Of a stretch of 64,000 nucleotides of DNA, positions 1-64,000 are shown in pieces. The stretch is from NCBI RefSeq assembly GCF_004187715.1, contig NZ_QZWF01000002.1:372001-436000 (forward strand), read 5' to 3'. Origin of the DNA: Streptomyces sp. F001. GTDB taxonomy: Bacteria; Actinomycetota; Actinomycetes; Streptomycetales; Streptomycetaceae. The translations under genes were made by a program, and so were the position numbers. Under the pieces are notes generated by a model, which did not search any database, was not told the origin of the DNA, and saw only the letters and a program-made list of their open reading frames with translations. Within the stretch, counting starts at the first letter, position 1. Each line of letters begins with the position of its first letter.

Positions 1-1196
1 GTGCAGGTCAGGATGTCCGGTCCCGGATGGACGGACACGGCCAGCCAGTCACCGCCGTTTCGATCGTGCAGCTCTTCCGCACGGCCGGACCGCCGGACGT
101 GGAAGTGCACCGGGTCGGGAGACAGCAGGGCCGCGCGCAGATGGTCCTCGCAGGCCGCCTCGCCGAGCCACGGCACACCCTCCCACAGGGGCCGGCCGAG
201 GAACCGCGCCCGCGGCTCGCCGAGGAGTTCGGCGGCACGCGGATTGGCGTAGCCGATCAGTCCCAGCCGGTCCAGGCAGAAGACACCCTGGGGGAGCTGG
301 TCGGCCGCGGCGTCGGCCGTCGAGGCCGCGTCGAGCACGATCCCGCCGACGGGGTACGGAGCACCGGCGGCGGGCCTGCGGTCGGTGACGTCCGGGTTCC
401 ACAGCTCCACCAGCCGCGGCGCGCCGTCGGAGGTGTGCAGGTGCACAGGTGCGGGCGGCGGCCCGCCACGGGACGCCTGGCACAGCAGCTCCAGGAAGCG
501 ATCCGCCTCGCCCGGGGCCACGGCCCCGGTCAGGGTCGCGGCGGGGCTGGGCAGGCCCTCGGCCGGCAGCCGCAGCAGGGCTCGCGCGGCATCGTCCGCG
601 GTGACGACATCGGTTGCCGGGTCCCAGGTGAAACGCCCGATCCGGACCGGTGCCAGCCGGGTGCCGGGCGGCCGTACGCACAGCGGCTCGTCGTCCCACA
701 CGAGCGGTTCCCCGTCCTCCTTCAGGCGCCGCACGGCCACCCCCAGATCCTCGGCCAGCTCCGCCAGACGGTCCCGTTCGGCCAGCACCTCGGTGGCGTC
801 CGAGGCGGTCGGCCGCAGCACGGTCAGCACGCCGTAGGGTCCCTCCTTCCCCGGGACGGGTACACAGATCGTCCCCAGGGGGAACGGCAGACCGGCCGCG
901 AACTGGGGGTAGCGGCGCATGGCCTCCGTGACATTCGGCAGCACCACCTGCACGCCCAGCCGATAGGCGTCGGCGACCGGGAACCGGCGGTGCGCGTGCA
1001 GCCGCCACCAGGGCCGGTACAGGCGCCCGGGCAGCCCCACCAGCACGGCCAGCCGCAGAACGCCGGGGGCGCCGGAGGACAGGTAGATCCCCGCGGCGCG
1101 CCCCTCGGTGGCGCGGATCGCCTCGGCCGCGGCGTCGGCCAGCAGCGTGGCCAGCCGTCCGGGCTCTGCGTTCCGGCCCTCGACGCTCCCAGTCAT
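1..1196 (-). CDS. GAF-PAS-PAS sensor protein, C-terminus cut by window edge
   Basis: The minus-strand frame from an ATG at 1196 stays open to the window edge (398 residues visible). Residues 10-150 read as a GAF-like sensor domain. A PAS-like segment follows around residue 225 (IGRFTWDP), and a clear PAS domain lies near residue 305 (LPQGVFCLDRLGLIGYANP). In Streptomyces this GAF/PAS order usually ends in a SpoIIE-type PP2C phosphatase or a histidine kinase, but the catalytic part lies outside the window, so the output domain is inference. It is divergent from the hydrolase gene at 1478, and the shared 281-bp gap contains an inverted repeat. The partner or ligand is not apparent. Confidence 0.75.
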   Translation of the reverse strand, partial: MTGSVEGRNAEPGRLATLLADAAAEAIRATEGRAAGIYLSSGAPGVLRLAVLVGLPGRLYRPWWRLHAHRRFPVADAYRLGVQVVLPNVTEAMRRYPQFAAGLPFPLGTICVPVPGKEGPYGVLTVLRPTASDATEVLAERDRLAELAEDLGVAVRRLKEDGEPLVWDDEPLCVRPPGTRLAPVRIGRFTWDPATDVVTADDAARALLRLPAEGLPSPAATLTGAVAPGEADRFLELLCQASRGGPPPAPVHLHTSDGAPRLVELWNPDVTDRRPAAGAPYPVGGIVLDAASTADAAADQLPQGVFCLDRLGLIGYANPRAAELLGEPRARFLGRPLWEGVPWLGEAACEDHLRAALLSPDPVHFHVRRSGRAEELHDRNGGDWLAVSVHPGPDILTC

Positions 1197-1340
1197 CGGC
1201 CCTACCTCGTCCGTGCGCGCCGTCGCGCAGGCGGCACAGCAAGAATGCGCCACGAGGACCCCTGCCCGCACCCGGGCGGGCGCGAACGCGGGAGCGTACG
1301 GAAATGGGATGCCACAGCGACCCCGTCCCGTCAGGGCGCT

Positions 1341-1355
1341 TTGCCGGAACGGCAA
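1341..1355. promoter_or_regulatory. Inverted repeat TTGCCG-N3-CGGCAA, candidate operator
   Basis: A perfect 6-bp inverted repeat with a 3-nt spacer (TTGCCGGAACGGCAA) lies in the divergent intergenic region, 145 bp from the GAF-PAS start and 122 bp from the hydrolase start. The same half-sites with the same spacing recur at 4082-4100, which suggests one shared regulator. The regulator is unknown. Confidence 0.5.
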
Positions 1356-1477
1356 CGGGCCTCGCCCCTGTGCCGCCGACGGCCGGATGATCGAGGAACA
1401 CCGGCGGCGGACGGCACGGGGCCGCGTCCCCCTCTCCGCCGACACCGGACGACCCGCTCACCGCTTCGGGAGGAACC

Positions 1478-2461
1478 ATGCCGCACTCGTCCGCCGACGG
1501 CCTCACCCACCGTCTGGTGCCCTCACCCGCCGGCCGGATCCACCTGGTGGAACAGGGCAGCGGACCGCTGGTGCTGCTCGTGCACGGGTTCCCCGAGGGC
1601 TGGTACTCCTGGCGTCACCAGCTGCCCGCCCTGGCGGCGGCCGGCCACCGAGCGGTGGCGATCGACGTCCGCGGCTACGGCCGCTCCTCCCGGCCGGACC
1701 CCGTGGACGCCTACCGGATGCTGGAGCTGGTGGCGGACAACGTGGCCGTGCTGGAGGCCCTGGGCGAGCGGTCCGCCGTGATCGTCGGGCACGACTGGGG
1801 CGCGACCATCGCCGCCACCTCCGCGCTGCTCAGGCCCGATGTGTTCCGCGCCGCCGGACTGCTCGGTGTGCCCTACAGCCCGCCCGGTGGGCCGAAGCCG
1901 AGCGACGTCTTCGCCGCCATGGGCGGGACGGAGGAGTTCTACGTCTCCTACTTCCAGCAGCCCGGCCGGGCCGAGGCGGAGATCGAGCCCGACGTACGCG
2001 GCTGGCTGGCCGGCATCTACGCCGCCCTGTCCGCCGACACCATGCCGGATCCCGGCGCTCCCGACCCGCACTTCGTCGGACCCGGTGGCCGGCTGCGCGA
2101 CCGGTTCCCGGCCGAGCGGCTTCCCCACTGGCTCGAAGAGCACGAACTCGACGTCTTCGCCGGGGAGTTCGAGCGCACCGGCCTGAGCGGTGCGCTCAAC
2201 CGGTACCGGAACATGGACCGGGACTGGGCGGACCTCGCAGGCCATCACGGCGCGCCCCTCACCCAGCCCTCCCTGTTCGTCGGCGGAGCCAGGGACGCCT
2301 CCGTCACCTGGCTCGCCGACGCGATCGAGGCGTTCCCCGACACACTGCCCGGCCTGGTCGCCTCGCATCTCCTCGACGACTGCGGCCACTGGGTCCAGCA
2401 GGAACGCCCCGAGCAGGTCAACCGGATCCTCACGGACTGGCTCGCCGGGCTCGCCGGCTGA
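1478..2461 (+). CDS. Epoxide hydrolase-like alpha/beta hydrolase
   Basis: A 327-residue cytoplasmic alpha/beta hydrolase. The oxyanion-hole stretch HGFPEGWYSWRHQ near residue 36 and the nucleophile elbow GHDWG near residue 107 (Asp nucleophile) are hallmarks of soluble epoxide hydrolases and related dehalogenases. The general-base His is in DDCGHW near residue 308. The cap region carries several Tyr residues, as the family uses for epoxide activation. The ATG is preceded by GGGAGGAACC at good spacing. The gene is monocistronic and ends 16 bp before a convergent lipoprotein gene. The substrate cannot be told from sequence; fluoroacetate dehalogenase-like activity is the main alternative. Confidence 0.88.
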   Translation: MPHSSADGLTHRLVPSPAGRIHLVEQGSGPLVLLVHGFPEGWYSWRHQLPALAAAGHRAVAIDVRGYGRSSRPDPVDAYRMLELVADNVAVLEALGERSAVIVGHDWGATIAATSALLRPDVFRAAGLLGVPYSPPGGPKPSDVFAAMGGTEEFYVSYFQQPGRAEAEIEPDVRGWLAGIYAALSADTMPDPGAPDPHFVGPGGRLRDRFPAERLPHWLEEHELDVFAGEFERTGLSGALNRYRNMDRDWADLAGHHGAPLTQPSLFVGGARDASVTWLADAIEAFPDTLPGLVASHLLDDCGHWVQQERPEQVNRILTDWLAGLAG

Positions 2462-2477
2462 CGCCTCGGGGCGCCCC

Positions 2478-3134
2478 TCAGGAACCGTGCAGGGTGTGCT
2501 TGGCGAGTTCGTACGCCGGGAGCATCGCCTCGTGCTCCTCGGTGTCCATCCCACCGAGGTGCAGGACGACCGGGCCGTCCGGGGTGGTGACGGCGAGCGC
2601 GCGCTCCTTCTTGGTCTCCTCCAGCAGTTCGCTGGTGTAGAGGTACTCCACTTCGGCGCCGGTGAGACCGCCCGCCTCGAAGGAGCCGTACTTCTCCTTG
2701 CTCACCCCGTCCTCGGCTGCGACGAAGGCTTCGAGGACGGTGCGCGCGTCGTCGTCGCCCGGCTCGCCGGTCCAGACACGGAGGAAGCCGATGTTCCCGG
2801 CGGGCTTGGCGTCCACCTCGCAGGCGGCGGTGACCGGGCCCTGCCGGAGGAGGGCGTCGGCCAGTTCCTCCGCCGTCCCGCCGGCAGCGGCGTCGACGGA
2901 CTCCGCCGCCCAGTCCTCGGCGATGTCGAACGTCACCGGCAGCTCGCAGGCCGATCCCTCGGCGCCGATGGTGCCGCCGCTCCTGGCGACATCGCCGTTG
3001 CCGCCGGCCGCGTCCGCCGACGCCGACGTGCTCGCGGGGGCCTCGTCCTCCCCGTCCGCGCAGCCCGCCAACAGCCCTGCCACCAACGCCACGTGGACCA
3101 GCCCCCGCCACGCGTTCCCCGCCCCGACCTGCAC
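2478..3134 (-). CDS. Secreted lipoprotein of unknown function
   Basis: Starting at GTG 3134, with GAGAGGAG 8 nt upstream, this encodes 218 residues. A short signal peptide ends in the lipobox LLAGC (Cys near residue 22), so the mature protein should be lipid-anchored on the outer face of the membrane. A Ser/Ala-rich linker follows, then an acidic domain with two Cys (SACELP and TAACEVD) that may pair. I do not recognise the family. It resembles the many small Streptomyces lipoproteins that lack an assigned role. The 16-bp gap to the convergent hydrolase gene leaves room only for a very short GC-rich hairpin. Confidence 0.75.
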   Translation of the reverse strand: MQVGAGNAWRGLVHVALVAGLLAGCADGEDEAPASTSASADAAGGNGDVARSGGTIGAEGSACELPVTFDIAEDWAAESVDAAAGGTAEELADALLRQGPVTAACEVDAKPAGNIGFLRVWTGEPGDDDARTVLEAFVAAEDGVSKEKYGSFEAGGLTGAEVEYLYTSELLEETKKERALAVTTPDGPVVLHLGGMDTEEHEAMLPAYELAKHTLHGS

Positions 3135-3178
3135 CGCACCGTCTCCTCTCGGTTGAGGCGGGTCACTGTATCCCCTTG

Positions 3179-4045
3179 TCACCGTGCCAGAGCCGCCCGC
3201 GCCGTCTCCACCGCCTGCACGGCGTAGGTCCGGCCGAACAGGACGGTGTGGACGAGGAGGGGGAAGAGCTGGTGGAGGCCGATGCGGTCCCGCCAACCCT
3301 CCGCGAGCGGGGCCGTTTCCTGGTAGCCGTCGAGCACCTGGTCCAGGTGGGGGCAGCCGAAGAGGTGGAGCATGGCCAGGTCGGTCTCCCGGTGGCCGCC
3401 GTGCGCGGCGGGGTCGATGAGCCAGGCCTGTCCGTCCGCGCCCCACAGCACGTTGCCGTTCCACAGGTCGCCGTGCAGCCGGGCGGGCGGCTCGGCCGGG
3501 CCCGCGAGCCCGGGGAGCCGCTCGCAGACCTGATCGACCACGGACGCCTCGGCGGGCCGCAGCGTCCCCTCGTCCACGGCGCGGCGGAGACAGGGGAGGA
3601 CCCGGTGCTCGGCGTACCAGGTCGGCCAGTCGTCACCGGGGACGTTGCGCATCGGGGCGAGTCCGATGGATGCCTCCCCGGGACCGCCGGGTGGCGGTGC
3701 ACCGAACGCCGCCGCACCACGGGCGTGCAGGGCGGCCAGGTCCCGGCCGAACCGGATCGCCGCCTGGCCGCTGGGTCGGCCGGCCGGGACCCGTTCGGTC
3801 ACCAGCCACTCCCCGTCATGACCATGCACGGCCGGTACGCGGACCGTGCCCGCCTCGCCCAGCCAGCGCAGCCCGGCGGCCTCGGCCCCCGCGCCTCCCG
3901 GCGCGTCCTGGCGTTTCACGATCACCGTCTGCCCGCCGACGAGGGAGACCTCGGCGAGCGTGCCGGACAGCGCACGGACACCGGTCGCTTCACGCCCGGT
4001 GATCCTCGCCGCTGCCGTGTCGGGTCCTTCGCGCACGGCGACCAC
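3179..4045 (-). CDS. Fructosamine kinase family protein
   Basis: About 288 residues of the fructosamine kinase/aminoglycoside phosphotransferase fold. Seen: a nucleotide-binding region (VSLVGGQTVIVKRQ), the catalytic loop HGDLWNGNVLW, and the metal-binding DPAAHGGHRETDLAM that is characteristic of fructosamine-3-kinases. Family members phosphorylate ketoamines on glycated proteins so the adduct decomposes. The frame is open further upstream to 4162, but homology begins near residue VVAVREG, so GTG 4045 (or 4036) is chosen. Neither has a strong ribosome site, so the exact start is uncertain. The gene is divergent from the methyltransferase at 4198, with a palindrome 37 bp upstream of the chosen start. 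Confidence 0.82.
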   Translation of the reverse strand: MVAVREGPDTAAARITGREATGVRALSGTLAEVSLVGGQTVIVKRQDAPGGAGAEAAGLRWLGEAGTVRVPAVHGHDGEWLVTERVPAGRPSGQAAIRFGRDLAALHARGAAAFGAPPPGGPGEASIGLAPMRNVPGDDWPTWYAEHRVLPCLRRAVDEGTLRPAEASVVDQVCERLPGLAGPAEPPARLHGDLWNGNVLWGADGQAWLIDPAAHGGHRETDLAMLHLFGCPHLDQVLDGYQETAPLAEGWRDRIGLHQLFPLLVHTVLFGRTYAVQAVETARAALAR

Positions 4046-4081
4046 GGTACGACAGCATGCGGCGGTCCGGAGAGAGCCGAA

Positions 4082-4100
4082 CTTTGCCGTATCGGCAAAG
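4082..4100. promoter_or_regulatory. Perfect inverted repeat CTTTGCCG-TAT-CGGCAAAG, candidate operator
   Basis: An 8-bp perfect inverted repeat around a 3-nt spacer, in the divergent promoter region of the fructosamine-kinase and methyltransferase genes. It is 37 bp from the first start and 98 bp from the second. It shares its half-site and spacing with the repeat at 1341-1355. The position fits an operator overlapping the kinase promoter. Confidence 0.55.
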
Positions 4101-4197
4101 CCGGTTGTCGCCGGAGCGGCGGTGATCCAGGCTCGGTCACGAGGGCGCCGAACCCGGCACACGGCGCCCCTGACCGAGCGGACGACCAGGAGGCACC

Positions 4198-4833
4198 ATG
4201 CCCGAACTCCCCGCGCCCACCCAGCCCGCAGAGTTCTGGGAGACCCGCTACCGCGACACCGACCGTGTCTGGAGCGGCCGCCCGAACCAGCTGCTCGTAC
4301 GAGAGGCCGCCGGCCTGAAGCCGGGCCGCGCCCTCGACCTCGGATGCGGCGAGGGCGGGGACGCCATCTGGCTGGCGTCCCGCGGCTGGCACGTCACCGG
4401 CGTCGACATCTCGGCCACCGCCCTCGAACGCGCCGCCCTGCACGCCGCCGGCGCAGGAGTCGGCGACCGCACCGGTTGGGAACGCCACGAGCTCGGCGAG
4501 ACCTTCCCCGAGGGCTCCTTCGACCTCGTGAACGCCCAGTACCTGCAGTCCCCGGTGGGGCTGGACCAGGAGTGGATCCTGCGGCGCGCCGCCGACGCGG
4601 TCACGGACAAAGGCACGCTGCTGATCGTCATGCACGGCGGCTGGCCGTCCTGGCAGACCGAGCCGCCCTTCGACGCCGTCTTCCCCACGCTCGACGGGGT
4701 GCTGGCCGAACTGGCGCTGCCCGACGGGGAGTGGGCCGTCGAGACGGCGGAGACGGTACGACGTACGAACGTCTCCCCGGACGGCCAGGAAGGCTTCCGG
4801 GACGACCACGTGTGGCGGCTCCGGCGACGCTAG
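4198..4833 (+). CDS. Class I SAM-dependent methyltransferase
   Basis: 211 residues with a Rossmann methyltransferase fold. Motif I is ALDLGCGEGGDAIWLA (near residue 45), the motif II acidic residue is in VTGVDIS, and a motif IV-like segment is FDLVNAQYLQSP. The N-terminal FWETRYRDTDRVWSGRPN resembles TehB/thiopurine-type methyltransferases, which detoxify small molecules; the substrate is unknown. The ATG follows AGGAGGCACC. The stop codon TAG at 4831-4833 is formed by the left end of the inverted-repeat element at 4831-5020, so the native C-terminus may have been altered by the insertion. Confidence 0.85.
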   Translation: MPELPAPTQPAEFWETRYRDTDRVWSGRPNQLLVREAAGLKPGRALDLGCGEGGDAIWLASRGWHVTGVDISATALERAALHAAGAGVGDRTGWERHELGETFPEGSFDLVNAQYLQSPVGLDQEWILRRAADAVTDKGTLLIVMHGGWPSWQTEPPFDAVFPTLDGVLAELALPDGEWAVETAETVRRTNVSPDGQEGFRDDHVWRLRRR

Positions 4834-5020
4834 GGCCTGTCCGGCGGATCATGCCGGAATCGCCGGGCCTGGCACGCCCATCTGCGGCGTTGTCGTCGGT
4901 CGCCGATGCTCCGCATCGACTCCCTCCTCCGCCTTGCAGCTGGACGCACCAGGCCCCGCTCACCTGCGCCGATCAGTCACCGCCCGTTGGAGCCGGCCTG
5001 ATCCGCCGGACAGGCCCTAG
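4831..5020. repeat. MITE-like element with 21-bp terminal inverted repeats
   Basis: The ends are exact inverted repeats: TAGGGCCTGTCCGGCGGATC plus A at 4831-4851, and its reverse complement at 4999-5019. Each end sits in a CTAG tetranucleotide (4830-4833 and 5017-5020). The 190-bp interior has no convincing gene. A shorter diverged copy is at 27821-27930 and shares blocks next to both ends. The structure suggests a non-autonomous transposable remnant, possibly mobilised by an IS5-like transposase with YTAR targets (inference). The ends supply the stop codons of both flanking convergent genes. Confidence 0.7.
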
Positions 5021-6011
5021 TCGCCGGGCGTGGGCGCGTGCTCGGGGAGGAGGCCGGCTGCCTTGACGGCCCGCCAGAAAACTGGCGGCACCGGGTGGTT
5101 GAAGAAGTCCACGCTGCCGGTCACCTCGTCGGGCGAGCGTGCGCCGACCACCACACTCGTGACGGCGGGATGCCCGAGCGGGAACTGCACCGCCGCCGCC
5201 AGCAGCGGCACGTCGAACGCCCGGCACACCGCCGCCCAGGCCCGCACCCGCCACAGGAGCCGCCGCGGAACGGCCCCGTACCCGTGCAGCGCCCCAGGGC
5301 GGGGGTCGGCGAGCAGTCCGCCCTGGTAGACACCCGCCGCCATGACCGCGACGCCCCGCTCGGCGCACAACGGCAGCAACTCGTCCAGGCCGGACTGATC
5401 GAGCAGGGTGTAGCGGCCGGCCAGCAGCACGCAGTCGGGCCCGGGCGGGGCGGCCTCGCGCAGGAAACGCACGGCCACGGGTGCATGGTTGACGCCGATC
5501 GACACCGCCCCGACGGTGCCCGCGTCCCGCAGATCGGCCAGCGCACGGTAGGCCTCGCGCACGGCGGTCGGGAAGTCCTCGTCGGGATCATGGACGTGCA
5601 CCACGTCGACCCGGTCGAGCCGCAGCCGCGCCAGGCTCTCCTCGATGCAGCGCAGGACCCCGGCGTACGAGTAGTCCAGCCGGGGCCCCAGACCGGGCGG
5701 AGGGTTCGCCCAGATCGGCTGGGTGTCGGGCCCTCCCGGCTCGATGATGCGCCCCACCTTCGTGCACAGGACGTACGCCTCGCGCGGCCGGCTCGCCAGC
5801 GCCGCCCCGGTGCGGGACTCCGAGCGCCCGTATCCGTACACGGGCGCCGTGTCGTACAGCCGTATCCCGGCCTCCCAGGCCGTGTCGATCACCGTGGCCG
5901 CCGTGTCCTGCGGGACCGGGGCGAAGAGCCCCCCACCGATGCCAGCCCCAACCCCAGCCGGCTGACCCGCAGCCCGGTGCGGCCCAGTGGCACCAGGTCA
6001 TCCGCCCGCAC
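5017..6011 (-). pseudogene. Aldo/keto reductase, interrupted by one frameshift
   Basis: The main frame (5892 down to 5017) encodes most of an aldo/keto reductase: DTAPVYGYGRSE (catalytic Tyr region), VLCTKVGR, a DVVHVHDP strand and a C-terminal VTSVVVGARSPDEV cofactor-binding segment. The missing N-terminus (RADDLVPLGRTGLRVSRLGL) is read in another frame from a GTG at 6011. The two frames join if one base is added to the run of six C at 5929-5934. The GTG follows a GAGGTGAG site overlapping the upstream hydrolase stop, so the two genes are an operon. Either the gene is inactivated or this is a homopolymer sequencing error. The stop codon lies in the repeat at 4831-5020. Confidence 0.75.
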
Positions 6012-6017
6012 GGCAGC

Positions 6018-6857
6018 TCACCTCAGAAACTCCGTGACGATTCCCACGAACCGCCCTCCGTCGTCAAGCCACGGAAAGTGTCCGGCCCCGGACTGGACGA
6101 CCAGCTCGGCACCCGGAAACAACCCCTGGAACTCGGCCATGGCCCGCCGTGGAGCCGCCAGATCCACCTCCCCGGCGAGCAGCAGCACCGGCGACCCGAA
6201 CCGTGCGAGTGCGGCACGTGTGGCTGCCGGATCGAAGGCGCCTTCCCCAGCGTAGGCCGCCGCGGCCCGAGCGTTGCGCTGCGCCTCCTCGGCGGCCCGA
6301 TGCGCCCGGGCCGTTTCGTCCCAGCGGCCGTAGTAGAACGGCGCGATGGCCTGCCACGAGGCGGGGGTCGCCGGTCCGGCGACGATCGTCTCCAGCGCCG
6401 CGAACGCCTCCGGAAACCACGGCTCCGCCCGGCGCAGCTGAGCCGCAGCCCGCCGGTCGTCGCCGGTGACCGGGATCCCGACGGCGATGACGCTCGGAGT
6501 CACCAGCACGAGCCGGCCGACGCGTTCCGGGTGGCGGGCCAGATACAGCGCCGCCAGATTGGCGCCGGCCGAATGCGCCAGCAGATCCATCCGCTGCAGG
6601 CCGAGGTGCTCGCGCAGTGCCTCCACGTCGTCGATCTGTCGGTCGCAGCGGTAGGAGCCGGGATCCCCGGGCTCCGCCGAGTCGCCGGTACCCCGGAGAT
6701 CCAGCATGATCAGCCTGCGGTGCGCCGCCAGCCCGCCCAGGTCCCCGAGGTACGCGGAGGCCTGCATGGGGCCGCCGGGCAGACAGACCAGGGGAGGGCC
6801 GTCGCCGAGGACGTGGTGGGCGAGCTCGGTTCCGTCGTACGCGGAGAAGGCGGGCAT
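6018..6857 (-). CDS. Alpha/beta hydrolase, proline iminopeptidase-like
   Basis: About 279 residues from the ATG of MPAFSAYDG at 6857, chosen because it follows a GACAGGG site and matches the usual family start. The frame is open upstream, but without homology. Motifs: oxyanion region LVCLPGGPMQAS, nucleophile elbow AHSAGAN (Ser), and C-terminal catalytic His in SGAGHFPWLD. GGP after the first strand and LDLRGTGDS are typical of the S33 proline iminopeptidase/ester hydrolase group. The substrate is unknown. It is first in a two-gene operon with the aldo/keto reductase, whose start is 6 nt beyond this stop. Confidence 0.85.
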   Translation of the reverse strand: MPAFSAYDGTELAHHVLGDGPPLVCLPGGPMQASAYLGDLGGLAAHRRLIMLDLRGTGDSAEPGDPGSYRCDRQIDDVEALREHLGLQRMDLLAHSAGANLAALYLARHPERVGRLVLVTPSVIAVGIPVTGDDRRAAAQLRRAEPWFPEAFAALETIVAGPATPASWQAIAPFYYGRWDETARAHRAAEEAQRNARAAAAYAGEGAFDPAATRAALARFGSPVLLLAGEVDLAAPRRAMAEFQGLFPGAELVVQSGAGHFPWLDDGGRFVGIVTEFLR

Positions 6858-7108
6858 GGCCGCGACCCTGTCACCGGCGTCCGGCCGCGGCAACTCGCTT
6901 TCCCGGCCCGAACAGGCCTGGGAGAGTGCCCGTGCCACGGCTTGCGCTTCGCCCCCGACGGGCAGGTCCTCCAGGGCCCGGCCGTGCGCCCCCTGGAGCC
7001 GCGGGACATCTGACGGCCCACCGACGGGCCGGCGTGTTTGGGTGTCGCGTTCCGGGCCACACGGTGCAGTGACATCGGAAAGTCGCTGGTGACTTGGAGT
7101 GAACCACT

Positions 7109-7285
7109 GTGGCGCGAGAGCAGAAGGCCAAGTCCAAGATGGAACAGGCCAAAGGGAAGGCCAAGGAGGCGATCGGCCGCGCAGTCGGCAACGAGCGCAT
7201 GACGGCCGAAGGCAAGGCGGAACAAGCCAAGGGCGATGCGCGCCAGGCGAAGGAGAAGGGCAAGGACGTCTTCCGGCACGGATGA
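7109..7285 (+). CDS. CsbD family stress protein
   Basis: A 58-residue gene starting at GTG 7109, with GGAGT 8 nt upstream. The product is almost entirely Lys/Glu/Ala-rich helix, with the CsbD hallmark KMEQAKGKAKEAIGRAVGN followed by GKAEQAKGDARQAKEKGKD. CsbD proteins are small, soluble, general-stress-induced proteins (sigma-B regulated in Bacillus) with no known enzymatic activity. The gene stands alone, downstream of a divergent gap with the hydrolase operon, and ends just before a strong hairpin. Confidence 0.88.
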   Translation: MAREQKAKSKMEQAKGKAKEAIGRAVGNERMTAEGKAEQAKGDARQAKEKGKDVFRHG

Positions 7286-7298
7286 GTGCACGGCCGTC

Positions 7299-7331
7299 GG
7301 CGGGTTCCCCTGTGCTGTCGGGGAACCCGCC
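7299..7331. terminator. Bidirectional hairpin terminator
   Basis: A perfect 12-bp stem (GGCGGGTTCCCC paired with 7320-7331) with a 9-nt loop lies between the convergent csbD-like and M15 peptidase genes. Confidence 0.8.
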
Positions 7332-7348
7332 GCTCGTTCACGTTCGGC

Positions 7349-8086
7349 TCAGATACCGCAGGTGGGCGCCGACCAGTACTGGTCGGCGCGGTGGTCGACG
7401 TGCGTGTGGTCGTTGTGGCCGGGGTAGCCGGGGCCGAGGATGCCCCGGAAGCCGTGGTTGCGGGCCTGCTTGGCGAGGGTGCACAGGGAGTGCGGTCCGG
7501 CCCCGAGGTCGACGGCGTCGCCGTACAGATGACGGCTGTTGCTCGCGCCGCCCACGGCGCTGTTGCAGGCGTAGGACCTGAAGCCGCTGGTCACGGTGAT
7601 CGGCTGGTCGCCCAGCGCGTGCCGCATGGCTTCCAGCTTCCACATGCTGCGCAGCGCGTTGGACTTGGCGGTCGCCGCGCTGACCGCGCCGCCGGACCAG
7701 GTGCTGTTGCAGTCGTTCAACTCGCTGTAGGAGAAGTGGATCGGGGTGCAGTCGTCGTCCTGCAGGGCGTACAGCTTGTTGAAGGTGTTCGGGCCCGCCA
7801 CGCCGTCGGCCGTGAGGCCGTACGCCGACTGGAAGCGCTTGAGGGCGGCCGCCGTGGCCGGGCCGAAATCGCCGTCGACGGCCAGGACGGAGCCGTAGCC
7901 CGGATAGCCGCCGAGCCGGATCTGCAGCTGGGTGACATCGGCGCCCGAGGAGCCCTGCGAGAGTGTGCGGCTCCAGGTGTAGCAGCCGTCGGCGTGCGCG
8001 GTGCCCGCCGTCGCGAGCGTGCCCGCGCAGGCACCGGCCATGATCATGACAAAAGTGAGGACGAGTCTGACGGCGCGTGTGTACAT
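7349..8086 (-). CDS. Secreted M15-type D-Ala-D-Ala carboxypeptidase with PG-binding domain
   Basis: 245 residues from the ATG at 8086, preceded by GGAGGCCGT; homology does not extend further upstream. Order: Sec signal peptide (cleaved near AGTAHA), then a peptidoglycan-binding domain 1 ([35 protein letters not shown]). A zinc peptidase domain follows, with [27 protein letters not shown] and a terminal [10 protein letters not shown] supplying the His/Asp metal ligands. It resembles the Streptomyces albus G zinc carboxypeptidase, which trims D-Ala from cell-wall stem peptides outside the cell. Several Cys residues suggest disulfides. Confidence 0.87.
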
Positions 8087-8231
8087 ACGGCCTCCATGCC
8101 GGGGGAGACGTGAGGTGGTGCCGAGCGTGAAGGGAGCCGTGACGCGCGTCAACCATGCGGGACGCCCTCGCTTGCCCGCAAGGCCGCGATCAGGCAGTTG
8201 CCTGGACGGTCACCGCCTGTTGACACGCCGT

Positions 8232-8645
8232 TCAGCGACAGGCGCGCCGGCCGCCCAGCGTGCCGAGCCAGGCACGGATCGCCTCGGCGGTCGTACCGGC
8301 GTCCTCCTCCTTCACGCTCCAGTGGTCGCCGGGCACGTCCACGCTGTCGTACGGTGCCGTCCCGGCCGCCGGCCAGTCCGCCGCCCACGTGGCGCGCCCG
8401 CCGTGGGTGCGCATTTCCGGCAGCGGCCGGGTGGCACGGACCAGCAGCGTCGGCAGGTCCAGCGGCTCGGGGCGCCGGCCGCGGGCCGTCCGGGTGTACG
8501 CGCCGAGCGCGGCCATCGCCATGTCGTCGACGGCGGCGTCGAACTGTTCGCCCAGTCCCAGGGGGAGGCGGGCAGGCAGGGAGAGCAGCCAGGGCTCCGC
8601 CTCCCGGTCCGGGGTGACGTGGTACGTGTCGACGAGACGAGCCCG
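8232..8645 (-). pseudogene. Remnant of a type I PKS thioesterase domain
   Basis: The minus frame ending at 8232 reads as the C-terminal two-thirds of a polyketide-synthase thioesterase: [17 protein letters not shown], a helical stretch with [10 protein letters not shown], a strand [15 protein letters not shown], and the catalytic His region [14 protein letters not shown]. The nucleophile-Ser half is missing, and homology stops abruptly near 8645 where an unrelated PKS fragment starts on the other strand. No plausible start exists at that point, so this is a dead fragment. Confidence 0.65.
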
Positions 8646-8649
8646 GCCG

Positions 8650-9135
8650 GCGGTGTGGCTCACGGCACCGGCACGCCGCTCGGCGATCCCGTCGGGGCGC
8701 AGGCCCGGATCGCCGTGTACGGGCAGGACCGACCGGGCGAACGGCCGTTGTGGCTCGGTTCGCTGAAGTCCGACACCGGTCACACCCGGGCGGCCGCCGG
8801 GGTCGGTGGGGTCATCAAGTCCGTCCTCGCCATGCGGCACGGCAGGCTGCCCCGCACTCTGCACGCGGACGAGCCGTCACCCCGGGTGGACTGGTCGTCC
8901 GGTTCCGTGCGGCTGCTGACACGCGAACAGGAGTGGCGCCCGGTGGAGGGGCGGCCTCGCAGGGCCGGGGTGTCCGCCTTCGGAATCGGGGGACCAACGC
9001 GCACGTGATCGTGGCGGAGGCCGAGGTTCCCCCGGGCTCCGACGGGGAACCGGCACGAGCCGTCCCGCCGTTGCTGCTGTCCGGCGCGAGCCCGAAGGCG
9101 CTGGGTGACCAGGCCCGGCGGACCGCGGCGCTGCT
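8650..9135 (+). pseudogene. Remnant of a type I PKS ketosynthase C-terminal half
   Basis: The plus frame begins inside a ketosynthase at [11 protein letters not shown] (first catalytic His), continues with [17 protein letters not shown] (second His) and [16 protein letters not shown], and reaches [15 protein letters not shown] one-base loss in the G-run near 8991 shifts the frame; the next frame continues [11 protein letters not shown] and a KS-AT linker (LLLSGASPKALGDQARR), stopping near 9135. The active-site Cys half is absent. The fragment is truncated, frameshifted and non-functional. Confidence 0.75.
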
Positions 9136-9139
9136 GCGC

Positions 9140-9600
9140 CCGGCCCGAACTGTCCCTGCCGGACACGGCGCTCCCGCCGACACGCACAGCCGCAGCCCTG
9201 TCGTCGCCAGGGGCCGTGCGTCGTCCCGAGCCGCGGTCACCAGCAACCGGTACAGGGCCGGCACCCCGGCGACGACGGTGAACGGCTGCCCGCCGGGCGA
9301 TCCGCGGCAGGGCGTCGGCCTCGGTGACGATCGCGACCGCCCCGCTGTCGTCGAGGAAGTACGCCGACTCCGCGTCCGTCGCCTGCTGGTCCAGCGGCAC
9401 CCCGACCGCCCCGGCCCGCAGCACGCCCAGACAGCTCTCCACCAGCTCGACCCGATTGCCGAGATGCAACGCCACCCGGTCACCGCGGCGCACGCCCAGC
9501 CGCGCCAGATGCCCCGCGAACCACGCGGTCCGCCGCTCCAGTCCGGCGTAGCCGACACTTCGCCGGGCTACAGGTACTTTCCCGGCCGACGTCAGGCCCC
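9140..9600 (-). pseudogene. Remnant of an AMP-dependent acyl-CoA synthetase
   Basis: From about 9600 downward the minus strand reads as the N-terminal part of an AMP-forming ligase: VGYAGLERRTAWFAGHLARL, GVRRGDRVALHLGNRVELVE and VLRAGAVGVPLDQ. Near 9290 the frame changes and the sequence jumps to a later part of the fold (VVAGVPALYRLLV, GLRLCVSAGAPCP), so the segment between, including the P-loop region, is deleted. The adenylation core is incomplete and there is no start. This is a decayed biosynthetic or catabolic gene adjoining the permease. Confidence 0.65.
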
Positions 9601-9606
9601 CGGCGG

Positions 9607-11166
9607 TCAGTCCTGCGCGACCAGCGCCGGCGTCGACCTCGTCAGCACCTCGCCGCGGAAGAAGGCAGGGCTGCGCCACCGCATCACCGCCATGATCACC
9701 AGGCCCAGGGCCAGCAGCCCCACGCCGATGACGAACACCGACCCCACCCCCAGCACGGACGACCCGCTGCCGTACGCCGGGTCCCACATGTCGACGAGGG
9801 TCTTGGCGAACACGGCCGCCAGCAGCACCCCGCCGACGACCGGGAACAGCCCCTTGAACAGCAGGTCCCGCCCGGACCGCAGCAACTCCGTACGGAAGTA
9901 CCAGACGCAGGCGAAGGCCGTCAGGGCGTAGTAGAAGCAGATCATCAGGCCGAGCGCGTAGATCGTGTCCACCAGCACGTGCTCACTGACCAGCGTCATC
10001 ACGGTGTAGAACACCGCTGTCGCGACCCCGGCGGTGACCGTGGCGCGCCCCGGCGTACGAAAGCGCGGATGGACCCGGGCGTACGACGCCGGCAGCGCCT
10101 CGTACGTCGACATGGCCAGCACCGTACGGGCCACCGGGATGAACGTGGTCTGCAGACTGGCCGCGGCCGAGGCGAGCACGGCGAGGAACAGCAGGATCCC
10201 GAGCGCCGGACCCATCACCGGGCCGGCCAGTGCGGCGAAGACGTTGTCGGAGGTCTCGGGGTTGGCCAGCCCGAGCCCCTGGTCGCCGGAGCCGACGACC
10301 ATCTGCGCGGCCACTCCCGTGGCGAGGTACGACCCGACCAGTACCACCATGGCGATCAGCGCCGCCCGGCCGGGGGTGCGGCTGCTGCCGCTGGTCTCCT
10401 CGTTGGCGGTCAGACAGGCGTCCCAGCCCCAGTACATGAAGATCGACAGCGACAGCCCGGCGGTGAACGCGGCGAACGACTGGACGGCGAACGGGTTCAG
10501 CCACGACCACGAGAACTCGGCCGACGTCGGGAACTCGGGGCTCCCCGCCTTCCCGAAGGCCATCGCCACGAACACACCCAGCACTACCAGCTGGAGCGCC
10601 ACCAGGGCGTACTGCAGGACCTTCGTGGCGGTCATACCGCGGTAACTGATCACCGTCGCGACCGCGATCAGCGCGAGACAGGTGACGATGTGGACGGCCT
10701 TGTTGTCGTCCAGCGCTGCGACGGCGTCACTGCCCGTGACCTCCCCCGCGAGCAGCCAGAAGTACGAGGTCGCCACGCCGGCCAGGTTCGACAGCACGAT
10801 GATCGTCGCGATCACCAGGCCCCAGCCGCACATCCAGCCCACGCGCGGCCCGAAGGCCTTCACCGTCCAGGTGAACGAGGTGCCGGAGTCCGGCATGTCC
10901 TTGTTCAGCTCGCGATAGGCGAAGGCGACGAGCAGCATCGGCAGGAACCCGGCAAGGAACACGGCGGGCATCTGCACCCCCACCTCGCCCGCGGTCGAAC
11001 CGAGCGTCGAGGTCAGGCAGTACACGGGCGCCACGGTGGACACACCGATGACCGCGCTGCCCATCAGGCCGACGGAGTTCCCCCTCAGGCCCTTGGCGCG
11101 CATGCCTCCGGCAGGGGCGGCGTCGCCTGTGTCTCCGGCTCCGGGCCGTGCGTCCAGCTGAGTCAT
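9607..11166 (-). CDS. APC superfamily amino acid permease
   Basis: 519 residues with about twelve hydrophobic transmembrane segments. The first helix carries GLMGSAVIGVSTVAPVY, the glycine-rich substrate-binding segment typical of the APC family. YRELNKDMPDSGTSFTW between helices 2 and 3 is also characteristic of actinobacterial amino acid permeases. It should import an amino acid or amine by cation coupling at the cytoplasmic membrane; the substrate is not predictable. The start at ATG 11166 has a weak ribosome site. A GGTTTCC/GGAAACC inverted repeat is 22 bp upstream and may control it. Downstream lie only pseudogenes, so it is probably transcribed alone. Confidence 0.87.
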   Translation of the reverse strand: MTQLDARPGAGDTGDAAPAGGMRAKGLRGNSVGLMGSAVIGVSTVAPVYCLTSTLGSTAGEVGVQMPAVFLAGFLPMLLVAFAYRELNKDMPDSGTSFTWTVKAFGPRVGWMCGWGLVIATIIVLSNLAGVATSYFWLLAGEVTGSDAVAALDDNKAVHIVTCLALIAVATVISYRGMTATKVLQYALVALQLVVLGVFVAMAFGKAGSPEFPTSAEFSWSWLNPFAVQSFAAFTAGLSLSIFMYWGWDACLTANEETSGSSRTPGRAALIAMVVLVGSYLATGVAAQMVVGSGDQGLGLANPETSDNVFAALAGPVMGPALGILLFLAVLASAAASLQTTFIPVARTVLAMSTYEALPASYARVHPRFRTPGRATVTAGVATAVFYTVMTLVSEHVLVDTIYALGLMICFYYALTAFACVWYFRTELLRSGRDLLFKGLFPVVGGVLLAAVFAKTLVDMWDPAYGSGSSVLGVGSVFVIGVGLLALGLVIMAVMRWRSPAFFRGEVLTRSTPALVAQD

Positions 11167-11187
11167 GAACAGGACGTTAAATCCTGC

Positions 11188-11203
11188 GGTTTCCGTGGAA
11201 ACC
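11188..11203. promoter_or_regulatory. Inverted repeat GGTTTCC-GT-GGAAACC upstream of the permease
   Basis: A perfect 7-bp inverted repeat with a 2-nt spacer, 22 bp before the permease start, in the otherwise gene-free 295-bp stretch 11167-11461. The position suits an operator near the transcription start or in the leader. The binding protein is unknown. Confidence 0.45.
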
Positions 11204-11404
11204 CTGCGTGACTTTCAGTGAGCGCGGCCTGCCGTGACCCAATAATCGATTGCTCATCGCGTGTCGGGCCTGTGATTGTGAGGTCATGTGCTGGTATCGC
11301 TGGGCACATCCAAAGCCTGCTGTGGGTTGTCCGATATTCGGTAATCGCAGCGACGGGCGATGTGCGGCGGTGAATTCTTTCCGTGTGATCTGCGCCACGC
11401 AGCG

Positions 11405-11441
11405 GGCACCGGCCGCAGGCGTGAGGGCCGCGGCCGGTGCC
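11405..11441. terminator. Hairpin terminator downstream of the streptogrisin gene
   Basis: A 12-bp perfect stem (GGCACCGGCCGC at 11405-11416 paired with 11430-11441) with a 13-nt loop, about 20 bp past the protease stop. Confidence 0.65.
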
Positions 11442-11461
11442 GGAGAGTCCCGGGGGAGGTG

Positions 11462-12835
11462 TCAGAGGCGCTGCCACAGCGCGGGGGTCGCCGCAGGCGT
11501 CCAGGAGCCCTGCGCCTGGTGGGTCTGCAGGCACTGGTAACGCACTCCGTTGTGGTTCACCGTGGCCCCGACGCCGTAGACACGCCCCAAGGCCCAGCTG
11601 TCGGCGCCGCCGTCCTGCGGGGCGGGCGTCGCCGTCGTGCCGGAAGCCGTCCTGAGGGTCAGGCCGAAGTCGCTGAGCAGCGGGTTGACGGGCTGGTAGT
11701 AGGTCGTCCCACCGCTTGTGCAGTCGCCCGTCCCGCCGGACGTGATCCCCTGCGCCTGGGCGCCCGCAAGGTACGGGCCGCCGGAGTCGCCCGGCTCGGC
11801 GCACACCGTCGTCCGGGTCAGGCCGTTCACGACGCCCTCGGGGTACCTGACGCTCGTGCCGTGCTGCTGGATGGTGCCGCAGTGCCAGCCACTGGTCGAG
11901 CCGGAGCGGCACACCGACGCCCCGACCAGCGCCTCGACCGAACCGGCGACCTGCACGCGCCGGCCCGACTCGCCCCTGACGTCGGCGGTCGCGGTCCAGT
12001 CGGAGTTCACGCCCACCCACGCCATGTCCTTGCCGGGGAACGTCGAGGCCTCGAAGGTGCCCTGGTCGGCCTGGTTGAAGCCGGTCGTCGTGTCGCCGGC
12101 CGTGCCGCAGTGACCGGCGGTGGCAAAGCCCTGCTGCTCGTCCCTGGTGACGGAGAGGCCGACGGAGCAGCGAACCGATCCGTCGATGTAGTAGGGGTCG
12201 CCGCCGACGACGTCCTCCAGCAGACGCGGCCGGTCCGCCGACACCCGAACGGCGACGCGCTTGCCCGAGAGGCCGGCGGCCTTGACGAAGGCGGCCGCGG
12301 ACGACCGGGTGCGAGCCTCGACCACGACCCGGTTGCCCGGGACGTCGACGTACCAGAGCGGCGTGTCGGCGGTCGCGCCACGGGGGGCCGCTGCGTCCAG
12401 CTTCTTCTTGACGGCCGTCAGGCCGGCCAGGGACTCCTTGACGACCATGGCCCTCGCGCCCTGCCCCTGGATGGCGGCCACGTCCGCGCCGTCGGTGGTC
12501 GCGACGGTGAGCTCCTGGGATGTCGTACCGCTCACCCAGGCGCCGGCGAAACGCTTGCCCAGCGCGTTGCGTAGACGCCCCGCGCGGCTGCCGGCCTCCG
12601 CCTCGTTCACCAACCGCTCCTCCGCCTGGGCGGGCGTCAGCTCGAGGTCCCGCTGGAGCGCGCGGAGCACCTGCGCCGACGGCCTGTCGGCCCCCACTGT
12701 CTGGGCCGCCGTGGGAAGGGATCCCGGCGCGGGCGGCGGCTCGGCCCCCGCGGCCGAGCAGATCCCGCTCAGAACCAGCGCGCCGAGGGCGATCACGGCC
12801 GCGCGGCGTGCGGTCGGGGCATGTCTGTGGACCAT
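11462..12835 (-). CDS. Streptogrisin C-like secreted serine protease with chitin-binding-type tail
   Basis: 457 residues from ATG 12835 (GGAAGGAACC upstream). Order: signal peptide; alpha-lytic-protease-type propeptide (about 45-200, with LQRDLELTPAQAEERL); S1 catalytic domain beginning near VVGGDPYYIDG. The catalytic triad residues are His in TAGHCG, Asp in GKDMAWVGV and Ser in GDSGGP. A short PAPQDG linker leads to a C-terminal module (WALGRVYGVGATVNHNG, TPAATPALWQRL) of the carbohydrate-binding family 5/12 type. This layout matches streptogrisin C, a secreted protease that can be tethered to chitin. The propeptide folds the enzyme and is then cleaved. The 260 bp upstream (to 13095) has no recognised gene. 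Confidence 0.92.
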   Translation of the reverse strand: MVHRHAPTARRAAVIALGALVLSGICSAAGAEPPPAPGSLPTAAQTVGADRPSAQVLRALQRDLELTPAQAEERLVNEAEAGSRAGRLRNALGKRFAGAWVSGTTSQELTVATTDGADVAAIQGQGARAMVVKESLAGLTAVKKKLDAAAPRGATADTPLWYVDVPGNRVVVEARTRSSAAAFVKAAGLSGKRVAVRVSADRPRLLEDVVGGDPYYIDGSVRCSVGLSVTRDEQQGFATAGHCGTAGDTTTGFNQADQGTFEASTFPGKDMAWVGVNSDWTATADVRGESGRRVQVAGSVEALVGASVCRSGSTSGWHCGTIQQHGTSVRYPEGVVNGLTRTTVCAEPGDSGGPYLAGAQAQGITSGGTGDCTSGGTTYYQPVNPLLSDFGLTLRTASGTTATPAPQDGGADSWALGRVYGVGATVNHNGVRYQCLQTHQAQGSWTPAATPALWQRL

Positions 12836-13095
12836 GCGAATGGTTCCTTCCAGTCCGATACGGGTGAAGCTGCCATGAGGCGAGGGCTTGCCTGGAAGGA
12901 CCGAACCGATGTCAGGGACGCGGGGCTTTCGCGCTTTGGTGAGGGAAAGGGGCGCCAAGTGCAGTACGCGCCGGGAGGTCAGGGACGCCGAACCGGCGCG
13001 GGGCAGGAGCGAGCTGTCCCGCCGTCACCCTTCGTGCGGTCCTGCGCAGACCGAGGGAGGCGGGGAGCGGGCGCTCACCCGACGGCTTTCCTCGC

Positions 13096-13839
13096 TCAAC
13101 CAGTCGTCAGCCGCTCAGGCACCGGCACGTGGTAGACGTGAAAGGCGCGGCCGATGACGGGTTGCGCAACATTGCGCACCCTGACGCCGCCGCTCGTCAT
13201 GCCGTGCTCCGTCCCCGCATGCGCGTGCCCGTGCACCGCGAGGTCCGCGCCCGCGGTGTCGATGGCCTCGGCCAGCAGATAGCTGCCCAGGAACGGGTAG
13301 ATCTCCAGGGGCTCACCGGCCAGCGTCTCCGGCACGGGGGAGAAGTGCGTCAGGGCGACCCGTACGTCACAGCCCTCCGCTTCCAGCCGCTCCAGAGCCG
13401 CACGCAGACCGTCGGCGAGGCGGCGTGAGTACCTGACGAACTCCTTCATGAGCGGCTCGCCGAACTCACCGGCACTGCGCCCCACGAAACCCCCGCCGAA
13501 CCCCTTGGTGCCGGCCACCCCGACGCGGGCCTCGCCGACGCTCACGACCGTGGCCTGCCCCTCCAGCACCCGGGCACCGGCGTCCTGAAGGATGGCCGTG
13601 ACCTCGTCCGGGCGTTCGTCGTGGTGATCGTGGTTGCCCAGGACGGCGACGACGGGGACACCGAGGCCCTCGACCTCCCGGGCCACCACCCGGGCCTCCT
13701 GCGGGGTCCCGTGGCGGGTGAGGTCCCCGGCCAGCAGCAGGACGTCGGCACAGTCGGGCAGGGTGTCGAACGCCGGACGCAGCAGGCCCTGGCTGTCCGA
13801 ACCCATGTGGATGTCCCCGACGGCTGCGATCCGGATCAT
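13096..13839 (-). CDS. Calcineurin-like metallophosphoesterase
   Basis: 247 residues with all five dimetal-phosphoesterase blocks: GDIHMGS, LLLAGDLTRHG, LGNHDHHDE, LTHFSP and VHGHAHAG. No signal peptide, so it is cytoplasmic; the substrate could be a nucleotide, a phosphoprotein or a cyclic nucleotide. The ATG overlaps the TGA of the preceding BON gene (ATGA at 13836-13839), which implies translational coupling. It is the third gene of a nucleotidyltransferase-BON-phosphoesterase operon, raising the possibility that it reverses or regulates what the nucleotidyltransferase does (inference). Confidence 0.87.
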   Translation of the reverse strand: MIRIAAVGDIHMGSDSQGLLRPAFDTLPDCADVLLLAGDLTRHGTPQEARVVAREVEGLGVPVVAVLGNHDHHDERPDEVTAILQDAGARVLEGQATVVSVGEARVGVAGTKGFGGGFVGRSAGEFGEPLMKEFVRYSRRLADGLRAALERLEAEGCDVRVALTHFSPVPETLAGEPLEIYPFLGSYLLAEAIDTAGADLAVHGHAHAGTEHGMTSGGVRVRNVAQPVIGRAFHVYHVPVPERLTTG

Positions 13840-14123
13840 GTGAGGTCCTCCGCGTGGTCGGGTGACGAGGTGTCGGTGACCACGAGGTCGCAGTGCACCA
13901 CCAGCCCGGCCAGCTCCTCCCGGACGATGCGTCGGATGTCGTCCCGGCAGCGGGTGGACGGAACACAGCCGGTGACCAGCACGGCATCCCCGCGCGCCTC
14001 GACCCGCACGCCCAGCTCACCGAGGGGCCCGCCGGCCAGGCGGTCACGGAGGTGGGCGACACGGTAGTCCAGGTGCTGAGCCCCCGGGGCGCCGGACGCG
14101 CCCCGGTCACCGGGATGCGTCAT
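13836..14123 (-). CDS. Small BON-domain-like protein
   Basis: 95 residues without signal peptide or membrane segment. The core LGELGVRVEARGDAVLVTGCVPS, followed by a helix DDIRRIVREELAG and a strand VVHCDLVVTD, has the beta-helix-beta pattern of a single BON domain. BON domains are usually found in envelope or osmotically induced proteins such as OsmY and are thought to bind phospholipid or assist assembly; a cytoplasmic stand-alone copy is less common. The start at 14123 lies 17 bp inside the upstream nucleotidyltransferase gene, and the stop overlaps the next start. Confidence 0.7.
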   Translation of the reverse strand: MTHPGDRGASGAPGAQHLDYRVAHLRDRLAGGPLGELGVRVEARGDAVLVTGCVPSTRCRDDIRRIVREELAGLVVHCDLVVTDTSSPDHAEDLT

Positions 14124-14802
14124 GGCTGCTCCCGTGGTGCGGAGCGATCACGTCGAGGCGTTCCAGGAGGAAGAGGAAGGCGGCGGCCATGGCGGAGTCC
14201 CCGCTGTCGTGCCGTACCCGCTCCCAGTCCACCTTCTCGCGCAGCGCCCGGGCGATGGGCAGCACCGCGCCGAAGTCGCAGTGGTGCTCGGAGAACGCGG
14301 CCAGCAGGCTGGCCAGCAGGTCGGTCGGGGCCAGGACCGGCATGCGCACCGAATCGACCGGGATCTCCTGCGCTCTGTCGAGCATGTCCGTCGTCACGCG
14401 CCGGTGCGCCAGCTGGAAGATGATGTCGATGTGCTGCCCGAAACAGGTGGTCTTGAGCAGCCAGTCCTCGGGCGGGGAGCAGACCGTCAGGCCGGCCTCC
14501 TCCAACGTGGCCGCGACGGCGTCGGCGTCCTCGGGCCTGATGCAGAAATCGGCGTCGTGCTGGAGGTTCTCGCCGGCCCCGTGGGCGTAGGCGGCCACGC
14601 TTCCCGCCAGGGCGAAATCGTGTCCGCCCTGTTTCAGCAGCGCGCCGACCTGCTTGGTCGCCTCGAGAATGGCCTGGTTGCGGTCGCGCGGCAGTTCCGG
14701 CTCTCCCGTCTCGGGGTGCAGCCGGCGCAGCTGCGCCGCCTGAGGGAGATCGGGAATCCCGACGCGTGGGGCGAGCGTCGCGTCATCACCGTTCTGCGTC
14801 AT
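14107..14802 (-). CDS. Nucleotidyltransferase-fold protein
   Basis: 231 residues from ATG 14802 with GGAG 5 nt upstream; the open frame further upstream shows no homology. The motif pair LAGSVAAYAHG then QHDADFCI is the GS...DxD signature of DNA polymerase beta-like nucleotidyltransferases, and the fold resembles AbiEii/MNT-like or aminoglycoside nucleotidyltransferase-type proteins. A C-terminal helical region (TDLLASLLAAFSEHHCDFG) follows. It could transfer NMP to a protein or small molecule; no substrate is evident. First gene of a tightly overlapping operon with BON and metallophosphoesterase genes, divergent from the TPR gene at 15035. Confidence 0.75.
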   Translation of the reverse strand: MTQNGDDATLAPRVGIPDLPQAAQLRRLHPETGEPELPRDRNQAILEATKQVGALLKQGGHDFALAGSVAAYAHGAGENLQHDADFCIRPEDADAVAATLEEAGLTVCSPPEDWLLKTTCFGQHIDIIFQLAHRRVTTDMLDRAQEIPVDSVRMPVLAPTDLLASLLAAFSEHHCDFGAVLPIARALREKVDWERVRHDSGDSAMAAAFLFLLERLDVIAPHHGSSHDASR

Positions 14803-15034
14803 GACCACTCCAACCACCGCACCGATCCATCCGCAGCCCACCCGCACCGGGCGCTGCGACGTCCCGCGCTGTGCCCTGTGTACCCGACGTGCGCCGTTCG
14901 ACACGGCGACGCCCACCGTGGTCACACGCAGGTCGACCAGGTGGGCCAGGACCGTTCCGCCCAAAAGATCGCAACTAGGCTGGTATGGGTATGCATCCCT
15001 CGTCGCACGGCGGTCGCGGACGGAGGACGGACAC

Positions 15035-16732
15035 ATGGACTACTACGACCTCGGCACCCACAGCCGCCGCGTGACGACCTCGTCGCCCGAAGCCCAACTG
15101 TGGTTCGACCGCGGGCTGGCCTGGACGTACGCCTTCAACCACGAGGAGGCCGTCTCCTGCTTCGAGGCCGCGGCCGCGGCGGACCCCGACTGCGCCATGG
15201 CCCACTGGGGCATCGCCTACGCGCTCGGCCCCAACTACAACAAGCCCTGGGAGGCCTTCGACGGCGAGGACCTGGCACGCAGCGTCGACCGCGCCCACGC
15301 CGCCGTGGAACTCGCCCGCGAAAAGACGGCGGCCGGCGCCACCGCCGTCGAACGCGCCCTGGTCGAGTCGTTGCGTGCCCGCTACCCGCAGGCGAGTCCC
15401 GCCGAGGACTGCACGGTGTGGAACGAGCCCTACGCCGACGCCATGCGCGCCGTGCACGCACTCGACCCCGACGACCTCGACCTCACCACCCTCTACGCCG
15501 ACGCCCTGATGAATCTCACGCCCTGGCAGCTGTGGGACATCCGCACCGGCGAGCCCGCCGAAGGCGCCCGCACGCTCGATGCCAAGGCCGTCCTCGAGCG
15601 CGCGCTGGCCACCGAGGACGGGGCCCGGCACCCGGGCGTGCTGCACATGTACATCCACCTCATGGAGATGTCCCCGACGCCCGAGGCGGCGCTGCCCGTC
15701 GCGGACCGGCTGCGCGGCCTGGTGCCCGACGCCGGCCACCTCCAGCACATGCCCACCCACCTGGACGTGCTGTGCGGCGACTACCGGCGCGTCGTGTCCG
15801 ACAACAGCGACGCCATCGCCGCCGACGAGAAATACCGCGCGCGGGCCGGGGCGATGAACTTCTACACCCTGTACCGCTCGCACAACTACCACTTCAAGAT
15901 CTACGGCGCGATGTTCCTCGGCCAGTCCCGGGCCGCCCTGGAGACCGCCGCCGAACTCGAGTCGACCATCACGCAGGACCTGCTGCGCGTGCAGAGTCCG
16001 CCCATGGCCGACTGGCTGGAGGGCTTTCTCGCGATGCGGGTCCATGTGCTGATCCGATTCGGCCGCTGGGCGGACATCCTGGACCTGCCCCTGCCCGCCG
16101 ACCCGCAGCTCTACAGCGTGACGACCGCGATGCTGTGTTACGCCCGCGGCGTGGCCCTCTCGGCGACCGGTCGGATCGCCGAGGCCGAGGCCGAACGCGC
16201 ACTGTTCCGCGAGGCGCTGGCCGGCGTCCCGGACACGCGCATGCTGTTCAACAACACCTGCGCCGACATCCTCGCCGTCGCCTCGGCGATGCTCGACGGT
16301 GAACTGGAGTACCGCAAGGGCAACCACGACGCCGCCTTCACCGCGCTGGAACGGGCGATCGAACTCGACGACAGCCTCCCCTACGACGAGCCCTGGGGTT
16401 GGATGCAGCCCACCCGGCACGCCTACGGCGCCCTGCTCCTCGAACAGGGACGCGTCGCTGAGGCGGAGTCGGTCTACCGGGCCGACCTGGGCCTCGACGA
16501 CACCCTGCCGCGCCCCTTGCAACACCCGGGGAACGTGTGGGCCCTGCACGGCTTCCACGAGTGCCTGGTCCGCCTCGGAAAAGTGGGGGAGGCGCAGATC
16601 GTGGCCCAGCAGTTGAAGCTGGCCGCCGCCATGGCGGACGTACCGATCGAGGCGTCCTGCTTCTGCCGCCTGGAACGCGCCTTCGATGCCACCGGCCCGG
16701 CCGACTGCTGCGCACGCCTCGATCACGGATGA
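15035..16732 (+). CDS. Tetratricopeptide repeat protein
   Basis: 565 residues from the ATG of MDYYDLGTHSR, with GGAGGACGG upstream. TPR-like helical pairs run along the protein: an N-terminal AQLWFDRGLAWTYAFNHEEA followed by CAMAHWGIAYALG, and a C-terminal AYGALLLEQGRVAEAESVY. Conserved HMYIHLMEMSP and LQHMPTHLDVLCGDY motifs lie mid-protein and are shared by a widespread but uncharacterised bacterial TPR family. No signal peptide or membrane segment. It probably acts as a scaffold; the Met/His-rich motifs might bind a metal (inference). Divergent from the nucleotidyltransferase operon across 232 bp. Confidence 0.78.
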   Translation: MDYYDLGTHSRRVTTSSPEAQLWFDRGLAWTYAFNHEEAVSCFEAAAAADPDCAMAHWGIAYALGPNYNKPWEAFDGEDLARSVDRAHAAVELAREKTAAGATAVERALVESLRARYPQASPAEDCTVWNEPYADAMRAVHALDPDDLDLTTLYADALMNLTPWQLWDIRTGEPAEGARTLDAKAVLERALATEDGARHPGVLHMYIHLMEMSPTPEAALPVADRLRGLVPDAGHLQHMPTHLDVLCGDYRRVVSDNSDAIAADEKYRARAGAMNFYTLYRSHNYHFKIYGAMFLGQSRAALETAAELESTITQDLLRVQSPPMADWLEGFLAMRVHVLIRFGRWADILDLPLPADPQLYSVTTAMLCYARGVALSATGRIAEAEAERALFREALAGVPDTRMLFNNTCADILAVASAMLDGELEYRKGNHDAAFTALERAIELDDSLPYDEPWGWMQPTRHAYGALLLEQGRVAEAESVYRADLGLDDTLPRPLQHPGNVWALHGFHECLVRLGKVGEAQIVAQQLKLAAAMADVPIEASCFCRLERAFDATGPADCCARLDHG

Positions 16733-16880
16733 ATGCGGGCAGACGTCGGGCGCGGCAAGGGTCCGCACGTCACAGGTGCGTACGGCATTGCCCAAGTCGG
16801 CGGTCGGCAGCGAAGCATGACACGCCGTCGGACGGGCTATCCGCCCGGTTTGCGGAGACTTGGGGCTTATTGTACGGCAT

Positions 16881-17942
16881 ATGATCAAAAGCCATATTGC
16901 CTACCTGGCGTGCACTGCAGCAATCGTCGGGACCGGTCTTGGTGCCGCTTCGCCGTCGTCTTCCGGTGATTCGATCCATGTGGTCGTCGAGGGCGAATCG
17001 ATCCAGAAGGCGGTGGACGCCGCCGAGCCGGGCGACACCGTTCTCGTGACCCCTGGCACCTACCGCGAGAGCGTCAAGGTGACCACGCCCGGGCTGACCC
17101 TGCGCGGTGCGGGCCGGGGCACAGTGATCAAACCGGGCACGACGAAGACCGCCAACAGCTGCGCCGCGGCCGGCAACGGCATCTGCGTGGTGGGGACGAA
17201 GGCCCGCAAGCTCGAGGACGTCACGGTGTCCTCCCTGACCGTGACCGGCTTCACCAAGAGCGGTGTGTCGGCGTTCGGGACGGACGGGCTGACCGTCCGG
17301 AACGTGACGGCCGTGAAGAACGGGGTGTGGGGCATCGCCCAGGAGCAGTCGGTCCGCGGCGTGTTCCGGGGGAACACCGCCCGTGACAACGGCGACGCGG
17401 GTCTGTTCCTCGCCAACTCGGTCACGGCAGAGGAAGGCGCCGCGGACACCCGGGGCACCGTGGTGGAGTACAACCGGCTGGAAGGCAACCGGATCGGCGT
17501 CACCGTGCGGCGCCTGCGCAACCTCAGCGTCGAGAGCAATCACATCACCGGCAACTGCGCGGGACTGTTCGTCGTCGGTGACGAGAACAAGCCCAGGGCC
17601 GGCGACCTGGCCGTGCGCGAGAACCACGTCGTGGAGAACAACAAGTACTGCCCCAAGACCGCACGGCTGCCCTTCCTGCAGGGCTCCGGCATCGTCCTGA
17701 CCGGAGCCGAGAAGACCCTGGTGACGGGGAACGTGATCAAGGACAACGCCGGCACCTCCCCGCTGTCGGGCGGCATCGTCCTGTTCCAGAGCCTCGTGGG
17801 TGTCAAGAGCGAGAAGAACCGGATCAGCGACAACGAGCTGGAGGGCAACGCACCGGCCGACCTCGTCAACACGGACACCGGCAAGGGCAACACCTTCGAG
17901 AACAACTCCTGCTGGGCGTCCAAGCCCGCGGGACTGTGCTGA
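16881..17942 (+). CDS. Secreted right-handed parallel beta-helix protein
   Basis: About 353 residues from ATG 16881; an upstream TTG at 16860 is an alternative, and neither has a clean ribosome site. A short N-terminal hydrophobic stretch looks like a signal peptide, followed by SIQKAVDAAEPGDTVLVTPG, the classic opening of parallel beta-helix (pectate-lyase-fold/NosD-like) proteins. Repeated turns such as LTVRNVTAVKNGVWGI, VEYNRLEGNRIGV and VESNHITGNCAGLF follow. The fold often binds or cleaves polysaccharides, but no catalytic residues could be assigned. It precedes the O-methyltransferase gene by 49 bp and may be cotranscribed. Confidence 0.78.
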   Translation: MIKSHIAYLACTAAIVGTGLGAASPSSSGDSIHVVVEGESIQKAVDAAEPGDTVLVTPGTYRESVKVTTPGLTLRGAGRGTVIKPGTTKTANSCAAAGNGICVVGTKARKLEDVTVSSLTVTGFTKSGVSAFGTDGLTVRNVTAVKNGVWGIAQEQSVRGVFRGNTARDNGDAGLFLANSVTAEEGAADTRGTVVEYNRLEGNRIGVTVRRLRNLSVESNHITGNCAGLFVVGDENKPRAGDLAVRENHVVENNKYCPKTARLPFLQGSGIVLTGAEKTLVTGNVIKDNAGTSPLSGGIVLFQSLVGVKSEKNRISDNELEGNAPADLVNTDTGKGNTFENNSCWASKPAGLC

Positions 17943-17991
17943 CCGGCCGGCTGCCGTCCCCCGTGGACCCAGGAAGGAAGGAAGGCGGCAC

Positions 17992-19020
17992 ATGACGACC
18001 GCAGAGACTGCTCCACCGCCGTCCATGCGGCTGAGGGAGCTGGTGTTCGGGGCGGCATGTGCCGCTGCGCTCCGGGCGGCCGCCCGGCTGGGAGTCGCCG
18101 ACGCCCTCGGTGACGGCCCCATGGCCGTGGAGGACCTCGCAGCCGCGGTGAAGACCGAACCCCAGCCGCTGCGACGGCTGTTGCGGGCCCTGTCCTGCTA
18201 CGGCATCTTCGCCGAGCAGCAGGACGGCACGTTCGCGCACACCGACATGTCCCGGCTGCTGCGCGAGGACGATCCGCACAGCCTGCGCTACATCACGCTG
18301 TGGTGCACCGAACCGTGGACCTGGGACGCGTGGCCGAAGCTGGACGAGGCGGTGCGCACCGGCCGGAACGTCGTGGAGGACCTGTACGGAAAGGAGTTCT
18401 TCGAGTACCTCAACGAGGACGCCCCCGAGTCCGCCGTCGTCTTCAACCGCGCCATGACGACCTCGAGCATGCAGTCCGCCCGGGACGTCGCCCAGTTCCT
18501 CGATCTGTTGGGGAGTTCTTCGCTCGCCGACATCGGGGGTGGTCAGGGGCATGTCCTGGCGAGCCTGCTGGAGAAGTACCCGTCGGTCCAGGGTGCCCTG
18601 CTCGACCTGCCGCGCGTGGTGGAGAACGCCGACCCACGGCTGCGTCCGGGAGGAGCGCTCGCGGACCGGGTGCGCATCGTGCCCGGCGACTGCCGGGTGG
18701 CCGTCCCGGTCCGGGCCGATGTGTACATCATCAAGAACATCCTGGAGTGGGACGACGACAGCACCGCCCGGACCCTGCGCAACGTCATCGAGGCCGGCGG
18801 CCCCGGGGCACGGGTCGTGGTCATCGAGAACCTCGTCGACGACACGCCTTCGATGCGCTTCAGCACCGCGATGGACCTGCTGCTGCTCCTCAACGTCGGC
18901 GGGGCGAAGCACACCAGGGACAGCATGGTCCGCCGGCTGACCGACGCGGGGCTGGTCATCGACGATGTCCGTCAGGTCAACCCCTACCTGCACGCGTTCG
19001 ACTGCACCGTGCCCGGCTGA
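17992..19020 (+). CDS. SAM-dependent O-methyltransferase, polyketide-type
   Basis: 342 residues. An N-terminal winged-helix dimerisation domain (LRELVFGAACAAALRAAARL, ADALGDGPM) precedes a methyltransferase domain with LADIGGGQGHVLASLL (SAM motif) and ADVYIIKNILEWDD. This is the O-methyltransferase family of aromatic polyketide and antibiotic tailoring enzymes. The ATG follows GGAAGGAAGG. It converges on the whiE-like operon; tailoring the spore pigment is a reasonable inference, but the S. coelicolor whiE locus as I know it does not contain it. Confidence 0.85.
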   Translation: MTTAETAPPPSMRLRELVFGAACAAALRAAARLGVADALGDGPMAVEDLAAAVKTEPQPLRRLLRALSCYGIFAEQQDGTFAHTDMSRLLREDDPHSLRYITLWCTEPWTWDAWPKLDEAVRTGRNVVEDLYGKEFFEYLNEDAPESAVVFNRAMTTSSMQSARDVAQFLDLLGSSSLADIGGGQGHVLASLLEKYPSVQGALLDLPRVVENADPRLRPGGALADRVRIVPGDCRVAVPVRADVYIIKNILEWDDDSTARTLRNVIEAGGPGARVVVIENLVDDTPSMRFSTAMDLLLLLNVGGAKHTRDSMVRRLTDAGLVIDDVRQVNPYLHAFDCTVPG

Positions 19021-19043
19021 TCACCCCGGACGCGCTCCGCAGA

Positions 19044-19088
19044 CCACCGGCCCCGGGCCCGCGACAGTCGCGGGCCCGGGGCCGGTGG
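19044..19088. terminator. Strong bidirectional terminator, 21-bp perfect stem
   Basis: Positions 19044-19064 pair perfectly with 19068-19088 around the loop CAG. It separates the convergent O-methyltransferase gene and the spore-pigment operon. Confidence 0.85.
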
Positions 19089-19100
19089 CCGAGTGGCCGT

Positions 19101-19433
19101 TCAGGCTGTGGAGTCCCGCTCCCAGCGGTAGAAGCAGCGCGCCATCGCGTCCTTCGGTGAACGCCAGGTCGCGGGATCGTACGCGGTGACGTACGCGGAC
19201 AGCCGCTCGCTGATGTCACGGAACTCGGGACGCCCGGCCACCTTGGCGATGGCGGGTGCGGGGTCCCGTTCGGCCTCGATGAGGTGCAGGTACACGTCAT
19301 CGAACTGGAAGAGACTGCGCCGGGAGACGCCCACGAGGTGGGGGAGCTCTCCTCGGTCCGACTCCTCGAACACCTTGGCGATGTCCGGGGCCGACCCGGG
19401 CGCCATGCGGGCGACGATCAGGGTGTGGTGCAT
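19101..19433 (-). CDS. TcmI-family polyketide cyclase (whiE ORFVII type)
   Basis: 110 residues of the TcmI-like ferredoxin-fold cyclases: HHTLIVARMAPGSAPDIAKV, FEESDRGELPHLVGVSRRSL and a central FDDVYLHLIEAE. These cofactor-free enzymes guide the late ring closures of aromatic polyketides. It is the last gene of the operon, 20 bp after the aromatase/cyclase gene, and matches the whiE ORFVII position. Confidence 0.88.
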   Translation of the reverse strand: MHHTLIVARMAPGSAPDIAKVFEESDRGELPHLVGVSRRSLFQFDDVYLHLIEAERDPAPAIAKVAGRPEFRDISERLSAYVTAYDPATWRSPKDAMARCFYRWERDSTA

Positions 19434-19453
19434 CGTGCTGTCTTCCGTTCGGC

Positions 19454-20189
<736 letters not shown>

Positions 20190-20221
20190 GCGGTTACTCT
20201 CCTTTGCACTGTGACGCCTCG

Positions 20222-21472
20222 CTACGAGGCGTCGGCGGCGCCGTGCCGCAGCACCAGCGCCGAGTTCGACCCCATGAGTCCCCGACTGAGAACCAGCGCC
20301 GTGCGCAGCTCGGCGGCACGGGCGCGGGCGGACACGAGGTCGAGGTCATGGCAGATGTCGAAGACGTTGGGGGTGGGGGGAATCAGGTGGTTCTCCAGCG
20401 CGAGCACCGCCGCCGCCGTGTCCAGCACCGGCGCCGCGCAGTAGCCCCGGCCGATACCGGTCTTCGGCGCGGTGACCGGCACCCGCCGGCCGTGGGAGCC
20501 GAGGGCGTCGACGATCGCCAGCGCCTCCGCACGGTCCGCCTCCGGTACGCCGAGGGCGTCCGCGAAGACCACGTCGATCTCCTCGGGGGCGCATCCGGCC
20601 TCGTCCAGGGCCGCACGGATGGCCTCGGCGAGGCCTTCCCGGGACTGCTCCCAGCGGGAGGCGCCGGTGAACGTCGCCGCGTGTCCGGCGAGGGTGGCTC
20701 GTACGCGCGCGCCCCGTTCCCGGGCCGAGGCCTCCTCCTCCACGACGAGCATGGCGCCGCCCTCGGCCGGCACGAATCCGCAGGCTCCTTCCGTGAACGG
20801 GCGGTAGGCGCGCTCCGGGTCCTCGACGGTGCTCAGCTCCTCGTAGCCGAGCTGGCAGACCACCGAGTAGGGGGCGAGCGGCGCCTCGGTCGCCCCGGCC
20901 ACGATCACGTCGGTGCCGCGGCGCACGGCCCGCGCCGCGTGCGCGATGGCGTCCAGGCCGCCCGCCTCGTCGGCGGCGACGACCGAGCAGGGGCCCTTGA
21001 AGCCGCGGCGGATGGAGATCTGGCCGGTGCTGGCGGCGTAGAACCAGGCGATGGACTGGTACGGCCCGACGAAGCGACTGCCCTTTCCCCACAGCCGCTG
21101 CAGCTCCCGCTGACCGAACTCGCCGCCGCCGGAACCGGCCGCGGTGACCACGCCCACGGAGAACGGCGAGTCGCCGGTGTCGGCCTGGCCGAGGCGGGCG
21201 TCGTCCAGCGCGAGGTCGGCCGCGGCCATCGCGAAGTGCGTGAACCGGTCGGTCTGGACGAGATAGCGCTCCTCGACCGCCGACGACGCCTCGAAGTCCC
21301 GTACCTCGCCGGCCACCCGCAGCGGTAGGTGCTCACAGCCCTCTCGGGTGACCGGGGCGAGGACGCTGATGCCTTCCTTGGTGGACTTCCAGAAGTTCTC
21401 GGTAGTGGCTCCGTTGGGCGCGACCACACCGATTCCGGTGATGGCCGCGCGCCGCGGATGCGGTTCGCTCAT
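20222..21472 (-). CDS. Chain-length factor / KS-beta (whiE ORFIV type)
   Basis: 416 residues of the ketosynthase fold that pairs with KS-alpha and sets chain length. The active-site Cys is replaced: the aligned position is Glu169 in [12 protein letters not shown], where most chain-length factors carry Gln. This residue helps decarboxylate malonyl-ACP to prime the chain. The HGSGT-type catalytic His motif is absent, as expected for this subunit. The start overlaps the KS-alpha stop (ATGA at 21469-21472), which ensures equal synthesis of the heterodimer partners. Confidence 0.92.
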
Positions 21473-22737
21473 CGTGTCCTCTCCCTCGGCCGGGTCAGGA
21501 TCACCGCGGACTGGAAACCGCCGAACCCGCTGCCCACGGAGAGCACGCTGTTCAGTCTCCGCTCGCGTGCGACGCGCGGGACGTAGTCCAGGTCGCACTC
21601 GGGATCCGGTGTCTCGTAGTTCGCGGTGGGCGGTACCACCTGGTGGGCCAGGGCCAGCACACAGGCGACGACCTCGATCGCGCCGATCGCACCCAGGGAG
21701 TGGCCCACCATGGACTTGATGGAGCTCATGGGTGTGTCGTAGGCGTGCTGTCCCAAGGCCCGCTTCACCGCGGCGGTCTCGTGACGGTCGTTCTGCTGTG
21801 TGCCCGACCCGTGGGCGTTGACGTAGTCGATCGCGGTGCGGTCGAGCCCGGCGTGGTCGAGGGCGGTCTCGATGGCACGGGCCATCTCCAGCCCCTCTCT
21901 GGTCAGACCGGTCATGTGGTAGGCGTTGCCGAAGGTCGCGTAGCCGCTGAGCTCGCAGTACACGTGTGCGCCGCGGGCCAGGGCGTGTTCGAGCTCCTCC
22001 AGGACGAGCACCGCACCGCCCTCGCCCATGACGAACCCGTTGCGGTCGGCGTCGAAGGGACGGGAGGCGTGGGCGGGGTCGTCGTTGTTCGGCGACGTGG
22101 CCTTGATCGCGTCGAAGCAGGCCATGGTGATCGGTGATATCGGCGAGTCCGAGGCACCGGCCACGCACACATCGGCCCTGCCCTCCTCGATCGTGTGGAA
22201 GGCGTACCCGACCGCGTCGAGCCCCGAGGTGCAGCCCGTGGAGACGGTCTGCACCGGCCCGCGCGCCCCGAACCGCTCCGCCACCGTCGAGGCGAGCGTG
22301 CTGGGCGAGAACGCGCGGTGCAGATGCGGGTCGGCCTCCCGGTGGTCCACATCCCAGCGCTCCCCGTGGTGGCTGACCAGCACGTAGTCGTGCTCAAGGC
22401 GGGTGGTGCCACCCACGGCGGTGCCCAGGGAGACCCCGACCCGCCAGGGGTTCTCCTGGTCGAGGTCGAGTCCGGCGTCGTGTATCGCCTCGTCGCCGGC
22501 GGCCAGGGCGAACTGGATGTAGCGGTCGCATCGTGCGACGTCCTCCCCGTCCAGCCGGTGGGCCGCAGGGTCGAAGTCGCACTCGGCGGCGATCCGCGAA
22601 CGCAGGCCGGCCGGGTCGAAGAAGGTGATCCCCCGCGTAGCGGTGCGCCCGTTGGTCAGGAGATCCCAGAACGCCGGTATGCCGATGCCGCCCGGCGCGA
22701 CGATGCCTATCCCGGTGACTGCCACACGCCGGTTCAT
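21469..22737 (-). CDS. Ketosynthase alpha of type II PKS (whiE ORFIII type)
   Basis: 422 residues. Catalytic Cys169 in [16 protein letters not shown] and the two catalytic His in [14 protein letters not shown] and [14 protein letters not shown] are all present. It condenses malonyl units into the aromatic polyketide backbone with the chain-length factor. It overlaps both neighbours by four bases (cupin stop at 22734-22737 and chain-length factor start). Confidence 0.95.
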
Positions 22738-23195
22738 GACCGGACCTCCCCTCGTTCGGCCGTCCGGCCCGCACCCGCGTGGGCTCCCTCCGCCGCGACC
22801 GGGACGGAGTCGGTCTCCTCGGTGTCGACGTGGCCGAGTGGCGGGCTCGGGGCCAGCGGGCCGAGGTGGAAGACGATGCGTGCCTCCACGTTTCCGACGT
22901 TGCGGAAGCGGTGCCGCATATGGGCGGGGATCATGATCCCCTGCTCGGGACGCAGCGGGTGGGGGTCGCCGTCCAGGTCGACCTCCAGCTGCCCGCAGAC
23001 GACGTACACGAACTCCTCGGAGTACGGGTGGTAGTGCTCCGCGATGCGGTCGCCGGGCTGCACGATGGCCACGCCCATGAATCCGCTGGTGGAGCCGACC
23101 GTGGTGGGGGTGAGCATGGCGCGCAGATCGCCACCGCGCCTGGTGTTGGGCTCGACCTCGCTGAGATCCACGATGTTGAGACGGGGTTTGATCAC
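22734..23195 (-). CDS. Cupin-fold polyketide cyclase (whiE ORFII type)
   Basis: 153 residues from GTG 23195 (GGAG 7 nt upstream). A single cupin barrel with metal-ligand motif [20 protein letters not shown] and second motif [20 protein letters not shown]. Homologues in spore-pigment and other aromatic clusters are assigned as cyclases or stabilising factors. A charged C-terminal tail of about 40 residues follows the barrel. Confidence 0.9.
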
Positions 23196-23260
23196 GACGT
23201 TGCTCCGATCGTGTGCTGTGTCGACTTGGGGGGCCGGGTGGCCGCGCCCTGCGAGCTGGG

Positions 23261-24415
23261 TCAGGCCTCTGGTGAGCGGCGGTCGGTGACGAGTTCCATG
23301 CGGGCGAGCGTGAGGAGGGCGGCGGGCGCGGCGTCCATCAGGGCGGAAGGGTCGGCACCGAGGGCGTCGCCGTCGAGGAGCGCCGTCACCTCGGCTGCCT
23401 GACCGCGGTCCGTCAGCCCGAGCACCGCGCCGGGGTCGGCGTCGAGGCCGCCGCGCACATCGATCAGCCGCATCACGATGTCGTCCCGCTGGAAGATCGT
23501 GCTGCACAGCACCGGGCTGTGCGGATCCTCCGCCGCCGCCTCGTCCTGCCGGGCGAGCAGTTCGGCGAGCCGCATTCCGCCGCCCTCCCGGGCCGGGTAG
23601 TACAACGCGTGCCGCACGGCCTGCCCGGTTTCCTGGCCCGCCGTCACATGGTGTACGGCGGGCAGCGCCGCGCGGGTGAAGAAGATGCGGGCGGACTCGG
23701 GATCATCGAGGTCCCGGTCCTGCTCCAGATGGGGGTTGACGGCTTCCTCGACGGCCCGCACCTCGGGCTGCCGGGCGACGTGGCGCAGCGCGGCGAGCAG
23801 GTCGCCGCGCACCTCGATGGCCCGCACCACACGGTTGCCGTGCATGAACAGGGAGGTGCGGCACAGCCGGGTGGTGTCGTCGACCTGCGGCTCGGGCGCG
23901 GCGTAGTCGGCGAGGATCCTGGCGACGGTCTGCTCACTGCCCGGCTTGACCGTGAAGGTGAGCGCGTGCCGGATGACGCCGTCCCCGATCCGGGGGGATG
24001 CCTGGAGCCGGCGCTTGCCGGACCTGGCGTCCTGAGCCGGGTCGCCGGTCTCGCGGACGATGTGGAAGCGCAGCGACCTGGTGTCCCGGACGCAGCGGTG
24101 CAAGGGCTCCACCATCCGCACGTGCTCCTCGCTGTTCACCCAGGTGAGGAACGGCGGGGCACTCTCCCACTCACTCGTGATGAGCCATTGGGAAGGATTC
24201 TCGATCGACTGGCACAACTGGTCGCTGACATGCCCGGGAACGGACGCAACCTGGTTGCAGAGTTGCTCGTACGCCTCCAGGAACTGCTGCTGGGCTCCGT
24301 CGTGGACGTCCACCAGAAGGACGACCCGGAGCCGGGAGCCGTCGAAGACGGACTGCGAGACATGGTGCGGCACCTGTTGCGTCAGCGGTTCTGAAGCAAG
24401 TGCGGAAGTGGTCAT
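23261..24415 (-). CDS. SchA/CurD-like protein (whiE ORFI type)
   Basis: 384 residues from ATG 24415 (AAGGAG 11 nt upstream; a GTG three codons earlier is too close to that site). An N-terminal antibiotic-monooxygenase-like ferredoxin segment ([20 protein letters not shown]) is followed by SchA/CurD repeats such as [20 protein letters not shown] and [14 protein letters not shown]. The family is confined to spore-pigment and related clusters; its biochemical role is unsettled. First gene of the operon; its promoter should lie in 24416-24620. Confidence 0.88.
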
Positions 24416-24620
24416 CCTGCGCACATCTCCTTAGCGGGGAGGGGAGGCTGACGTCGATTGCAGTGATGCGACGTGAGCGTGCCTCGATCTTGTGCCGGTC
24501 CCCACCAGTGCGCGAATCGTATGGACTACGTGGGTGACCGGCGGCGCGGATCCGCTCCCGCAGGGCGGGGAAGCTCCGACGCTTTGCCTGGGCGCACACC
24601 TGACGGACAACCAGGTCTGC

Positions 24621-25298
24621 TCACATGAGATGAGCGAAGACCACCAGGTTGTCCGTGTAGTCCTTGACCGTGCGGTCGTAATCACCCGCGCAGGTGATGA
24701 GCCGGACCTGGGCCTGGGGGGTGTCGCCGTACACACGCCGGCTCGGGAAGCGGTCCTTGGCGAACGTCTCCACGCTGTCGACCACGAAGGACGCCGTGCG
24801 CCCGTCGGCTCGTTCGACGTGGAAGACGTCCCCCTTCTGCAGGGCACCGAGGTCGGCGAAGACGGCGGGGGAGGTGGCCGTGTCGACGTGCCCGGCGACG
24901 ATCGAGGTACCGGCCTCTCCGGGGCTGGCCCCCTCGGCGTGCCAGCCGACGAGGTTGACGTCGTGGGCGGGCGGGGGTTCGAGCTGCCCGTTGGAGCCGA
25001 TGGCAAGGTCCGTGAAGGGCGCGTCGACCGAGATCTTCGGGATGAGCAGGCGCACCGGCTTCGACCGCGGCAGGTGCCTTCCCGTCGCGTGCGGGCCGGG
25101 CATTGCCGGCGCTGTGGCGTGTGGCGCCGGTGGGGCGTGCGCCGGGCGGGAGGAGTCGGACGGCGTGTCGTCGCCGCCGATCAGGCGCACCGTCAGGATC
25201 AGGAGAACCACGGCACACAGCACGATCATGCCTCCGTGGGACCCCTGGCCGGACGGCACCTGTTCGTCGTCGGTGGGGGAGGAAGGCTGGGCCGGCAT
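24621..25298 (-). CDS. Class F sortase
   Basis: 225 residues from ATG 25298 (GAGGTGG upstream). One N-terminal membrane anchor (MIVLCAVVLLILTVRLIGG) then an extracellular sortase barrel: LLIPKISVDAPFTDL, catalytic His in SIVAGHVDT, catalytic Cys in VRLITCAGDYD. The short form and the LITCAG motif match actinobacterial class F sortases, which join surface proteins to the wall. The small repeat protein gene directly upstream ends in a membrane segment plus basic tail and is the likely partner. Confidence 0.88.
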   Translation of the reverse strand: MPAQPSSPTDDEQVPSGQGSHGGMIVLCAVVLLILTVRLIGGDDTPSDSSRPAHAPPAPHATAPAMPGPHATGRHLPRSKPVRLLIPKISVDAPFTDLAIGSNGQLEPPPAHDVNLVGWHAEGASPGEAGTSIVAGHVDTATSPAVFADLGALQKGDVFHVERADGRTASFVVDSVETFAKDRFPSRRVYGDTPQAQVRLITCAGDYDRTVKDYTDNLVVFAHLM

Positions 25299-25419
25299 CG
25301 GAGACCACCTCACTAGTGCACGGCAACAGGGCGGACAGGGCGGGCGGGAAGCCGGCCGGGCCACCACACGGTGCACGCGTGGCGGCCCGGCCTGCGGCTG
25401 CTATCGCGTCCGGCATGGG

Positions 25420-25857
25420 TCAGGCCGTGCCGTGTGCCGAGTTCCTTCGACGCGCGGCGTACAGGCCGGTTCCCGCGACGGCCAGAACGGCCAGGCCGCC
25501 CGCGGTCACCGTGGGCGCGTCCAGCGCGCCGCCGCCGGTGTGCATCCCGCCGTGGGGCTTGTCGTGGTCGCTGCTCCAGCCGCCCTTGTCGTGCTCGCTG
25601 TCCTTGTAGCCTCCCGAGTCGTGCTTGCCTCCGTTGTCGTGCTCGCTGTCCTTGTAGCCTCCCGAGTCGTGCTTGCCTCCGTTGTCGTGCTCGCTGTCCT
25701 TGTAGCCTCCCGAGTCGTGCTTGCCTCCGTTGTCGTCCTCCTTGCTGTAGGACGAGTCGTCGTGGTTCCAGTCCTCGGCTGCGTAGACGCCGGGTGCGGT
25801 CAGGGTGAGGACGGCCGAGGCCGCCGCGGTGGCCAGGAGCATGCGTACTGAGCGCAT
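25420..25857 (-). CDS. Small repeat-rich surface protein beside the sortase
   Basis: 145 residues from ATG 25857 (AAAGGA upstream). Signal peptide (to about GVYA), then a highly charged region of three identical 16-residue repeats (DNGGKHDSGGYKDSEH) rich in Asp, His, Lys and Gly. A Gly-rich linker follows, with LDAPT, a membrane segment and an RRR tail. That C-terminus has the layout of a sortase substrate, though LDAPT is not a classical LPxTG motif. The repeat chemistry suggests a flexible, metal- or polyanion-binding wall protein (inference). The stop of this gene is 121 bp before the sortase start. Confidence 0.75.
   Translation of the reverse strand: MRSVRMLLATAAASAVLTLTAPGVYAAEDWNHDDSSYSKEDDNGGKHDSGGYKDSEHDNGGKHDSGGYKDSEHDNGGKHDSGGYKDSEHDKGGWSSDHDKPHGGMHTGGGALDAPTVTAGGLAVLAVAGTGLYAARRRNSAHGTA
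25586..25729. repeat. Three perfect 48-bp tandem repeats in coding sequence
   Basis: Units 25586-25633, 25634-25681 and 25682-25729 appear identical at every base, followed by a partial unit. They encode the 16-residue repeats of the surface protein. Identity at silent positions points to recent slippage or recombination. Confidence 0.92.
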
Positions 25858-26004
25858 ATGAGATCCTTTCGCCACGGCCGGGCAGCTGGCGCTTCGTCAG
25901 CTGTGACGACCCGGCCCTGACGTGATCAACCGTCAGTCAGTTGTCGGCCTCCCACCACTCAAGGAGCTCACCTGGGTGAACGGGGCGCCTGGGGCCCACA
26001 GCGT

Positions 26005-26042
26005 GACGTCGCGCCGACGGCATGGGCCGTCGGCGCGACGTC
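26005..26042. terminator. Hairpin terminator after the FAD hydroxylase gene
   Basis: A 17-bp perfect stem (26005-26021 with 26026-26042) and a 4-nt loop, 18 bp past the hydroxylase stop. It isolates the hydroxylase transcript from the surface-protein and sortase genes. Confidence 0.8.
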
Positions 26043-26060
26043 GTGCTCGTGTGACGAAGG

Positions 26061-27719
26061 TCAGGTCAGCGCGAGGACCGCCCTCACGACCTGACGGAGT
26101 GTCGATTCGGCGTCCGGGACCGCACCTGGCGACCGCCATGCGACGAACCCGTCGGGCCGGACCAGTACGGCCCCTGCGCGTGTCGTGCCGTGGACCTCCG
26201 ACCAGTCCGCACCGTCCTCGGACAGCTCGCTGCCGGGGCCGATCCCCACCCGGTAGGAGACGAGCGGGACCGACATCTCATCGGCGAGGCGTGTGGCGGC
26301 CTCGTGCCATCCGCTCGGCTCATCCGCGTCGCTGAGCAGGACCAGGGACCGTTCGTACAGGTCGAGGGTGGAGATCCGTTCGCCCCGGAACCGTACCCAC
26401 AGGTGGGGTGCCCTGCTGCCGGGCTCCCCGGTCAGGGTGAGCTTCTCGGGCACGACCGCCGTCGTGGGATCGGCGCCGACGACGGCGCCCTTCGGGTAGC
26501 GGTAGCCGAGTGTGATGTTGAGGATGCCGCGCTGGGGGGCGTTGCCGGCGGTGGGTGGAGGGGTGTAGCCGGGGTGGCTGTGCTCGGCCGACCGGGCGGC
26601 CGCGCGGGCGCTGGTCGCCTCGGCGACCCTACGGCGTTCGATGTCGTAGGTGTCCAGAAGTCCGTCCCCTGCCCAGCCGCCGAGCACGGCAGCCAGCTTC
26701 CAGGCGAGGTTGTGCGCGTCCTGGATACCGGTGTTGGAGCCGAAGGCTCCGGTGGGGGACATCTCGTGGGCCGAGTCGCCCGCCAGGAAGACGCGTCCCG
26801 ACCGGTAGCTTTGGGCGACCCGTTGGGCGGCGTGCCAGGGCGCCCTTCCGGTGATCTCCACGTCGATGTCCATGTCCCCGACCGCGCGGCGGATGTGCTC
26901 GGCACACCGCTCGTCGGTGAACTCCTCCACCGTTTCGCCGTCTTCGGGGTGCCAGGGGGCGTGGAAGACCCAGTTCTCGCGGTTGTCCACCGGCAGCAGT
27001 GCCCCGTCGGCACCCGGGCGGGTCAGGTAGCAGACGATGAAGCGGCGGTCGCCCACCACGTCGGCGAGACGACGGGACCGGAAGGTGATGCTGACGTTGT
27101 GGAACAGGTCGCCGGGGCCGTTGTGGCCGATGCCGAGCTGGTCCCGGACGGGACTGCGGGGGCCGTCGGCGGCGACGAGATAGTCCGCGCGGATGGTGCT
27201 GTGCTCGCCCGTCTCCCGGTTCTTGACCAACGCGGTGACGCCGTCCGCGTCGGTGTCGAACGCCATCAGTTCGGTGGAGTAGCGCAGGTTGCCGCCGAGC
27301 CCCGCGGCATGGTCCAGCAGGACCGGCTCCAGGTCGTTCTGGCTGCACAGACACCATGACGTCGGACTGAAGCGGGCCAGTCCGCCGCCCGGGTCGATCT
27401 CCTTGAACAGCCAGTCGCCCGCGTCGCCGACCAGGGTGGGCGCCTGCAGAATGCCGTGGTTCTTGGCCAGGGTGGAGGCGGCCTCATGGATCGCCGGCTC
27501 GACGCCGGCCACCCGGAACAGCTCCATCGTGCGGACGTTGTTGCCGCGGCCGCGGGGGTGGATGGAGGTGCCGGCATGCCGCTCCACCAGTGTGTGCCGG
27601 ACACCCAGTCGGCCCAGGAACAGCGAGGTCGACAGGCCGACCAGGGAACCGCCGACGATGAGGACCGGGACCTGGGCTTCGTCGGCCCTGGGGTCGGCTT
27701 GATCGGCTGTTTCGTTCAT
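26061..27719 (-). CDS. FAD-dependent aromatic polyketide hydroxylase (whiE ORFVIII type)
   Basis: 552 residues from the ATG at 27719 (GGAGGCGAG upstream). Flavin monooxygenase of the PHBH/TetX-like class: N-terminal dinucleotide fold VLIVGGSLVGLSTSLFL, the NAD(P)H/FAD motif YLVAADGPRSPVRDQLG, and FAD ribityl motif VFLAGDSAHEMSPTGAFG. A thioredoxin-like C-terminal domain follows. Such enzymes hydroxylate aromatic polyketides. Its proximity to the pigment operon makes it the likely whiE ORFVIII counterpart; in S. coelicolor that gene is divergent, here it is in the same orientation and separated by about 1.6 kb. Confidence 0.9.
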   Translation of the reverse strand: MNETADQADPRADEAQVPVLIVGGSLVGLSTSLFLGRLGVRHTLVERHAGTSIHPRGRGNNVRTMELFRVAGVEPAIHEAASTLAKNHGILQAPTLVGDAGDWLFKEIDPGGGLARFSPTSWCLCSQNDLEPVLLDHAAGLGGNLRYSTELMAFDTDADGVTALVKNRETGEHSTIRADYLVAADGPRSPVRDQLGIGHNGPGDLFHNVSITFRSRRLADVVGDRRFIVCYLTRPGADGALLPVDNRENWVFHAPWHPEDGETVEEFTDERCAEHIRRAVGDMDIDVEITGRAPWHAAQRVAQSYRSGRVFLAGDSAHEMSPTGAFGSNTGIQDAHNLAWKLAAVLGGWAGDGLLDTYDIERRRVAEATSARAAARSAEHSHPGYTPPPTAGNAPQRGILNITLGYRYPKGAVVGADPTTAVVPEKLTLTGEPGSRAPHLWVRFRGERISTLDLYERSLVLLSDADEPSGWHEAATRLADEMSVPLVSYRVGIGPGSELSEDGADWSEVHGTTRAGAVLVRPDGFVAWRSPGAVPDAESTLRQVVRAVLALT

Positions 27720-27820
27720 CACTCGCCTCCAACGCGTCGTGTCCGCAGAGCCGGCCGGATAAGGCCGGAGACACTCATGCATGCCCCGCAGGGCGCACGG
27801 CGTCTCACGCATCACCCGCT

Positions 27821-27930
27821 TAGGGCCTGCCCCGCGGATCATGCCGGAATCACGGCGCCTGACACCGTTCACCTGCGCCGATCAGTCACCGCCCCTTGGT
27901 GCCGACCTGATCCGTCGGCCGGTCCCTGAC
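27821..27930. repeat. Second, internally deleted copy of the MITE-like repeat
   Basis: The left end TAGGGCCTGCCCCGCGGATC resembles the left end of the element at 4831, and the following ATGCCGGAATC is identical. The right part has CACCTGCGCCGATCAGTCACC plus CCTGATCCG, matching the other copy. About 80 bp of the interior are absent and both ends have drifted. The last residues and stop codon of the LacI gene are encoded in it. Confidence 0.65.
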
Positions 27931-28932
27931 GCCGCCCAGCGTGCTCTCTCGCTCCACCAGCCGGTGCGGGGCGGTGAGTTCACGCCCGGCCGGCTCGCCG
28001 TTCGCCGACAGGCTGCGCAGCAGCGAGGCCACCGCCATGCGGGCGATGGCCTGCTTGTCCGGTGAGACGGTGGTCAGGGACACGGCCCCGAACCGGCCCT
28101 CGGCGATGTCGTCGAAGCCCACCACGGCCACGTCCTGGGGCACCCGCAGCCCCCGCTCGTGCAGTGTCCGCATCGCACCGATGGCTATCAGGTCGTTGAA
28201 CGCGAACACGGCGTCGGGGCGCAGGCCCGAGTCCAGCAGCCGGGCCATGCCCCGTGCCCCGTCGGCGCGGTCCCACCCGCCGACGGGCACGACGAGGCTG
28301 TCGGGCGCGGGCACTCCGGCCGCCGTCAACTCCTGGCGCCAGCCCAGGAGTCGTAGATGAGCCGGCCGGTTCGCGGAGTCCTTGCCCGCCCCCAGACAGG
28401 CGATGCGGGTGCGGCCCCGGCCGAGCAGATGCCGTACGGCCTCGCGGGCCGCCGCCACGTTGTCTACGGCGATGTGGTCGTGGGGCGCGTCGTACTCCCG
28501 CTCGCCGAGCAGCACCAGGGGCACGTCGTCGGAGCGCCCCTGAAGGTCCGCGACCTCCAGCTCGATCGGGCTGAGGATGAGCCCGTCGATCACCCGGGTC
28601 CGGAAACCCTGGCTGACCAGCACCTCCTTGTCTCGTCGGCCGCCCGTGCGGTCGAGCAGGACCGTGTACTCGTGCTCCGCGGCGGCGTCGATGACGGCGC
28701 CGGCCAACTCGGCGAAGTAGGGATTGCCCAGCTCGGGAACAGCCAGGGCGATGATGCCCGTACGCCCCTTGCGCAGATGGCGCGCGGTGGGGTTCGGGCG
28801 GTAGCCCAGTTCGTCGATGGCGGCCTGCACCCGGGCCCGCATCGCGGGGGCGACGTGGGGATGGTTGTTCACCACGTTGGACACGGTCTTGATCGAGACG
28901 CCGGCACGCTGGGCCACGTCCTTCAGGCTCAC
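27886..28932 (-). CDS. LacI family transcriptional regulator
   Basis: 348 residues. N-terminal helix-turn-helix VSLKDVAQRAGVSIKTVSNVVN with hinge helix GYRPNPTARHLRKG, then a periplasmic-binding-protein-like sugar domain (GIIALAVPELGNPYFAELA, VPLVLLGEREYD, DAVFAFNDLIAIGAM). GTG 28932 is preferred, GAGGAGG being 10 nt upstream; a TTG two codons earlier is possible. Divergent from the GH2 gene, so it is probably its sugar-responsive repressor, acting at the CAACGTTG palindrome. The C-terminal codons and stop lie in the repeat at 27821-27930. Confidence 0.9.
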   Translation of the reverse strand: MSLKDVAQRAGVSIKTVSNVVNNHPHVAPAMRARVQAAIDELGYRPNPTARHLRKGRTGIIALAVPELGNPYFAELAGAVIDAAAEHEYTVLLDRTGGRRDKEVLVSQGFRTRVIDGLILSPIELEVADLQGRSDDVPLVLLGEREYDAPHDHIAVDNVAAAREAVRHLLGRGRTRIACLGAGKDSANRPAHLRLLGWRQELTAAGVPAPDSLVVPVGGWDRADGARGMARLLDSGLRPDAVFAFNDLIAIGAMRTLHERGLRVPQDVAVVGFDDIAEGRFGAVSLTTVSPDKQAIARMAVASLLRSLSANGEPAGRELTAPHRLVERESTLGGVRDRPTDQVGTKGR

Positions 28933-29037
28933 CGGCAAGAGGCCTCCTCGGCAGAGTGACGGCTCCGACGGCGGAGCGTTTGTCATGAACCTGGACAGGG
29001 ATCGGTGGGCGTGCTGTCATGCCAACTGCTGTGTTTG

Positions 29038-29045
29038 CAACGTTG
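29038..29045. promoter_or_regulatory. LacI-type operator candidate, CAACGTTG core
   Basis: A perfect 8-bp palindrome with central CG, extended imperfectly to TTTGCAACGTTGTACA, 53 bp before the GH2 start in the divergent gap with the LacI gene. Central-CG palindromes are the usual LacI-family targets. Confidence 0.55.
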
Positions 29046-29097
29046 TACAGACTGAAGCGGTGAGCCGCCACCACCCTTCCTCGGTCAAGGAGGATTC

Positions 29098-31701
29098 GTG
29101 CGCATCAGACCGTTCAGAGACCGCCTCGCCCTGCTGTTAGCAGCCGTGCTGGGCATTGCGGGACTGGCCGCGGCACCGGCCGCCACGGCGGCCGACGACC
29201 CCGTCGACGTCCACGGCCTCAAGGGCGAGTACTACACGCACTCGGCGCCCGGCACGTTCGACTTCCACGAGCTCAAGGCCACCGGATTCGACCCCCGACT
29301 CGACTTCGACTCCCTGGAGTCCCGACTCCGCGCCGCCACCGGCCGCTCGGACGACGTCAGCGTCCGCTGGACCGGCCGTATCGTGCCGGAGAAGACCGGC
29401 CCCACCACCTTCTCGATCATCGGCGACAACGGCTTCCGGCTCTGGATCGACGACCGGCCCGTCATCGACCACTGGGTCGACGACTGGGACCGCGAACAGA
29501 CCAGCGAGCCGGTCGAGTTGACGGCCGGCCGCGCCTACGACATCAAGGTCGAGTACTTCGAGCACTACGGAGGCTCCAACCTCCATCTGCGCTGGACCCC
29601 GCCGGGCGGCACCAAGACGGCCGTCCCGCAGTCGGCGTTCCTCCTGCCCGAGGGCTACGACTACGACGGCGCCATCGCCACCACCGTCCTTCAGGACGGC
29701 CGTACCCTCCGCCTCGACTTCGCCCAGGAACTGGCCCCGCCACCCGTCGGAATCACCGACCACCTGGACGCCGTGATCGGCGGCGCCACCTGGCCCCTGG
29801 GCGAGGCACACGTCGATCCCGCCGCCCCCAGGTCCCTGCTCGTGACGCTCGACGAACCCGTGGTCGGCAACAAGACCGGCACCGCTCCGGGCCTCGCGGA
29901 CGTCCGCTACGACGGCGAAGGCGGCCTCACCGGCAGGGACGGCAACGTTGTCAACGCCTTCTGGAGCAGCGGCCCGAACCACTCCACCCACCAGCTGCGC
30001 ACCAAGTGGGCCGACGACGTCACCCCGCACAACGCCCACCGCGAGTACCCCCGTCCCCAGCTCACCCGCGACAGCTGGCGGAACCTGAACGGCACCTGGC
30101 AGTTCGCCGCCGCCCAGGCCGGGGAGCAGCCGCCGTTCGGCCGGAACCTCGACGAGGAGATCCTCGTCCCCTACCCCGTCGAGTCCCAGCTCTCGGGCGT
30201 CGAACGGCACGAGGACCGCATGTGGTACCGGCGTACCTTCACCGTCCCGTCCGACTGGCGGATCGGTACCGCCAAACGGCTCCAGCTGAACTTCGGCGCC
30301 GTCGACTGGCGGGCCGAGGTCTACGTCAACGGCATCAAGGTCGCCGCGCACGAGGGCGGCTACGACAAGTTCTCCGCCGACATCACCGACGCCCTGCGGC
30401 CCGGCCGCACCCAGGAGCTGATCGTCGGTGTGTACGACCCGACGGACGCGGCGAACGGCGAGAACCCGCCCGTGGGCAAGCAGCGCCTCGACCCGAGCGG
30501 CATCTGGTACACACCGTCGTCCGGCATCTGGCAGACGGTGTGGCTGGAACCGGTCGCCGCCGACCACGTCGAAGGGCTCAGGCTGACCCCCGACGTCGAC
30601 GCGGGCACGCTGACCGTCGAACCGCAGGGCGTCCGCGACGGCCTCCCGGTCACCGCGACCGCGTACGACGGGAACCGCCGGGTCGCCACCGCCCGCGGCC
30701 GCAGCGGCGAGCCGCTCACCCTGAACATCCCCCGTCCACGCCTGTGGTCACCCGACGATCCGTTCCTGTACGACCTGAAGGTGAGCGTCGGCGGCGACCG
30801 CGTCGGCAGCTACTTCGGGATGCGCTCCATCGCGGTGGAGCAGGTGAACGGCGTCCCGCGCACGGTCCTGAACGGCGAGCCGGTCTTCCTCATGGCCACC
30901 CTGGACCAGGGCTTCTGGCCCGACGGTCTGCACACCGCGCCGACCGACGAGGCCCTGGCGTACGACCTGAAGATGCACAAGAAGATGGGCTTCAACTCGG
31001 TGCGCAAGCACATCAAGGTCGAACCCGACCGCTGGTTCCACTGGGCCGACCGGCTCGGCCTGCTCGTGTGGCAGGACATGCCGGCCATGACCGCGGGTGT
31101 GAACCCGAGTGCCGAGGCCCGCGCGCAGTACGAGCGCGAGATGAAGCAGATGATCGACGAGCACATCAGCAGCCCCTCGGTCGTCATGTGGGTCACCTTC
31201 AACGAGGGGTGGGGCCAGTACGACGTCGGCCGCATCGCCGAGCAGGCGGGGGCTTGGGACCCGACCCGCCTGGTCAACAACCAGTCCGGCCTCAACCTCG
31301 GCGCCGACGGCAACGCCGGCGACATCATGGACGAGCACGGCTACCCGAGCCCGGCCCTGCCGCCCCGTCCCGACGGGCAACGCGCCCTGGTCAGCGGCGA
31401 GTACGGCGGACTCGGCCTCGCCGTGCCGGGCCATGCCTGGTCGGTGCAGCAGTCGTACGTCGACGTCGACCCCGCCACCTACACCGACGACTACCTCGAC
31501 AAGCTCGACGAGGTGCGCGCCCTGGTGTGCCGGGGAAGCAACGGCGCCGTCTACACCCAGATCTCGGACGTCGAGGGCGAGCTCAACGGCCTGCTGACGT
31601 ACGACCGCAGGGTGGTCAAACCGGATGTGCAACGCCTCGCGGCGGCCCACGAGACGCTGATCGACGACGCGTCGCGACCGGCCCCCGCCGGGTGCGTCTG
31701 A
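29098..31701 (+). CDS. Secreted PA14-GH2 family glycoside hydrolase
   Basis: 867 residues from GTG 29098 (AAGGAGG upstream). Signal peptide (to ATAADD), a PA14 carbohydrate-binding domain (about 40-185, VHGLKGEYYTHSAPG and LHLRWTPPGG), a linker, then a GH2 core: sugar-binding jelly roll (YPRPQLTRDSWRNLNGTWQF), Ig-like domain and TIM barrel. The predicted acid/base is Glu703 in TFNEGWG and the predicted nucleophile Glu768 in VSGEYGG. GH2 members are beta-galactosidases, mannosidases or glucuronidases; specificity is not resolved. Codon 14 (29137-29139) is TTA, so translation may depend on the bldA tRNA. Probably controlled by the divergent LacI regulator. Confidence 0.9.
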   Translation: MRIRPFRDRLALLLAAVLGIAGLAAAPAATAADDPVDVHGLKGEYYTHSAPGTFDFHELKATGFDPRLDFDSLESRLRAATGRSDDVSVRWTGRIVPEKTGPTTFSIIGDNGFRLWIDDRPVIDHWVDDWDREQTSEPVELTAGRAYDIKVEYFEHYGGSNLHLRWTPPGGTKTAVPQSAFLLPEGYDYDGAIATTVLQDGRTLRLDFAQELAPPPVGITDHLDAVIGGATWPLGEAHVDPAAPRSLLVTLDEPVVGNKTGTAPGLADVRYDGEGGLTGRDGNVVNAFWSSGPNHSTHQLRTKWADDVTPHNAHREYPRPQLTRDSWRNLNGTWQFAAAQAGEQPPFGRNLDEEILVPYPVESQLSGVERHEDRMWYRRTFTVPSDWRIGTAKRLQLNFGAVDWRAEVYVNGIKVAAHEGGYDKFSADITDALRPGRTQELIVGVYDPTDAANGENPPVGKQRLDPSGIWYTPSSGIWQTVWLEPVAADHVEGLRLTPDVDAGTLTVEPQGVRDGLPVTATAYDGNRRVATARGRSGEPLTLNIPRPRLWSPDDPFLYDLKVSVGGDRVGSYFGMRSIAVEQVNGVPRTVLNGEPVFLMATLDQGFWPDGLHTAPTDEALAYDLKMHKKMGFNSVRKHIKVEPDRWFHWADRLGLLVWQDMPAMTAGVNPSAEARAQYEREMKQMIDEHISSPSVVMWVTFNEGWGQYDVGRIAEQAGAWDPTRLVNNQSGLNLGADGNAGDIMDEHGYPSPALPPRPDGQRALVSGEYGGLGLAVPGHAWSVQQSYVDVDPATYTDDYLDKLDEVRALVCRGSNGAVYTQISDVEGELNGLLTYDRRVVKPDVQRLAAAHETLIDDASRPAPAGCV

Positions 31702-31741
31702 CGCCCGGTCGATCCCGGTCCCGTGCTCTGTGTGGCCGTAA

Positions 31742-31817
31742 GGTCCGCCCGCCCTGGTGACGGGCGGACCGCGGCCGGGCGTGCGAGAGGGTCCCGCCGG
31801 ACACCGGCGGGACCCTC
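31742..31817. terminator. Two back-to-back hairpins between convergent genes
   Basis: The first stem is GGTCCGCCCG at 31742-31751 paired with 31761-31770. The second is a 14-bp perfect stem, 31787-31800 with 31804-31817, loop ACA. They separate the GH2 gene from the convergent protease gene. Confidence 0.8.
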
Positions 31818-31832
31818 GGGCCGTGGTGCGGA

Positions 31833-32990
31833 TCAGGCCGTGTGCAGGGTCAGCCCATAGCGGTTGAGGATCTCGTTGACCGGCTGGAACCAGGTCTCGC
31901 CGCCGCCGGAGCAGTTGCCCCAGCCTCCTGACGTGACCCCTTGTGCCTGGTCACCGCTGATGAAGGAGCCGCCTGAGTCGCCGGGTTCGGCGCAGACGCT
32001 GGTCTTCGTCATCTGATGCACCGCGCCCTGGCTGTAGTTGACGGTCTCGTTCTTGGCCAGGACGGTGCCGCAGTGCCAGTGGGTCGTGGAGCCGGACCGG
32101 CATATCGAGGTGCCGACGGGTGCCTCGGCCGAGCCGCGCACCAGCCGGTCCGGGACCGTGCCCCAGCCGAGGACCACCGGGACGGTCCACCAGCCGCTGC
32201 CGACGCTGACCCACGCGTAGTCGTTGTCCGGGAACGAGGAGCCCTGGAAGGTGCCGATGTGGGTGCCGTCCCAGCCGCGCACGGCGGCGCCGCCCCCGCC
32301 GCAGTGGCCGGCGGTGACGAACCCGCCGTGGACCGAGAAGCCGATGGAGCAGCGGACGTTGCCGGTGTAGTAGGGGTCGCCGCCGACCGTTCCCGCCGCG
32401 AAGGTCCGCGGGGCGGCCGGCACCGTCTCCACGGTCACCGGCCCGGCAGCGCGGGCACGGGCGACGAAGCGCCGGACATCGTTGTCGGCGCGCTCGGCCT
32501 CGACGACGTTCACCACGACCGCGTTGGCCGCCGGGTCGACGTGCCAGCTGCTCACGCCCGACGGGGCGGACAGCCGGTCGATGCGCGCCTTGGTGGCGTC
32601 GAGCTGTCGCGCGCTGTGCTCGACGGTGCGGACGGTCGCGCCGGTGGACCGGACGGCCCGCAGGGTCGCGGCGGAGGCGTCCGACGTGACAGCGACGGTC
32701 AACCGCTCGCTGTCCGCGTCGAACCACGAGCCGCCGTACGCGGCGCCGGCCGCCCGGCGCGCCGTCGGTGCGACGTCCCTGGCGGTGCGCTCCGCCGCCA
32801 GCCGTGCCTCCGCCTGATCACTCGACAGGCCGAGGTCGCGCTGCATGGCGTGCAGAAGTCCGGCGGAGGCCGGCGGCGCGTCGTCGGCGGCGGTGTCGTG
32901 CGCCGCGGCCGGCAGGCTACCGGCGGCGGACCAGCTGCCGAGCATGAGGAGGGCGGTCAGGCCGGCGTGCAGGAGTCTGATGCGTCTCAC
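31833..32990 (-). CDS. Streptogrisin-like secreted serine protease
   Basis: 385 residues from GTG 32990 (GAAGGGC 7 nt upstream). Signal peptide, alpha-lytic-type propeptide (MQRDLGLSSDQAEARL through about residue 200), and an S1 domain starting near VGGDPYYTGNVRCSIGF. The triad is His in TAGHCGGGG, Asp in FPDNDYAWVSV and Ser in CAEPGDSGGSF. Unlike the protease at 11462 it has no C-terminal binding module, as in streptogrisin A, B or D. A LacI-type palindrome 50 bp upstream suggests carbon-source control. Confidence 0.92.
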   Translation of the reverse strand: MRRIRLLHAGLTALLMLGSWSAAGSLPAAAHDTAADDAPPASAGLLHAMQRDLGLSSDQAEARLAAERTARDVAPTARRAAGAAYGGSWFDADSERLTVAVTSDASAATLRAVRSTGATVRTVEHSARQLDATKARIDRLSAPSGVSSWHVDPAANAVVVNVVEAERADNDVRRFVARARAAGPVTVETVPAAPRTFAAGTVGGDPYYTGNVRCSIGFSVHGGFVTAGHCGGGGAAVRGWDGTHIGTFQGSSFPDNDYAWVSVGSGWWTVPVVLGWGTVPDRLVRGSAEAPVGTSICRSGSTTHWHCGTVLAKNETVNYSQGAVHQMTKTSVCAEPGDSGGSFISGDQAQGVTSGGWGNCSGGGETWFQPVNEILNRYGLTLHTA

Positions 32991-33040
32991 GGAAGATGCC
33001 CTTCGTCGTTCCAGCAAGGTGGGGGTGGAACAACCGCAAC

Positions 33041-33054
33041 TGAGAGCGCTCTCA
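33041..33054. promoter_or_regulatory. 14-bp palindrome resembling the CebR operator
   Basis: TGAGAGCGCTCTCA is a perfect palindrome, 50 bp upstream of the protease start. It differs from the published CebR operator (TGGGAGCGCTCCCA) at one symmetrical pair. A LacI-family regulator is expected to bind it. Confidence 0.65.
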
Positions 33055-33131
33055 TGGAGGTTGGGCCGAGCGTAGCTCCGTATGTCTATCAGGTCCATGC
33101 CAATGCGCGGATTGTGCCGCATCTCGGTCGG

Positions 33132-35024
33132 CTATCGGTCCTGCGAGAGTTCCAGGAGTTCGGCGAAGGTGCCGCCGGCGTGCACGAGGTCGTCGTACCT
33201 GCCCTGTTCCGTGATGCGGCCCTCCTCCATGACCACGATGTGGTCGGCGATCTTCGTGTTCTCCAGTCGGTGGGTGACGACGATGGTGATGCGGTCGCCG
33301 GCGATCGCCTTGATCTGCTCGAAGATCTGGTGCTCGCCGCGCGGATCCATCTGGGAGGTGGGCTCGTCGAGGATCAGCAGGGCGGGACGCCGGTACAGCG
33401 CCCGCGAGCAGGCGATGCGCTGCCACTGCCCGCCCGACAGCTCCGCACCGCCGAAGACCTCACGGGCGAGGAGGGTGTCGAGACCGGCGGGCAGTTCCTC
33501 GACCGGCCGGCGCATGCCGACGGCGTCGATCGCCTCCCACACCGGCCCGTCGTCCCGGGTCCGGGGCTGGCCGAGGGTGATGTTCTCCCGCACCCGCAGC
33601 GGCCACTGCGCGAAGATCTGCGGCACAAGTCCGGTCTGCTGCCAGACAGTTGCCGGGTCGGTCCCGGCGAGGTCCAGGCCGTTCCAGGTCACCCGGCCCT
33701 TGTCGGCGAGGTAGATCCCGGTGATCAGGCGGGTGAGCGTCGACTTGCCGGAGCCGTTGGCGCCGACGACCGCGAGGATCTCGCCCCGCCGCAGGGTGAG
33801 CGACACACCGTGGACGGCGGGCCGGTCCCTGCCCGGGTACTGGTAGACGACCTCCTCCAGCCGGATCTCGTCCACCGGCGCCGCGACCGACAGCGCGCCC
33901 CGTTCGGGCGCTCGCGCCGAGGCGTCGTCCAGGAACGCCTGCATGTCGCTCAGATACAGGCTCGTGTGGAAGAGCGCGGCACCGTTGATGATCACCTGGG
34001 AGAGGCCGGCGAGGGTCGTCTGCACGGCCACGACGGCCGTCGCGGCGAGCGCGAGCGCGATCCTCCCTGTCGTCGCCAGCCAGGCCAGCGCTCCCCAGGT
34101 CGCGACGAGGAACACGCCGGCGACCAAAGAGGAAACCAGAGCGATGCGCAGCGTGCGCGGGGCGGCGGCCAGCGTGCGCCGGTCGCAGCGTTCGGACAGG
34201 GAGTGGTACCAGAAGATGAGGTAGTCCGTCATCGAGTTCGCGCGGACCTCGTCGCCGTACTTGGGCGTCGTGGACCACCAGCGCATCATGCCTTTGACGT
34301 TGCGGTCGGCGATGTTGGCGTAGTGGATCTCGTAGTCCACGCGCGCGGTGAGCACCGCGCCGACACCGGCCGGCAACACGGCGAGGAGCAGGAGGGGCAG
34401 CAGCAACGGGTTGAGCACGGACAGCGCCCCGGCCGCGGTGACCATCCGGATCAGGGCCGACAGGAACCGCTGTGCGTCCGTGACCATCACATGGGTGCGG
34501 ATCACTCCCATCTCCGCGGCTTCCTGACGGTCGGAGAAACCGTCGACGGCGTAGGCCGACGCCTCGACGCGGCAGACCGCCTCCACGAGGGCGGTGTCCG
34601 CCCGGGTGGTGAGCCGGGGAGTGATCCGCCGCTCGGCGTAGGCAGCCACGACGCCCGCGACCCGGGCGACACCGGCGGCGATGCCGACGACCACCAGCGC
34701 CGGCAGGGCCTGCCGGAGACGGTCGGTGACCGTGTCCGCGCCGAGCAGTGGCCCCATCGCGCGGGCCGTCGCCGCCAGCAGGACCGCGGCGGCGGCACCG
34801 GTGACCACCGGGCAGGCCAACAGGAGCAGGACGGCCCGCCGTTCGATGTGCCAGGCCATGGCGATGATGCGGCCCAGGACCTTGGGGATCTGGGCGCTCA
34901 GCCTGCGGAAGGAGGCTTCGCCGAGCGGGTTCACGGAGTACTCGCCCGAGTACCTGATCTCGGCGGGCGGTGGCGGAGGGAGGGCTTGTGTCCGCCGCTC
35001 CTCCCGGGCATCTGCTGAGGCCAA
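33132..35024 (-). CDS. ABC exporter, fused membrane and ATPase domains
   Basis: 630 residues from TTG 35024 (GGAGGAACC upstream). About six transmembrane helices in residues 55-320, then a nucleotide-binding domain: Walker A AVVGANGSGKSTLTRL, signature AELSGGQWQRIACSRAL, Walker B ALLILDEPTSQMD, and H-loop VVTHRLEN. It should work as a homodimer and export a lipid, peptide or drug. The hydrophilic 40-residue N-terminus is unusual. No substrate gene is recognisable in the adjacent 400-bp gap. Confidence 0.88.
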   Translation of the reverse strand: MASADAREERRTQALPPPPPAEIRYSGEYSVNPLGEASFRRLSAQIPKVLGRIIAMAWHIERRAVLLLLACPVVTGAAAAVLLAATARAMGPLLGADTVTDRLRQALPALVVVGIAAGVARVAGVVAAYAERRITPRLTTRADTALVEAVCRVEASAYAVDGFSDRQEAAEMGVIRTHVMVTDAQRFLSALIRMVTAAGALSVLNPLLLPLLLLAVLPAGVGAVLTARVDYEIHYANIADRNVKGMMRWWSTTPKYGDEVRANSMTDYLIFWYHSLSERCDRRTLAAAPRTLRIALVSSLVAGVFLVATWGALAWLATTGRIALALAATAVVAVQTTLAGLSQVIINGAALFHTSLYLSDMQAFLDDASARAPERGALSVAAPVDEIRLEEVVYQYPGRDRPAVHGVSLTLRRGEILAVVGANGSGKSTLTRLITGIYLADKGRVTWNGLDLAGTDPATVWQQTGLVPQIFAQWPLRVRENITLGQPRTRDDGPVWEAIDAVGMRRPVEELPAGLDTLLAREVFGGAELSGGQWQRIACSRALYRRPALLILDEPTSQMDPRGEHQIFEQIKAIAGDRITIVVTHRLENTKIADHIVVMEEGRITEQGRYDDLVHAGGTFAELLELSQDR

Positions 35025-35424
35025 CTCGGTTCCTCCGGTTCGGTCTTGACGTACGTGCCGACGGCGACATCCGGGTCAACGACGTGAGCCGCGTCATCGA
35101 ACACACGTATTTCGGACGGACCGGAATCCGCAGGGCGGAGCGAGTGGAGGCTTGTGCAGGGGCCACGGACCGTTGGGCCATCGGGGTCGGACGGAACGCG
35201 GGATTGGCCGAAACGCCGAGGTGGAGGCGGATGTGGCGGGTGGGACAGCGGAGATGACTCCCGCAGTGGGGCGAGTTGGCCGAGACAGCGCCTCCTTCTC
35301 CTGATCGTTCACGGGCGATTCAGCTCCGTTCATCTGAGCTGCCCAGGATCCGCCATGGGCATGTCGTACATCGTTTTCACGGCGTGCCCTTCACCTGTGC
35401 GGCGATCAGGAAGGACGGCTGCCG
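35025..35424. other. 400-bp divergent intergenic region without a convincing gene
   Basis: Separates the ABC exporter and the exported phosphoesterase. Short open frames exist on both strands, but none has a good ribosome site plus plausible codon use. It must contain the promoters of both genes and a PHO-box-like repeat at 35307-35334. Confidence 0.6.
35307..35334 (+). promoter_or_regulatory. Possible PHO box upstream of the phosphoesterase
   Basis: Direct repeat units GTTCACG (35307), ATTCAGC (35318, 11 nt later) and GTTCATC (35328, 10 nt later). Streptomyces PhoP binds 11-nt direct repeats with the consensus GTTCACC. The first two units have the right spacing; the third is one base short. 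It lies about 90 bp before an exported phosphoesterase gene, a typical Pho target. Confidence 0.4.
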
Positions 35425-38400
35425 ATGCGGTCAACGCGGTGGCGAAGACGGCCGGGTGCCCATGGAACGAGGGGACAACGGCTCGCGGGGGCGGTACTCA
35501 GCGCGCTGCTCCTGGTGAGCGGCAACCTGACGACGGCATACGCCGACTCCGGTGATGAGCGGGGCTCAGCGGGCCTGAGCGACTCGGGCAACGCCACGAC
35601 TCTGCCGACCCTCACCCCCGGCGACGGTTCGTATCTGGAGGGCACGGAGAAGGTCGCGGCCACGCCGACCCTGGCCGGTGACTCCGTGACCAGGCTCGCG
35701 GTGGACGGCAAGCCGATCGACGCCGAGCGGACGGTCGGGGTGTCCCGGCTCAGCTTCGATGTCGGCTCCAACTCGACCGAGGCCCGCTACCACAACCACG
35801 TGCTCGTCAACGGCGACCACCGGGCGGACATCGGCGACCTCGTCAACGAGCGCGGCACGATCGAGATCCCCAACGAGTACCTGGTCAAGGGCGAGAACAA
35901 GATCGAGATCATCGCCGGCGCGGTCGACAGCTCATGCGGCACCAACTACGACGACTTCGTGCTGTCCGACATCAGCCTGGAGCTGCTCGGCGAGGTCGCG
36001 GACGGCGAGGAGAACGCGTACACGTACTCCTTCGGTGACGGAAGCTGCGGTTCCAACACCACGCTCCTGAAGAAGGCGACGCTCACCTTCTTCGCCCTCG
36101 GCGACCCCCAGGGCACCACCGGTCTCCAAGCCGACCTGGACACCACGAAGTTGGCCAACGGCACACACTCCCTCACCGCGACGACGACCTCGGGCAAGAG
36201 CGTCAAGAACACCGTGACGGTGAACAACGCCCCGGCGGGCGCACCTCGTCTGCTGCCCAAGGACGGCACGCTCGTCGCCGGCCCGCAGTCGGTGTTCGCG
36301 ACCTTCCCCGCCGGCGCCGAAGGCGAAGTCGAGTCGCTGACCGTGGACGGGGCCGCCCCCGTCACCGATCCGCACCTCGGCAACGGCGCCGCCACCTTCT
36401 CCTTCGACGTCGGACCGAACTCCATCGACGACCGGTACGACAACCACCTGCTCGTCAACGGCAAGCGCATCGACCTCGGCGGCACCTGGGTGAGCCAACG
36501 GGTCGACATCGCGATTCCGGCGCGGCACCTGGTGCCCGGCGACAACACGATCAAGGTCGTCACCAGCCCGTACAAGGAGAGCTGCGGCAACAACCGCGAC
36601 GACTTCGACATCGCGCGACTCGCGCTCACCTTCGAGGGCGGCACCGTCACCGGCCGGGACATCACGGACGCTTATGCGATGGGCGACGGCAGTTGCGGCA
36701 GCAGCGACACCCGCCTGCGCGAGGTGGAACTGCACTACACGATCGACGCCCCTGCCGTGCACGTCTCCGACACCCTGGGCGCCGGAAACGCGACCCTCGG
36801 TTTCACCGTGGGCAGCAACTCGATCGAGGCCCGCTACCAGAACCACGTCCTGGTGAACGGCCAGAAGCTCGCGCTGGAAAGCGACTTCGTCAGTCAGCAG
36901 GTCGACCTGACCTTCCCCAACGAGTGGCTCGTCCCCGGCTGGAACACGATCGACTTCGTTACCGGCACCTATGTGACCTCGTGCGGCACCAACCGCGACG
37001 ACTTCGCCGTCTCCGGCGTCACGGTCACCCCGGCGCGGGGCACCGCCACCGGCCGGATGGTCAAAGGCTCGTACAGCCTCGGCGACGGCAACTGCGGGGA
37101 CAACGTCAACCCACTGACCGAGATCGACCTCCAGTTCTTCGTCGACGGCCCGGCCCAGGGCCTGCGCGCCGACCTCGACACCACGAGGATCGACGACGGC
37201 AGGCACACCCTGGCCGCGACGTCGAGGACCGGCAGGACCGCGACCCGCCTTCTGGTCACCGACAACTCGGCGCCCCGAACAGCCGCCAGCACCCCCGCCG
37301 CGGGCCAGAAGATCACCACCTCGGTGGTCCTCGACGTCCGCCTCGATGACCCTTCCGGCGTGGTGAGCGGCCCGGACGTGAAGCTCGACGGCAGGCCGAT
37401 CCAGCCGGGCGCGTCCGTCGGCCCCGGCTTGTCCGCCGGCGAGCACACCCTGTCGGTGACGGGTACCGACAGCCTGGGTAACACCGGTACCCGGGAGATC
37501 ACCTTCACCTCCGCCGGCATCCCGGACATCCCCGCCGACCTCACCCCGAAGTCCGGTACGACCGACGCCGGCAGCAGTGTGAAGCTGTCGGCGAAGGTGG
37601 CTGAGCCCGACGGCGGCCCGGTGAGCGCCATCTTCTCCGAGGCCGAGATCCTCACCCCGAACCAGGTGTACGAGGGCACGGCCACGTCCGTCCCCACGAC
37701 GCTCAAGGTCAAGGGCGAGAAGAAGGTGAGGGCCACCGGCCTCGCCCCTGCCGACGGAAGGACGCTGGACGCGCCGGCCGCCGAGGAGGTCACGTTCCAG
37801 CGGTTCGACGTCCGGGTGCAGGGCCACGTCGACGCGCCGGTGCTGCGCTGGGAGGGCGTCATCGATCCCGAGCGGCTCGCCGCGCTGCGCGTGTGGAACA
37901 CCGGCACGAAGGAGTGGGACGTGTTGACGAGCGCCCGCGGCGCAGCCGAGGGCAACACGGTCCTGACCGCCGTCGTCGACCGCAGTTACGTCGACGGTCA
38001 GCTGGTCCACGTCATGGTGACCGGCGAGGATCCGTTCGCCGACGACATCGACGCCGGTGACCCGAACCGGTTCGCCGACCCGGACTCGTACGACTTCTCG
38101 ATGGTCCACTTCACCGACACGCAGTACCTCTCCGAGGGCGCGGTGGAGCAGGAGACGGCCGAGGAACGCGCGGTCTGGGAGAAGGCGTATGGCGACATCA
38201 CCCGCTGGGTCGCCGCCAACAAGGACGAGCGCAAGATCTCCTATGTGGCCCACACCGGCGACATCATCGAGAACAACATCCGCAAACCCGCCGACGAGGC
38301 CACCCGGCGCCAGGTCGTCGGCGAGATGGAGGTGTCCTCGAAGCAGCAGAAGATCCTGGACGACGCGGGCGTGCCGAACGGTGTGATCGCGGGCAACCAC

Positions 38401-39402
38401 GACAACCAGTCGGGCACCGAGAACGGTCCGGACGCGATCTACAACCAGTACTACGGGCCCGAGCGCTACCAGTCGCTGTCGCAGGGCTGGGAGCACGCCG
38501 AGTACGGCGGCCCGTGGCGTGCGGGCGACAACCAGAACCACTACGACCTGTTCTCCGCCGGTGGCGTCGACTTCGTCGTGGTGGGCCTGTCGTACGGGGT
38601 GACGCGTGAGGAGGCCGAATGGGCCGACTCGGTCTTCAAGCGGTTCCCCGACCGCAACGGCATCCTGCTCTCGCACGATTACCTCGCACCGAGCAGCAAC
38701 CCCGACGGCCGCGGGGCCGGATTCTCCGCGCCCGACGGCTCGATGCTCTACAAGACGGTGGTCCAGGACAACCCGAACGTGTTCCTGATCCTCGCCGGTC
38801 ACGAACACGGCGTGGGCACCAACGTGAAGCCGAAGGTCGGCGAGATCGCGCACGGCGTAATCGAACTGCTCGCGGACTACCAGTTCTACACGGTCTCCGC
38901 GGACCGGCTCGGCCTCACCGAGATCGGCGGCTACCAGCCCGGCGACCAACTGCGGTTCGGCTCGAGCTTCTTCCGGATGCTCCAGTTCGACGTCGACCGG
39001 TCGGAACTCACCGTGGACACCTACTCGCCGCTGCTCGACGAGTTCGGCGCCACCGAGTACGACACGAACCACCGCTACGACGGCACCGAGGACAACATGG
39101 TCCTCCCCATCGACCTCAACACCCGCAGGACGACCTTCAAGACCGACTCGCTGGCGCTCTACAACCCCGTGGACGTCATCGGGCGGACCAAGGCCGACTC
39201 CGGTGAGGTCGCCTCGGTCACCTTCAGGGGCCTCAAGCCCGGCACGACCCACGCGTGGTTCGTCACGGCACGCTCCACCGGTGGCGGCGTGACCGCATCC
39301 GAGCCGAGCGTCTTCGTCACCAAGGACAGCCACGGCCGCCCCGGCACCTGGGGTCCGGACGCGCCGACGTACCCATGGTTCACATCACCGGCCGACCGGT
39401 AG
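35425..39402 (+). CDS. Large exported metallophosphoesterase with three Cys-paired modules
   Basis: 1325 residues from ATG 35425 (GGAAGGAC upstream). Signal peptide to about residue 40. Three homologous modules of about 115 residues start near 111, 327 and 460. Each has a RYxNHxLVNG strand, a SCGxNxDDF-like motif and a GDGxCG motif, with Cys pairs 171/208, 387/424 and 520/557, all exactly 37 apart. Ig/FN3-like linkers follow (about 575-880). The catalytic domain (about 890-1230) has VHFTDTQY, HTGDIIENN, AGNHDNQS, LLSHDY and LAGHEHGVGT. A C-terminal FN3-like segment closes the protein. The modules probably bind the substrate or wall polymer (inference). A HupE-like gene follows by 86 bp. Confidence 0.85.
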   Translation: MRSTRWRRRPGAHGTRGQRLAGAVLSALLLVSGNLTTAYADSGDERGSAGLSDSGNATTLPTLTPGDGSYLEGTEKVAATPTLAGDSVTRLAVDGKPIDAERTVGVSRLSFDVGSNSTEARYHNHVLVNGDHRADIGDLVNERGTIEIPNEYLVKGENKIEIIAGAVDSSCGTNYDDFVLSDISLELLGEVADGEENAYTYSFGDGSCGSNTTLLKKATLTFFALGDPQGTTGLQADLDTTKLANGTHSLTATTTSGKSVKNTVTVNNAPAGAPRLLPKDGTLVAGPQSVFATFPAGAEGEVESLTVDGAAPVTDPHLGNGAATFSFDVGPNSIDDRYDNHLLVNGKRIDLGGTWVSQRVDIAIPARHLVPGDNTIKVVTSPYKESCGNNRDDFDIARLALTFEGGTVTGRDITDAYAMGDGSCGSSDTRLREVELHYTIDAPAVHVSDTLGAGNATLGFTVGSNSIEARYQNHVLVNGQKLALESDFVSQQVDLTFPNEWLVPGWNTIDFVTGTYVTSCGTNRDDFAVSGVTVTPARGTATGRMVKGSYSLGDGNCGDNVNPLTEIDLQFFVDGPAQGLRADLDTTRIDDGRHTLAATSRTGRTATRLLVTDNSAPRTAASTPAAGQKITTSVVLDVRLDDPSGVVSGPDVKLDGRPIQPGASVGPGLSAGEHTLSVTGTDSLGNTGTREITFTSAGIPDIPADLTPKSGTTDAGSSVKLSAKVAEPDGGPVSAIFSEAEILTPNQVYEGTATSVPTTLKVKGEKKVRATGLAPADGRTLDAPAAEEVTFQRFDVRVQGHVDAPVLRWEGVIDPERLAALRVWNTGTKEWDVLTSARGAAEGNTVLTAVVDRSYVDGQLVHVMVTGEDPFADDIDAGDPNRFADPDSYDFSMVHFTDTQYLSEGAVEQETAEERAVWEKAYGDITRWVAANKDERKISYVAHTGDIIENNIRKPADEATRRQVVGEMEVSSKQQKILDDAGVPNGVIAGNHDNQSGTENGPDAIYNQYYGPERYQSLSQGWEHAEYGGPWRAGDNQNHYDLFSAGGVDFVVVGLSYGVTREEAEWADSVFKRFPDRNGILLSHDYLAPSSNPDGRGAGFSAPDGSMLYKTVVQDNPNVFLILAGHEHGVGTNVKPKVGEIAHGVIELLADYQFYTVSADRLGLTEIGGYQPGDQLRFGSSFFRMLQFDVDRSELTVDTYSPLLDEFGATEYDTNHRYDGTEDNMVLPIDLNTRRTTFKTDSLALYNPVDVIGRTKADSGEVASVTFRGLKPGTTHAWFVTARSTGGGVTASEPSVFVTKDSHGRPGTWGPDAPTYPWFTSPADR

Positions 39403-39488
39403 CACGCGTCCGCCGGCACCCGCCGTCCCGGACGCAGCCCGCCCGGGACGGCGGGGCCGCCACATCTCACACAAGAACCGAGACGTCC

Positions 39489-40643
39489 ATGCCTCTGCCT
39501 TCACCGGCGGTGCCCCGGCTCCCCGCCGCGCTCCTGACCGTCGCCGCCGCCGTGGTGGCCCTGCTCGGCGCCGGCCTCGCCCACTCGGCACCCGCCATCG
39601 CACACGACGCGACCTCAACGGCCTATGTCGAGGTGACGGGCACCGGAGCCGACGTCGAGGCAACCCTCGACCTCGAGTACGACCTGCTCATGAAGTCGGC
39701 CTGGCTCTACGCCGAGGCGTACGAGGCGAAGACCCGCACCGACCAACTGCACCAGCTCAAGACCAACGCCGACGCGGTGACCGAGTACGTCACCGAACGC
39801 TTCGCTGTCACTTACGACGACCAGCCCTGCGCACCCCGCCGCGTCGGCGACGCCGACGTTCGCCCCCGCGGCAACCGGCCCTTCGCGGTCCTCACCCTGG
39901 CCTACGACTGCCCGCCCGCCGCCGACGGCAGCCACACCATCTCCAGCACCCTGTTCCCCGACTCCGAGACCTTCGTCCACAGCACGGAGACGATCGTCCA
40001 CTACGACATCGGCGGGCAGCGCGGCTCCCAGGTCCTGACGGCCGCCGAACCGACCCTGAAGACCGGCGCAGGCCATGAGCCCCACCAGATCCGGGAGTTC
40101 TTCCTCCTCGGCACCGAACATCTGCTGTTCGGCCTGGATCACCTCCTTTTCCTGCTCTGCCTGCTCATCGGCGCCCGCGACCTGCGCGACATCGTGCTCA
40201 CGGCCACCGCCTTCACCGCGGCACACAGCGTCACCTTCCTGCTGGCCGCCATGGGCGTGGTGAGCGTGCCGGGCTCGGTCGTGGAGCCGGTCATCGCGGC
40301 CTCCATCGCCGTCATGGCGCTCGCGGCCCTCGTCCTGCGCGACCAAGAGACGTCGGGACGCCGGCGCCTCGCGGTCGTCTTCCTCTTCGGCCTCGTGCAC
40401 GGCCTCGGCTTCGCCGGCGCGCTCGGAATCGAGGACAGCTGGTCCTGGGAACTGCTGCTGTCGCTGCTCAGCTTCAACGTCGGCATTGAGGCGGTGCAGT
40501 TGGGCATCATCGCCGTCGTCTTCCCCTTGCTGCTCCTCCTCCGCCGAACCCCGACACACCGCTGGGTCCTGCCCGCACTCACCGCGCCCATAGTGATCGT
40601 CAGCCTCTACTGGTTCTGGGACCGGGTGACGGTGGCGGCATGA
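39489..40643 (+). CDS. HupE/UreJ-like membrane protein
   Basis: 384 residues. Signal peptide or first helix, then an exported domain of about 190 residues (with Cys in DQPCAPRR and AYDCPPA), then six or so transmembrane helices. His-containing helices FLLGTEHLLFGLDHLLFLL, TAFTAAHSVTFLLA and LFGLVHGLGFAGAL are characteristic of the HupE/UreJ family, suspected nickel/cobalt permeases. It lies 86 bp after the exported phosphoesterase on the same strand, so a shared transcript is likely. Whether it supplies metal to that enzyme is a testable guess. The ribosome site is weak, so the start could shift. Confidence 0.78.
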   Translation: MPLPSPAVPRLPAALLTVAAAVVALLGAGLAHSAPAIAHDATSTAYVEVTGTGADVEATLDLEYDLLMKSAWLYAEAYEAKTRTDQLHQLKTNADAVTEYVTERFAVTYDDQPCAPRRVGDADVRPRGNRPFAVLTLAYDCPPAADGSHTISSTLFPDSETFVHSTETIVHYDIGGQRGSQVLTAAEPTLKTGAGHEPHQIREFFLLGTEHLLFGLDHLLFLLCLLIGARDLRDIVLTATAFTAAHSVTFLLAAMGVVSVPGSVVEPVIAASIAVMALAALVLRDQETSGRRRLAVVFLFGLVHGLGFAGALGIEDSWSWELLLSLLSFNVGIEAVQLGIIAVVFPLLLLLRRTPTHRWVLPALTAPIVIVSLYWFWDRVTVAA

Positions 40644-40658
40644 CCGTCTCACTGCGGG

Positions 40659-41279
40659 TCAGTGAAGCTTGTTGACCGCCCTGGCGGTCGTGGCCTTGAA
40701 GTCGTCGACCTGGGCGTGCTCGAAGGTACCCATCTGCGCCCACTTGACGACGGCCACGGTCCTGCCGTCCCGGCCGACCGAGAACAGCCCTATGTCGGAA
40801 GCACCCCAGGCGGAGACGGTGTGGATGCCGTAGACGTGGGCACCTTCCTCGACGTTCAGCCGGCCGTAGTACTTCCTGGTCGCGGTGATGTCCGGGTACT
40901 GCTGCATCAGCTTCTTCGCGCAGTCGGCGAGGTCCTTGCGGAGCAGGGCGGCGAACGCCTTGGCACGCCGTGTGTCCCGCTCGACGACCGTCACCTGAAG
41001 GGCGTTGGTGTCGTACTCGGTCCAGTACGTGCGGTGGGTGGCGATCGACGGCAGGGCCGCTCCCACACAGATCGGCAGCGGGTCCGGCTGTCCGGCGGTG
41101 ACGGGCCCGGCGTACCAGGGCGACGTCGGGTGCGGCGGCAGTTCGCCCGGCTTGAGGAACCGGGGTGTGTCGGAGGCCGACGTGCCGGCGGACGCCGCCG
41201 GGGCGGCGGTCAGGGCGACGGCCGCCCCGGTTGCCATGGCGGCCAGGGTGAGTCGGGTGCTTCGAGTGCGGACGTTCAT
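40659..41279 (-). CDS. Exported protein, unknown function
   Basis: 206 residues from ATG 41279 (GTGGAGGCA upstream). Sec signal peptide ending near PAASAG, then a globular domain with two Cys (PICVGAAL, LADCAKKL) likely in a disulfide. The helix RDTRRAKAFAALLRKDLADC and strands ending in GIHTVSAWGASDIGLFSVG faintly recall the extracellular sensor domain of PknH-type kinases, but I cannot assign it. It converges on the HupE-like gene with a 15-bp gap. Confidence 0.7.
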   Translation of the reverse strand: MNVRTRSTRLTLAAMATGAAVALTAAPAASAGTSASDTPRFLKPGELPPHPTSPWYAGPVTAGQPDPLPICVGAALPSIATHRTYWTEYDTNALQVTVVERDTRRAKAFAALLRKDLADCAKKLMQQYPDITATRKYYGRLNVEEGAHVYGIHTVSAWGASDIGLFSVGRDGRTVAVVKWAQMGTFEHAQVDDFKATTARAVNKLH

Positions 41280-41517
41280 GATTGCCTCCACATCGTTCGC
41301 TCACTACGCCTGGTACGACTCGCCGAGGGTTCCGTTCGTTGCCCTCTGCTCCTGTTACAGATCTGTCCCGAATGTCGCTGATCGGAAACTTTGATCTGTT
41401 CTGCGCCGTTGTTTGGCCGGGGAACGAGCGTGAGATCTTGGAACGCCGCTTGCCCGTTCGCGAGGGCGCTGGGAGTGCTGGGACAGTGACGCCGACGGGG
41501 CGCGTGGAGGATCTGTG

Positions 41518-42894
41518 ATGTCGACGCCGATGCAGCGGTTGCACCGCAAGCAGGCCTGGGCGGCCAGGGGAGCCCTGGCTGCGGCGGCCGCGGCGGTTCT
41601 GCTGCCGCTCGTCCGTGGCGGCCCGGGCGGTCTGCTGCTGCTCGTCCTCGGGCTCGCGGGCCTCGCCCTCACCGTCGCTGCACTGTGGTGGGTGCTGTCC
41701 CGCCGCGGAGCCGTACGTGCCGGCGCCACTCTGCTGGCCGTTGCCACGCCCATCGCTCTCGTCGTGCTCTTTCTGCGGGAGAACCTGCTCTGGGTGATCG
41801 CCCTGTCCGGACTGCTCTGGGCCGCGGCAGTCTGGTGCGGCCGGTACGCGTTGCGCAGCACGGGGCTGCGCCAAGGGCGGATCAAGGAGTACCGGACGCC
41901 GCCCCCGAAGCGTCCCTTCCTGTTGCTCAACCCGCGCGCCGGGGGCGGCAAGGTGGAGAAGTTCGCCCTGCGTGACAAGGCCGAAAGGCTCGGTGCGCGG
42001 GTCGTCCTGCTGGATCCGGAACAGCATCAGGACGTGGCCGCCCTCGCGAGAACCGCCGTGGCGGACGGGGCCGATCTCCTGGGCGTCGCCGGCGGTGACG
42101 GAACACAGGCCCAGGTCGCGGCGGTGGCCGCGGAGCACGGACTGCCGTTCCTCGTGATATCGGCCGGCACCCGCAACCATTTCGCGATGGACCTCGGCCT
42201 GAACCGCGAAGACCCGGCCGCCTGCCTCGACGCCCTTACCGACGGTGTCGAACTCCGTGTGGACCTGTGCTTCGCCGACGACCGCCCGTTCGTCAACAAC
42301 GCCTCGTTCGGGGTGTACGGCGCGGTCGTGCAGAGCCCCGGCTACCGCGACGACAAGGTCGGTACCGCGTTGGAGCTGCTGCCCGACCTGCTCACCCGTC
42401 AGCGCGGTCCACGCCTGACCGCCCACGCCGACGGCACCACGTTCACCGATCCGCAGGCCGTTCTGGTGAGCAACAATCCCTACCGCATCGACGATCCCCT
42501 TGGCTTCGGCCGGCGCCAGCGACTGAACTCCGGCCGGCTCGGCGTCCTCGCCGTGAAGGTGGACAGCGCCGTGGAGGCGGCCGAACTGCTGCTGGACCCC
42601 CAGGGGGTCGGGGCGCTGACGGCTCGCGAGGTGGTGATCGACGCCGACGAGCCGCGGCTGGAGGTAGGCCTCGACGGCGAGGCCGTCACCCTGTGCACTC
42701 CCGTCCGCTGCCGCATCGAACGCCGCGTCCTGCGCGTCCGGGTCCCCCGTGAACGGCCGGGCGTCCCCGACCTGCCGCCCCGACTGGACTGGCGTCGACT
42801 GCGCAAACTCGCCGCCGTGGTGAGTCGTACGGCCGTCCCGACGCGCTCCGCTCACAGGCGCCGGCCGCCGGGGGGCGAGGAGCCCGGACGCTGA
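41518..42894 (+). CDS. Diacylglycerol kinase catalytic-domain protein
   Basis: 458 residues from ATG 41518 (GGAGGATCT upstream; an overlapping GTG at 41515 is possible). Three or four N-terminal membrane helices (about 18-110), then a lipid-kinase domain: LLLNPRAGGGKVEKF, GVAGGDGTQAQVAAVA and LVISAGTRNHFAMDLGL are the nucleotide-binding loops. It should phosphorylate diacylglycerol, sphingosine-like or polyprenol lipids at the membrane, using ATP. The membrane domain is an addition to the soluble DgkB type. The gene appears monocistronic. Confidence 0.87.
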   Translation: MSTPMQRLHRKQAWAARGALAAAAAAVLLPLVRGGPGGLLLLVLGLAGLALTVAALWWVLSRRGAVRAGATLLAVATPIALVVLFLRENLLWVIALSGLLWAAAVWCGRYALRSTGLRQGRIKEYRTPPPKRPFLLLNPRAGGGKVEKFALRDKAERLGARVVLLDPEQHQDVAALARTAVADGADLLGVAGGDGTQAQVAAVAAEHGLPFLVISAGTRNHFAMDLGLNREDPAACLDALTDGVELRVDLCFADDRPFVNNASFGVYGAVVQSPGYRDDKVGTALELLPDLLTRQRGPRLTAHADGTTFTDPQAVLVSNNPYRIDDPLGFGRRQRLNSGRLGVLAVKVDSAVEAAELLLDPQGVGALTAREVVIDADEPRLEVGLDGEAVTLCTPVRCRIERRVLRVRVPRERPGVPDLPPRLDWRRLRKLAAVVSRTAVPTRSAHRRRPPGGEEPGR

Positions 42895-43011
42895 GAGGGC
42901 TGTACGGGGACTCACTCCTGTGACTAGTGTGCCCGCTGATGTTCACTGTTGATATACCCCTGATTCATGTAGGACGAGGAACGGCGGCCCCGGGTTGCCT
43001 CGGGAGGTCCG

Positions 43012-44124
43012 GTGAGTGACGCCGTACGCTCGGCGGAACGCGCGGCCGTCAGACCGCAGAGGGCCGCGGCCGGGACGGCCGAGGGGCCGGCCAAGCAGCG
43101 CGATGCGTTCTTCGACAACGCCAAGTACCTCGCGATCGTGCTGGTGGCGATCGGCCATGCGTGGGAGCCGCTGCGCAGCGAGAGCCGAACCGTCACCGCG
43201 TTCTACATGATCGTCTACTGCTTCCACATGCCGGCGTTCATCGTCATCTCCGGCTACTTCTCGCGCGGCTTCGAGGCGACCCCGGGGCGGATCAAGCGCC
43301 TGCTGACCGGTGTCGCCGTGCCCTACGTCGTCTTCGAGGTGGCGTACACCCTCTTCACACGGTGGGCCGACAACGAGCCGGACCGGGCGTTCAGCCTGCT
43401 CGACCCCCTCTACCTGACGTGGTTCCTCGCGGCACTGTTCGTCTGGCGGCTGACCACCCCGATATGGAAGGTCGTACGGTGGCCGCTGCCGATCGCGCTC
43501 GGCATCGCGATGCTCGCCACCCTCACGCCGTCCATCGGCAAGGACCTCGATCTGCAGCGCATGCTGCAGTTCCTGCCCTACTTCGTGCTCGGCCTGTGCC
43601 TGAAGCCGGAGCACTTCCAACTGGTCCGCCGCCGCGAGGTGCGCCTGCTGGCCGTGCCCGTCTTCGCCTCGGCGCTCGTCGTGGCGTACTGGGCGGTCCC
43701 GCGGATGAACTACGCCTGGTTCTTCCACCGCACCAGCGCCGAGCAGCTCGGCGCACCCGGCTGGTACGGGCCCCTCATGACGCTGGCCCTCTTCGGCTGC
43801 TCACTGGTCCTCGTCGCCTGCTTCCTCGCCTGGGTGCCGGGGCGTGCCATGTGGTTCACCGCACTCGGCGCGGGCACGCTGTACGGCTATCTGCTGCACG
43901 GCTTCGGCATGCAGACCGTGAACCACTTCCACGTGTACGACAACGGCTGGCTCCACCGGCCGCTCGGCGAGATCATCGTGACCGTCGTCGCCGCCGTCGT
44001 CGTGACGCTGCTGTGCACCCCACCCGTGCGGCGGATCTTCCGGTTCGCGATGGAGCCGAAGATGGAGTGGGCCTTCCGGCGGACCACGCCTGCAGCAGGC
44101 GTTGCTGCACGCCCGCCGGCATGA
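43012..44124 (+). CDS. Membrane acyltransferase of the acyltransferase-3 family
   Basis: 370 residues from GTG 43012 (GGGAGGTCC upstream). Ten hydrophobic helices; the family motif is FFDNAKYLAIVLVAIGHAWE with the conserved His in the first helix, then YCFHMPAFIVISGYFSRG. It resembles fucose-4-O-acetylase-like enzymes that transfer acetyl or other acyl groups to extracellular sugars or wall polymers. The short upstream gap (42895-43011) is AT-richer than its surroundings and probably holds the promoter. Followed by a hairpin at 44142. Confidence 0.86.
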   Translation: MSDAVRSAERAAVRPQRAAAGTAEGPAKQRDAFFDNAKYLAIVLVAIGHAWEPLRSESRTVTAFYMIVYCFHMPAFIVISGYFSRGFEATPGRIKRLLTGVAVPYVVFEVAYTLFTRWADNEPDRAFSLLDPLYLTWFLAALFVWRLTTPIWKVVRWPLPIALGIAMLATLTPSIGKDLDLQRMLQFLPYFVLGLCLKPEHFQLVRRREVRLLAVPVFASALVVAYWAVPRMNYAWFFHRTSAEQLGAPGWYGPLMTLALFGCSLVLVACFLAWVPGRAMWFTALGAGTLYGYLLHGFGMQTVNHFHVYDNGWLHRPLGEIIVTVVAAVVVTLLCTPPVRRIFRFAMEPKMEWAFRRTTPAAGVAARPPA

Positions 44125-44141
44125 TCGGAGGCGCCCCACGG

Positions 44142-44167
44142 GGCATGACCGCGCGCGGTGTCATGCC
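44142..44167. terminator. Hairpin after the acyltransferase gene
   Basis: GGCATGAC at 44142-44149 pairs with GTCATGCC at 44160-44167, with a GC-rich loop, just past the acyltransferase stop. Confidence 0.5.
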
Positions 44168-44248
44168 TCGATGGGGTGTCGCTATCATCCCTTAATGGGA
44201 AAAATGCTGCTTTGCCTCAGGGGGCTTCTGTCCTCGCCGGAGTGATCA

Positions 44249-45079
44249 ATGTCCCGCACGGCCCCGACAGACGACGGCGACGAACTGCTGGCCAGACTCG
44301 GATCGCTGACCGCCCAGGCGCGCGTGCAGGCGGAGCTGCAGCGCTCCAGGGTCGAGCTGGCCATCGCCCTGCAGCGCGACATGCTCCCCAGGGATCTGCC
44401 GGTCGCCCGGGGACTCCACCTGGCCGTCGAGTACGCGCCGGCGTGCTACGGCCTCAATGTGGGAGGCGACTGGTACGACGCCTTCACGCTGTCCGACGGC
44501 CGCATCGGGCTGTCCGTCGGCGATGTTCAGGGCCACAACATCGAGGCGGCGGCCTTCATGGGCCAGGTCCGGGTCGGACTGCGCGCCCTCGCCTCCGTGA
44601 CGAGCGAGCCGGGCGAACTCCTCGCCCGAACCAATGACCTCATCCTGTCCCTCGGCGGCGACCTGTTCGCCACCTGCACCTTCATGCGGCTCGACCCCTC
44701 CACCGGAGTGCTGGAGAGCGCCCGGGCCGGACACGTCCCCTGCGTCTGGGCCACGGCCGACGGAAAATCCGGCGTCTCCGAGGACGAGGGAGGACCGCCC
44801 CTCGGCATCCAGAAGGGCATGGAGTACCCCGTGACTCGGTACCGGCTCACCACGGGCGGGGTGTTCGTCCTGCTCACGGACGGTGTCGTGGAGGGGCCGA
44901 CGCTGAGCGTCGAGGCCGGGCTCGACCAGGTGGTACGGCTCGCGGGGATCGCCGCCGTCGCAGGGATGGGGGCGGGCTCGCTCGCCGCCGCCGTGATCAA
45001 GGGCGTCGAACAGGTGGGGCACGACGACGACGCCGCCGTACTGGTCGTCGGCCACGACGGGCTCGACGTTCAGCCATAG
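44249..45079 (+). CDS. SpoIIE-type PP2C protein phosphatase
   Basis: 276 residues from ATG 44249 (GGAGTGATCA upstream). A short N-terminal helix (LTAQARVQAELQRSRVELA) leads into the PP2C domain: ALQRDMLPRDLP, NVGGDWYDAFTLSDGRIGLS and GDVQGHNIEAA supply the Mn/Mg-binding Asp residues, and VFVLLTDGVVEGP plus DDDAAVLVV complete the site. Such proteins dephosphorylate anti-sigma-factor antagonists and so steer stress sigma factors. It lacks its own sensor domain; the MASE1 gene 50 bp downstream may provide one. Confidence 0.9.
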   Translation: MSRTAPTDDGDELLARLGSLTAQARVQAELQRSRVELAIALQRDMLPRDLPVARGLHLAVEYAPACYGLNVGGDWYDAFTLSDGRIGLSVGDVQGHNIEAAAFMGQVRVGLRALASVTSEPGELLARTNDLILSLGGDLFATCTFMRLDPSTGVLESARAGHVPCVWATADGKSGVSEDEGGPPLGIQKGMEYPVTRYRLTTGGVFVLLTDGVVEGPTLSVEAGLDQVVRLAGIAAVAGMGAGSLAAAVIKGVEQVGHDDDAAVLVVGHDGLDVQP

Positions 45080-45129
45080 GGCCTTCAGGCCACTCCCTCA
45101 CCTCGCCGACGTGGGGGCGCCGGTGTCTC

Positions 45130-46140
45130 ATGGCTGCTGTGGTGGGTACCGAGGATCTACGCCGACCGGTCGTCTTCGCCCTGCAGACGCTGGCAGTCGC
45201 CGCCGGCTACTACGCAGCGGGGTGGCTCGGCCTGCTGCGCCACCTCGTCGTCGAGGGCGCGGTGGTCACACCCGTCTGGCCGCCCACCGGCGTGGCCGTG
45301 GCCTGCCTGCTGGTCCTGGGGATGCGCTGCTGGCCCGGCATCGCCCTCGGCGCCCTCCTCGTCATGATGACCCTCACCACCTTTCGGCCCGCTGCGGTCG
45401 GCATCCTCGTGGGCAACACCGCCGCTCCCGTCTGCGGGTATCTCCTGCTGCGCAAGGTGGGCTTCCGTACGGATCTCGGCCGATTACGAGACGGTCTCGC
45501 GCTGGTGTTCCTGTGCGCCCTGACCGCCATGGTGATCAGCGCAACCGTGGGCGCCGGACTCCTCGTGCTGACGGGGCGGCTCGCCGCGCCCGAATTCTGG
45601 CCGATCTGGATGGCCTGGTGGGTCGGCGACGCGATGGGCGTTCTGATCGTCACCCCGGTCCTGCTCCTGCTGCACGGGCTGCGCCGGCCACTGCACGTGA
45701 CCCGATGGAAGGAGGCCCTGGGCCTGGCTGTCATCGCCTGCGGCGTCGTGCCGGTGGCCACCCGCAGTTCCGTCAGCCTGCTCTTCCTCGTCTACCCGCT
45801 GCTGATCTGGGCGGTACTGCGCTTCCAGCTCGCGGGCAGCATGCTGTGCGCCCTGTTCGCCTCGATCATGGCGACCGTCGCGGCGACGGACCGGGTCGGA
45901 CCGTTCGAAGGGCTGACCCGTGTCGAAGTGATGACCAAGCTCCAGGCCTTCAACGGGGCGATGGCCCTCACCGCCCTGCTCCTGTCCGCCGTGATCACCG
46001 AGCAGCGCAACACCAGGCGGTCGGTGGAACGAGCGTGCCAGGAGCTGGTCGAGGTCCTGGAACATCTCACCGCAGGGGAGTCCCCCTCCGGCCGGCCGGC
46101 CATGGACGACGGCCGGAGCAGACAGCCGGGAGCGCAGTGA
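45130..46140 (+). CDS. MASE1-domain integral membrane sensor
   Basis: 336 residues. Eight or so membrane helices with MASE1 hallmarks (VVTPVWPPTGVAVACLLVLG, MAWWVGDAMGVLIVTPVLLL). A short helical tail (TRRSVERACQELVEVLEHL) of the kind that links MASE1 to an output domain follows, but no output domain is present. Codon 119 (45484-45486) is TTA, so translation may need the bldA tRNA. The gene lies 50 bp after a sensor-less PP2C gene, suggesting a split receptor-phosphatase pair. The ribosome site is weak. Confidence 0.83.
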   Translation: MAAVVGTEDLRRPVVFALQTLAVAAGYYAAGWLGLLRHLVVEGAVVTPVWPPTGVAVACLLVLGMRCWPGIALGALLVMMTLTTFRPAAVGILVGNTAAPVCGYLLLRKVGFRTDLGRLRDGLALVFLCALTAMVISATVGAGLLVLTGRLAAPEFWPIWMAWWVGDAMGVLIVTPVLLLLHGLRRPLHVTRWKEALGLAVIACGVVPVATRSSVSLLFLVYPLLIWAVLRFQLAGSMLCALFASIMATVAATDRVGPFEGLTRVEVMTKLQAFNGAMALTALLLSAVITEQRNTRRSVERACQELVEVLEHLTAGESPSGRPAMDDGRSRQPGAQ

Positions 46141-46254
46141 CGGTCGGCCTGTACGCAAGCGCGAGCCCCGAATTGTGGTGTGGCGACACCGGCTGCATGG
46201 CCCGAACAGCGAACGTCTATCATATGAGCGCCGCCTAGCTCGAAAGATGTACTT

Positions 46255-47709
46255 GTGACTGTCAACGAAGACTCGTTCACCAACTGGAAGCACCGCGAGG
46301 AGATCGCGGAGTCGATGATCCCGGTCATCGGGAAGCTGCACCGGGAACGGGACGTCACCGTCCTGCTGCACAGCCGCTCCTTGGTGAACAAATCGGTCGT
46401 CAGCATCCTGAAGACCCATCGTTTCGCCCGGCAGATCGCCGGTGAGGAGCTCTCCGTCACCGAGACGATGCCTTTCCTGCAGGCGCTGACCGCCCTCGAT
46501 CTCGGACCTTCCCAGATCGACATCGGCATGCTCGCCGCGACGTACCGGACCGACGACCGCGGTCTGTCGGTGCAGGAGTTCACCGCCGAGGCCGTGGCCG
46601 GCGCCACGGGCGCCGGCAAGATCGAGCGCCGGGAGCCACGCGACGTCGTCCTCTACGGCTTCGGCCGCATCGGGCGGCTCCTCGCGCGCCTGCTCATCGA
46701 GAAGGCCGGCTCCGGGAACGGACTGCGGCTGCGGGCCATCGTCGTCCGCAACAACGGGAGCCGGTCCGCCGAGGATCTCGTCAAGCGCGCCTCCCTGCTG
46801 CGCCGTGACTCCATCCACGGCCAGTTCCAGGGCACGATCACCGTCGACGAGGCGAACAGCAGGATCATCGCCAACGGCAACGAAATACAGGTCGTCTACT
46901 CCGACGACCCGACGACGGTGGACTACACGGCGTACGGCATCAAGGACGCCATCCTCATCGACAACACCGGCAAGTGGCGCGACCGCGAAGGCCTGTCGAA
47001 GCACCTTCGCCCCGGCATCGAGAAGGTCGTCCTGACCGCGCCGGGCAAGGGCGACGTCCCGAACATCGTCCACGGCGTCAACCACGACACCATCAAGCCG
47101 GACGAGCAGATCCTGTCCTGCGCGTCCTGCACCACCAACGCGATCGTGCCGCCGCTGAAGGCGATGGCGGACGAGTACGGCGTCCTGCGCGGCCACGTGG
47201 AGACCGTCCACTCCTTCACCAACGACCAGAATCTGCTGGACAATTACCACAAGTCCGAGCGGCGCGGCCGTTCGGCGCCGCTGAACATGGTCATCACCGA
47301 AACCGGCGCCGCCTCCGCCGTCGCCAAGGCGCTGCCCGACCTCAAGGCGAAGATCACCGGCAGCTCGATCCGCGTCCCGGTGCCCGATGTCTCGATCGCG
47401 ATCCTCAACCTGCAACTCGCCCGCGAGACAACCCGCCAGGAGGTCCTCGACCACCTCCGCGATGTGTCACTGACCTCGCCGCTCAAGCGCCAGATCGACT
47501 TCATCAGCGCCCCCGACGCGGTCTCCAGCGACTTCATCGGCTCACGCCACGCCTCGATCGTCGACGCCGGCGCGCTCAAGGTCGAGGGCGACAACGCGAT
47601 TCTCTACCTCTGGTACGACAACGAGTTCGGCTACTCCTGCCAGGTCATCCGCGTCGTCCAGCACGTGTCCGGAGTGGAGTACCCCACCTACCCGGCCCCG
47701 CTGCACTGA
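46255..47709 (+). CDS. Long-form glyceraldehyde-3-phosphate dehydrogenase
   Basis: 484 residues from GTG 46255. The first 125 residues (FTNWKHREEIAESMIPVIGK...) are an extra helical region absent from ordinary 335-residue GAPDH. The dehydrogenase follows: NAD(P) fold VVLYGFGRIGRLLARLL, catalytic Cys in LSCASCTTNAIVPP, HSFTNDQNLLDNYH, and C-terminal LWYDNEFGYSCQVIRV. The extended form resembles the 480-residue GapB of corynebacteria, which works mainly in gluconeogenesis; that assignment is by length and layout. Followed by a strong terminator. Confidence 0.92.
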   Translation: MTVNEDSFTNWKHREEIAESMIPVIGKLHRERDVTVLLHSRSLVNKSVVSILKTHRFARQIAGEELSVTETMPFLQALTALDLGPSQIDIGMLAATYRTDDRGLSVQEFTAEAVAGATGAGKIERREPRDVVLYGFGRIGRLLARLLIEKAGSGNGLRLRAIVVRNNGSRSAEDLVKRASLLRRDSIHGQFQGTITVDEANSRIIANGNEIQVVYSDDPTTVDYTAYGIKDAILIDNTGKWRDREGLSKHLRPGIEKVVLTAPGKGDVPNIVHGVNHDTIKPDEQILSCASCTTNAIVPPLKAMADEYGVLRGHVETVHSFTNDQNLLDNYHKSERRGRSAPLNMVITETGAASAVAKALPDLKAKITGSSIRVPVPDVSIAILNLQLARETTRQEVLDHLRDVSLTSPLKRQIDFISAPDAVSSDFIGSRHASIVDAGALKVEGDNAILYLWYDNEFGYSCQVIRVVQHVSGVEYPTYPAPLH

Positions 47710-47724
47710 TCTCGGCGCCTGCTG

Positions 47725-47762
47725 CGTCCCTGGCGAACACCGTGGGAGGTTCGCCAGGGACG
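47725..47762 (+). terminator. Rho-independent-type hairpin after the GAPDH gene
   Basis: A 14-bp perfect stem (47725-47738 with 47749-47762) and a 10-nt loop, 16 bp past the GAPDH stop. Confidence 0.82.
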
Positions 47763-47894
47763 ACGTCGTTTCACGGCCCTGCCGGAGCCGCGCACACGTG
47801 AATTCGCGATGCGGTTGAACATGTCGGCGCTCGGCTGCGTATGTCACCGGAAGGCTTCCATGACCAGGTCGGCCATCCGGCGTAGGAGTACTCC

Positions 47895-49955
47895 GTGGGA
47901 CGCAAGACGCGCAGACGCCCCAAAGGTGCAAGACGGGCGACATTCGCAGCTGTCGCTCTGATGTTGGGCGGTGGGGGACTGGTGGTGGCGAATGTCTACG
48001 CCTCCGCCACCGACGGCGGTTCGGGGGGCGCGAACAGCACGCTCGCCAACGAAGCCGGGGCCGGGACGGCCGCCACCATCGACTGCCCGGACGTGGGCGA
48101 GAAGCTGACCGAGGTTCCGGACGACGCGCGAGCGGACGTGGACAAGGAACTCGCCCTGCTGGACCAGCAGGTGACGGAGGCCTACCAGCAGCTCCAGGAG
48201 CCGGCGGGCGCCGCGCAGGACGGCGGCGGCTTCGACGCGGACGCGATCCTGACGCCGCTGCAGGAGCAGCGGACCGGGACGATCGAGCGCATCGCCGCCG
48301 CCATCGACCGGACGGGCGAGCGTCCGCAGGGTCTGGAAGACCTCGCGGCCTGCACGCTGCGACCCACGGGCGACCAGGGCGGTGACGGCGCCGACGCCGG
48401 TCAGGGCGAGAACGGCGGCTCCCAGGACGACGAGAACCAGCCAGACGAAGGCCAGACCGGAAATGGCGGTCAGGCCGGCAACGGGCCCGTCGCCGCGGAC
48501 TACGCGGACATCACCACCGTGCAGCCGAACGTCCAGAACCCGCCCCGGCAGAAGAGCGCATCCCGCGGCAGCTTCACCACCAGCTGCGGCGTCAACGAAC
48601 AGGGCCTGTTCAACTCCGACAACGTGATCGTCGCCCCCGGCGTCACCAACGGAGCCCACCACTTCCACGACTACATCGGCAACCAGGCCAACGACGCCTT
48701 CGCCAGCGACCAGGACCTCGCGAACGCCGAGACGAGCTGCGAGAACCCCGGCGACAAGTCGTCGTACTACTGGCCGGTGCTGCGGCTTCAGAACGGGACC
48801 GTGGAGCAGGATGCCGAGGCCCCCGGCGGCGGAATCGAGGGCAACGCCGGTGAGATCGTCACGCCCGCACAGGTCACGCTGACATTCGCGGGCAGCCCGG
48901 TCGGCGAGGTCACGGCCATGCCGCGACTGCTGCGCATCATCACCGGCGACGCCAAGGCGTTCGTCAACGGAACCGCCAACGCCAACGCCTCCTGGAGCTG
49001 CACCGGTTTCGAGGACCGGCAGCTCAAGGACAAGTACCCGCTGTGCCCGTCCGGCAGTGACGTGGTGCGCACCTTCAAGTTCCAGAGCTGCTGGGACGGC
49101 CGGAACATCGACAGCGCCAACCACCGCACCCACGTGGCCTTCGCCGACGCCGCCGGTCGGTGCCCCGCCGGATTCCAGGCGATACCGCAGCTGGTGCAGC
49201 GCATCGTGTATGACGTCGACGCGCCGAGCCTGAACGACTCAGGCCGGACGACCCCGCTGTTCGCCGTGGACTCCTTCCCGGAGCAACTGCACAAGCCGGT
49301 CACGGACCACGGTGACTTCATCAACGTCTTCGACGAAGACCTGATGGGCGAGATGGTCGACTGCATCAACGACGGCCGGCAGTGCGATTCGGGCGATGCG
49401 GAGCCGGGCTCCGGGGCCGACCCCGACGAGGGCGCGGGGGAGCAGCCCACGGCGACTCCGGAGGAACCCCAGGACGGCAACGCCGGGGAACAGCCCGATG
49501 AGGGCAATGGCGAGGAGCAGCCGGGCGACGACGGTGCGAACCAGCCCGGCGACAACGGCGGGGAGCAGCCCGACGACGGCGCGGACCAGCCCGGCGACAA
49601 GGGCAACGAGCCGTCTGCCGAGCCCTCGAACGGGGCGGGCGGCGCAGACCCGGCGCCCTCCGCTCCCACGGAAACCGCCCCCGCCAGTGGCGCACCCAAT
49701 GTCTACGCCTCGCCCTCGGCCACCTCACGACCGTCCGACAGCGGGGCGCAGGACGACTCGGACGCTGCCGCCGCCGAAGTGCCGCAGGAGAAGGAGTCCG
49801 GCAGCGACCCTTCAGCCTCCGGGCAGACCGAGCCGCAGGCTGTCCAGGGCGGACTCGCCGACACCGGTGCGCGCCTGTGGCCCGCGGCGGCCGGCGCCGT
49901 CCTTCTGATCGCCGGCTTCGTCCTGCTGCGTCGCACCGCGCGCCGCTCCCTGTGA
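47895..49955 (+). CDS. DUF1996 wall-anchored protein with LADTG sorting signal
   Basis: 686 residues from GTG 47895 (AGGAGTACTCC upstream). Signal peptide; a helical region (about 50-160); a Gly/Gln/Asp-rich linker; a DUF1996 domain (about 200-500) with SFTTSCGVNEQGLFNSDNVI, GAHHFHDYIGN and SCWDGRNIDSANHRTHVAF, whose His residues suggest metal or ligand binding. A long acidic Pro/Glu/Gly stalk of EQPGDD-like repeats follows. The C-terminus has LADTG, a membrane segment and RRTARR. LAxTG is the motif of class E sortases, so the protein should be covalently attached to peptidoglycan. The DUF1996 function is unknown. Confidence 0.87.
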   Translation: MGRKTRRRPKGARRATFAAVALMLGGGGLVVANVYASATDGGSGGANSTLANEAGAGTAATIDCPDVGEKLTEVPDDARADVDKELALLDQQVTEAYQQLQEPAGAAQDGGGFDADAILTPLQEQRTGTIERIAAAIDRTGERPQGLEDLAACTLRPTGDQGGDGADAGQGENGGSQDDENQPDEGQTGNGGQAGNGPVAADYADITTVQPNVQNPPRQKSASRGSFTTSCGVNEQGLFNSDNVIVAPGVTNGAHHFHDYIGNQANDAFASDQDLANAETSCENPGDKSSYYWPVLRLQNGTVEQDAEAPGGGIEGNAGEIVTPAQVTLTFAGSPVGEVTAMPRLLRIITGDAKAFVNGTANANASWSCTGFEDRQLKDKYPLCPSGSDVVRTFKFQSCWDGRNIDSANHRTHVAFADAAGRCPAGFQAIPQLVQRIVYDVDAPSLNDSGRTTPLFAVDSFPEQLHKPVTDHGDFINVFDEDLMGEMVDCINDGRQCDSGDAEPGSGADPDEGAGEQPTATPEEPQDGNAGEQPDEGNGEEQPGDDGANQPGDNGGEQPDDGADQPGDKGNEPSAEPSNGAGGADPAPSAPTETAPASGAPNVYASPSATSRPSDSGAQDDSDAAAAEVPQEKESGSDPSASGQTEPQAVQGGLADTGARLWPAAAGAVLLIAGFVLLRRTARRSL

Positions 49956-49960
49956 CGCCA

Positions 49961-50003
49961 CCGGGCCGTCGGCCGCCCGCCCAGCGGGCGGCCGACGGCC
50001 CGG
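49961..50003. terminator. Bidirectional terminator, 20-bp perfect stem
   Basis: Positions 49961-49980 pair with 49984-50003 around the loop CCA, between the convergent DUF1996 and MOSC genes. Confidence 0.85.
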
Positions 50004-50022
50004 GGGAACCCTCGCCGACCCG

Positions 50023-50532
50023 CTACTGACCGGCGTGCGGCTCGGCGACGACACGGAACGCCGCCTCCCCGACGGCAAGAACTCCGTCGGTCAGCGGTGT
50101 GGACCGCACACCGCCCTTACCGCGCAGGGCGCGCTGCGCGCCCGGGCCGATGGTGACGTCCATCCACGCGCAGGGCCGGGCCGGACGGTTCAGGACGAAG
50201 GTCACGGGGCCCGCACCGCAGTCGAGAGTGATCGTCGAGCCGACCAGGGAGTCGACGTCGACGCCTCGCAGCAGGATGTTCCGGCGTGTCTGCAGAAGAT
50301 CGATGGACGGGGTGATGTCGAAGGGGAGGTTCTCGACGGCCATGATGGTCACCGCCGCGTCGCGATGGACCCGCTGCCCGAAGTAGCGGTCGCCGACCAG
50401 ACCGAGGCCGGCGCGCACCTCAGCCCGATGCCGCAGCTCGTCCGCGGACCCGGCCGACGGCCCGTCCGCGGGACGCCCCGCGAAACGGTGCGCGGGAGAC
50501 ACCAGCAGCTGTACCACCTCGACCTTGGTCAT
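50023..50532 (-). CDS. MOSC-domain protein
   Basis: 169 residues from ATG 50532. A single MOSC domain: GLVGDRYFG, AVTIMAVENLPFD, RRNILLRGVDVDSLVG, and the conserved Cys in RPCAWMD that holds the molybdenum-cofactor sulfur in the family. MOSC proteins move sulfur or reduce N-hydroxylated compounds with a molybdenum cofactor. It starts 10 nt after the TetR stop, so it is the second gene of that operon. Confidence 0.88.
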   Translation of the reverse strand: MTKVEVVQLLVSPAHRFAGRPADGPSAGSADELRHRAEVRAGLGLVGDRYFGQRVHRDAAVTIMAVENLPFDITPSIDLLQTRRNILLRGVDVDSLVGSTITLDCGAGPVTFVLNRPARPCAWMDVTIGPGAQRALRGKGGVRSTPLTDGVLAVGEAAFRVVAEPHAGQ

Positions 50533-50542
50533 GAGGGCCAGC

Positions 50543-51268
50543 CTAAGCCGCCCGTCCGGGTGGCGGCTCGCCACCGCCGAGACGGGCTGCCGCGCTGTCG
50601 ATCAGCATGTCGAGCGCCGCAGGGTAGGCACTGACGTTCATCTCGGCGACGAGATGGCCGGCGGCTGCGGCGATCCGAGGGTGGGTGGACTCGGGCAGCC
50701 TGGCATAGGTGGCCTGCCACACCGCCTCGTCGGCCTCCCGGGCCGCTGCCGGCAGCGCGAGCGACGCCGCGTCGAGCGCCGCGAAGGCCAGGGCTTGGTC
50801 GATGAAGCAGTGGTAGATCCGCACCGCATCGGCGACCGGGAAACCGGCACGGTGCAGCACATCGAGCACGGCCTCGTCGGCCGCGATCTCGTGGGGGCGT
50901 CCCGAGACCCGGCTGGCGGTGAGCACCGCCGCCTGTGGATGGGCGAGGTACGAGCGGTGGATGCGCAGTCCCAGCGCGCGCAGGTCGGTCTGCCAGTCAC
51001 CGGTCGCCGTCCAGCCGTCGAAAGCGCGTCCGATGAGCTCGTCGCCGACAGCGAGGACAAGGTCGTCCATGCCGCGGAAGTACCGGTACAGGGTGCTGGG
51101 GTCGGCGCCGAGGGCCAGCCCGAGGCGACGCACCGTGAGTCCCTGGCTGCCGTGCTCGCGCAGCATACGCAGCGCGGTGAGCACGATGTGGCGCTCGGAG
51201 AGCACGGCGCCCTGCTTGGTGGGCCGTCTGCGCCGTCGTTCGCTCTCCGCCACGACCCGTTTGGGCAT
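50543..51268 (-). CDS. TetR family regulator with tetracycline-repressor-like C-domain
   Basis: 241 residues. DNA-binding domain near residues 25-75: ERHIVLTALRMLREHG, LTVRRLGLALGADPSTLYRYF. A long helical ligand-binding domain follows, of the TetR C-terminal type 1. It is divergent from the saccharopine-dehydrogenase-like gene; the 147-bp gap carries AACGCC-TGT-GGCGTT, a likely operator for autoregulation and control of the divergent gene. It is cotranscribed with the MOSC gene. Confidence 0.88.
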   Translation of the reverse strand: MPKRVVAESERRRRRPTKQGAVLSERHIVLTALRMLREHGSQGLTVRRLGLALGADPSTLYRYFRGMDDLVLAVGDELIGRAFDGWTATGDWQTDLRALGLRIHRSYLAHPQAAVLTASRVSGRPHEIAADEAVLDVLHRAGFPVADAVRIYHCFIDQALAFAALDAASLALPAAAREADEAVWQATYARLPESTHPRIAAAAGHLVAEMNVSAYPAALDMLIDSAAARLGGGEPPPGRAA

Positions 51269-51340
51269 CGCGCGTTCCTCCCTGGTGGGGATGTGGTCGG
51301 GGCGTTGCCGGGACCTTATGCCAACGCCATTGACCAGGAC

Positions 51341-51355
51341 AACGCCTGTGGCGTT
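51341..51355. promoter_or_regulatory. AACGCC-TGT-GGCGTT inverted repeat, TetR operator candidate
   Basis: A perfect 6-bp inverted repeat with a 3-nt spacer in the divergent TetR/reductase gap. Extra half-sites are at 51301-51306 (GGCGTT) and 51323-51328 (AACGCC). A possible -35 (TTGACC, 51330-51335) lies beside it, so binding would block transcription. Confidence 0.55.
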
Positions 51356-51415
51356 CGATCGGCGGCGACAGGGCGAACGCGTGGTTCACCCTCTTTCACG
51401 GCGAAAGGACCTGCT

Positions 51416-52642
51416 ATGCGCATCCTCTTGGTCGGTACGGGCGGAGTGGGCACGGCCATCACCCGGATCGCGGCCCGCCGGGACTTCTTCGAGCGGATGG
51501 TCGTCGCCGACTACGACCTCGCGCGTGCCGAGGCGGCCGTGGCCACCGCGGGCGACCGGCGCTTCACCGCCACCCGCGTCGACGCCTCCGACGAGGAGGC
51601 GGTGGCCCGGCTCCTGGCGGCCGAGCGGTGCGACGTCCTGCTGAATGCGACCGACCCCCGGTTCGTGATGCCGCTGTTCCGCGCCGCGCACACGGCCCGC
51701 GCGCACTACCTGGACATGGCGATGTCCCTGTCCCGGCCGCATCCGGACCTGCCGTACGAGCAGACCGGGACGAAGCTCGGCGACGAGCAGTTCGCCCTGG
51801 ACGACCGGTGGCGTCAGACCGGGCGGCTGGCCTTGGTGGGCATGGGCGTCGAGCCGGGCCTCTCGGACGTCTTCGCCCGGTACGCGGCCGACGAACTCTT
51901 CGACACGATCGAGGAGATCGGTGTCCGTGACGGCGCGAACCTGACGGTCGACGGGTACGACTTCGCCCCGTCGTTCAGCATCTGGACGACGATCGAGGAG
52001 TGCCTGAACCCGCCGGTCGTCCATGAAGCGGACCGCGGCTGGTTCACGACCGCACCCTTCAGCGAGCCCGAGGTCTTCGACTTCCCCGAAGGCATCGGTC
52101 CGGTGGAGTGCGTGAACGTCGAGCACGAGGAGGTCCTGCTGATCCCGCGCTGGGTAAAGGCCGGCCGGGTCACGTTCAAGTACGGGCTGGGCGAGGAGTT
52201 CATCACGGCGCTCCGCGTCCTGCACCAGATCGGTCTCGACCGTACCGACCCCGTGACGGTCACCGCGAAGGACGGCACCCGGGTCGAGGTGTCCCCGCGC
52301 GACGTGGTGGCGGCCTGCCTTCCCGACCCGGCCGGGCTCGGCGACCGGATGCACGGCAAGACGTGTGCCGGCACCTGGGTCAGGGGCACCCGCGAAGGAC
52401 GACCGCGCGAGATCTACCTGTACCACGTGGTGGACAACGCCTGGTCGATGCAGGAGTACGGCTGTCAGGCGGTCGTGTGGCAGACGGCCGTCAACCCCGT
52501 GGTCGCGCTGGAACTGATCGCGAACGGCACGTGGTCGGGCGCGGGCGTGCTCGGCCCGGAGGCCTTCCCACCCCGGCCGTTCCTCGACCTCCTGACGGCG
52601 TACGGATCCCCGTGGGGTATCCGCGAGCAGCAGAGCGTGTGA
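51416..52642 (+). CDS. Saccharopine dehydrogenase-like oxidoreductase
   Basis: 408 residues from ATG 51416 (AAAGGACC upstream). N-terminal Rossmann fold [20 protein letters not shown], then [18 protein letters not shown] and AHYLDMAM, as in saccharopine dehydrogenase and related reductases, and a family-typical C-terminal domain ([20 protein letters not shown]). True saccharopine dehydrogenase works in fungal lysine metabolism; bacterial relatives include carboxynorspermidine dehydrogenase and many unassigned enzymes. It is controlled, presumably, by the divergent TetR. Confidence 0.83.
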
Positions 52643-52757
52643 CGACACCCGCGACGGCCACCGCCTTGAACGGCAGGTGATGCACTCGCGTCCGCGCCCC
52701 GTGACAAGGAAAGATGAGAAGGCAAGCCAAGGACCGAGCAATGTGAGGAGCGGGCGT

Positions 52758-54398
52758 ATGCAGCACGAGCGAGCGGGCAGGCCGGCCGATCCCGAGGACC
52801 TCGTCGATGTCGCCCGGCTGGTCACCGCGTACTACGCGCTGCACCCCGACCCGGGCGAGCCGGGCCAGCGCGTCGCCTTCGGCACGTCCGGACACCGCGG
52901 TTCGTCACTGGCGAGTGCGTTCAACGAGGACCACATCGCCGCGACCAGCCAGGCCATCTGCGAGTACCGCGCCCGCCAGGGCACCGACGGCCCCCTCTTC
53001 CTGGGCGCCGACACCCATGCCCTGTCGGAGCCCGCGAGGGTCACCGCCCTGGAGGTGTTCGCCGCCAACGACGTGACGGTGCTCATCGACAGCGCGGACG
53101 GCTACACGCCCACTCCCGCCGTGTCGCACGCCATTCTCACCCACAATCGTGGCCGCCCCTCGGGCCTCGCGGACGGGGTGGTGGTCACCCCCTCGCACAA
53201 CCCGCCCGCCGACGGCGGCTTCAAGTACAACCCGCCGAGCGGCGGCCCGGCAGCCTCGGACGCGACCTCCTGGATCCAGGACCGGGCCAACCAGATCATC
53301 GCGGGCGGTCTCAAGGACGTACGGCGCCTTACGTACACCCGGGCGCTCGCCGCACCCGGCACCGGGCGGTACGACTTCCTGGGGACCTACGTCACCGACC
53401 TCCCGAGCGTGCTGGACCTGGACGCCGTCCGCGCGGCCGGCGTGCGCATCGGCGCCGACCCGCTCGGTGGGGCGTCCGTCGCCTACTGGGGGCGCATCGC
53501 CGAACAGCACCGGCTCGACCTGACCGTGGTCAACCCGCTCACCGACCCCACCTGGCGCTTCATGACGCTGGACTGGGACGGCAAGATCCGCATGGACTGC
53601 TCGTCGCCCTACGCCATGGCCTCGCTCATCGACCGGCGTGACCGCTTCCGGATCGCCACGGGCAACGACGCCGACGCCGACCGGCACGGCATCGTCACCC
53701 CGGACGCGGGCCTGATGAACCCCAACCACTATCTCGCCGCCGCCATCGCCTATCTCTACGCCCACCGTGACCAGTGGCCGGCCGGTGCGGGCATCGGCAA
53801 GACCCTGGTGTCGTCCGCGATGATCGACCGGGTCGCCGCCGATCTGGGCCGTCAACTGGTCGAGGTTCCCGTGGGGTTCAAGTGGTTCGTGGACGGGCTG
53901 GTCGACGGCTCGCTCGGGTTCGGCGGTGAGGAGTCGGCCGGCGCGTCCTTCCTGCGCCGGGACGGCTCCGTGTGGACCACCGACAAGGACGGCATCATCC
54001 TCGCGCTGCTCGCATCCGAGATCACCGCGGTCACCGACAGGACCCCGTCCGAGCACTACGCGGGGATGACCGCGCGCTTCGGTGAACCCGCGTACGCGCG
54101 CATCGACGCCCCTGCCTCCCGCGAGGAGAAGGCCCTGCTCGCCAAGTTGTCGCCCGCTCAGGTCAGCGCGGACACCCTGGCCGGCGAGGCGGTCACCGCG
54201 GTGCTCACCGACGCTCCCGGCAACGGTGCGCCCATCGGAGGCATCAAGGTGACCACCGCCAACGCATGGTTCGCGGCCCGTCCTTCGGGAACCGAGGACG
54301 TCTACAAGATCTACGCGGAGTCGTTCCTCGGGACCGACCACCTGCGTCAGGTGCAGGAGGAGGCCAAGTCCGTGGTCCTGGCGGCACTGGGCAGTTGA
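52758..54398 (+). CDS. pgm: Phosphoglucomutase (alpha-D-glucose phosphate-specific)
   Basis: 546 residues, the usual length, from ATG 52758 (GAGGAGCGGG upstream). Motifs: substrate and start region [10 protein letters not shown], catalytic phosphoserine in [13 protein letters not shown], metal-binding [13 protein letters not shown], sugar-binding [13 protein letters not shown], and phosphate-binding [13 protein letters not shown]. It interconverts glucose 1- and 6-phosphate. Together with GalU at 57122 it would supply UDP-glucose. The ORF is open for 27 codons upstream, but homology and the ribosome site fix the start. Confidence 0.95.
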
Positions 54399-54422
54399 CG
54401 CGGCGATCGGGATTCGCGTCGG

Positions 54423-54457
54423 GGCGGGCGCCGTTGTCGCAGCGGCGGCGCCCCGCC
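54423..54457. terminator. Imperfect hairpin between pgm and the amidotransferase gene
   Basis: GGCGGGCGCCG (54423-54433) pairs with 54446-54457 with one bulged base, between convergent genes. Confidence 0.55.
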
Positions 54458-54498
54458 TTGCTCGGGCCACCTCGATGCCGGCCGACTCCGCGTTCCGC

Positions 54499-55227
54499 TC
54501 AGGTACGCGCACGGACAACGGCGGCGAAGTTGGCCGTCAGGCGCCGGGCGGCCCGAGCCGAGTCCGCCTCCGCCGTCTCCGCGCGGGCGCGCAGCATCTC
54601 CAGATCGAGCCCGGCGTCGGCCAGGGCCGCCTCGTCCCACCCCGCGAGGCGGTCCGCACCGACCTCGGGATGGAACTGCACACCCCAGGCGCGCTCACCG
54701 ACCCGGAACGCCTGCACCGGGCACTGCTCGTTCTCGGCCAGATGAACTGCCTCGGGTGGCAGTGCGGTTACCTGGTCGCGGTGGTTCTGGATCGCCGGGA
54801 ATCTCGGTGGCATCCCGGCCAGGAGCGGATCGTGCCCGGCCTCGGGGCGCAGCACGATCGTGCACGATCCCCGCTCGGGCCGACCGTATTCGCCCGTCAC
54901 CTCGCCGCCCGTCGCCACGGCCAGCACCTGGGCGCCGAGGCAGATCCCGAGCAAGGGCACGCCATGGTCGGCGCATTGACGTGCGAGAGCCCGCTCAGCG
55001 GGCAACCAGGGTGCGTGCAGGTCGGCGTCGGGCAGGAAACCGCCGCCGAGCAGCACCACAGCGTCGAAGCCGGCCGAAGTGGCCGGCACCGCCGGGCCGG
55101 ACACCTCGTCGACGGTCAGCCCCTCCGCGTGCAGCCACGCCCGCAGTCGCCCGGGACCACTGCGCTCCGCGTTGCGCACCATCAGCACCCTGCGGGCGTC
55201 CCGGTCGGTGTTCGCCGCTTCTGTCAC
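54499..55227 (-). CDS. Class I glutamine amidotransferase-like protein
   Basis: 242 residues from GTG 55227, with a weak ribosome site. Nucleophile elbow LLGICLGAQVLA (Cys), and the His/Glu pair in GVQFHPEVG, both intact. GFDAVVLLGGGFLPD is the usual oxyanion strand. Stand-alone members of this class include GMP-synthase-like amidotransferases and gamma-glutamyl hydrolases; no synthase partner is nearby. It follows the DUF5701 gene by 52 bp on the same strand, so the two probably form an operon. Confidence 0.83.
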   Translation of the reverse strand: MTEAANTDRDARRVLMVRNAERSGPGRLRAWLHAEGLTVDEVSGPAVPATSAGFDAVVLLGGGFLPDADLHAPWLPAERALARQCADHGVPLLGICLGAQVLAVATGGEVTGEYGRPERGSCTIVLRPEAGHDPLLAGMPPRFPAIQNHRDQVTALPPEAVHLAENEQCPVQAFRVGERAWGVQFHPEVGADRLAGWDEAALADAGLDLEMLRARAETAEADSARAARRLTANFAAVVRART

Positions 55228-55279
55228 GAGGCACACACCATCAGGAGCCGGTGCCGGGACGCAAACCTGCCGGTGGTGG

Positions 55280-55942
55280 TCAGATGTCGCCGGCGCCCCG
55301 GGTACCGGCCGAGGCCATGCCCAGCCAGGTGTGCGGGTTTCCCTCCCAGCACCAGCCGAGTTTCGGCGCCTTCCGGCTGATCCAGATCGCCGGGACCCTG
55401 CGGTCGCCGCATCGTGAACCACCGAGGGAGAAGCACTTGTTCTTGACCAGTACCTGCGGGAAGTGGGTCACGAGAGCGATGCCCTCCTCGATGGTGAGCA
55501 GCGTGCGACCCCGCTCGGCGATGACCTTCATCGCGTCGTGGGGTACGGCGCCGCAGAACTCCTCGCCGCGTTCGATGTCGAACAGCAGATAGGCGTCCGG
55601 GTGCGGAAGTCCGGCCTCCTCGGTGGCGACGAACCGCTCCAGGGAGCCGGGCTCGAAGGAGCGGTCGACGAAGCCGGGCGTGCGCCCGCGGTGCAGCGTC
55701 GTGCGCGGCATCGTGTCCTCGATCGGCGCCACGTTCCGGGTGACGACGAGCACGAAGGGCACGCGGCCGCTCTCCGGTTCGTACGGGCCGACGGGAGCCG
55801 TCGCGGCGCGGGCGCGCAGCGGGGCGACCAGCGCGCCGAACTGGTCCGGGCCGAGTCCGGACAGCGCCGGATACCCCAGCTCCATGAGGTTACGGACCTG
55901 ACGGTCGAACTCGGCTTCACCGTCGAAGGCGGTGTCGGTCAA
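55280..55942 (-). CDS. DUF5701 family protein
   Basis: 220 residues from TTG 55942 (AAAGGGG upstream). Segments VPFVLVVTRNVAPIEDTMP, GFVDRSFEP and AYLLFDIERGEEFCG, with the C-terminal CFSLGGSRCGDRRVPAIWIS, match a conserved actinobacterial family of unknown function. Two Cys in CFSLGGSRC may bind a metal or pair. No signal peptide. First gene of an operon with the amidotransferase, divergent from the TetR at 56053. Confidence 0.75.
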   Translation of the reverse strand: MTDTAFDGEAEFDRQVRNLMELGYPALSGLGPDQFGALVAPLRARAATAPVGPYEPESGRVPFVLVVTRNVAPIEDTMPRTTLHRGRTPGFVDRSFEPGSLERFVATEEAGLPHPDAYLLFDIERGEEFCGAVPHDAMKVIAERGRTLLTIEEGIALVTHFPQVLVKNKCFSLGGSRCGDRRVPAIWISRKAPKLGWCWEGNPHTWLGMASAGTRGAGDI

Positions 55943-55986
55943 GGCGGCCCCTTTCGGAGGCGAACACGACGGAAAACTTACAATGG

Positions 55987-56000
55987 ACGTAAACTTACGT
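55987..56000. promoter_or_regulatory. ACGTAA-AC-TTACGT inverted repeat, TetR operator candidate
   Basis: A perfect 6-bp inverted repeat with a 2-nt spacer in the 110-bp, AT-rich divergent gap between DUF5701 and TetR. The overlapping TTAC-N7-GTAA at 55978-55992 suggests tandem binding sites. Confidence 0.6.
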
Positions 56001-56052
56001 GCGAGGCACACAGGGTGTCAACGTAAAAATACGGCGGGGGTAAGATTCCGCC

Positions 56053-56715
56053 ATGGGTATCGAGTCGAGCACCACGACCGCCGCCTCCGCGGCGGCCATC
56101 GGCCTGCGCGAGGCCAAGAAGCGCGAGACGCGGCAGCTGATCTCCGACCGGGCGACCGAGCTCTTCATCACGCAGGGCTTCGAGCAGACCACCATCGCCG
56201 AGATCGCCGACGCCGCCCGCGTCGCCAAGAAGACCGTGACGAACTACTTCCCCCGCAAGGAAGACCTGGCCTTCGACCACCAGGACGAGTTCGTGGCCGG
56301 TCTGGCACGTACCGTGGCCGCCCGCGAACCCGGCGAATCCGCCCTCGCGGCACTGCGCAGCTCGTTCCTGTCAGCGGTCAGGGCACAGGACCCGGTCGCC
56401 GGCTTCGCGGGCCCGGAGTTCACCCGCATGATCGCTCAGAGCCCCACCCTCACCACCTGCCTGCGCGGCCTGCACGACCAACGTGAGGACGCCCTGGCCG
56501 CGGCCCTCGCCGAAGCCACCGGCGCGGACCCCTGCGACATCACCCCACGCACGGCCGCGTCCCTGCTCGGCGGCGTCCACCGCGTCCTGTTCGGCCGCAT
56601 CCAGGAACTCACCCTCGCCGGGCACACCAACCCCGAGACCGCCTCCGTCCTCTTGCAGGAGGCCACGGAGGCGTTCACCCTCCTCGAACCGGCTCTGTCC
56701 GACTACGCCCGATGA
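56053..56715 (+). CDS. TetR family transcriptional regulator
   Basis: 220 residues. The helix-turn-helix spans REAKKRETRQLISDRATEL through TIAEIADAARVAKKTVTNYF, with PRKEDLAFDHQDEFV following. The C-terminal domain resembles the mycofactocin-type regulator class (ALLGG and FTLLEPAL regions), but that is tentative. It is divergent from the DUF5701-amidotransferase operon and probably represses that operon and itself at the AT-rich palindrome. Confidence 0.88.
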   Translation: MGIESSTTTAASAAAIGLREAKKRETRQLISDRATELFITQGFEQTTIAEIADAARVAKKTVTNYFPRKEDLAFDHQDEFVAGLARTVAAREPGESALAALRSSFLSAVRAQDPVAGFAGPEFTRMIAQSPTLTTCLRGLHDQREDALAAALAEATGADPCDITPRTAASLLGGVHRVLFGRIQELTLAGHTNPETASVLLQEATEAFTLLEPALSDYAR

Positions 56716-56739
56716 ACGCGCGGGGCCGCCGCCGGCCGC

Positions 56740-57084
56740 TCAGCCCTCCGTGTCGGAAAACCTCTCCGCGAGGTCGCGATGTCTGTCCGCGGCCGTTCTC
56801 GCCTGGGCAGGGCTGATGGCCGATCCGGGCATGCGGCCCAAACGCTCGACGTTCTCCGCGAAGCGCAGGTGCTCCTGCCGTGCGTGCTCACGGCAGGCCA
56901 GGCAGGTGACGCGATCCGGACGCGGAGAGGTCATCGCATACGGCACCCGCAGCCCGCACCCCGTAGTGACATGGCCCGGCAGATCACCGGCCAGCCCGAA
57001 GGTGGACGCCATCAGGTTGCGGACGGCCGCATCGCCCTGCACCACCTTCGACTCCACGTGAACGTGCGGATCGAACCCGCCCAT
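56740..57084 (-). CDS. Small zinc-ribbon-like protein, unknown function
   Basis: 114 residues from ATG 57084 with an excellent site (GGGAGGGAGGACAG). The core HVTTGCGLRVPYAMTSPRP then VTCLACREHA gives a HxxxxC...CxxCxxH arrangement that could bind zinc. No membrane segment. It is 37 bp downstream of galU on the same strand, so it is likely cotranscribed. I recall similar short proteins across Streptomyces, with no assigned role. Confidence 0.7.
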   Translation of the reverse strand: MGGFDPHVHVESKVVQGDAAVRNLMASTFGLAGDLPGHVTTGCGLRVPYAMTSPRPDRVTCLACREHARQEHLRFAENVERLGRMPGSAISPAQARTAADRHRDLAERFSDTEG

Positions 57085-57121
57085 CTGTCCTCCCTCCCCG
57101 ACGACCGGAACGACCGGCAGG

Positions 57122-58048
57122 TCAGTTGCCGGTGTCGTCGGCGGTGTCCGGGCGGTCGGCGTCGAGTTCGTCGACCAGGCCGCGCAGCAGGGGGCCGTAC
57201 TCGGGGTGGGCGAGGGCGAAGGCCATCTGGGCGACGAGATAGTCGGCCGGGTTGCCGGTGTCGTACCAACGGCCCTGGATGACCTGCCCGTACACCGCGC
57301 GGGTGGAGGCGTAGGCGTTGATGGCGTCGGTGAGGTAGATCTCGCCGGTCCGGTGCTCGTACCAGCGGCGGGTCTGCTCGCGCAGCTCGTCGACGATGCC
57401 CGGGGTGATCACGTAGCCGCCGATGGCCGCGTACGGGGACGGCGCATCCTGCGGTTTCGGCTTCTCGACCAGGCCGGTGATGCGCAGTTGGCCGTCGCCG
57501 AGGTCCTCCTTGACGAGGGGCACGCCGTAGCGCTGGGAGTGGGCGGGGTCCATCGGCAGCAGGGCCAGCACCGGACAGCCGGTCTGCTCGTAGGCGCGGA
57601 TCAGCTGCTGGGCGCGGGGGACCTCGGCCACGAACACGTCGTCGGGCCACAGCACCAGCACGGGCTCGTCGCCGAAGGAGCGGGCGGCGTTCAGCACCGG
57701 GGTGCCGTTGCCGTACGGGCCGTACTGGTCGAGGTAGGTGATGTGCCCCTTGCGGGCCAGCTCCGCGACCTCCTCCACCGCGTCCGCGTACGCCGTCTTG
57801 CCGTCCTTGCGCAGCTGGGCGACGAGAGCGGGGTTGGGGCGGAAGTGGTCCTGGATGAGGCTCTTGCCGCCGGAGACGACGATGGTGATGTCGGTGATGC
57901 CGGAGTCCACCAGCTCGCGCACGGTGTGCTCGATGACCGGCTTGTCGCCGACCGGAAGCATCTCCTTCGGTGTCGCCTTGGTCAGGGGCAGGAGACGGGA
58001 GCCGAGCCCGGCGGCGGGGATCACGGCCCTGCGGATCCTCGGGGACAT
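57122..58048 (-). CDS. galU: UTP-glucose-1-phosphate uridylyltransferase
   Basis: 308 residues from ATG 58048 (GAGGGAGATTCC upstream). Nucleotidyltransferase motif AVIPAAGLGSRLLPLTKATPK, PVLVLWPDDVFVAE, ITGLVEKPKP, and GGYVITPGIVDEL are diagnostic for GalU. It makes UDP-glucose, the donor for exopolysaccharide, glycolipid and trehalose synthesis. Phosphoglucomutase, which makes its substrate, is 2.7 kb away. Confidence 0.95.
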   Translation of the reverse strand: MSPRIRRAVIPAAGLGSRLLPLTKATPKEMLPVGDKPVIEHTVRELVDSGITDITIVVSGGKSLIQDHFRPNPALVAQLRKDGKTAYADAVEEVAELARKGHITYLDQYGPYGNGTPVLNAARSFGDEPVLVLWPDDVFVAEVPRAQQLIRAYEQTGCPVLALLPMDPAHSQRYGVPLVKEDLGDGQLRITGLVEKPKPQDAPSPYAAIGGYVITPGIVDELREQTRRWYEHRTGEIYLTDAINAYASTRAVYGQVIQGRWYDTGNPADYLVAQMAFALAHPEYGPLLRGLVDELDADRPDTADDTGN

Positions 58049-58161
58049 GGAATCTCCCTCGGTCGAACGGCACACCGCACCGGCCGGCACGGCATACGCC
58101 GACGCTACCAATGCCCGCCGCCGCTCTCGTTCGGGCACATGCCTGTGCTGGACTGTGATCC

Positions 58162-58857
58162 ATGGACGCGCGGGTGGTCGGAGTCGATGTCGGTTCGGTG
58201 TCGCTGGGCAGGTTCGCCTGGGCCGCCGTCGACGCACCGTTGCCGGCGCTTGTCGGACAGGGAACCGACCCGGAAGCAGCGGTCCGTGCCCTGACCGCCG
58301 CCCTCGTCTCCGGCCGGCCTGCGGCGCTGGCGCTGGAGGCACCCATGTCCGTACCGGTTCCGGACGCCGACCGGGCCGACGCATGGCAGGCGCTGGGCCG
58401 GGCCCGCGGCGGTGAGGGGAACCGGCCCTGGTCGGCAGGGGCCGGCGCGGGGGTCCTTGCCACCGGCCTGGCCCAGGCCGCGTGGATGCTGGCGAGGCTG
58501 GCACTGCTGGCTCCCGGTACGGCGGTGACCACCCAGCCCGACCGGTGGGCGGCCGCGCACGGTCCGCGGCTGCTCCTCGCCGAGGCGCTGGTGTCGGGCA
58601 CCGGCAAACCCGTGCCCAGTGCCGCCGGACCGCACGCGGCCGACGCGGAGGCGGCGGCCCGCGCCCTGGCCGAGCGCCTCCAGGCCTCCTCCGCCCCCGA
58701 GTCCGACGTGCGGTGCGCCCCGCACCGTCCGTTCAACCTGCTCGCCTCCGCGGCGATGTGGGCGGGCCTGGACCTCGGCAGGGACGAGCTCCACCTGGAC
58801 GTCCTCGTCGTCCGCGCCCGCCCCGTACCCCTTGGGCCCGACGCCTCCCGTGGGTAG
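58162..58857 (+). CDS. Hypothetical RNase H-fold-like protein
   Basis: 231 residues. The opening ARVVGVDVGSVSLGRFAWAAVD and the later LALEAPMSVPVPD resemble the first two strands and acidic residues of DUF429-type, RNase H-like proteins. There is no clear catalytic set. The middle has an Ala/Leu-rich helix (AWMLARLALLAPG). Divergent from galU. The ribosome site is poor; ATG 58162 is chosen because homology-like sequence starts directly after it. Confidence 0.55.
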   Translation: MDARVVGVDVGSVSLGRFAWAAVDAPLPALVGQGTDPEAAVRALTAALVSGRPAALALEAPMSVPVPDADRADAWQALGRARGGEGNRPWSAGAGAGVLATGLAQAAWMLARLALLAPGTAVTTQPDRWAAAHGPRLLLAEALVSGTGKPVPSAAGPHAADAEAAARALAERLQASSAPESDVRCAPHRPFNLLASAAMWAGLDLGRDELHLDVLVVRARPVPLGPDASRG

Positions 58858-58879
58858 GCCGGGGCGGCCGGCAGCTTCA

Positions 58880-59314
58880 ACTCGGGGAGGGGCTGCGCCG
58901 GGCACACCAGGAGCTGGACGGTGCGCAGCTGCGCGAGCTGAGCCGCCCCGGAGCCCCCGCCTGCTGCCCGGCGCGAGCGTGCAGGAGCGGACGAACGGCG
59001 GCGCAGCCGGCTGACGCAGGCCCCGGCAGGAAGCCGCGGCGGCGGAACAGGAGCTGCGGGCTGCCGAGAAGGACGCGGCAGCGGCCGGCCACGCGGCGAA
59101 CGAGGCCACGAGCCAGGCGGACCACGCCCGGCAGCGCGTGAGCGAGCTCGCCGAGGAGCTGGAACGCGCCGAGGAAGAGCACCGGCAGGCCCGTGCCGCC
59201 GAGCGCCGGGCGCATGAACGAGTGCGGTTCGTCGAGCGCCGGGTCCGTGAGGCCGGACGCCGAGCCGAAGCAGCCGCCGGCCAGGTCGAACGGCTCACCC
59301 CACAGCACCGGTGA
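58880..59314 (+). pseudogene. Broken coiled-coil protein gene
   Basis: Two adjoining reading frames both look like Ala/Glu/Arg-rich coiled coil: LRRAHQELDGAQLRELSR near 58885-58945, then after a frame change EAAAAEQELRAAEKDAAAAG and SELAEELERAEEEHRQARAA up to a TGA at 59312-59314. Neither frame has a start and ribosome site. It is best read as a decayed or frameshifted gene, possibly originally continuous with the gene before it. Confidence 0.5.
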
Positions 59315-59465
59315 CCGACGCGCCGCACGCCACGCCGGACCGAGAGCGCGGCAGCACGCCGGCAGCGAAGGCGTCGCCGCACGCGGAGTGGCCCGGCTCA
59401 CATGGCGCGGCGGAGGCGTCGCCGACACCATAGAGCGCGTCACCGGCAGGCTGAAGGGATCACGC

Positions 59466-62400
59466 ATGTTCCGCAAGGTGCTGGTCGCGAACCGCGGTGA
59501 GATCGCGATTCGTGCGTTCCGTGCCGGCTATGAGCTGGGCGCGAGAACCGTCGCCGTCTTCCCGCACGAGGACCGCAACTCGCTGCATCGGCTGAAGGCC
59601 GACGAGGCGTACGAGATCGGTGAGCCGGGACATCCGGTGCGGGCCTATCTCTCCGTCGAGGAGATCGTGCGTGCGGCACGCCGGGCGGGAGCGGACGCCG
59701 TGTACCCGGGCTACGGGTTCCTGTCGGAGAACCCGGACCTGGCGCGGGCCTGCGAGGAGGCCGGCATCACCTTCGTCGGCCCGAGCGCGGCGACCCTCGA
59801 ACTGACCGGGAACAAGGCACGCGCGGTGGCCGCCGCCCGCGAGGCCGGCGTACCGGTGCTGGGCTCCTCGGCTCCCTCCACCGACGTGGACGAACTGGTC
59901 CGGGCCGCCGAGGGCATCGGCTTCCCGGTGTTCGTCAAGGCGGTCGCCGGGGGAGGCGGGCGCGGTATGCGGCGCGTCGAGGACCCCGCCCTGCTGCGCG
60001 AGTCCATCGAGGCGGCGGCGCGTGAGGCGGCGTCCGCGTTCGGCGACCCGACCGTCTTCCTGGAGAAGGCCGTCGTCGATCCGCGCCACATCGAGGTGCA
60101 GATCCTCGCCGACGGGGACGGCAACGTCATCCACCTGTTCGAGCGTGACTGCTCGGTGCAGCGCCGCCACCAGAAGGTGATCGAGCTGGCGCCCGCGCCG
60201 AACCTCGACCCCGCGCTGCGCGAGCGGATCTGCGCCGACGCCGTGACGTTCGCCCGGCAGATCGGCTACCGCAACGCCGGCACCGTGGAGTTCCTGCTCG
60301 ACCCCGACGGAAACCACGTCTTCATCGAGATGAACCCGCGCATCCAGGTCGAGCACACGGTGACCGAGGAGGTCACCGACGTCGACCTCGTGCAGGCACA
60401 GCTGCGGATCGCCGCCGGCGAGACGCTGGACGACCTCGGCCTCGCGCAGGAGACCGTCACCCTGCGGGGTGCCGCACTGCAGTGCCGTATCACCACCGAG
60501 GACCCGGCCAACGGCTTCCGCCCCGACACCGGCCGGATCAGCGCCTACCGCTCGCCCGGCGGCGCGGGCATCCGGCTGGACGGCGGTACCACCCACGCCG
60601 GTACGGAGATCAGCGCGCACTTCGACTCCATGCTGGTCAAGCTCACCTGCCGGGGCCGGGACTTCGGCACGGCGATCGGGCGCGCCCGGCGTGCCGTCGC
60701 CGAGTTCCGCATCCGCGGTGTGGCCACGAACATCCCGTTCCTGCAGGCCGTGCTGGACGACCCGGACTTCCGGGCCGGACAGGTCACCACCTCGTTCATC
60801 GAGCAGCGGCCGCACCTGCTCACCGCACGCCACTCCGCCGACCGCGGCACGAAGCTGCTCACCTACCTCGCCGACGTCACGGTGAACAAGCCCCACGGCG
60901 AGCGGCCCGAGGTGATCGACCCGGCCACCAAGGTGCCGCCCCTGCCCGGGATCGAACCGCCGGCCGGGTCGCGGCAGCGGCTCGTCGAGCTCGGTCCGGA
61001 AGGTTTCGCCGGGTGGCTGCGCACCTCGCCGACGATCGGTGTCACCGACACCACCTTCCGCGACGCCCACCAGTCGCTGCTGGCCACCCGGGTCCGTACC
61101 AAGGACATGCTCGCCGTGGCCCCGGTGGTGGCCCGCACCCTGCCGCAGCTGCTGTCCCTGGAGTGCTGGGGCGGCGCCACCTACGACGTCGCGTTGCGCT
61201 TCCTCGCCGAGGACCCGTGGGAGCGGCTGGCCGCACTGCGCGAGGCCGTTCCGAACATCTGCCTGCAGATGCTGCTGCGTGGCCGCAACACCGTCGGCTA
61301 CACGCCGTACCCGACCGAGGTGACCGACGCCTTCGTGCAGGAGGCCGCGACCACCGGCGTCGACATCTTCCGCATCTTCGACGCCCTCAACGACGTCGAG
61401 CAGATGCGGCCCGCCATCGACGCCGTGCGGGAGACCGGAACGGCCGTCGCAGAGGTCGCCCTGTGCTACACCTCCGACCTGTCCGACCCGTCCGAGCGGC
61501 TGTACACGCTGGACTACTACCTCCGCCTGGCCGAGCAGATCGTGGCCGCCGGCGCCCACGTCCTGGCGGTCAAGGACATGGCGGGCCTGCTGCGCGCCCC
61601 GGCCGCCGCGACCCTCGTGTCGGCGCTGCGCCGGGAGTTCGACCTGCCGGTTCACCTCCACACCCACGACACGGCGGGCGGCCAGCTCGCCACCTACCTC
61701 GCGGCGATCCAGGCGGGCGCGGACGCGGTGGACGGTGCGGTGGCGTCCATGGCGGGCACCACCTCGCAGCCGTCGCTGTCGGCGCTGGTGGCCGCGACCG
61801 ACCACTCCGAGCGGCCCACCGGACTGGATCTGCAGGCCGTCGGCGACCTGGAACCGTACTGGGAGAGCGTCCGCAAGATCTACGCACCCTTCGAGGCCGG
61901 CCTGGCCTCGCCGACCGGGCGCGTCTACCACCACGAGATCCCCGGCGGCCAGCTTTCCAACCTGCGCACCCAGGCGATCGCGCTGGGCCTCGGCGACCGC
62001 TTCGAGGAGATCGAGGCGATGTACGCCGCCGCCGACCGGATGCTGGGCCGGCTGGTGAAGGTCACCCCCTCGTCGAAGGTGGTCGGGGACCTCGCGCTCC
62101 ATCTGGTGGGCGCCGGGGTGACGCCGGAGGACTTCGAGGCGGCACCGAACAGGTTCGACATCCCCGACTCCGTCATCGGCTTCCTGCGCGGCGAGTTGGG
62201 CAACCCGCCCGGCGGATGGCCGGAGCCGTTCCGCACCAGGGCGCTGGAGGGCCGCCCCGATCCCAGGCCCGCGCAGGACCTGTCCGCGGAGGACCGTACG
62301 GGGCTGGCGAAGGACCGGCGGGCGACGCTCAACCGGCTGCTGTTCCCCGGGCCGGCGCGCGAGTACGAGACACACCGTCAGACGTACGGCGACACCAGCG

Positions 62401-62840
62401 TCCTCGACAGCAAACACTTCTTCTACGGGCTGCGGCCCGGCAAAGAGTACGCCGTCGACCTCGAACCCGGCGTACGCCTCCTGATAGAGCTGGAGGCCGT
62501 CGGCGAGGCGGACGAACGCGGGATGCGCACCGTGATGTCCAACCTGAACGGCCAGTTGCGGCCGATCCAGGTACGTGATGCCGCCGTGGCCGCCGACATT
62601 CCGGCGACCGAGAAGGCCGACCGCGCCAACCCCGGCCATGTCGCCGCGCCGTTCGCCGGAGTGGTGACGCTCGCGGTCGCCGAGGGCGACGAGGTGGCGG
62701 CCGGTGCCACGGTGGCGACCATCGAGGCGATGAAGATGGAAGCCGCGATCACCGCCCCGAAGTCCGGCAGGGTGGCCAGGCTGGCCATCAACCCCATCCA
62801 GCAGGTGGAGGGCGGCGACCTCCTCGTCGAGATCGTGTGA
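59466..62840 (+). CDS. pyc: Pyruvate carboxylase
   Basis: 1124 residues, full length for the single-chain enzyme. Biotin carboxylase domain (1-450: VLVANRGEIAIRAFRAGYEL, VKAVAGGGGRGMRR, FIEMNPRIQVEHTVTEEVTD), carboxyltransferase TIM barrel (about 530-800: TDTTFRDAHQSLLATRVRT, HLHTHDTAGG), a PYC/OADA domain, and C-terminal biotinyl domain with biotin-Lys in IEAMKMEAAI. It carboxylates pyruvate to oxaloacetate (anaplerosis, gluconeogenesis). ATG 59466 has GAAGGGATC upstream. The next gene starts 48 bp downstream on the same strand. Confidence 0.97.
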   Translation: MFRKVLVANRGEIAIRAFRAGYELGARTVAVFPHEDRNSLHRLKADEAYEIGEPGHPVRAYLSVEEIVRAARRAGADAVYPGYGFLSENPDLARACEEAGITFVGPSAATLELTGNKARAVAAAREAGVPVLGSSAPSTDVDELVRAAEGIGFPVFVKAVAGGGGRGMRRVEDPALLRESIEAAAREAASAFGDPTVFLEKAVVDPRHIEVQILADGDGNVIHLFERDCSVQRRHQKVIELAPAPNLDPALRERICADAVTFARQIGYRNAGTVEFLLDPDGNHVFIEMNPRIQVEHTVTEEVTDVDLVQAQLRIAAGETLDDLGLAQETVTLRGAALQCRITTEDPANGFRPDTGRISAYRSPGGAGIRLDGGTTHAGTEISAHFDSMLVKLTCRGRDFGTAIGRARRAVAEFRIRGVATNIPFLQAVLDDPDFRAGQVTTSFIEQRPHLLTARHSADRGTKLLTYLADVTVNKPHGERPEVIDPATKVPPLPGIEPPAGSRQRLVELGPEGFAGWLRTSPTIGVTDTTFRDAHQSLLATRVRTKDMLAVAPVVARTLPQLLSLECWGGATYDVALRFLAEDPWERLAALREAVPNICLQMLLRGRNTVGYTPYPTEVTDAFVQEAATTGVDIFRIFDALNDVEQMRPAIDAVRETGTAVAEVALCYTSDLSDPSERLYTLDYYLRLAEQIVAAGAHVLAVKDMAGLLRAPAAATLVSALRREFDLPVHLHTHDTAGGQLATYLAAIQAGADAVDGAVASMAGTTSQPSLSALVAATDHSERPTGLDLQAVGDLEPYWESVRKIYAPFEAGLASPTGRVYHHEIPGGQLSNLRTQAIALGLGDRFEEIEAMYAAADRMLGRLVKVTPSSKVVGDLALHLVGAGVTPEDFEAAPNRFDIPDSVIGFLRGELGNPPGGWPEPFRTRALEGRPDPRPAQDLSAEDRTGLAKDRRATLNRLLFPGPAREYETHRQTYGDTSVLDSKHFFYGLRPGKEYAVDLEPGVRLLIELEAVGEADERGMRTVMSNLNGQLRPIQVRDAAVAADIPATEKADRANPGHVAAPFAGVVTLAVAEGDEVAAGATVATIEAMKMEAAITAPKSGRVARLAINPIQQVEGGDLLVEIV

Positions 62841-62887
62841 GGCGGCTGTCGGGCGGTGCCGGCCGCAGTGAGCCGAAGGGGAATGCC

Positions 62888-63556
62888 ATGGCGCAGGAGG
62901 AGCAGGACCTCGCCGAGGGCCAGCGCCGGCACTGGCAGCACACCTATGCCGCGCACCCGGGGATGTACGGCGGGCAGCCCTCCGCACCGGCCGTCCACGC
63001 CGCCGAGGTCTTCCGCAGGGGCGGGGCGCGGCATGTGCTGGAACTCGGCGCCGGGCACGGCCGCGACGCCCTGTACTTCGTCCGCGAGGGCTTCACCGTG
63101 CAGGCCACCGACTTCAGCGCCACCGGCCTGCAGCAGCTGCGGGACGCCGCCCGCGCCCAGCAGGTGGCCGAGCGCATCACCACCGCGGAGCACGACGTAC
63201 GCGATCCCCTGCCGCTGCCGGACGCCTCCGTGGACGCGGTCTTCGCGCACATGCTGCTGTGCATGGCTCTGTCCACCGAGGAGATCCACGCCCTGGTCGA
63301 TGAGGTCCGGCGCGTCCTGCGGCCGGGCGGCGTCTTCGTCTACACCGTGCGGCACACCGGCGACGCGCACTACGGCGCCGGCACCGCGCACGGTGACGAC
63401 ATCTACGAGCACGGCGGCTTCGCCGTGCACTTCTTCCCCCGCGAACTGGTCGACGCCCTCGCGCACGGCTGGACGCTCGACGAGGTCCACTCCTTCGAGG
63501 AAGGCGATCTGCCCCGCCGCCTGTGGCGCGTGACCCAGACTCTGCCCCGTGCCTAA
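62888..63556 (+). CDS. SAM-dependent methyltransferase
   Basis: 222 residues from ATG 62888 (GAAGGGGAATGCC upstream); a GTG at 62837 overlaps the pyc stop but lacks a good site. Motifs: VLELGAGHGRDALYFV, VQATDFSATGLQQL, VDAVFAHMLLCMALS and VLRPGGVFVYTVRHTGD are class I methyltransferase motifs of the UbiE/ubiquinone type. The substrate is unknown. It shares four bases of its 3' end with the convergent PP2C gene (63553-63556). Confidence 0.88.
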   Translation: MAQEEQDLAEGQRRHWQHTYAAHPGMYGGQPSAPAVHAAEVFRRGGARHVLELGAGHGRDALYFVREGFTVQATDFSATGLQQLRDAARAQQVAERITTAEHDVRDPLPLPDASVDAVFAHMLLCMALSTEEIHALVDEVRRVLRPGGVFVYTVRHTGDAHYGAGTAHGDDIYEHGGFAVHFFPRELVDALAHGWTLDEVHSFEEGDLPRRLWRVTQTLPRA

Positions 63557-64000
63557 AGAGCCCGCGCGACGAGGAGGGCGACGTCGTCGTGGTCGTCGGG
63601 GTGGCGCAGGCCGTACAGCAGGAGGTCGCAGATCTCCTCGAGGGGCCGCTCGGGTTCGTCGAGGAAGTCGAGGAGGACGTTCAGGCGGTCGTCGATCGCG
63701 TGGTGCCGGGTCTCGACGAGGCCGTCGGTGTAGAGGGCCAGCAGGTCGCCGGGGCCGAGGTCGGTGGTGGTGGTCTCGAACGGGACGCCGCCGACGCCGA
63801 GCGGTGCTCCGGACGGCAGCTTCAGCAGTACGGGGGCCTGGCCGGGGCGGGACAGCGCGGGCGGCATGTGTCCCGCGTTGGCGATACGGCACTGCCTGGT
63901 GTGGGGGTCGTACACGGCGTACAGGCAGGTGACGATGTAGTGCTCCAGCTCGCAGGTGATCTTGTCCAGGTGCTGGAGCACGGCGCTGGGTTCCAGGTCG
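63553..64000 (-). CDS. PP2C (SpoIIE-type) phosphatase, C-terminal part only
   Basis: The frame runs off the right edge; about 149 C-terminal residues are visible. Seen: VTCLYAVYDPHTRQCRIANA, GHMPPALSRPGQ, GDLLALYTDGLVETR and HPDDHDDVALLVARAL, the second half of the PP2C catalytic domain with the Asp residues of TDG and DDVAL. The N-terminal sensor region, if any, lies outside. The same family occurs at 44249, and the GAF-PAS protein at 1-1196 could be another member. Confidence 0.87.
   Translation of the reverse strand, partial: DLEPSAVLQHLDKITCELEHYIVTCLYAVYDPHTRQCRIANAGHMPPALSRPGQAPVLLKLPSGAPLGVGGVPFETTTTDLGPGDLLALYTDGLVETRHHAIDDRLNVLLDFLDEPERPLEEICDLLLYGLRHPDDHDDVALLVARAL

What the first reader, a model, noticed from the sequence alone, without database searches (positions are those of the whole stretch)
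35425..39402. Exported phosphoesterase with a triplicated, possibly undescribed Cys-paired module
Three modules of about 115 residues share RYxNHxLVNG, SCGxNxDDF-like and GDGxCG motifs, and in all three the cysteines are exactly 37 residues apart (171/208, 387/424, 520/557). I do not recognise a named domain. The His/Asn/Asp-rich conserved residues look like ligand or metal binding. A phosphoesterase with three binding modules suggests attack on a wall polymer such as teichoic-acid-like phosphodiesters or phosphorylated glycans.
Basis: partly seen in the sequence, partly recalled or inferred. Interest (0 to 1): 0.72.

Follow-up and report, generated by a model that had tools for sequence, protein, structure and literature searches.

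The report
Phosphate-scavenging enzyme with metal-loading partner
This actinobacterial gene encodes a large phosphoesterase-type protein, predicted to be exported, that carries three copies of an unnamed two-cysteine domain and lies directly beside a gene for a membrane protein that would likely load it with metal outside the cell when phosphate runs short.

Summary
The ORF encodes 1325 residues with exactly six cysteines, in three pairs each 37 apart. The triplet is old: 150 of 153 module-bearing sequences hold three. Alone, no module tested reaches a curated family cut-off. A confident model (pLDDT 93.5) indicates a beta-sandwich inserted in an Ig-like domain. The catalytic part is a calcineurin-type phosphoesterase, nearest in fold to SMPDL3A and GpdQ phosphodiesterases.

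The larger finding lies next door. The adjacent gene encodes an Ang-2/HupE-UreJ_2 protein whose predicted mature end is histidine; a relative binds copper (PMC12537917). In 392 Streptomyces genomes, 22 of 22 loci of this type lie by a calcineurin-type phosphoesterase gene, of three kinds, against 5 of 36 other HupE loci. That metallophosphatases are common neighbours was already published. Distant relatives use another His-first protein, some with a NicO transporter; three copies lack the permease. PHO-box-like repeats precede the gene. I propose phosphate-starvation scavenging with dedicated external metal loading; loading itself is untested. Wall-polymer attack is unsupported.

The parts
35307..35334 (+). 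PHO-box-like tandem repeat, three GTTCAC-type units spaced 11 and 10 nt
   Evidence: score 23.0, p 0.005 (1 of 201) against dinucleotide shuffles; the same scan gives 21.0 upstream of the own pstS
35425..39402 (+). Phosphoesterase CDS, 1325 aa
35425..35544 (+). Predicted signal peptide, residues 1-40 (..TTAYA|DSG)
   Evidence: By eye
35596..35736 (+). First half of Ig-like host domain 1
35737..36087 (+). Module 1 (residues 105-221), Cys 171/208
36088..36234 (+). Second half of Ig-like host domain 1
36235..36378 (+). First half of presumed Ig-like host domain 2
   Evidence: Sequence pattern only; joined halves gave no Pfam match
36385..36753 (+). Module 2 (residues 321-443), Cys 387/424
36763..37155 (+). 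Module 3 (residues 447-577), Cys 520/557
37162..37278 (+). Second half of presumed Ig-like host domain 2
   Evidence: Sequence pattern only
38077..39144 (+). Calcineurin-type phosphoesterase domain (residues 885-1240)
   Evidence: PF00149 at 894-1128; fold matches
38116..38124 (+). Motif I, D898-x-Q900
   Evidence: Invariant in 32 of 32 aligned sequences (D)
38260..38262 (+). Motif II, D946
   Evidence: Invariant in 32 of 32
38395..38403 (+). Motif III, N991-H992-D993
   Evidence: Invariant in 32 of 32
38674..38676 (+). Motif IV, H1084
   Evidence: Invariant in 32 of 32
38800..38808 (+). Motif V, H1126-x-H1128
   Evidence: Invariant in 32 of 32
39489..40643 (+). Partner gene: Ang-2/HupE-UreJ_2 membrane protein
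   Evidence: PF13795 143.1 bits, cut-off 24.5
39603..39605 (+). Predicted N-terminal His of the mature partner (..APAIA|HDATS)
39603..40076 (+). Ang-2-type extracytoplasmic domain
40077..40640 (+). HupE/UreJ_2 permease domain

Best explanation
The gene encodes a calcineurin-type phosphoesterase, predicted to be exported, that likely scavenges phosphate from phosphodiesters during phosphate starvation and would be loaded with its metals outside the cell by the neighbouring protein, whose predicted mature end is a metal-binding histidine. Shown: a PF00149 catalytic domain with invariant metal-ligand motifs; three two-cysteine modules; PHO-box-like repeats upstream; the partner gene next door, with a predicted His at the mature N terminus in every copy examined. 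Inferred: disulphides in the modules; modules acting as docking arms on insoluble polysaccharide; PhoP control; phosphodiesterase activity. Inferred and untested: the partner's ectodomain catches a metal ion (copper for its published relative MmAng-2a; iron, zinc or manganese would suit a dimetal phosphatase) at the outer face of the membrane and hands it to the freshly exported enzyme, with the permease, where present, exporting or buffering that metal.
Against: 8 of 32 loci have the enzyme with no partner in the flanks held, so the partner is dispensable or lies elsewhere; G727 and G755 have the enzyme and no PF13795 match in the genome. The authors who characterised Ang-2 propose metal uptake, not loading (PMC12537917). 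MmAng-2a binds copper best, which is not a usual dimetal phosphatase metal. 14 of 31 upstream regions are not significant for PHO boxes, among them 6 of 7 Streptosporangiaceae. The catalytic model is of middling confidence (pLDDT 64). No activity, metal content or regulation was measured. The loci are related by descent, so the Fisher value 1.4e-11 is overstated.
Confidence: 0.45

Rival explanations
1. The partner is a metal-uptake system, as its discoverers propose, and is kept beside the phosphatase because both serve scarcity: it feeds metal into the cell, and the exported enzyme gets its metal from the medium.
For: PMC12537917 (section 8 read in full) proposes capture and uptake for Ang-1 and Ang-2, and cites HupE of Rhizobium as a nickel permease.
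Against: Copies that keep the His-first ectodomain but lack the permease (L022, L029, L037) cannot import by themselves. The link is to one superfamily of phosphoesterases in 22 of 22, which uptake alone does not predict.
Confidence: 0.25
2. Co-regulation only: enzyme and metal-binding protein are both phosphate-starvation genes and never act on each other; the metal protein answers the shift in metal balance when phosphate is scarce.
For: PHO-box-like repeats also precede the Ang-2 gene in 5 of 6 Ang-2/PAP cassettes at p<=0.05; 8 of 32 loci have the enzyme alone.
Against: Does not explain the link to three kinds of phosphoesterase, or the exchange for another His-first protein with NicO.
Confidence: 0.15
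3. One reading: the modules bind a bacterial wall polymer and the enzyme cuts teichoic-acid-like phosphodiesters.
For: Phosphodiesterase-like fold; weak PF14683 and PF06832 signals.
Against: The only widely conserved neighbour cluster was the HupE partner; orthologues carry CBM5/12 modules, which point to chitin-like polysaccharide.
Confidence: 0.1
4. The modules are membrane- or lipid-docking domains of PLAT-like fold and the enzyme is a sphingomyelinase- or phospholipase-like scavenger of debris.
Confidence: 0.15

Closest known systems
Ang-2 HupE/UreJ-2 'anglerase' (PMC12537917, Nat Commun 2025)
   Same: Partner gene: PF13795 permease, predicted His after the signal peptide, Actinomycetota; the paper already lists metallophosphatases among the most frequent neighbours of Ang-2.
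   Different: The paper proposes uptake. In the parts I read (abstract, section 8, passages) it does not describe this enzyme, the nested modules, copies without the permease, the second His-first protein with NicO, or PHO-box-like repeats.
GpdQ and acid-sphingomyelinase-like (SMPDL3) phosphodiesterases
   Same: Calcineurin-type fold and dimetal motifs.
   Different: 9-16% identity in the structural alignments; motif I is D-x-Q where I recall D-x-H; N-terminal Ig-plus-module arms; no PDB sequence match at E<=1.
PF14683 CBM-like (polysaccharide lyase family 4, domain III)
   Same: Best stretch covers the strand pattern around IP...LvPGdNtI; whole-protein score just over the cut-off.
   Different: Modules scanned alone fall short; this module adds two conserved Cys and a GDGxCG turn and sits inside an Ig-like host. 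Whether PF14683 members have such Cys was not checked.
TerC-family MeeF/MeeY exoenzyme metalation in Bacillus subtilis (PMC10550928)
   Same: Membrane proteins that serve metal loading of exported enzymes; the proposed mode of action.
   Different: Other protein family; manganese; tied to the secretion pathway in general rather than paired with one enzyme gene (abstract).

Membership tests
Calcineurin-like metallophosphoesterase (PF00149) | Pfam profile above curated cut-off | tested here: met
   38.3 bits against 21.5
Calcineurin-like metallophosphoesterase (PF00149) | Metal-ligand motifs II to V: D, N-H, H, H-x-H (set recalled) | tested here: met
   D946, N991-H992, H1084, H1126-x-H1128 invariant in 32 of 32
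Calcineurin-like metallophosphoesterase (PF00149) | Motif I D-x-H (common, recalled; not universal in the superfamily) | tested here: inconclusive
   Asp present, second ligand reads Q900, invariant in 32 of 32; the PAP of L028 also reads D-P-Q by eye
GpdQ / acid-sphingomyelinase-like phosphodiesterase | Fold and activity of the family | tested here: inconclusive
   Best fold matches, but the similarity is superfamily-wide, 9-16% identity, model pLDDT 64; activity not testable
PF14683 CBM-like | Single module above the curated cut-off of 27 bits | tested here: not met
   Window stretches 15.2, 12.4 bits and no hit; 5 of 61 modules at E<=0.05, best 0.0026
PLAT/LH2 domain | PLAT fold | tested here: inconclusive
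Bacterial Ig-like host (PF17957 Big_7) | Profile match of the host with the module removed | tested here: inconclusive
Ang-2 HupE/UreJ-2 (partner gene) | PF13795 permease with predicted His at the mature N terminus | tested here: met
   143.1 bits, cut-off 24.5; AIA|HDATS; predicted His in 24 of 24 copies
Ang-2 HupE/UreJ-2 (partner gene) | Copper binding | not testable with these tools
   Published for MmAng-2a only
Pho regulon | 11-nt direct repeat units with GTTCACC-like core upstream | tested here: met
   spacings 11 and 10 (not 11 and 11), as the same scan finds for the own pstS
Pho regulon | PhoP binding and phosphate response | not testable with these tools
   No expression data
TerC exoenzyme-metalation proteins | TerC family membership | tested here: not met
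   Partner matches only the two HupE families at E<=1

The most novel reading that the evidence does not exclude
A dedicated external metal-loading device for secreted dimetal phosphatases: a membrane-tethered, His-first metallochaperone paired with a phosphatase gene, in which phosphatase (three kinds), His-first domain (two kinds) and permease (HupE, NicO or none) are all swappable while the pairing itself is kept, even across phyla.
Probability: 0.35. Interest if true: 0.82.

Novelty: new variant of a known kind. Interest (0 to 1): 0.62.

Why it matters
How exported metalloenzymes get the right metal is an open question with few known systems. A gene pair this tight, with natural versions lacking the permease, makes it directly testable, and phosphate release by actinobacteria matters in soils. 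It would also turn the published 'uptake' reading of Ang-2 proteins around. The nested two-cysteine module is a domain without a curated name on an enzyme found in many actinobacterial families.

Tried and rejected
Fusions: P0244 and P0247 looked like enzyme-HupE fusions but read as frame-broken or internally deleted sequences; rejected. Module elsewhere: none in the own genome beyond this ORF, none in the 395 other genomes of the phylum sample (the tool scores a limited number of candidates per genome), 6 of 392 Streptomyces with the own genome. Among 19 shorter proteins with module similarity I read two: P0126 runs into what looks like a shifted frame and P0129 stops inside module 2; the other 17 were not read, so other architectures are not excluded. 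PDB sequence searches: nothing significant for the whole protein, catalytic domain, Ig1 plus module (best E 0.17) or modules (best E 0.58, a cellulose synthase subunit). NCBIfam gave nothing significant; PHROGs gave one weak exonuclease-type match in the catalytic part (E 3.6e-4). Galactose-binding-like folds were not among the rows; that list is dominated by Ig hits and is no test of absence. The Pfam scan of the third gene of PAP cassettes failed with its call (27, 29) and was not repeated. The first pstS control read the wrong strand, the second printed no score; the third is the one cited. The spacing options in the PHO test (10 or 11) were chosen; shuffles had the same freedom. A first His count (12 of 24) used too strict a permease pattern and was redone without it (24 of 24). 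In one search the partner was read in a wrong frame and redone. The published neighbour list of Ang-2 also names DUF916; I did not test that.
Full report
Observation. The ORF at 35425-39402 is real: 312 database proteins match its module region at E<=0.001 (only the 7989 best candidates scored, 120 listed), from Streptomyces, Nonomuraea, Microbispora, Streptosporangium, Jiangella, Promicromonospora and others, the named ones mostly as metallophosphoesterase. That the window is Streptomyces is inferred: genomes of its genus hold contigs whose lengths equal those of named Streptomyces records (G011/L025, G658/L014). The three Cys pairs are as reported. Of 154 proteins examined 150 hold three modules, three hold two and one, a paralogue, none (the window's protein enters three times). 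A tree of 94 modules groups them by position (3 changes, 2 being the least possible, against 44.9 in shuffles), so the triplication looks older than the families sampled; columns are few and deep forks weak.

The enzyme. PF00149 matches residues 894-1128. D898, Q900, D946, N991, H992, H1084, H1126 and H1128 are invariant in 32 aligned sequences. Q900 stands where I recall His as usual; the purple acid phosphatase (PAP) of L028 also reads D-P-Q by eye. The model has pLDDT 64; the nearest folds are SMPDL3A/B, Lmo2642, a zebrafish dimetal phosphatase and GpdQ. Six of six tested orthologues of Micromonosporaceae and Kribbella end in CBM5/12 modules, so anchoring to insoluble polysaccharide is plausible; in the window's own protein that would fall to the three modules (inference).

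Regulation. Upstream of the gene lie repeats that resemble the S. coelicolor PHO-box core GTTCACC in 11-nt units (from passages of PMC4415409). Window score 23.0, p 0.005. Of 31 upstream regions (window and 30 loci; L019 dropped for lack of sequence) 17 reach p<=0.05: 13 of 14 Streptomyces, 1 of 7 Streptosporangiaceae, 3 of 10 others; on the opposite strand 1 of 31. Other genes: 10 of 120; own pstS 21.0, p 0.005. Five of six Ang-2/PAP cassettes also reach p<=0.05.

The partner. The next gene, 39489-40643, is a HupE/UreJ_2 protein. A paper of 2025 describes such proteins in Actinomycetota as Ang-2 'anglerases' with an N-terminal His, copper binding at 62 nM for MmAng-2a, and metallophosphatases among the commonest neighbours; it proposes metal uptake (PMC12537917; abstract, section 8 in full and passages). 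It is the only paper found with the word anglerase. So the neighbourhood as such is not new. What I add: (a) among 32 loci, an Ang-2 ectodomain gene is directly downstream in 19, all 19 with AxA|H, and 17 of the 19 with a permease; (b) of the other 13, five have a different His-first protein upstream (5 of 5 with AAA or ASA|HPFGDPQ), directly in two, with NicO between in three; it has no Pfam match in the one copy scanned, and profile comparison makes it a distant relative of Ang-2 (82%, E 9.8e-6); (c) eight have no partner in the flanks held.

Survey. PF13795 was sought in 392 Streptomyces genomes (42 hit), 61 relatives (6 hit) and 198 of the phylum (4 hit). I examined 59 HupE places, 58 of the 59 places and one of another genus (L062). 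One stop-broken copy (L154) gave no match and was dropped; not fetched were G801:C2 and G229:C4 (below cut-off) and G272:C6 (just above it). Of 58 loci, 22 have an Ang-2-type ectodomain, all in Streptomyces, and all 22 have a calcineurin-type phosphoesterase ORF in the stretch: 15 PAP and 4 of this family directly adjacent; 3 of a third kind (L111-L113; PF00149 in all three, CBM96 in two), adjacent and divergent in two and about 1.5 kb off in L111. Of the 36 others, 5 have any such ORF by motif and none a homologue of the three kinds by tblastn. Fisher 1.4e-11, not corrected for descent. Of six genomes with modules, four have PF13795 against 38 of the other 386 (p 0.0015). Of 13 plasmid-collection records with a match to the partner, the only two covering 80% or more, a Nonomuraea and a Paenibacillus, both have a calcineurin-motif ORF directly downstream, so the pairing reaches beyond Actinomycetota.

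Mechanism. Three facts favour loading over uptake: the pairing is with one superfamily of phosphoesterases whatever the kind; the permease can be absent or another one while a His-first ectodomain stays; and metal loading of exported enzymes by membrane proteins has a precedent in TerC proteins (PMC10550928, abstract and outline). NicO belongs to the LysE transporter superfamily, in which RcnA serves nickel and cobalt efflux (PMC4608589, passages); HupE is not mentioned there. None of this shows transfer. Copper as the best metal of MmAng-2a, and enzymes without a partner, speak against it or limit it.

Verdict. Observation confirmed; wall-polymer reading not supported; novelty a new variant of a known kind.

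Noticed in passing
36 non-Ang-2 HupE loci, e.g. L056:5834-6979: The other HupE_UreJ_2 loci have a homologue of the DUF3500 (PF12006) gene of L056 in 34 of 36, against 0 of 22 Ang-2 loci (tblastn; Pfam for L056): a second strict pairing. Three papers hold the word DUF3500 (listing seen only).
   Followed up: partly
L163:4836-8379: A Paenibacillus (Bacillota) His-first HupE-type gene is followed by a calcineurin-motif ORF (PAP-like by eye), although the 2025 paper calls Ang-2 restricted to Actinomycetota.
   Followed up: partly
L022:14053-14619, L029 to 14565, L037:3701-4294: Ang-2 proteins that end in one predicted membrane helix and a basic tail in place of the permease.
   Followed up: yes
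L019, L020, L022, L029: A conserved gene (cluster c2, about 455 aa, membrane sensor-like N terminus by eye) follows the cassette in four Nonomuraea-type loci; not identified by a profile.
   Followed up: no
L027 and L034: Agromyces and Tessaracoccus homologues carry two modules instead of three.
   Followed up: partly
window 33132-35024 (-): ABC-transporter-like ORF upstream, divergent; an ORF with a similar N-terminal stretch lies near the Ang-2/PAP cassette of L061 (2461-4395). May be chance.
   Followed up: no
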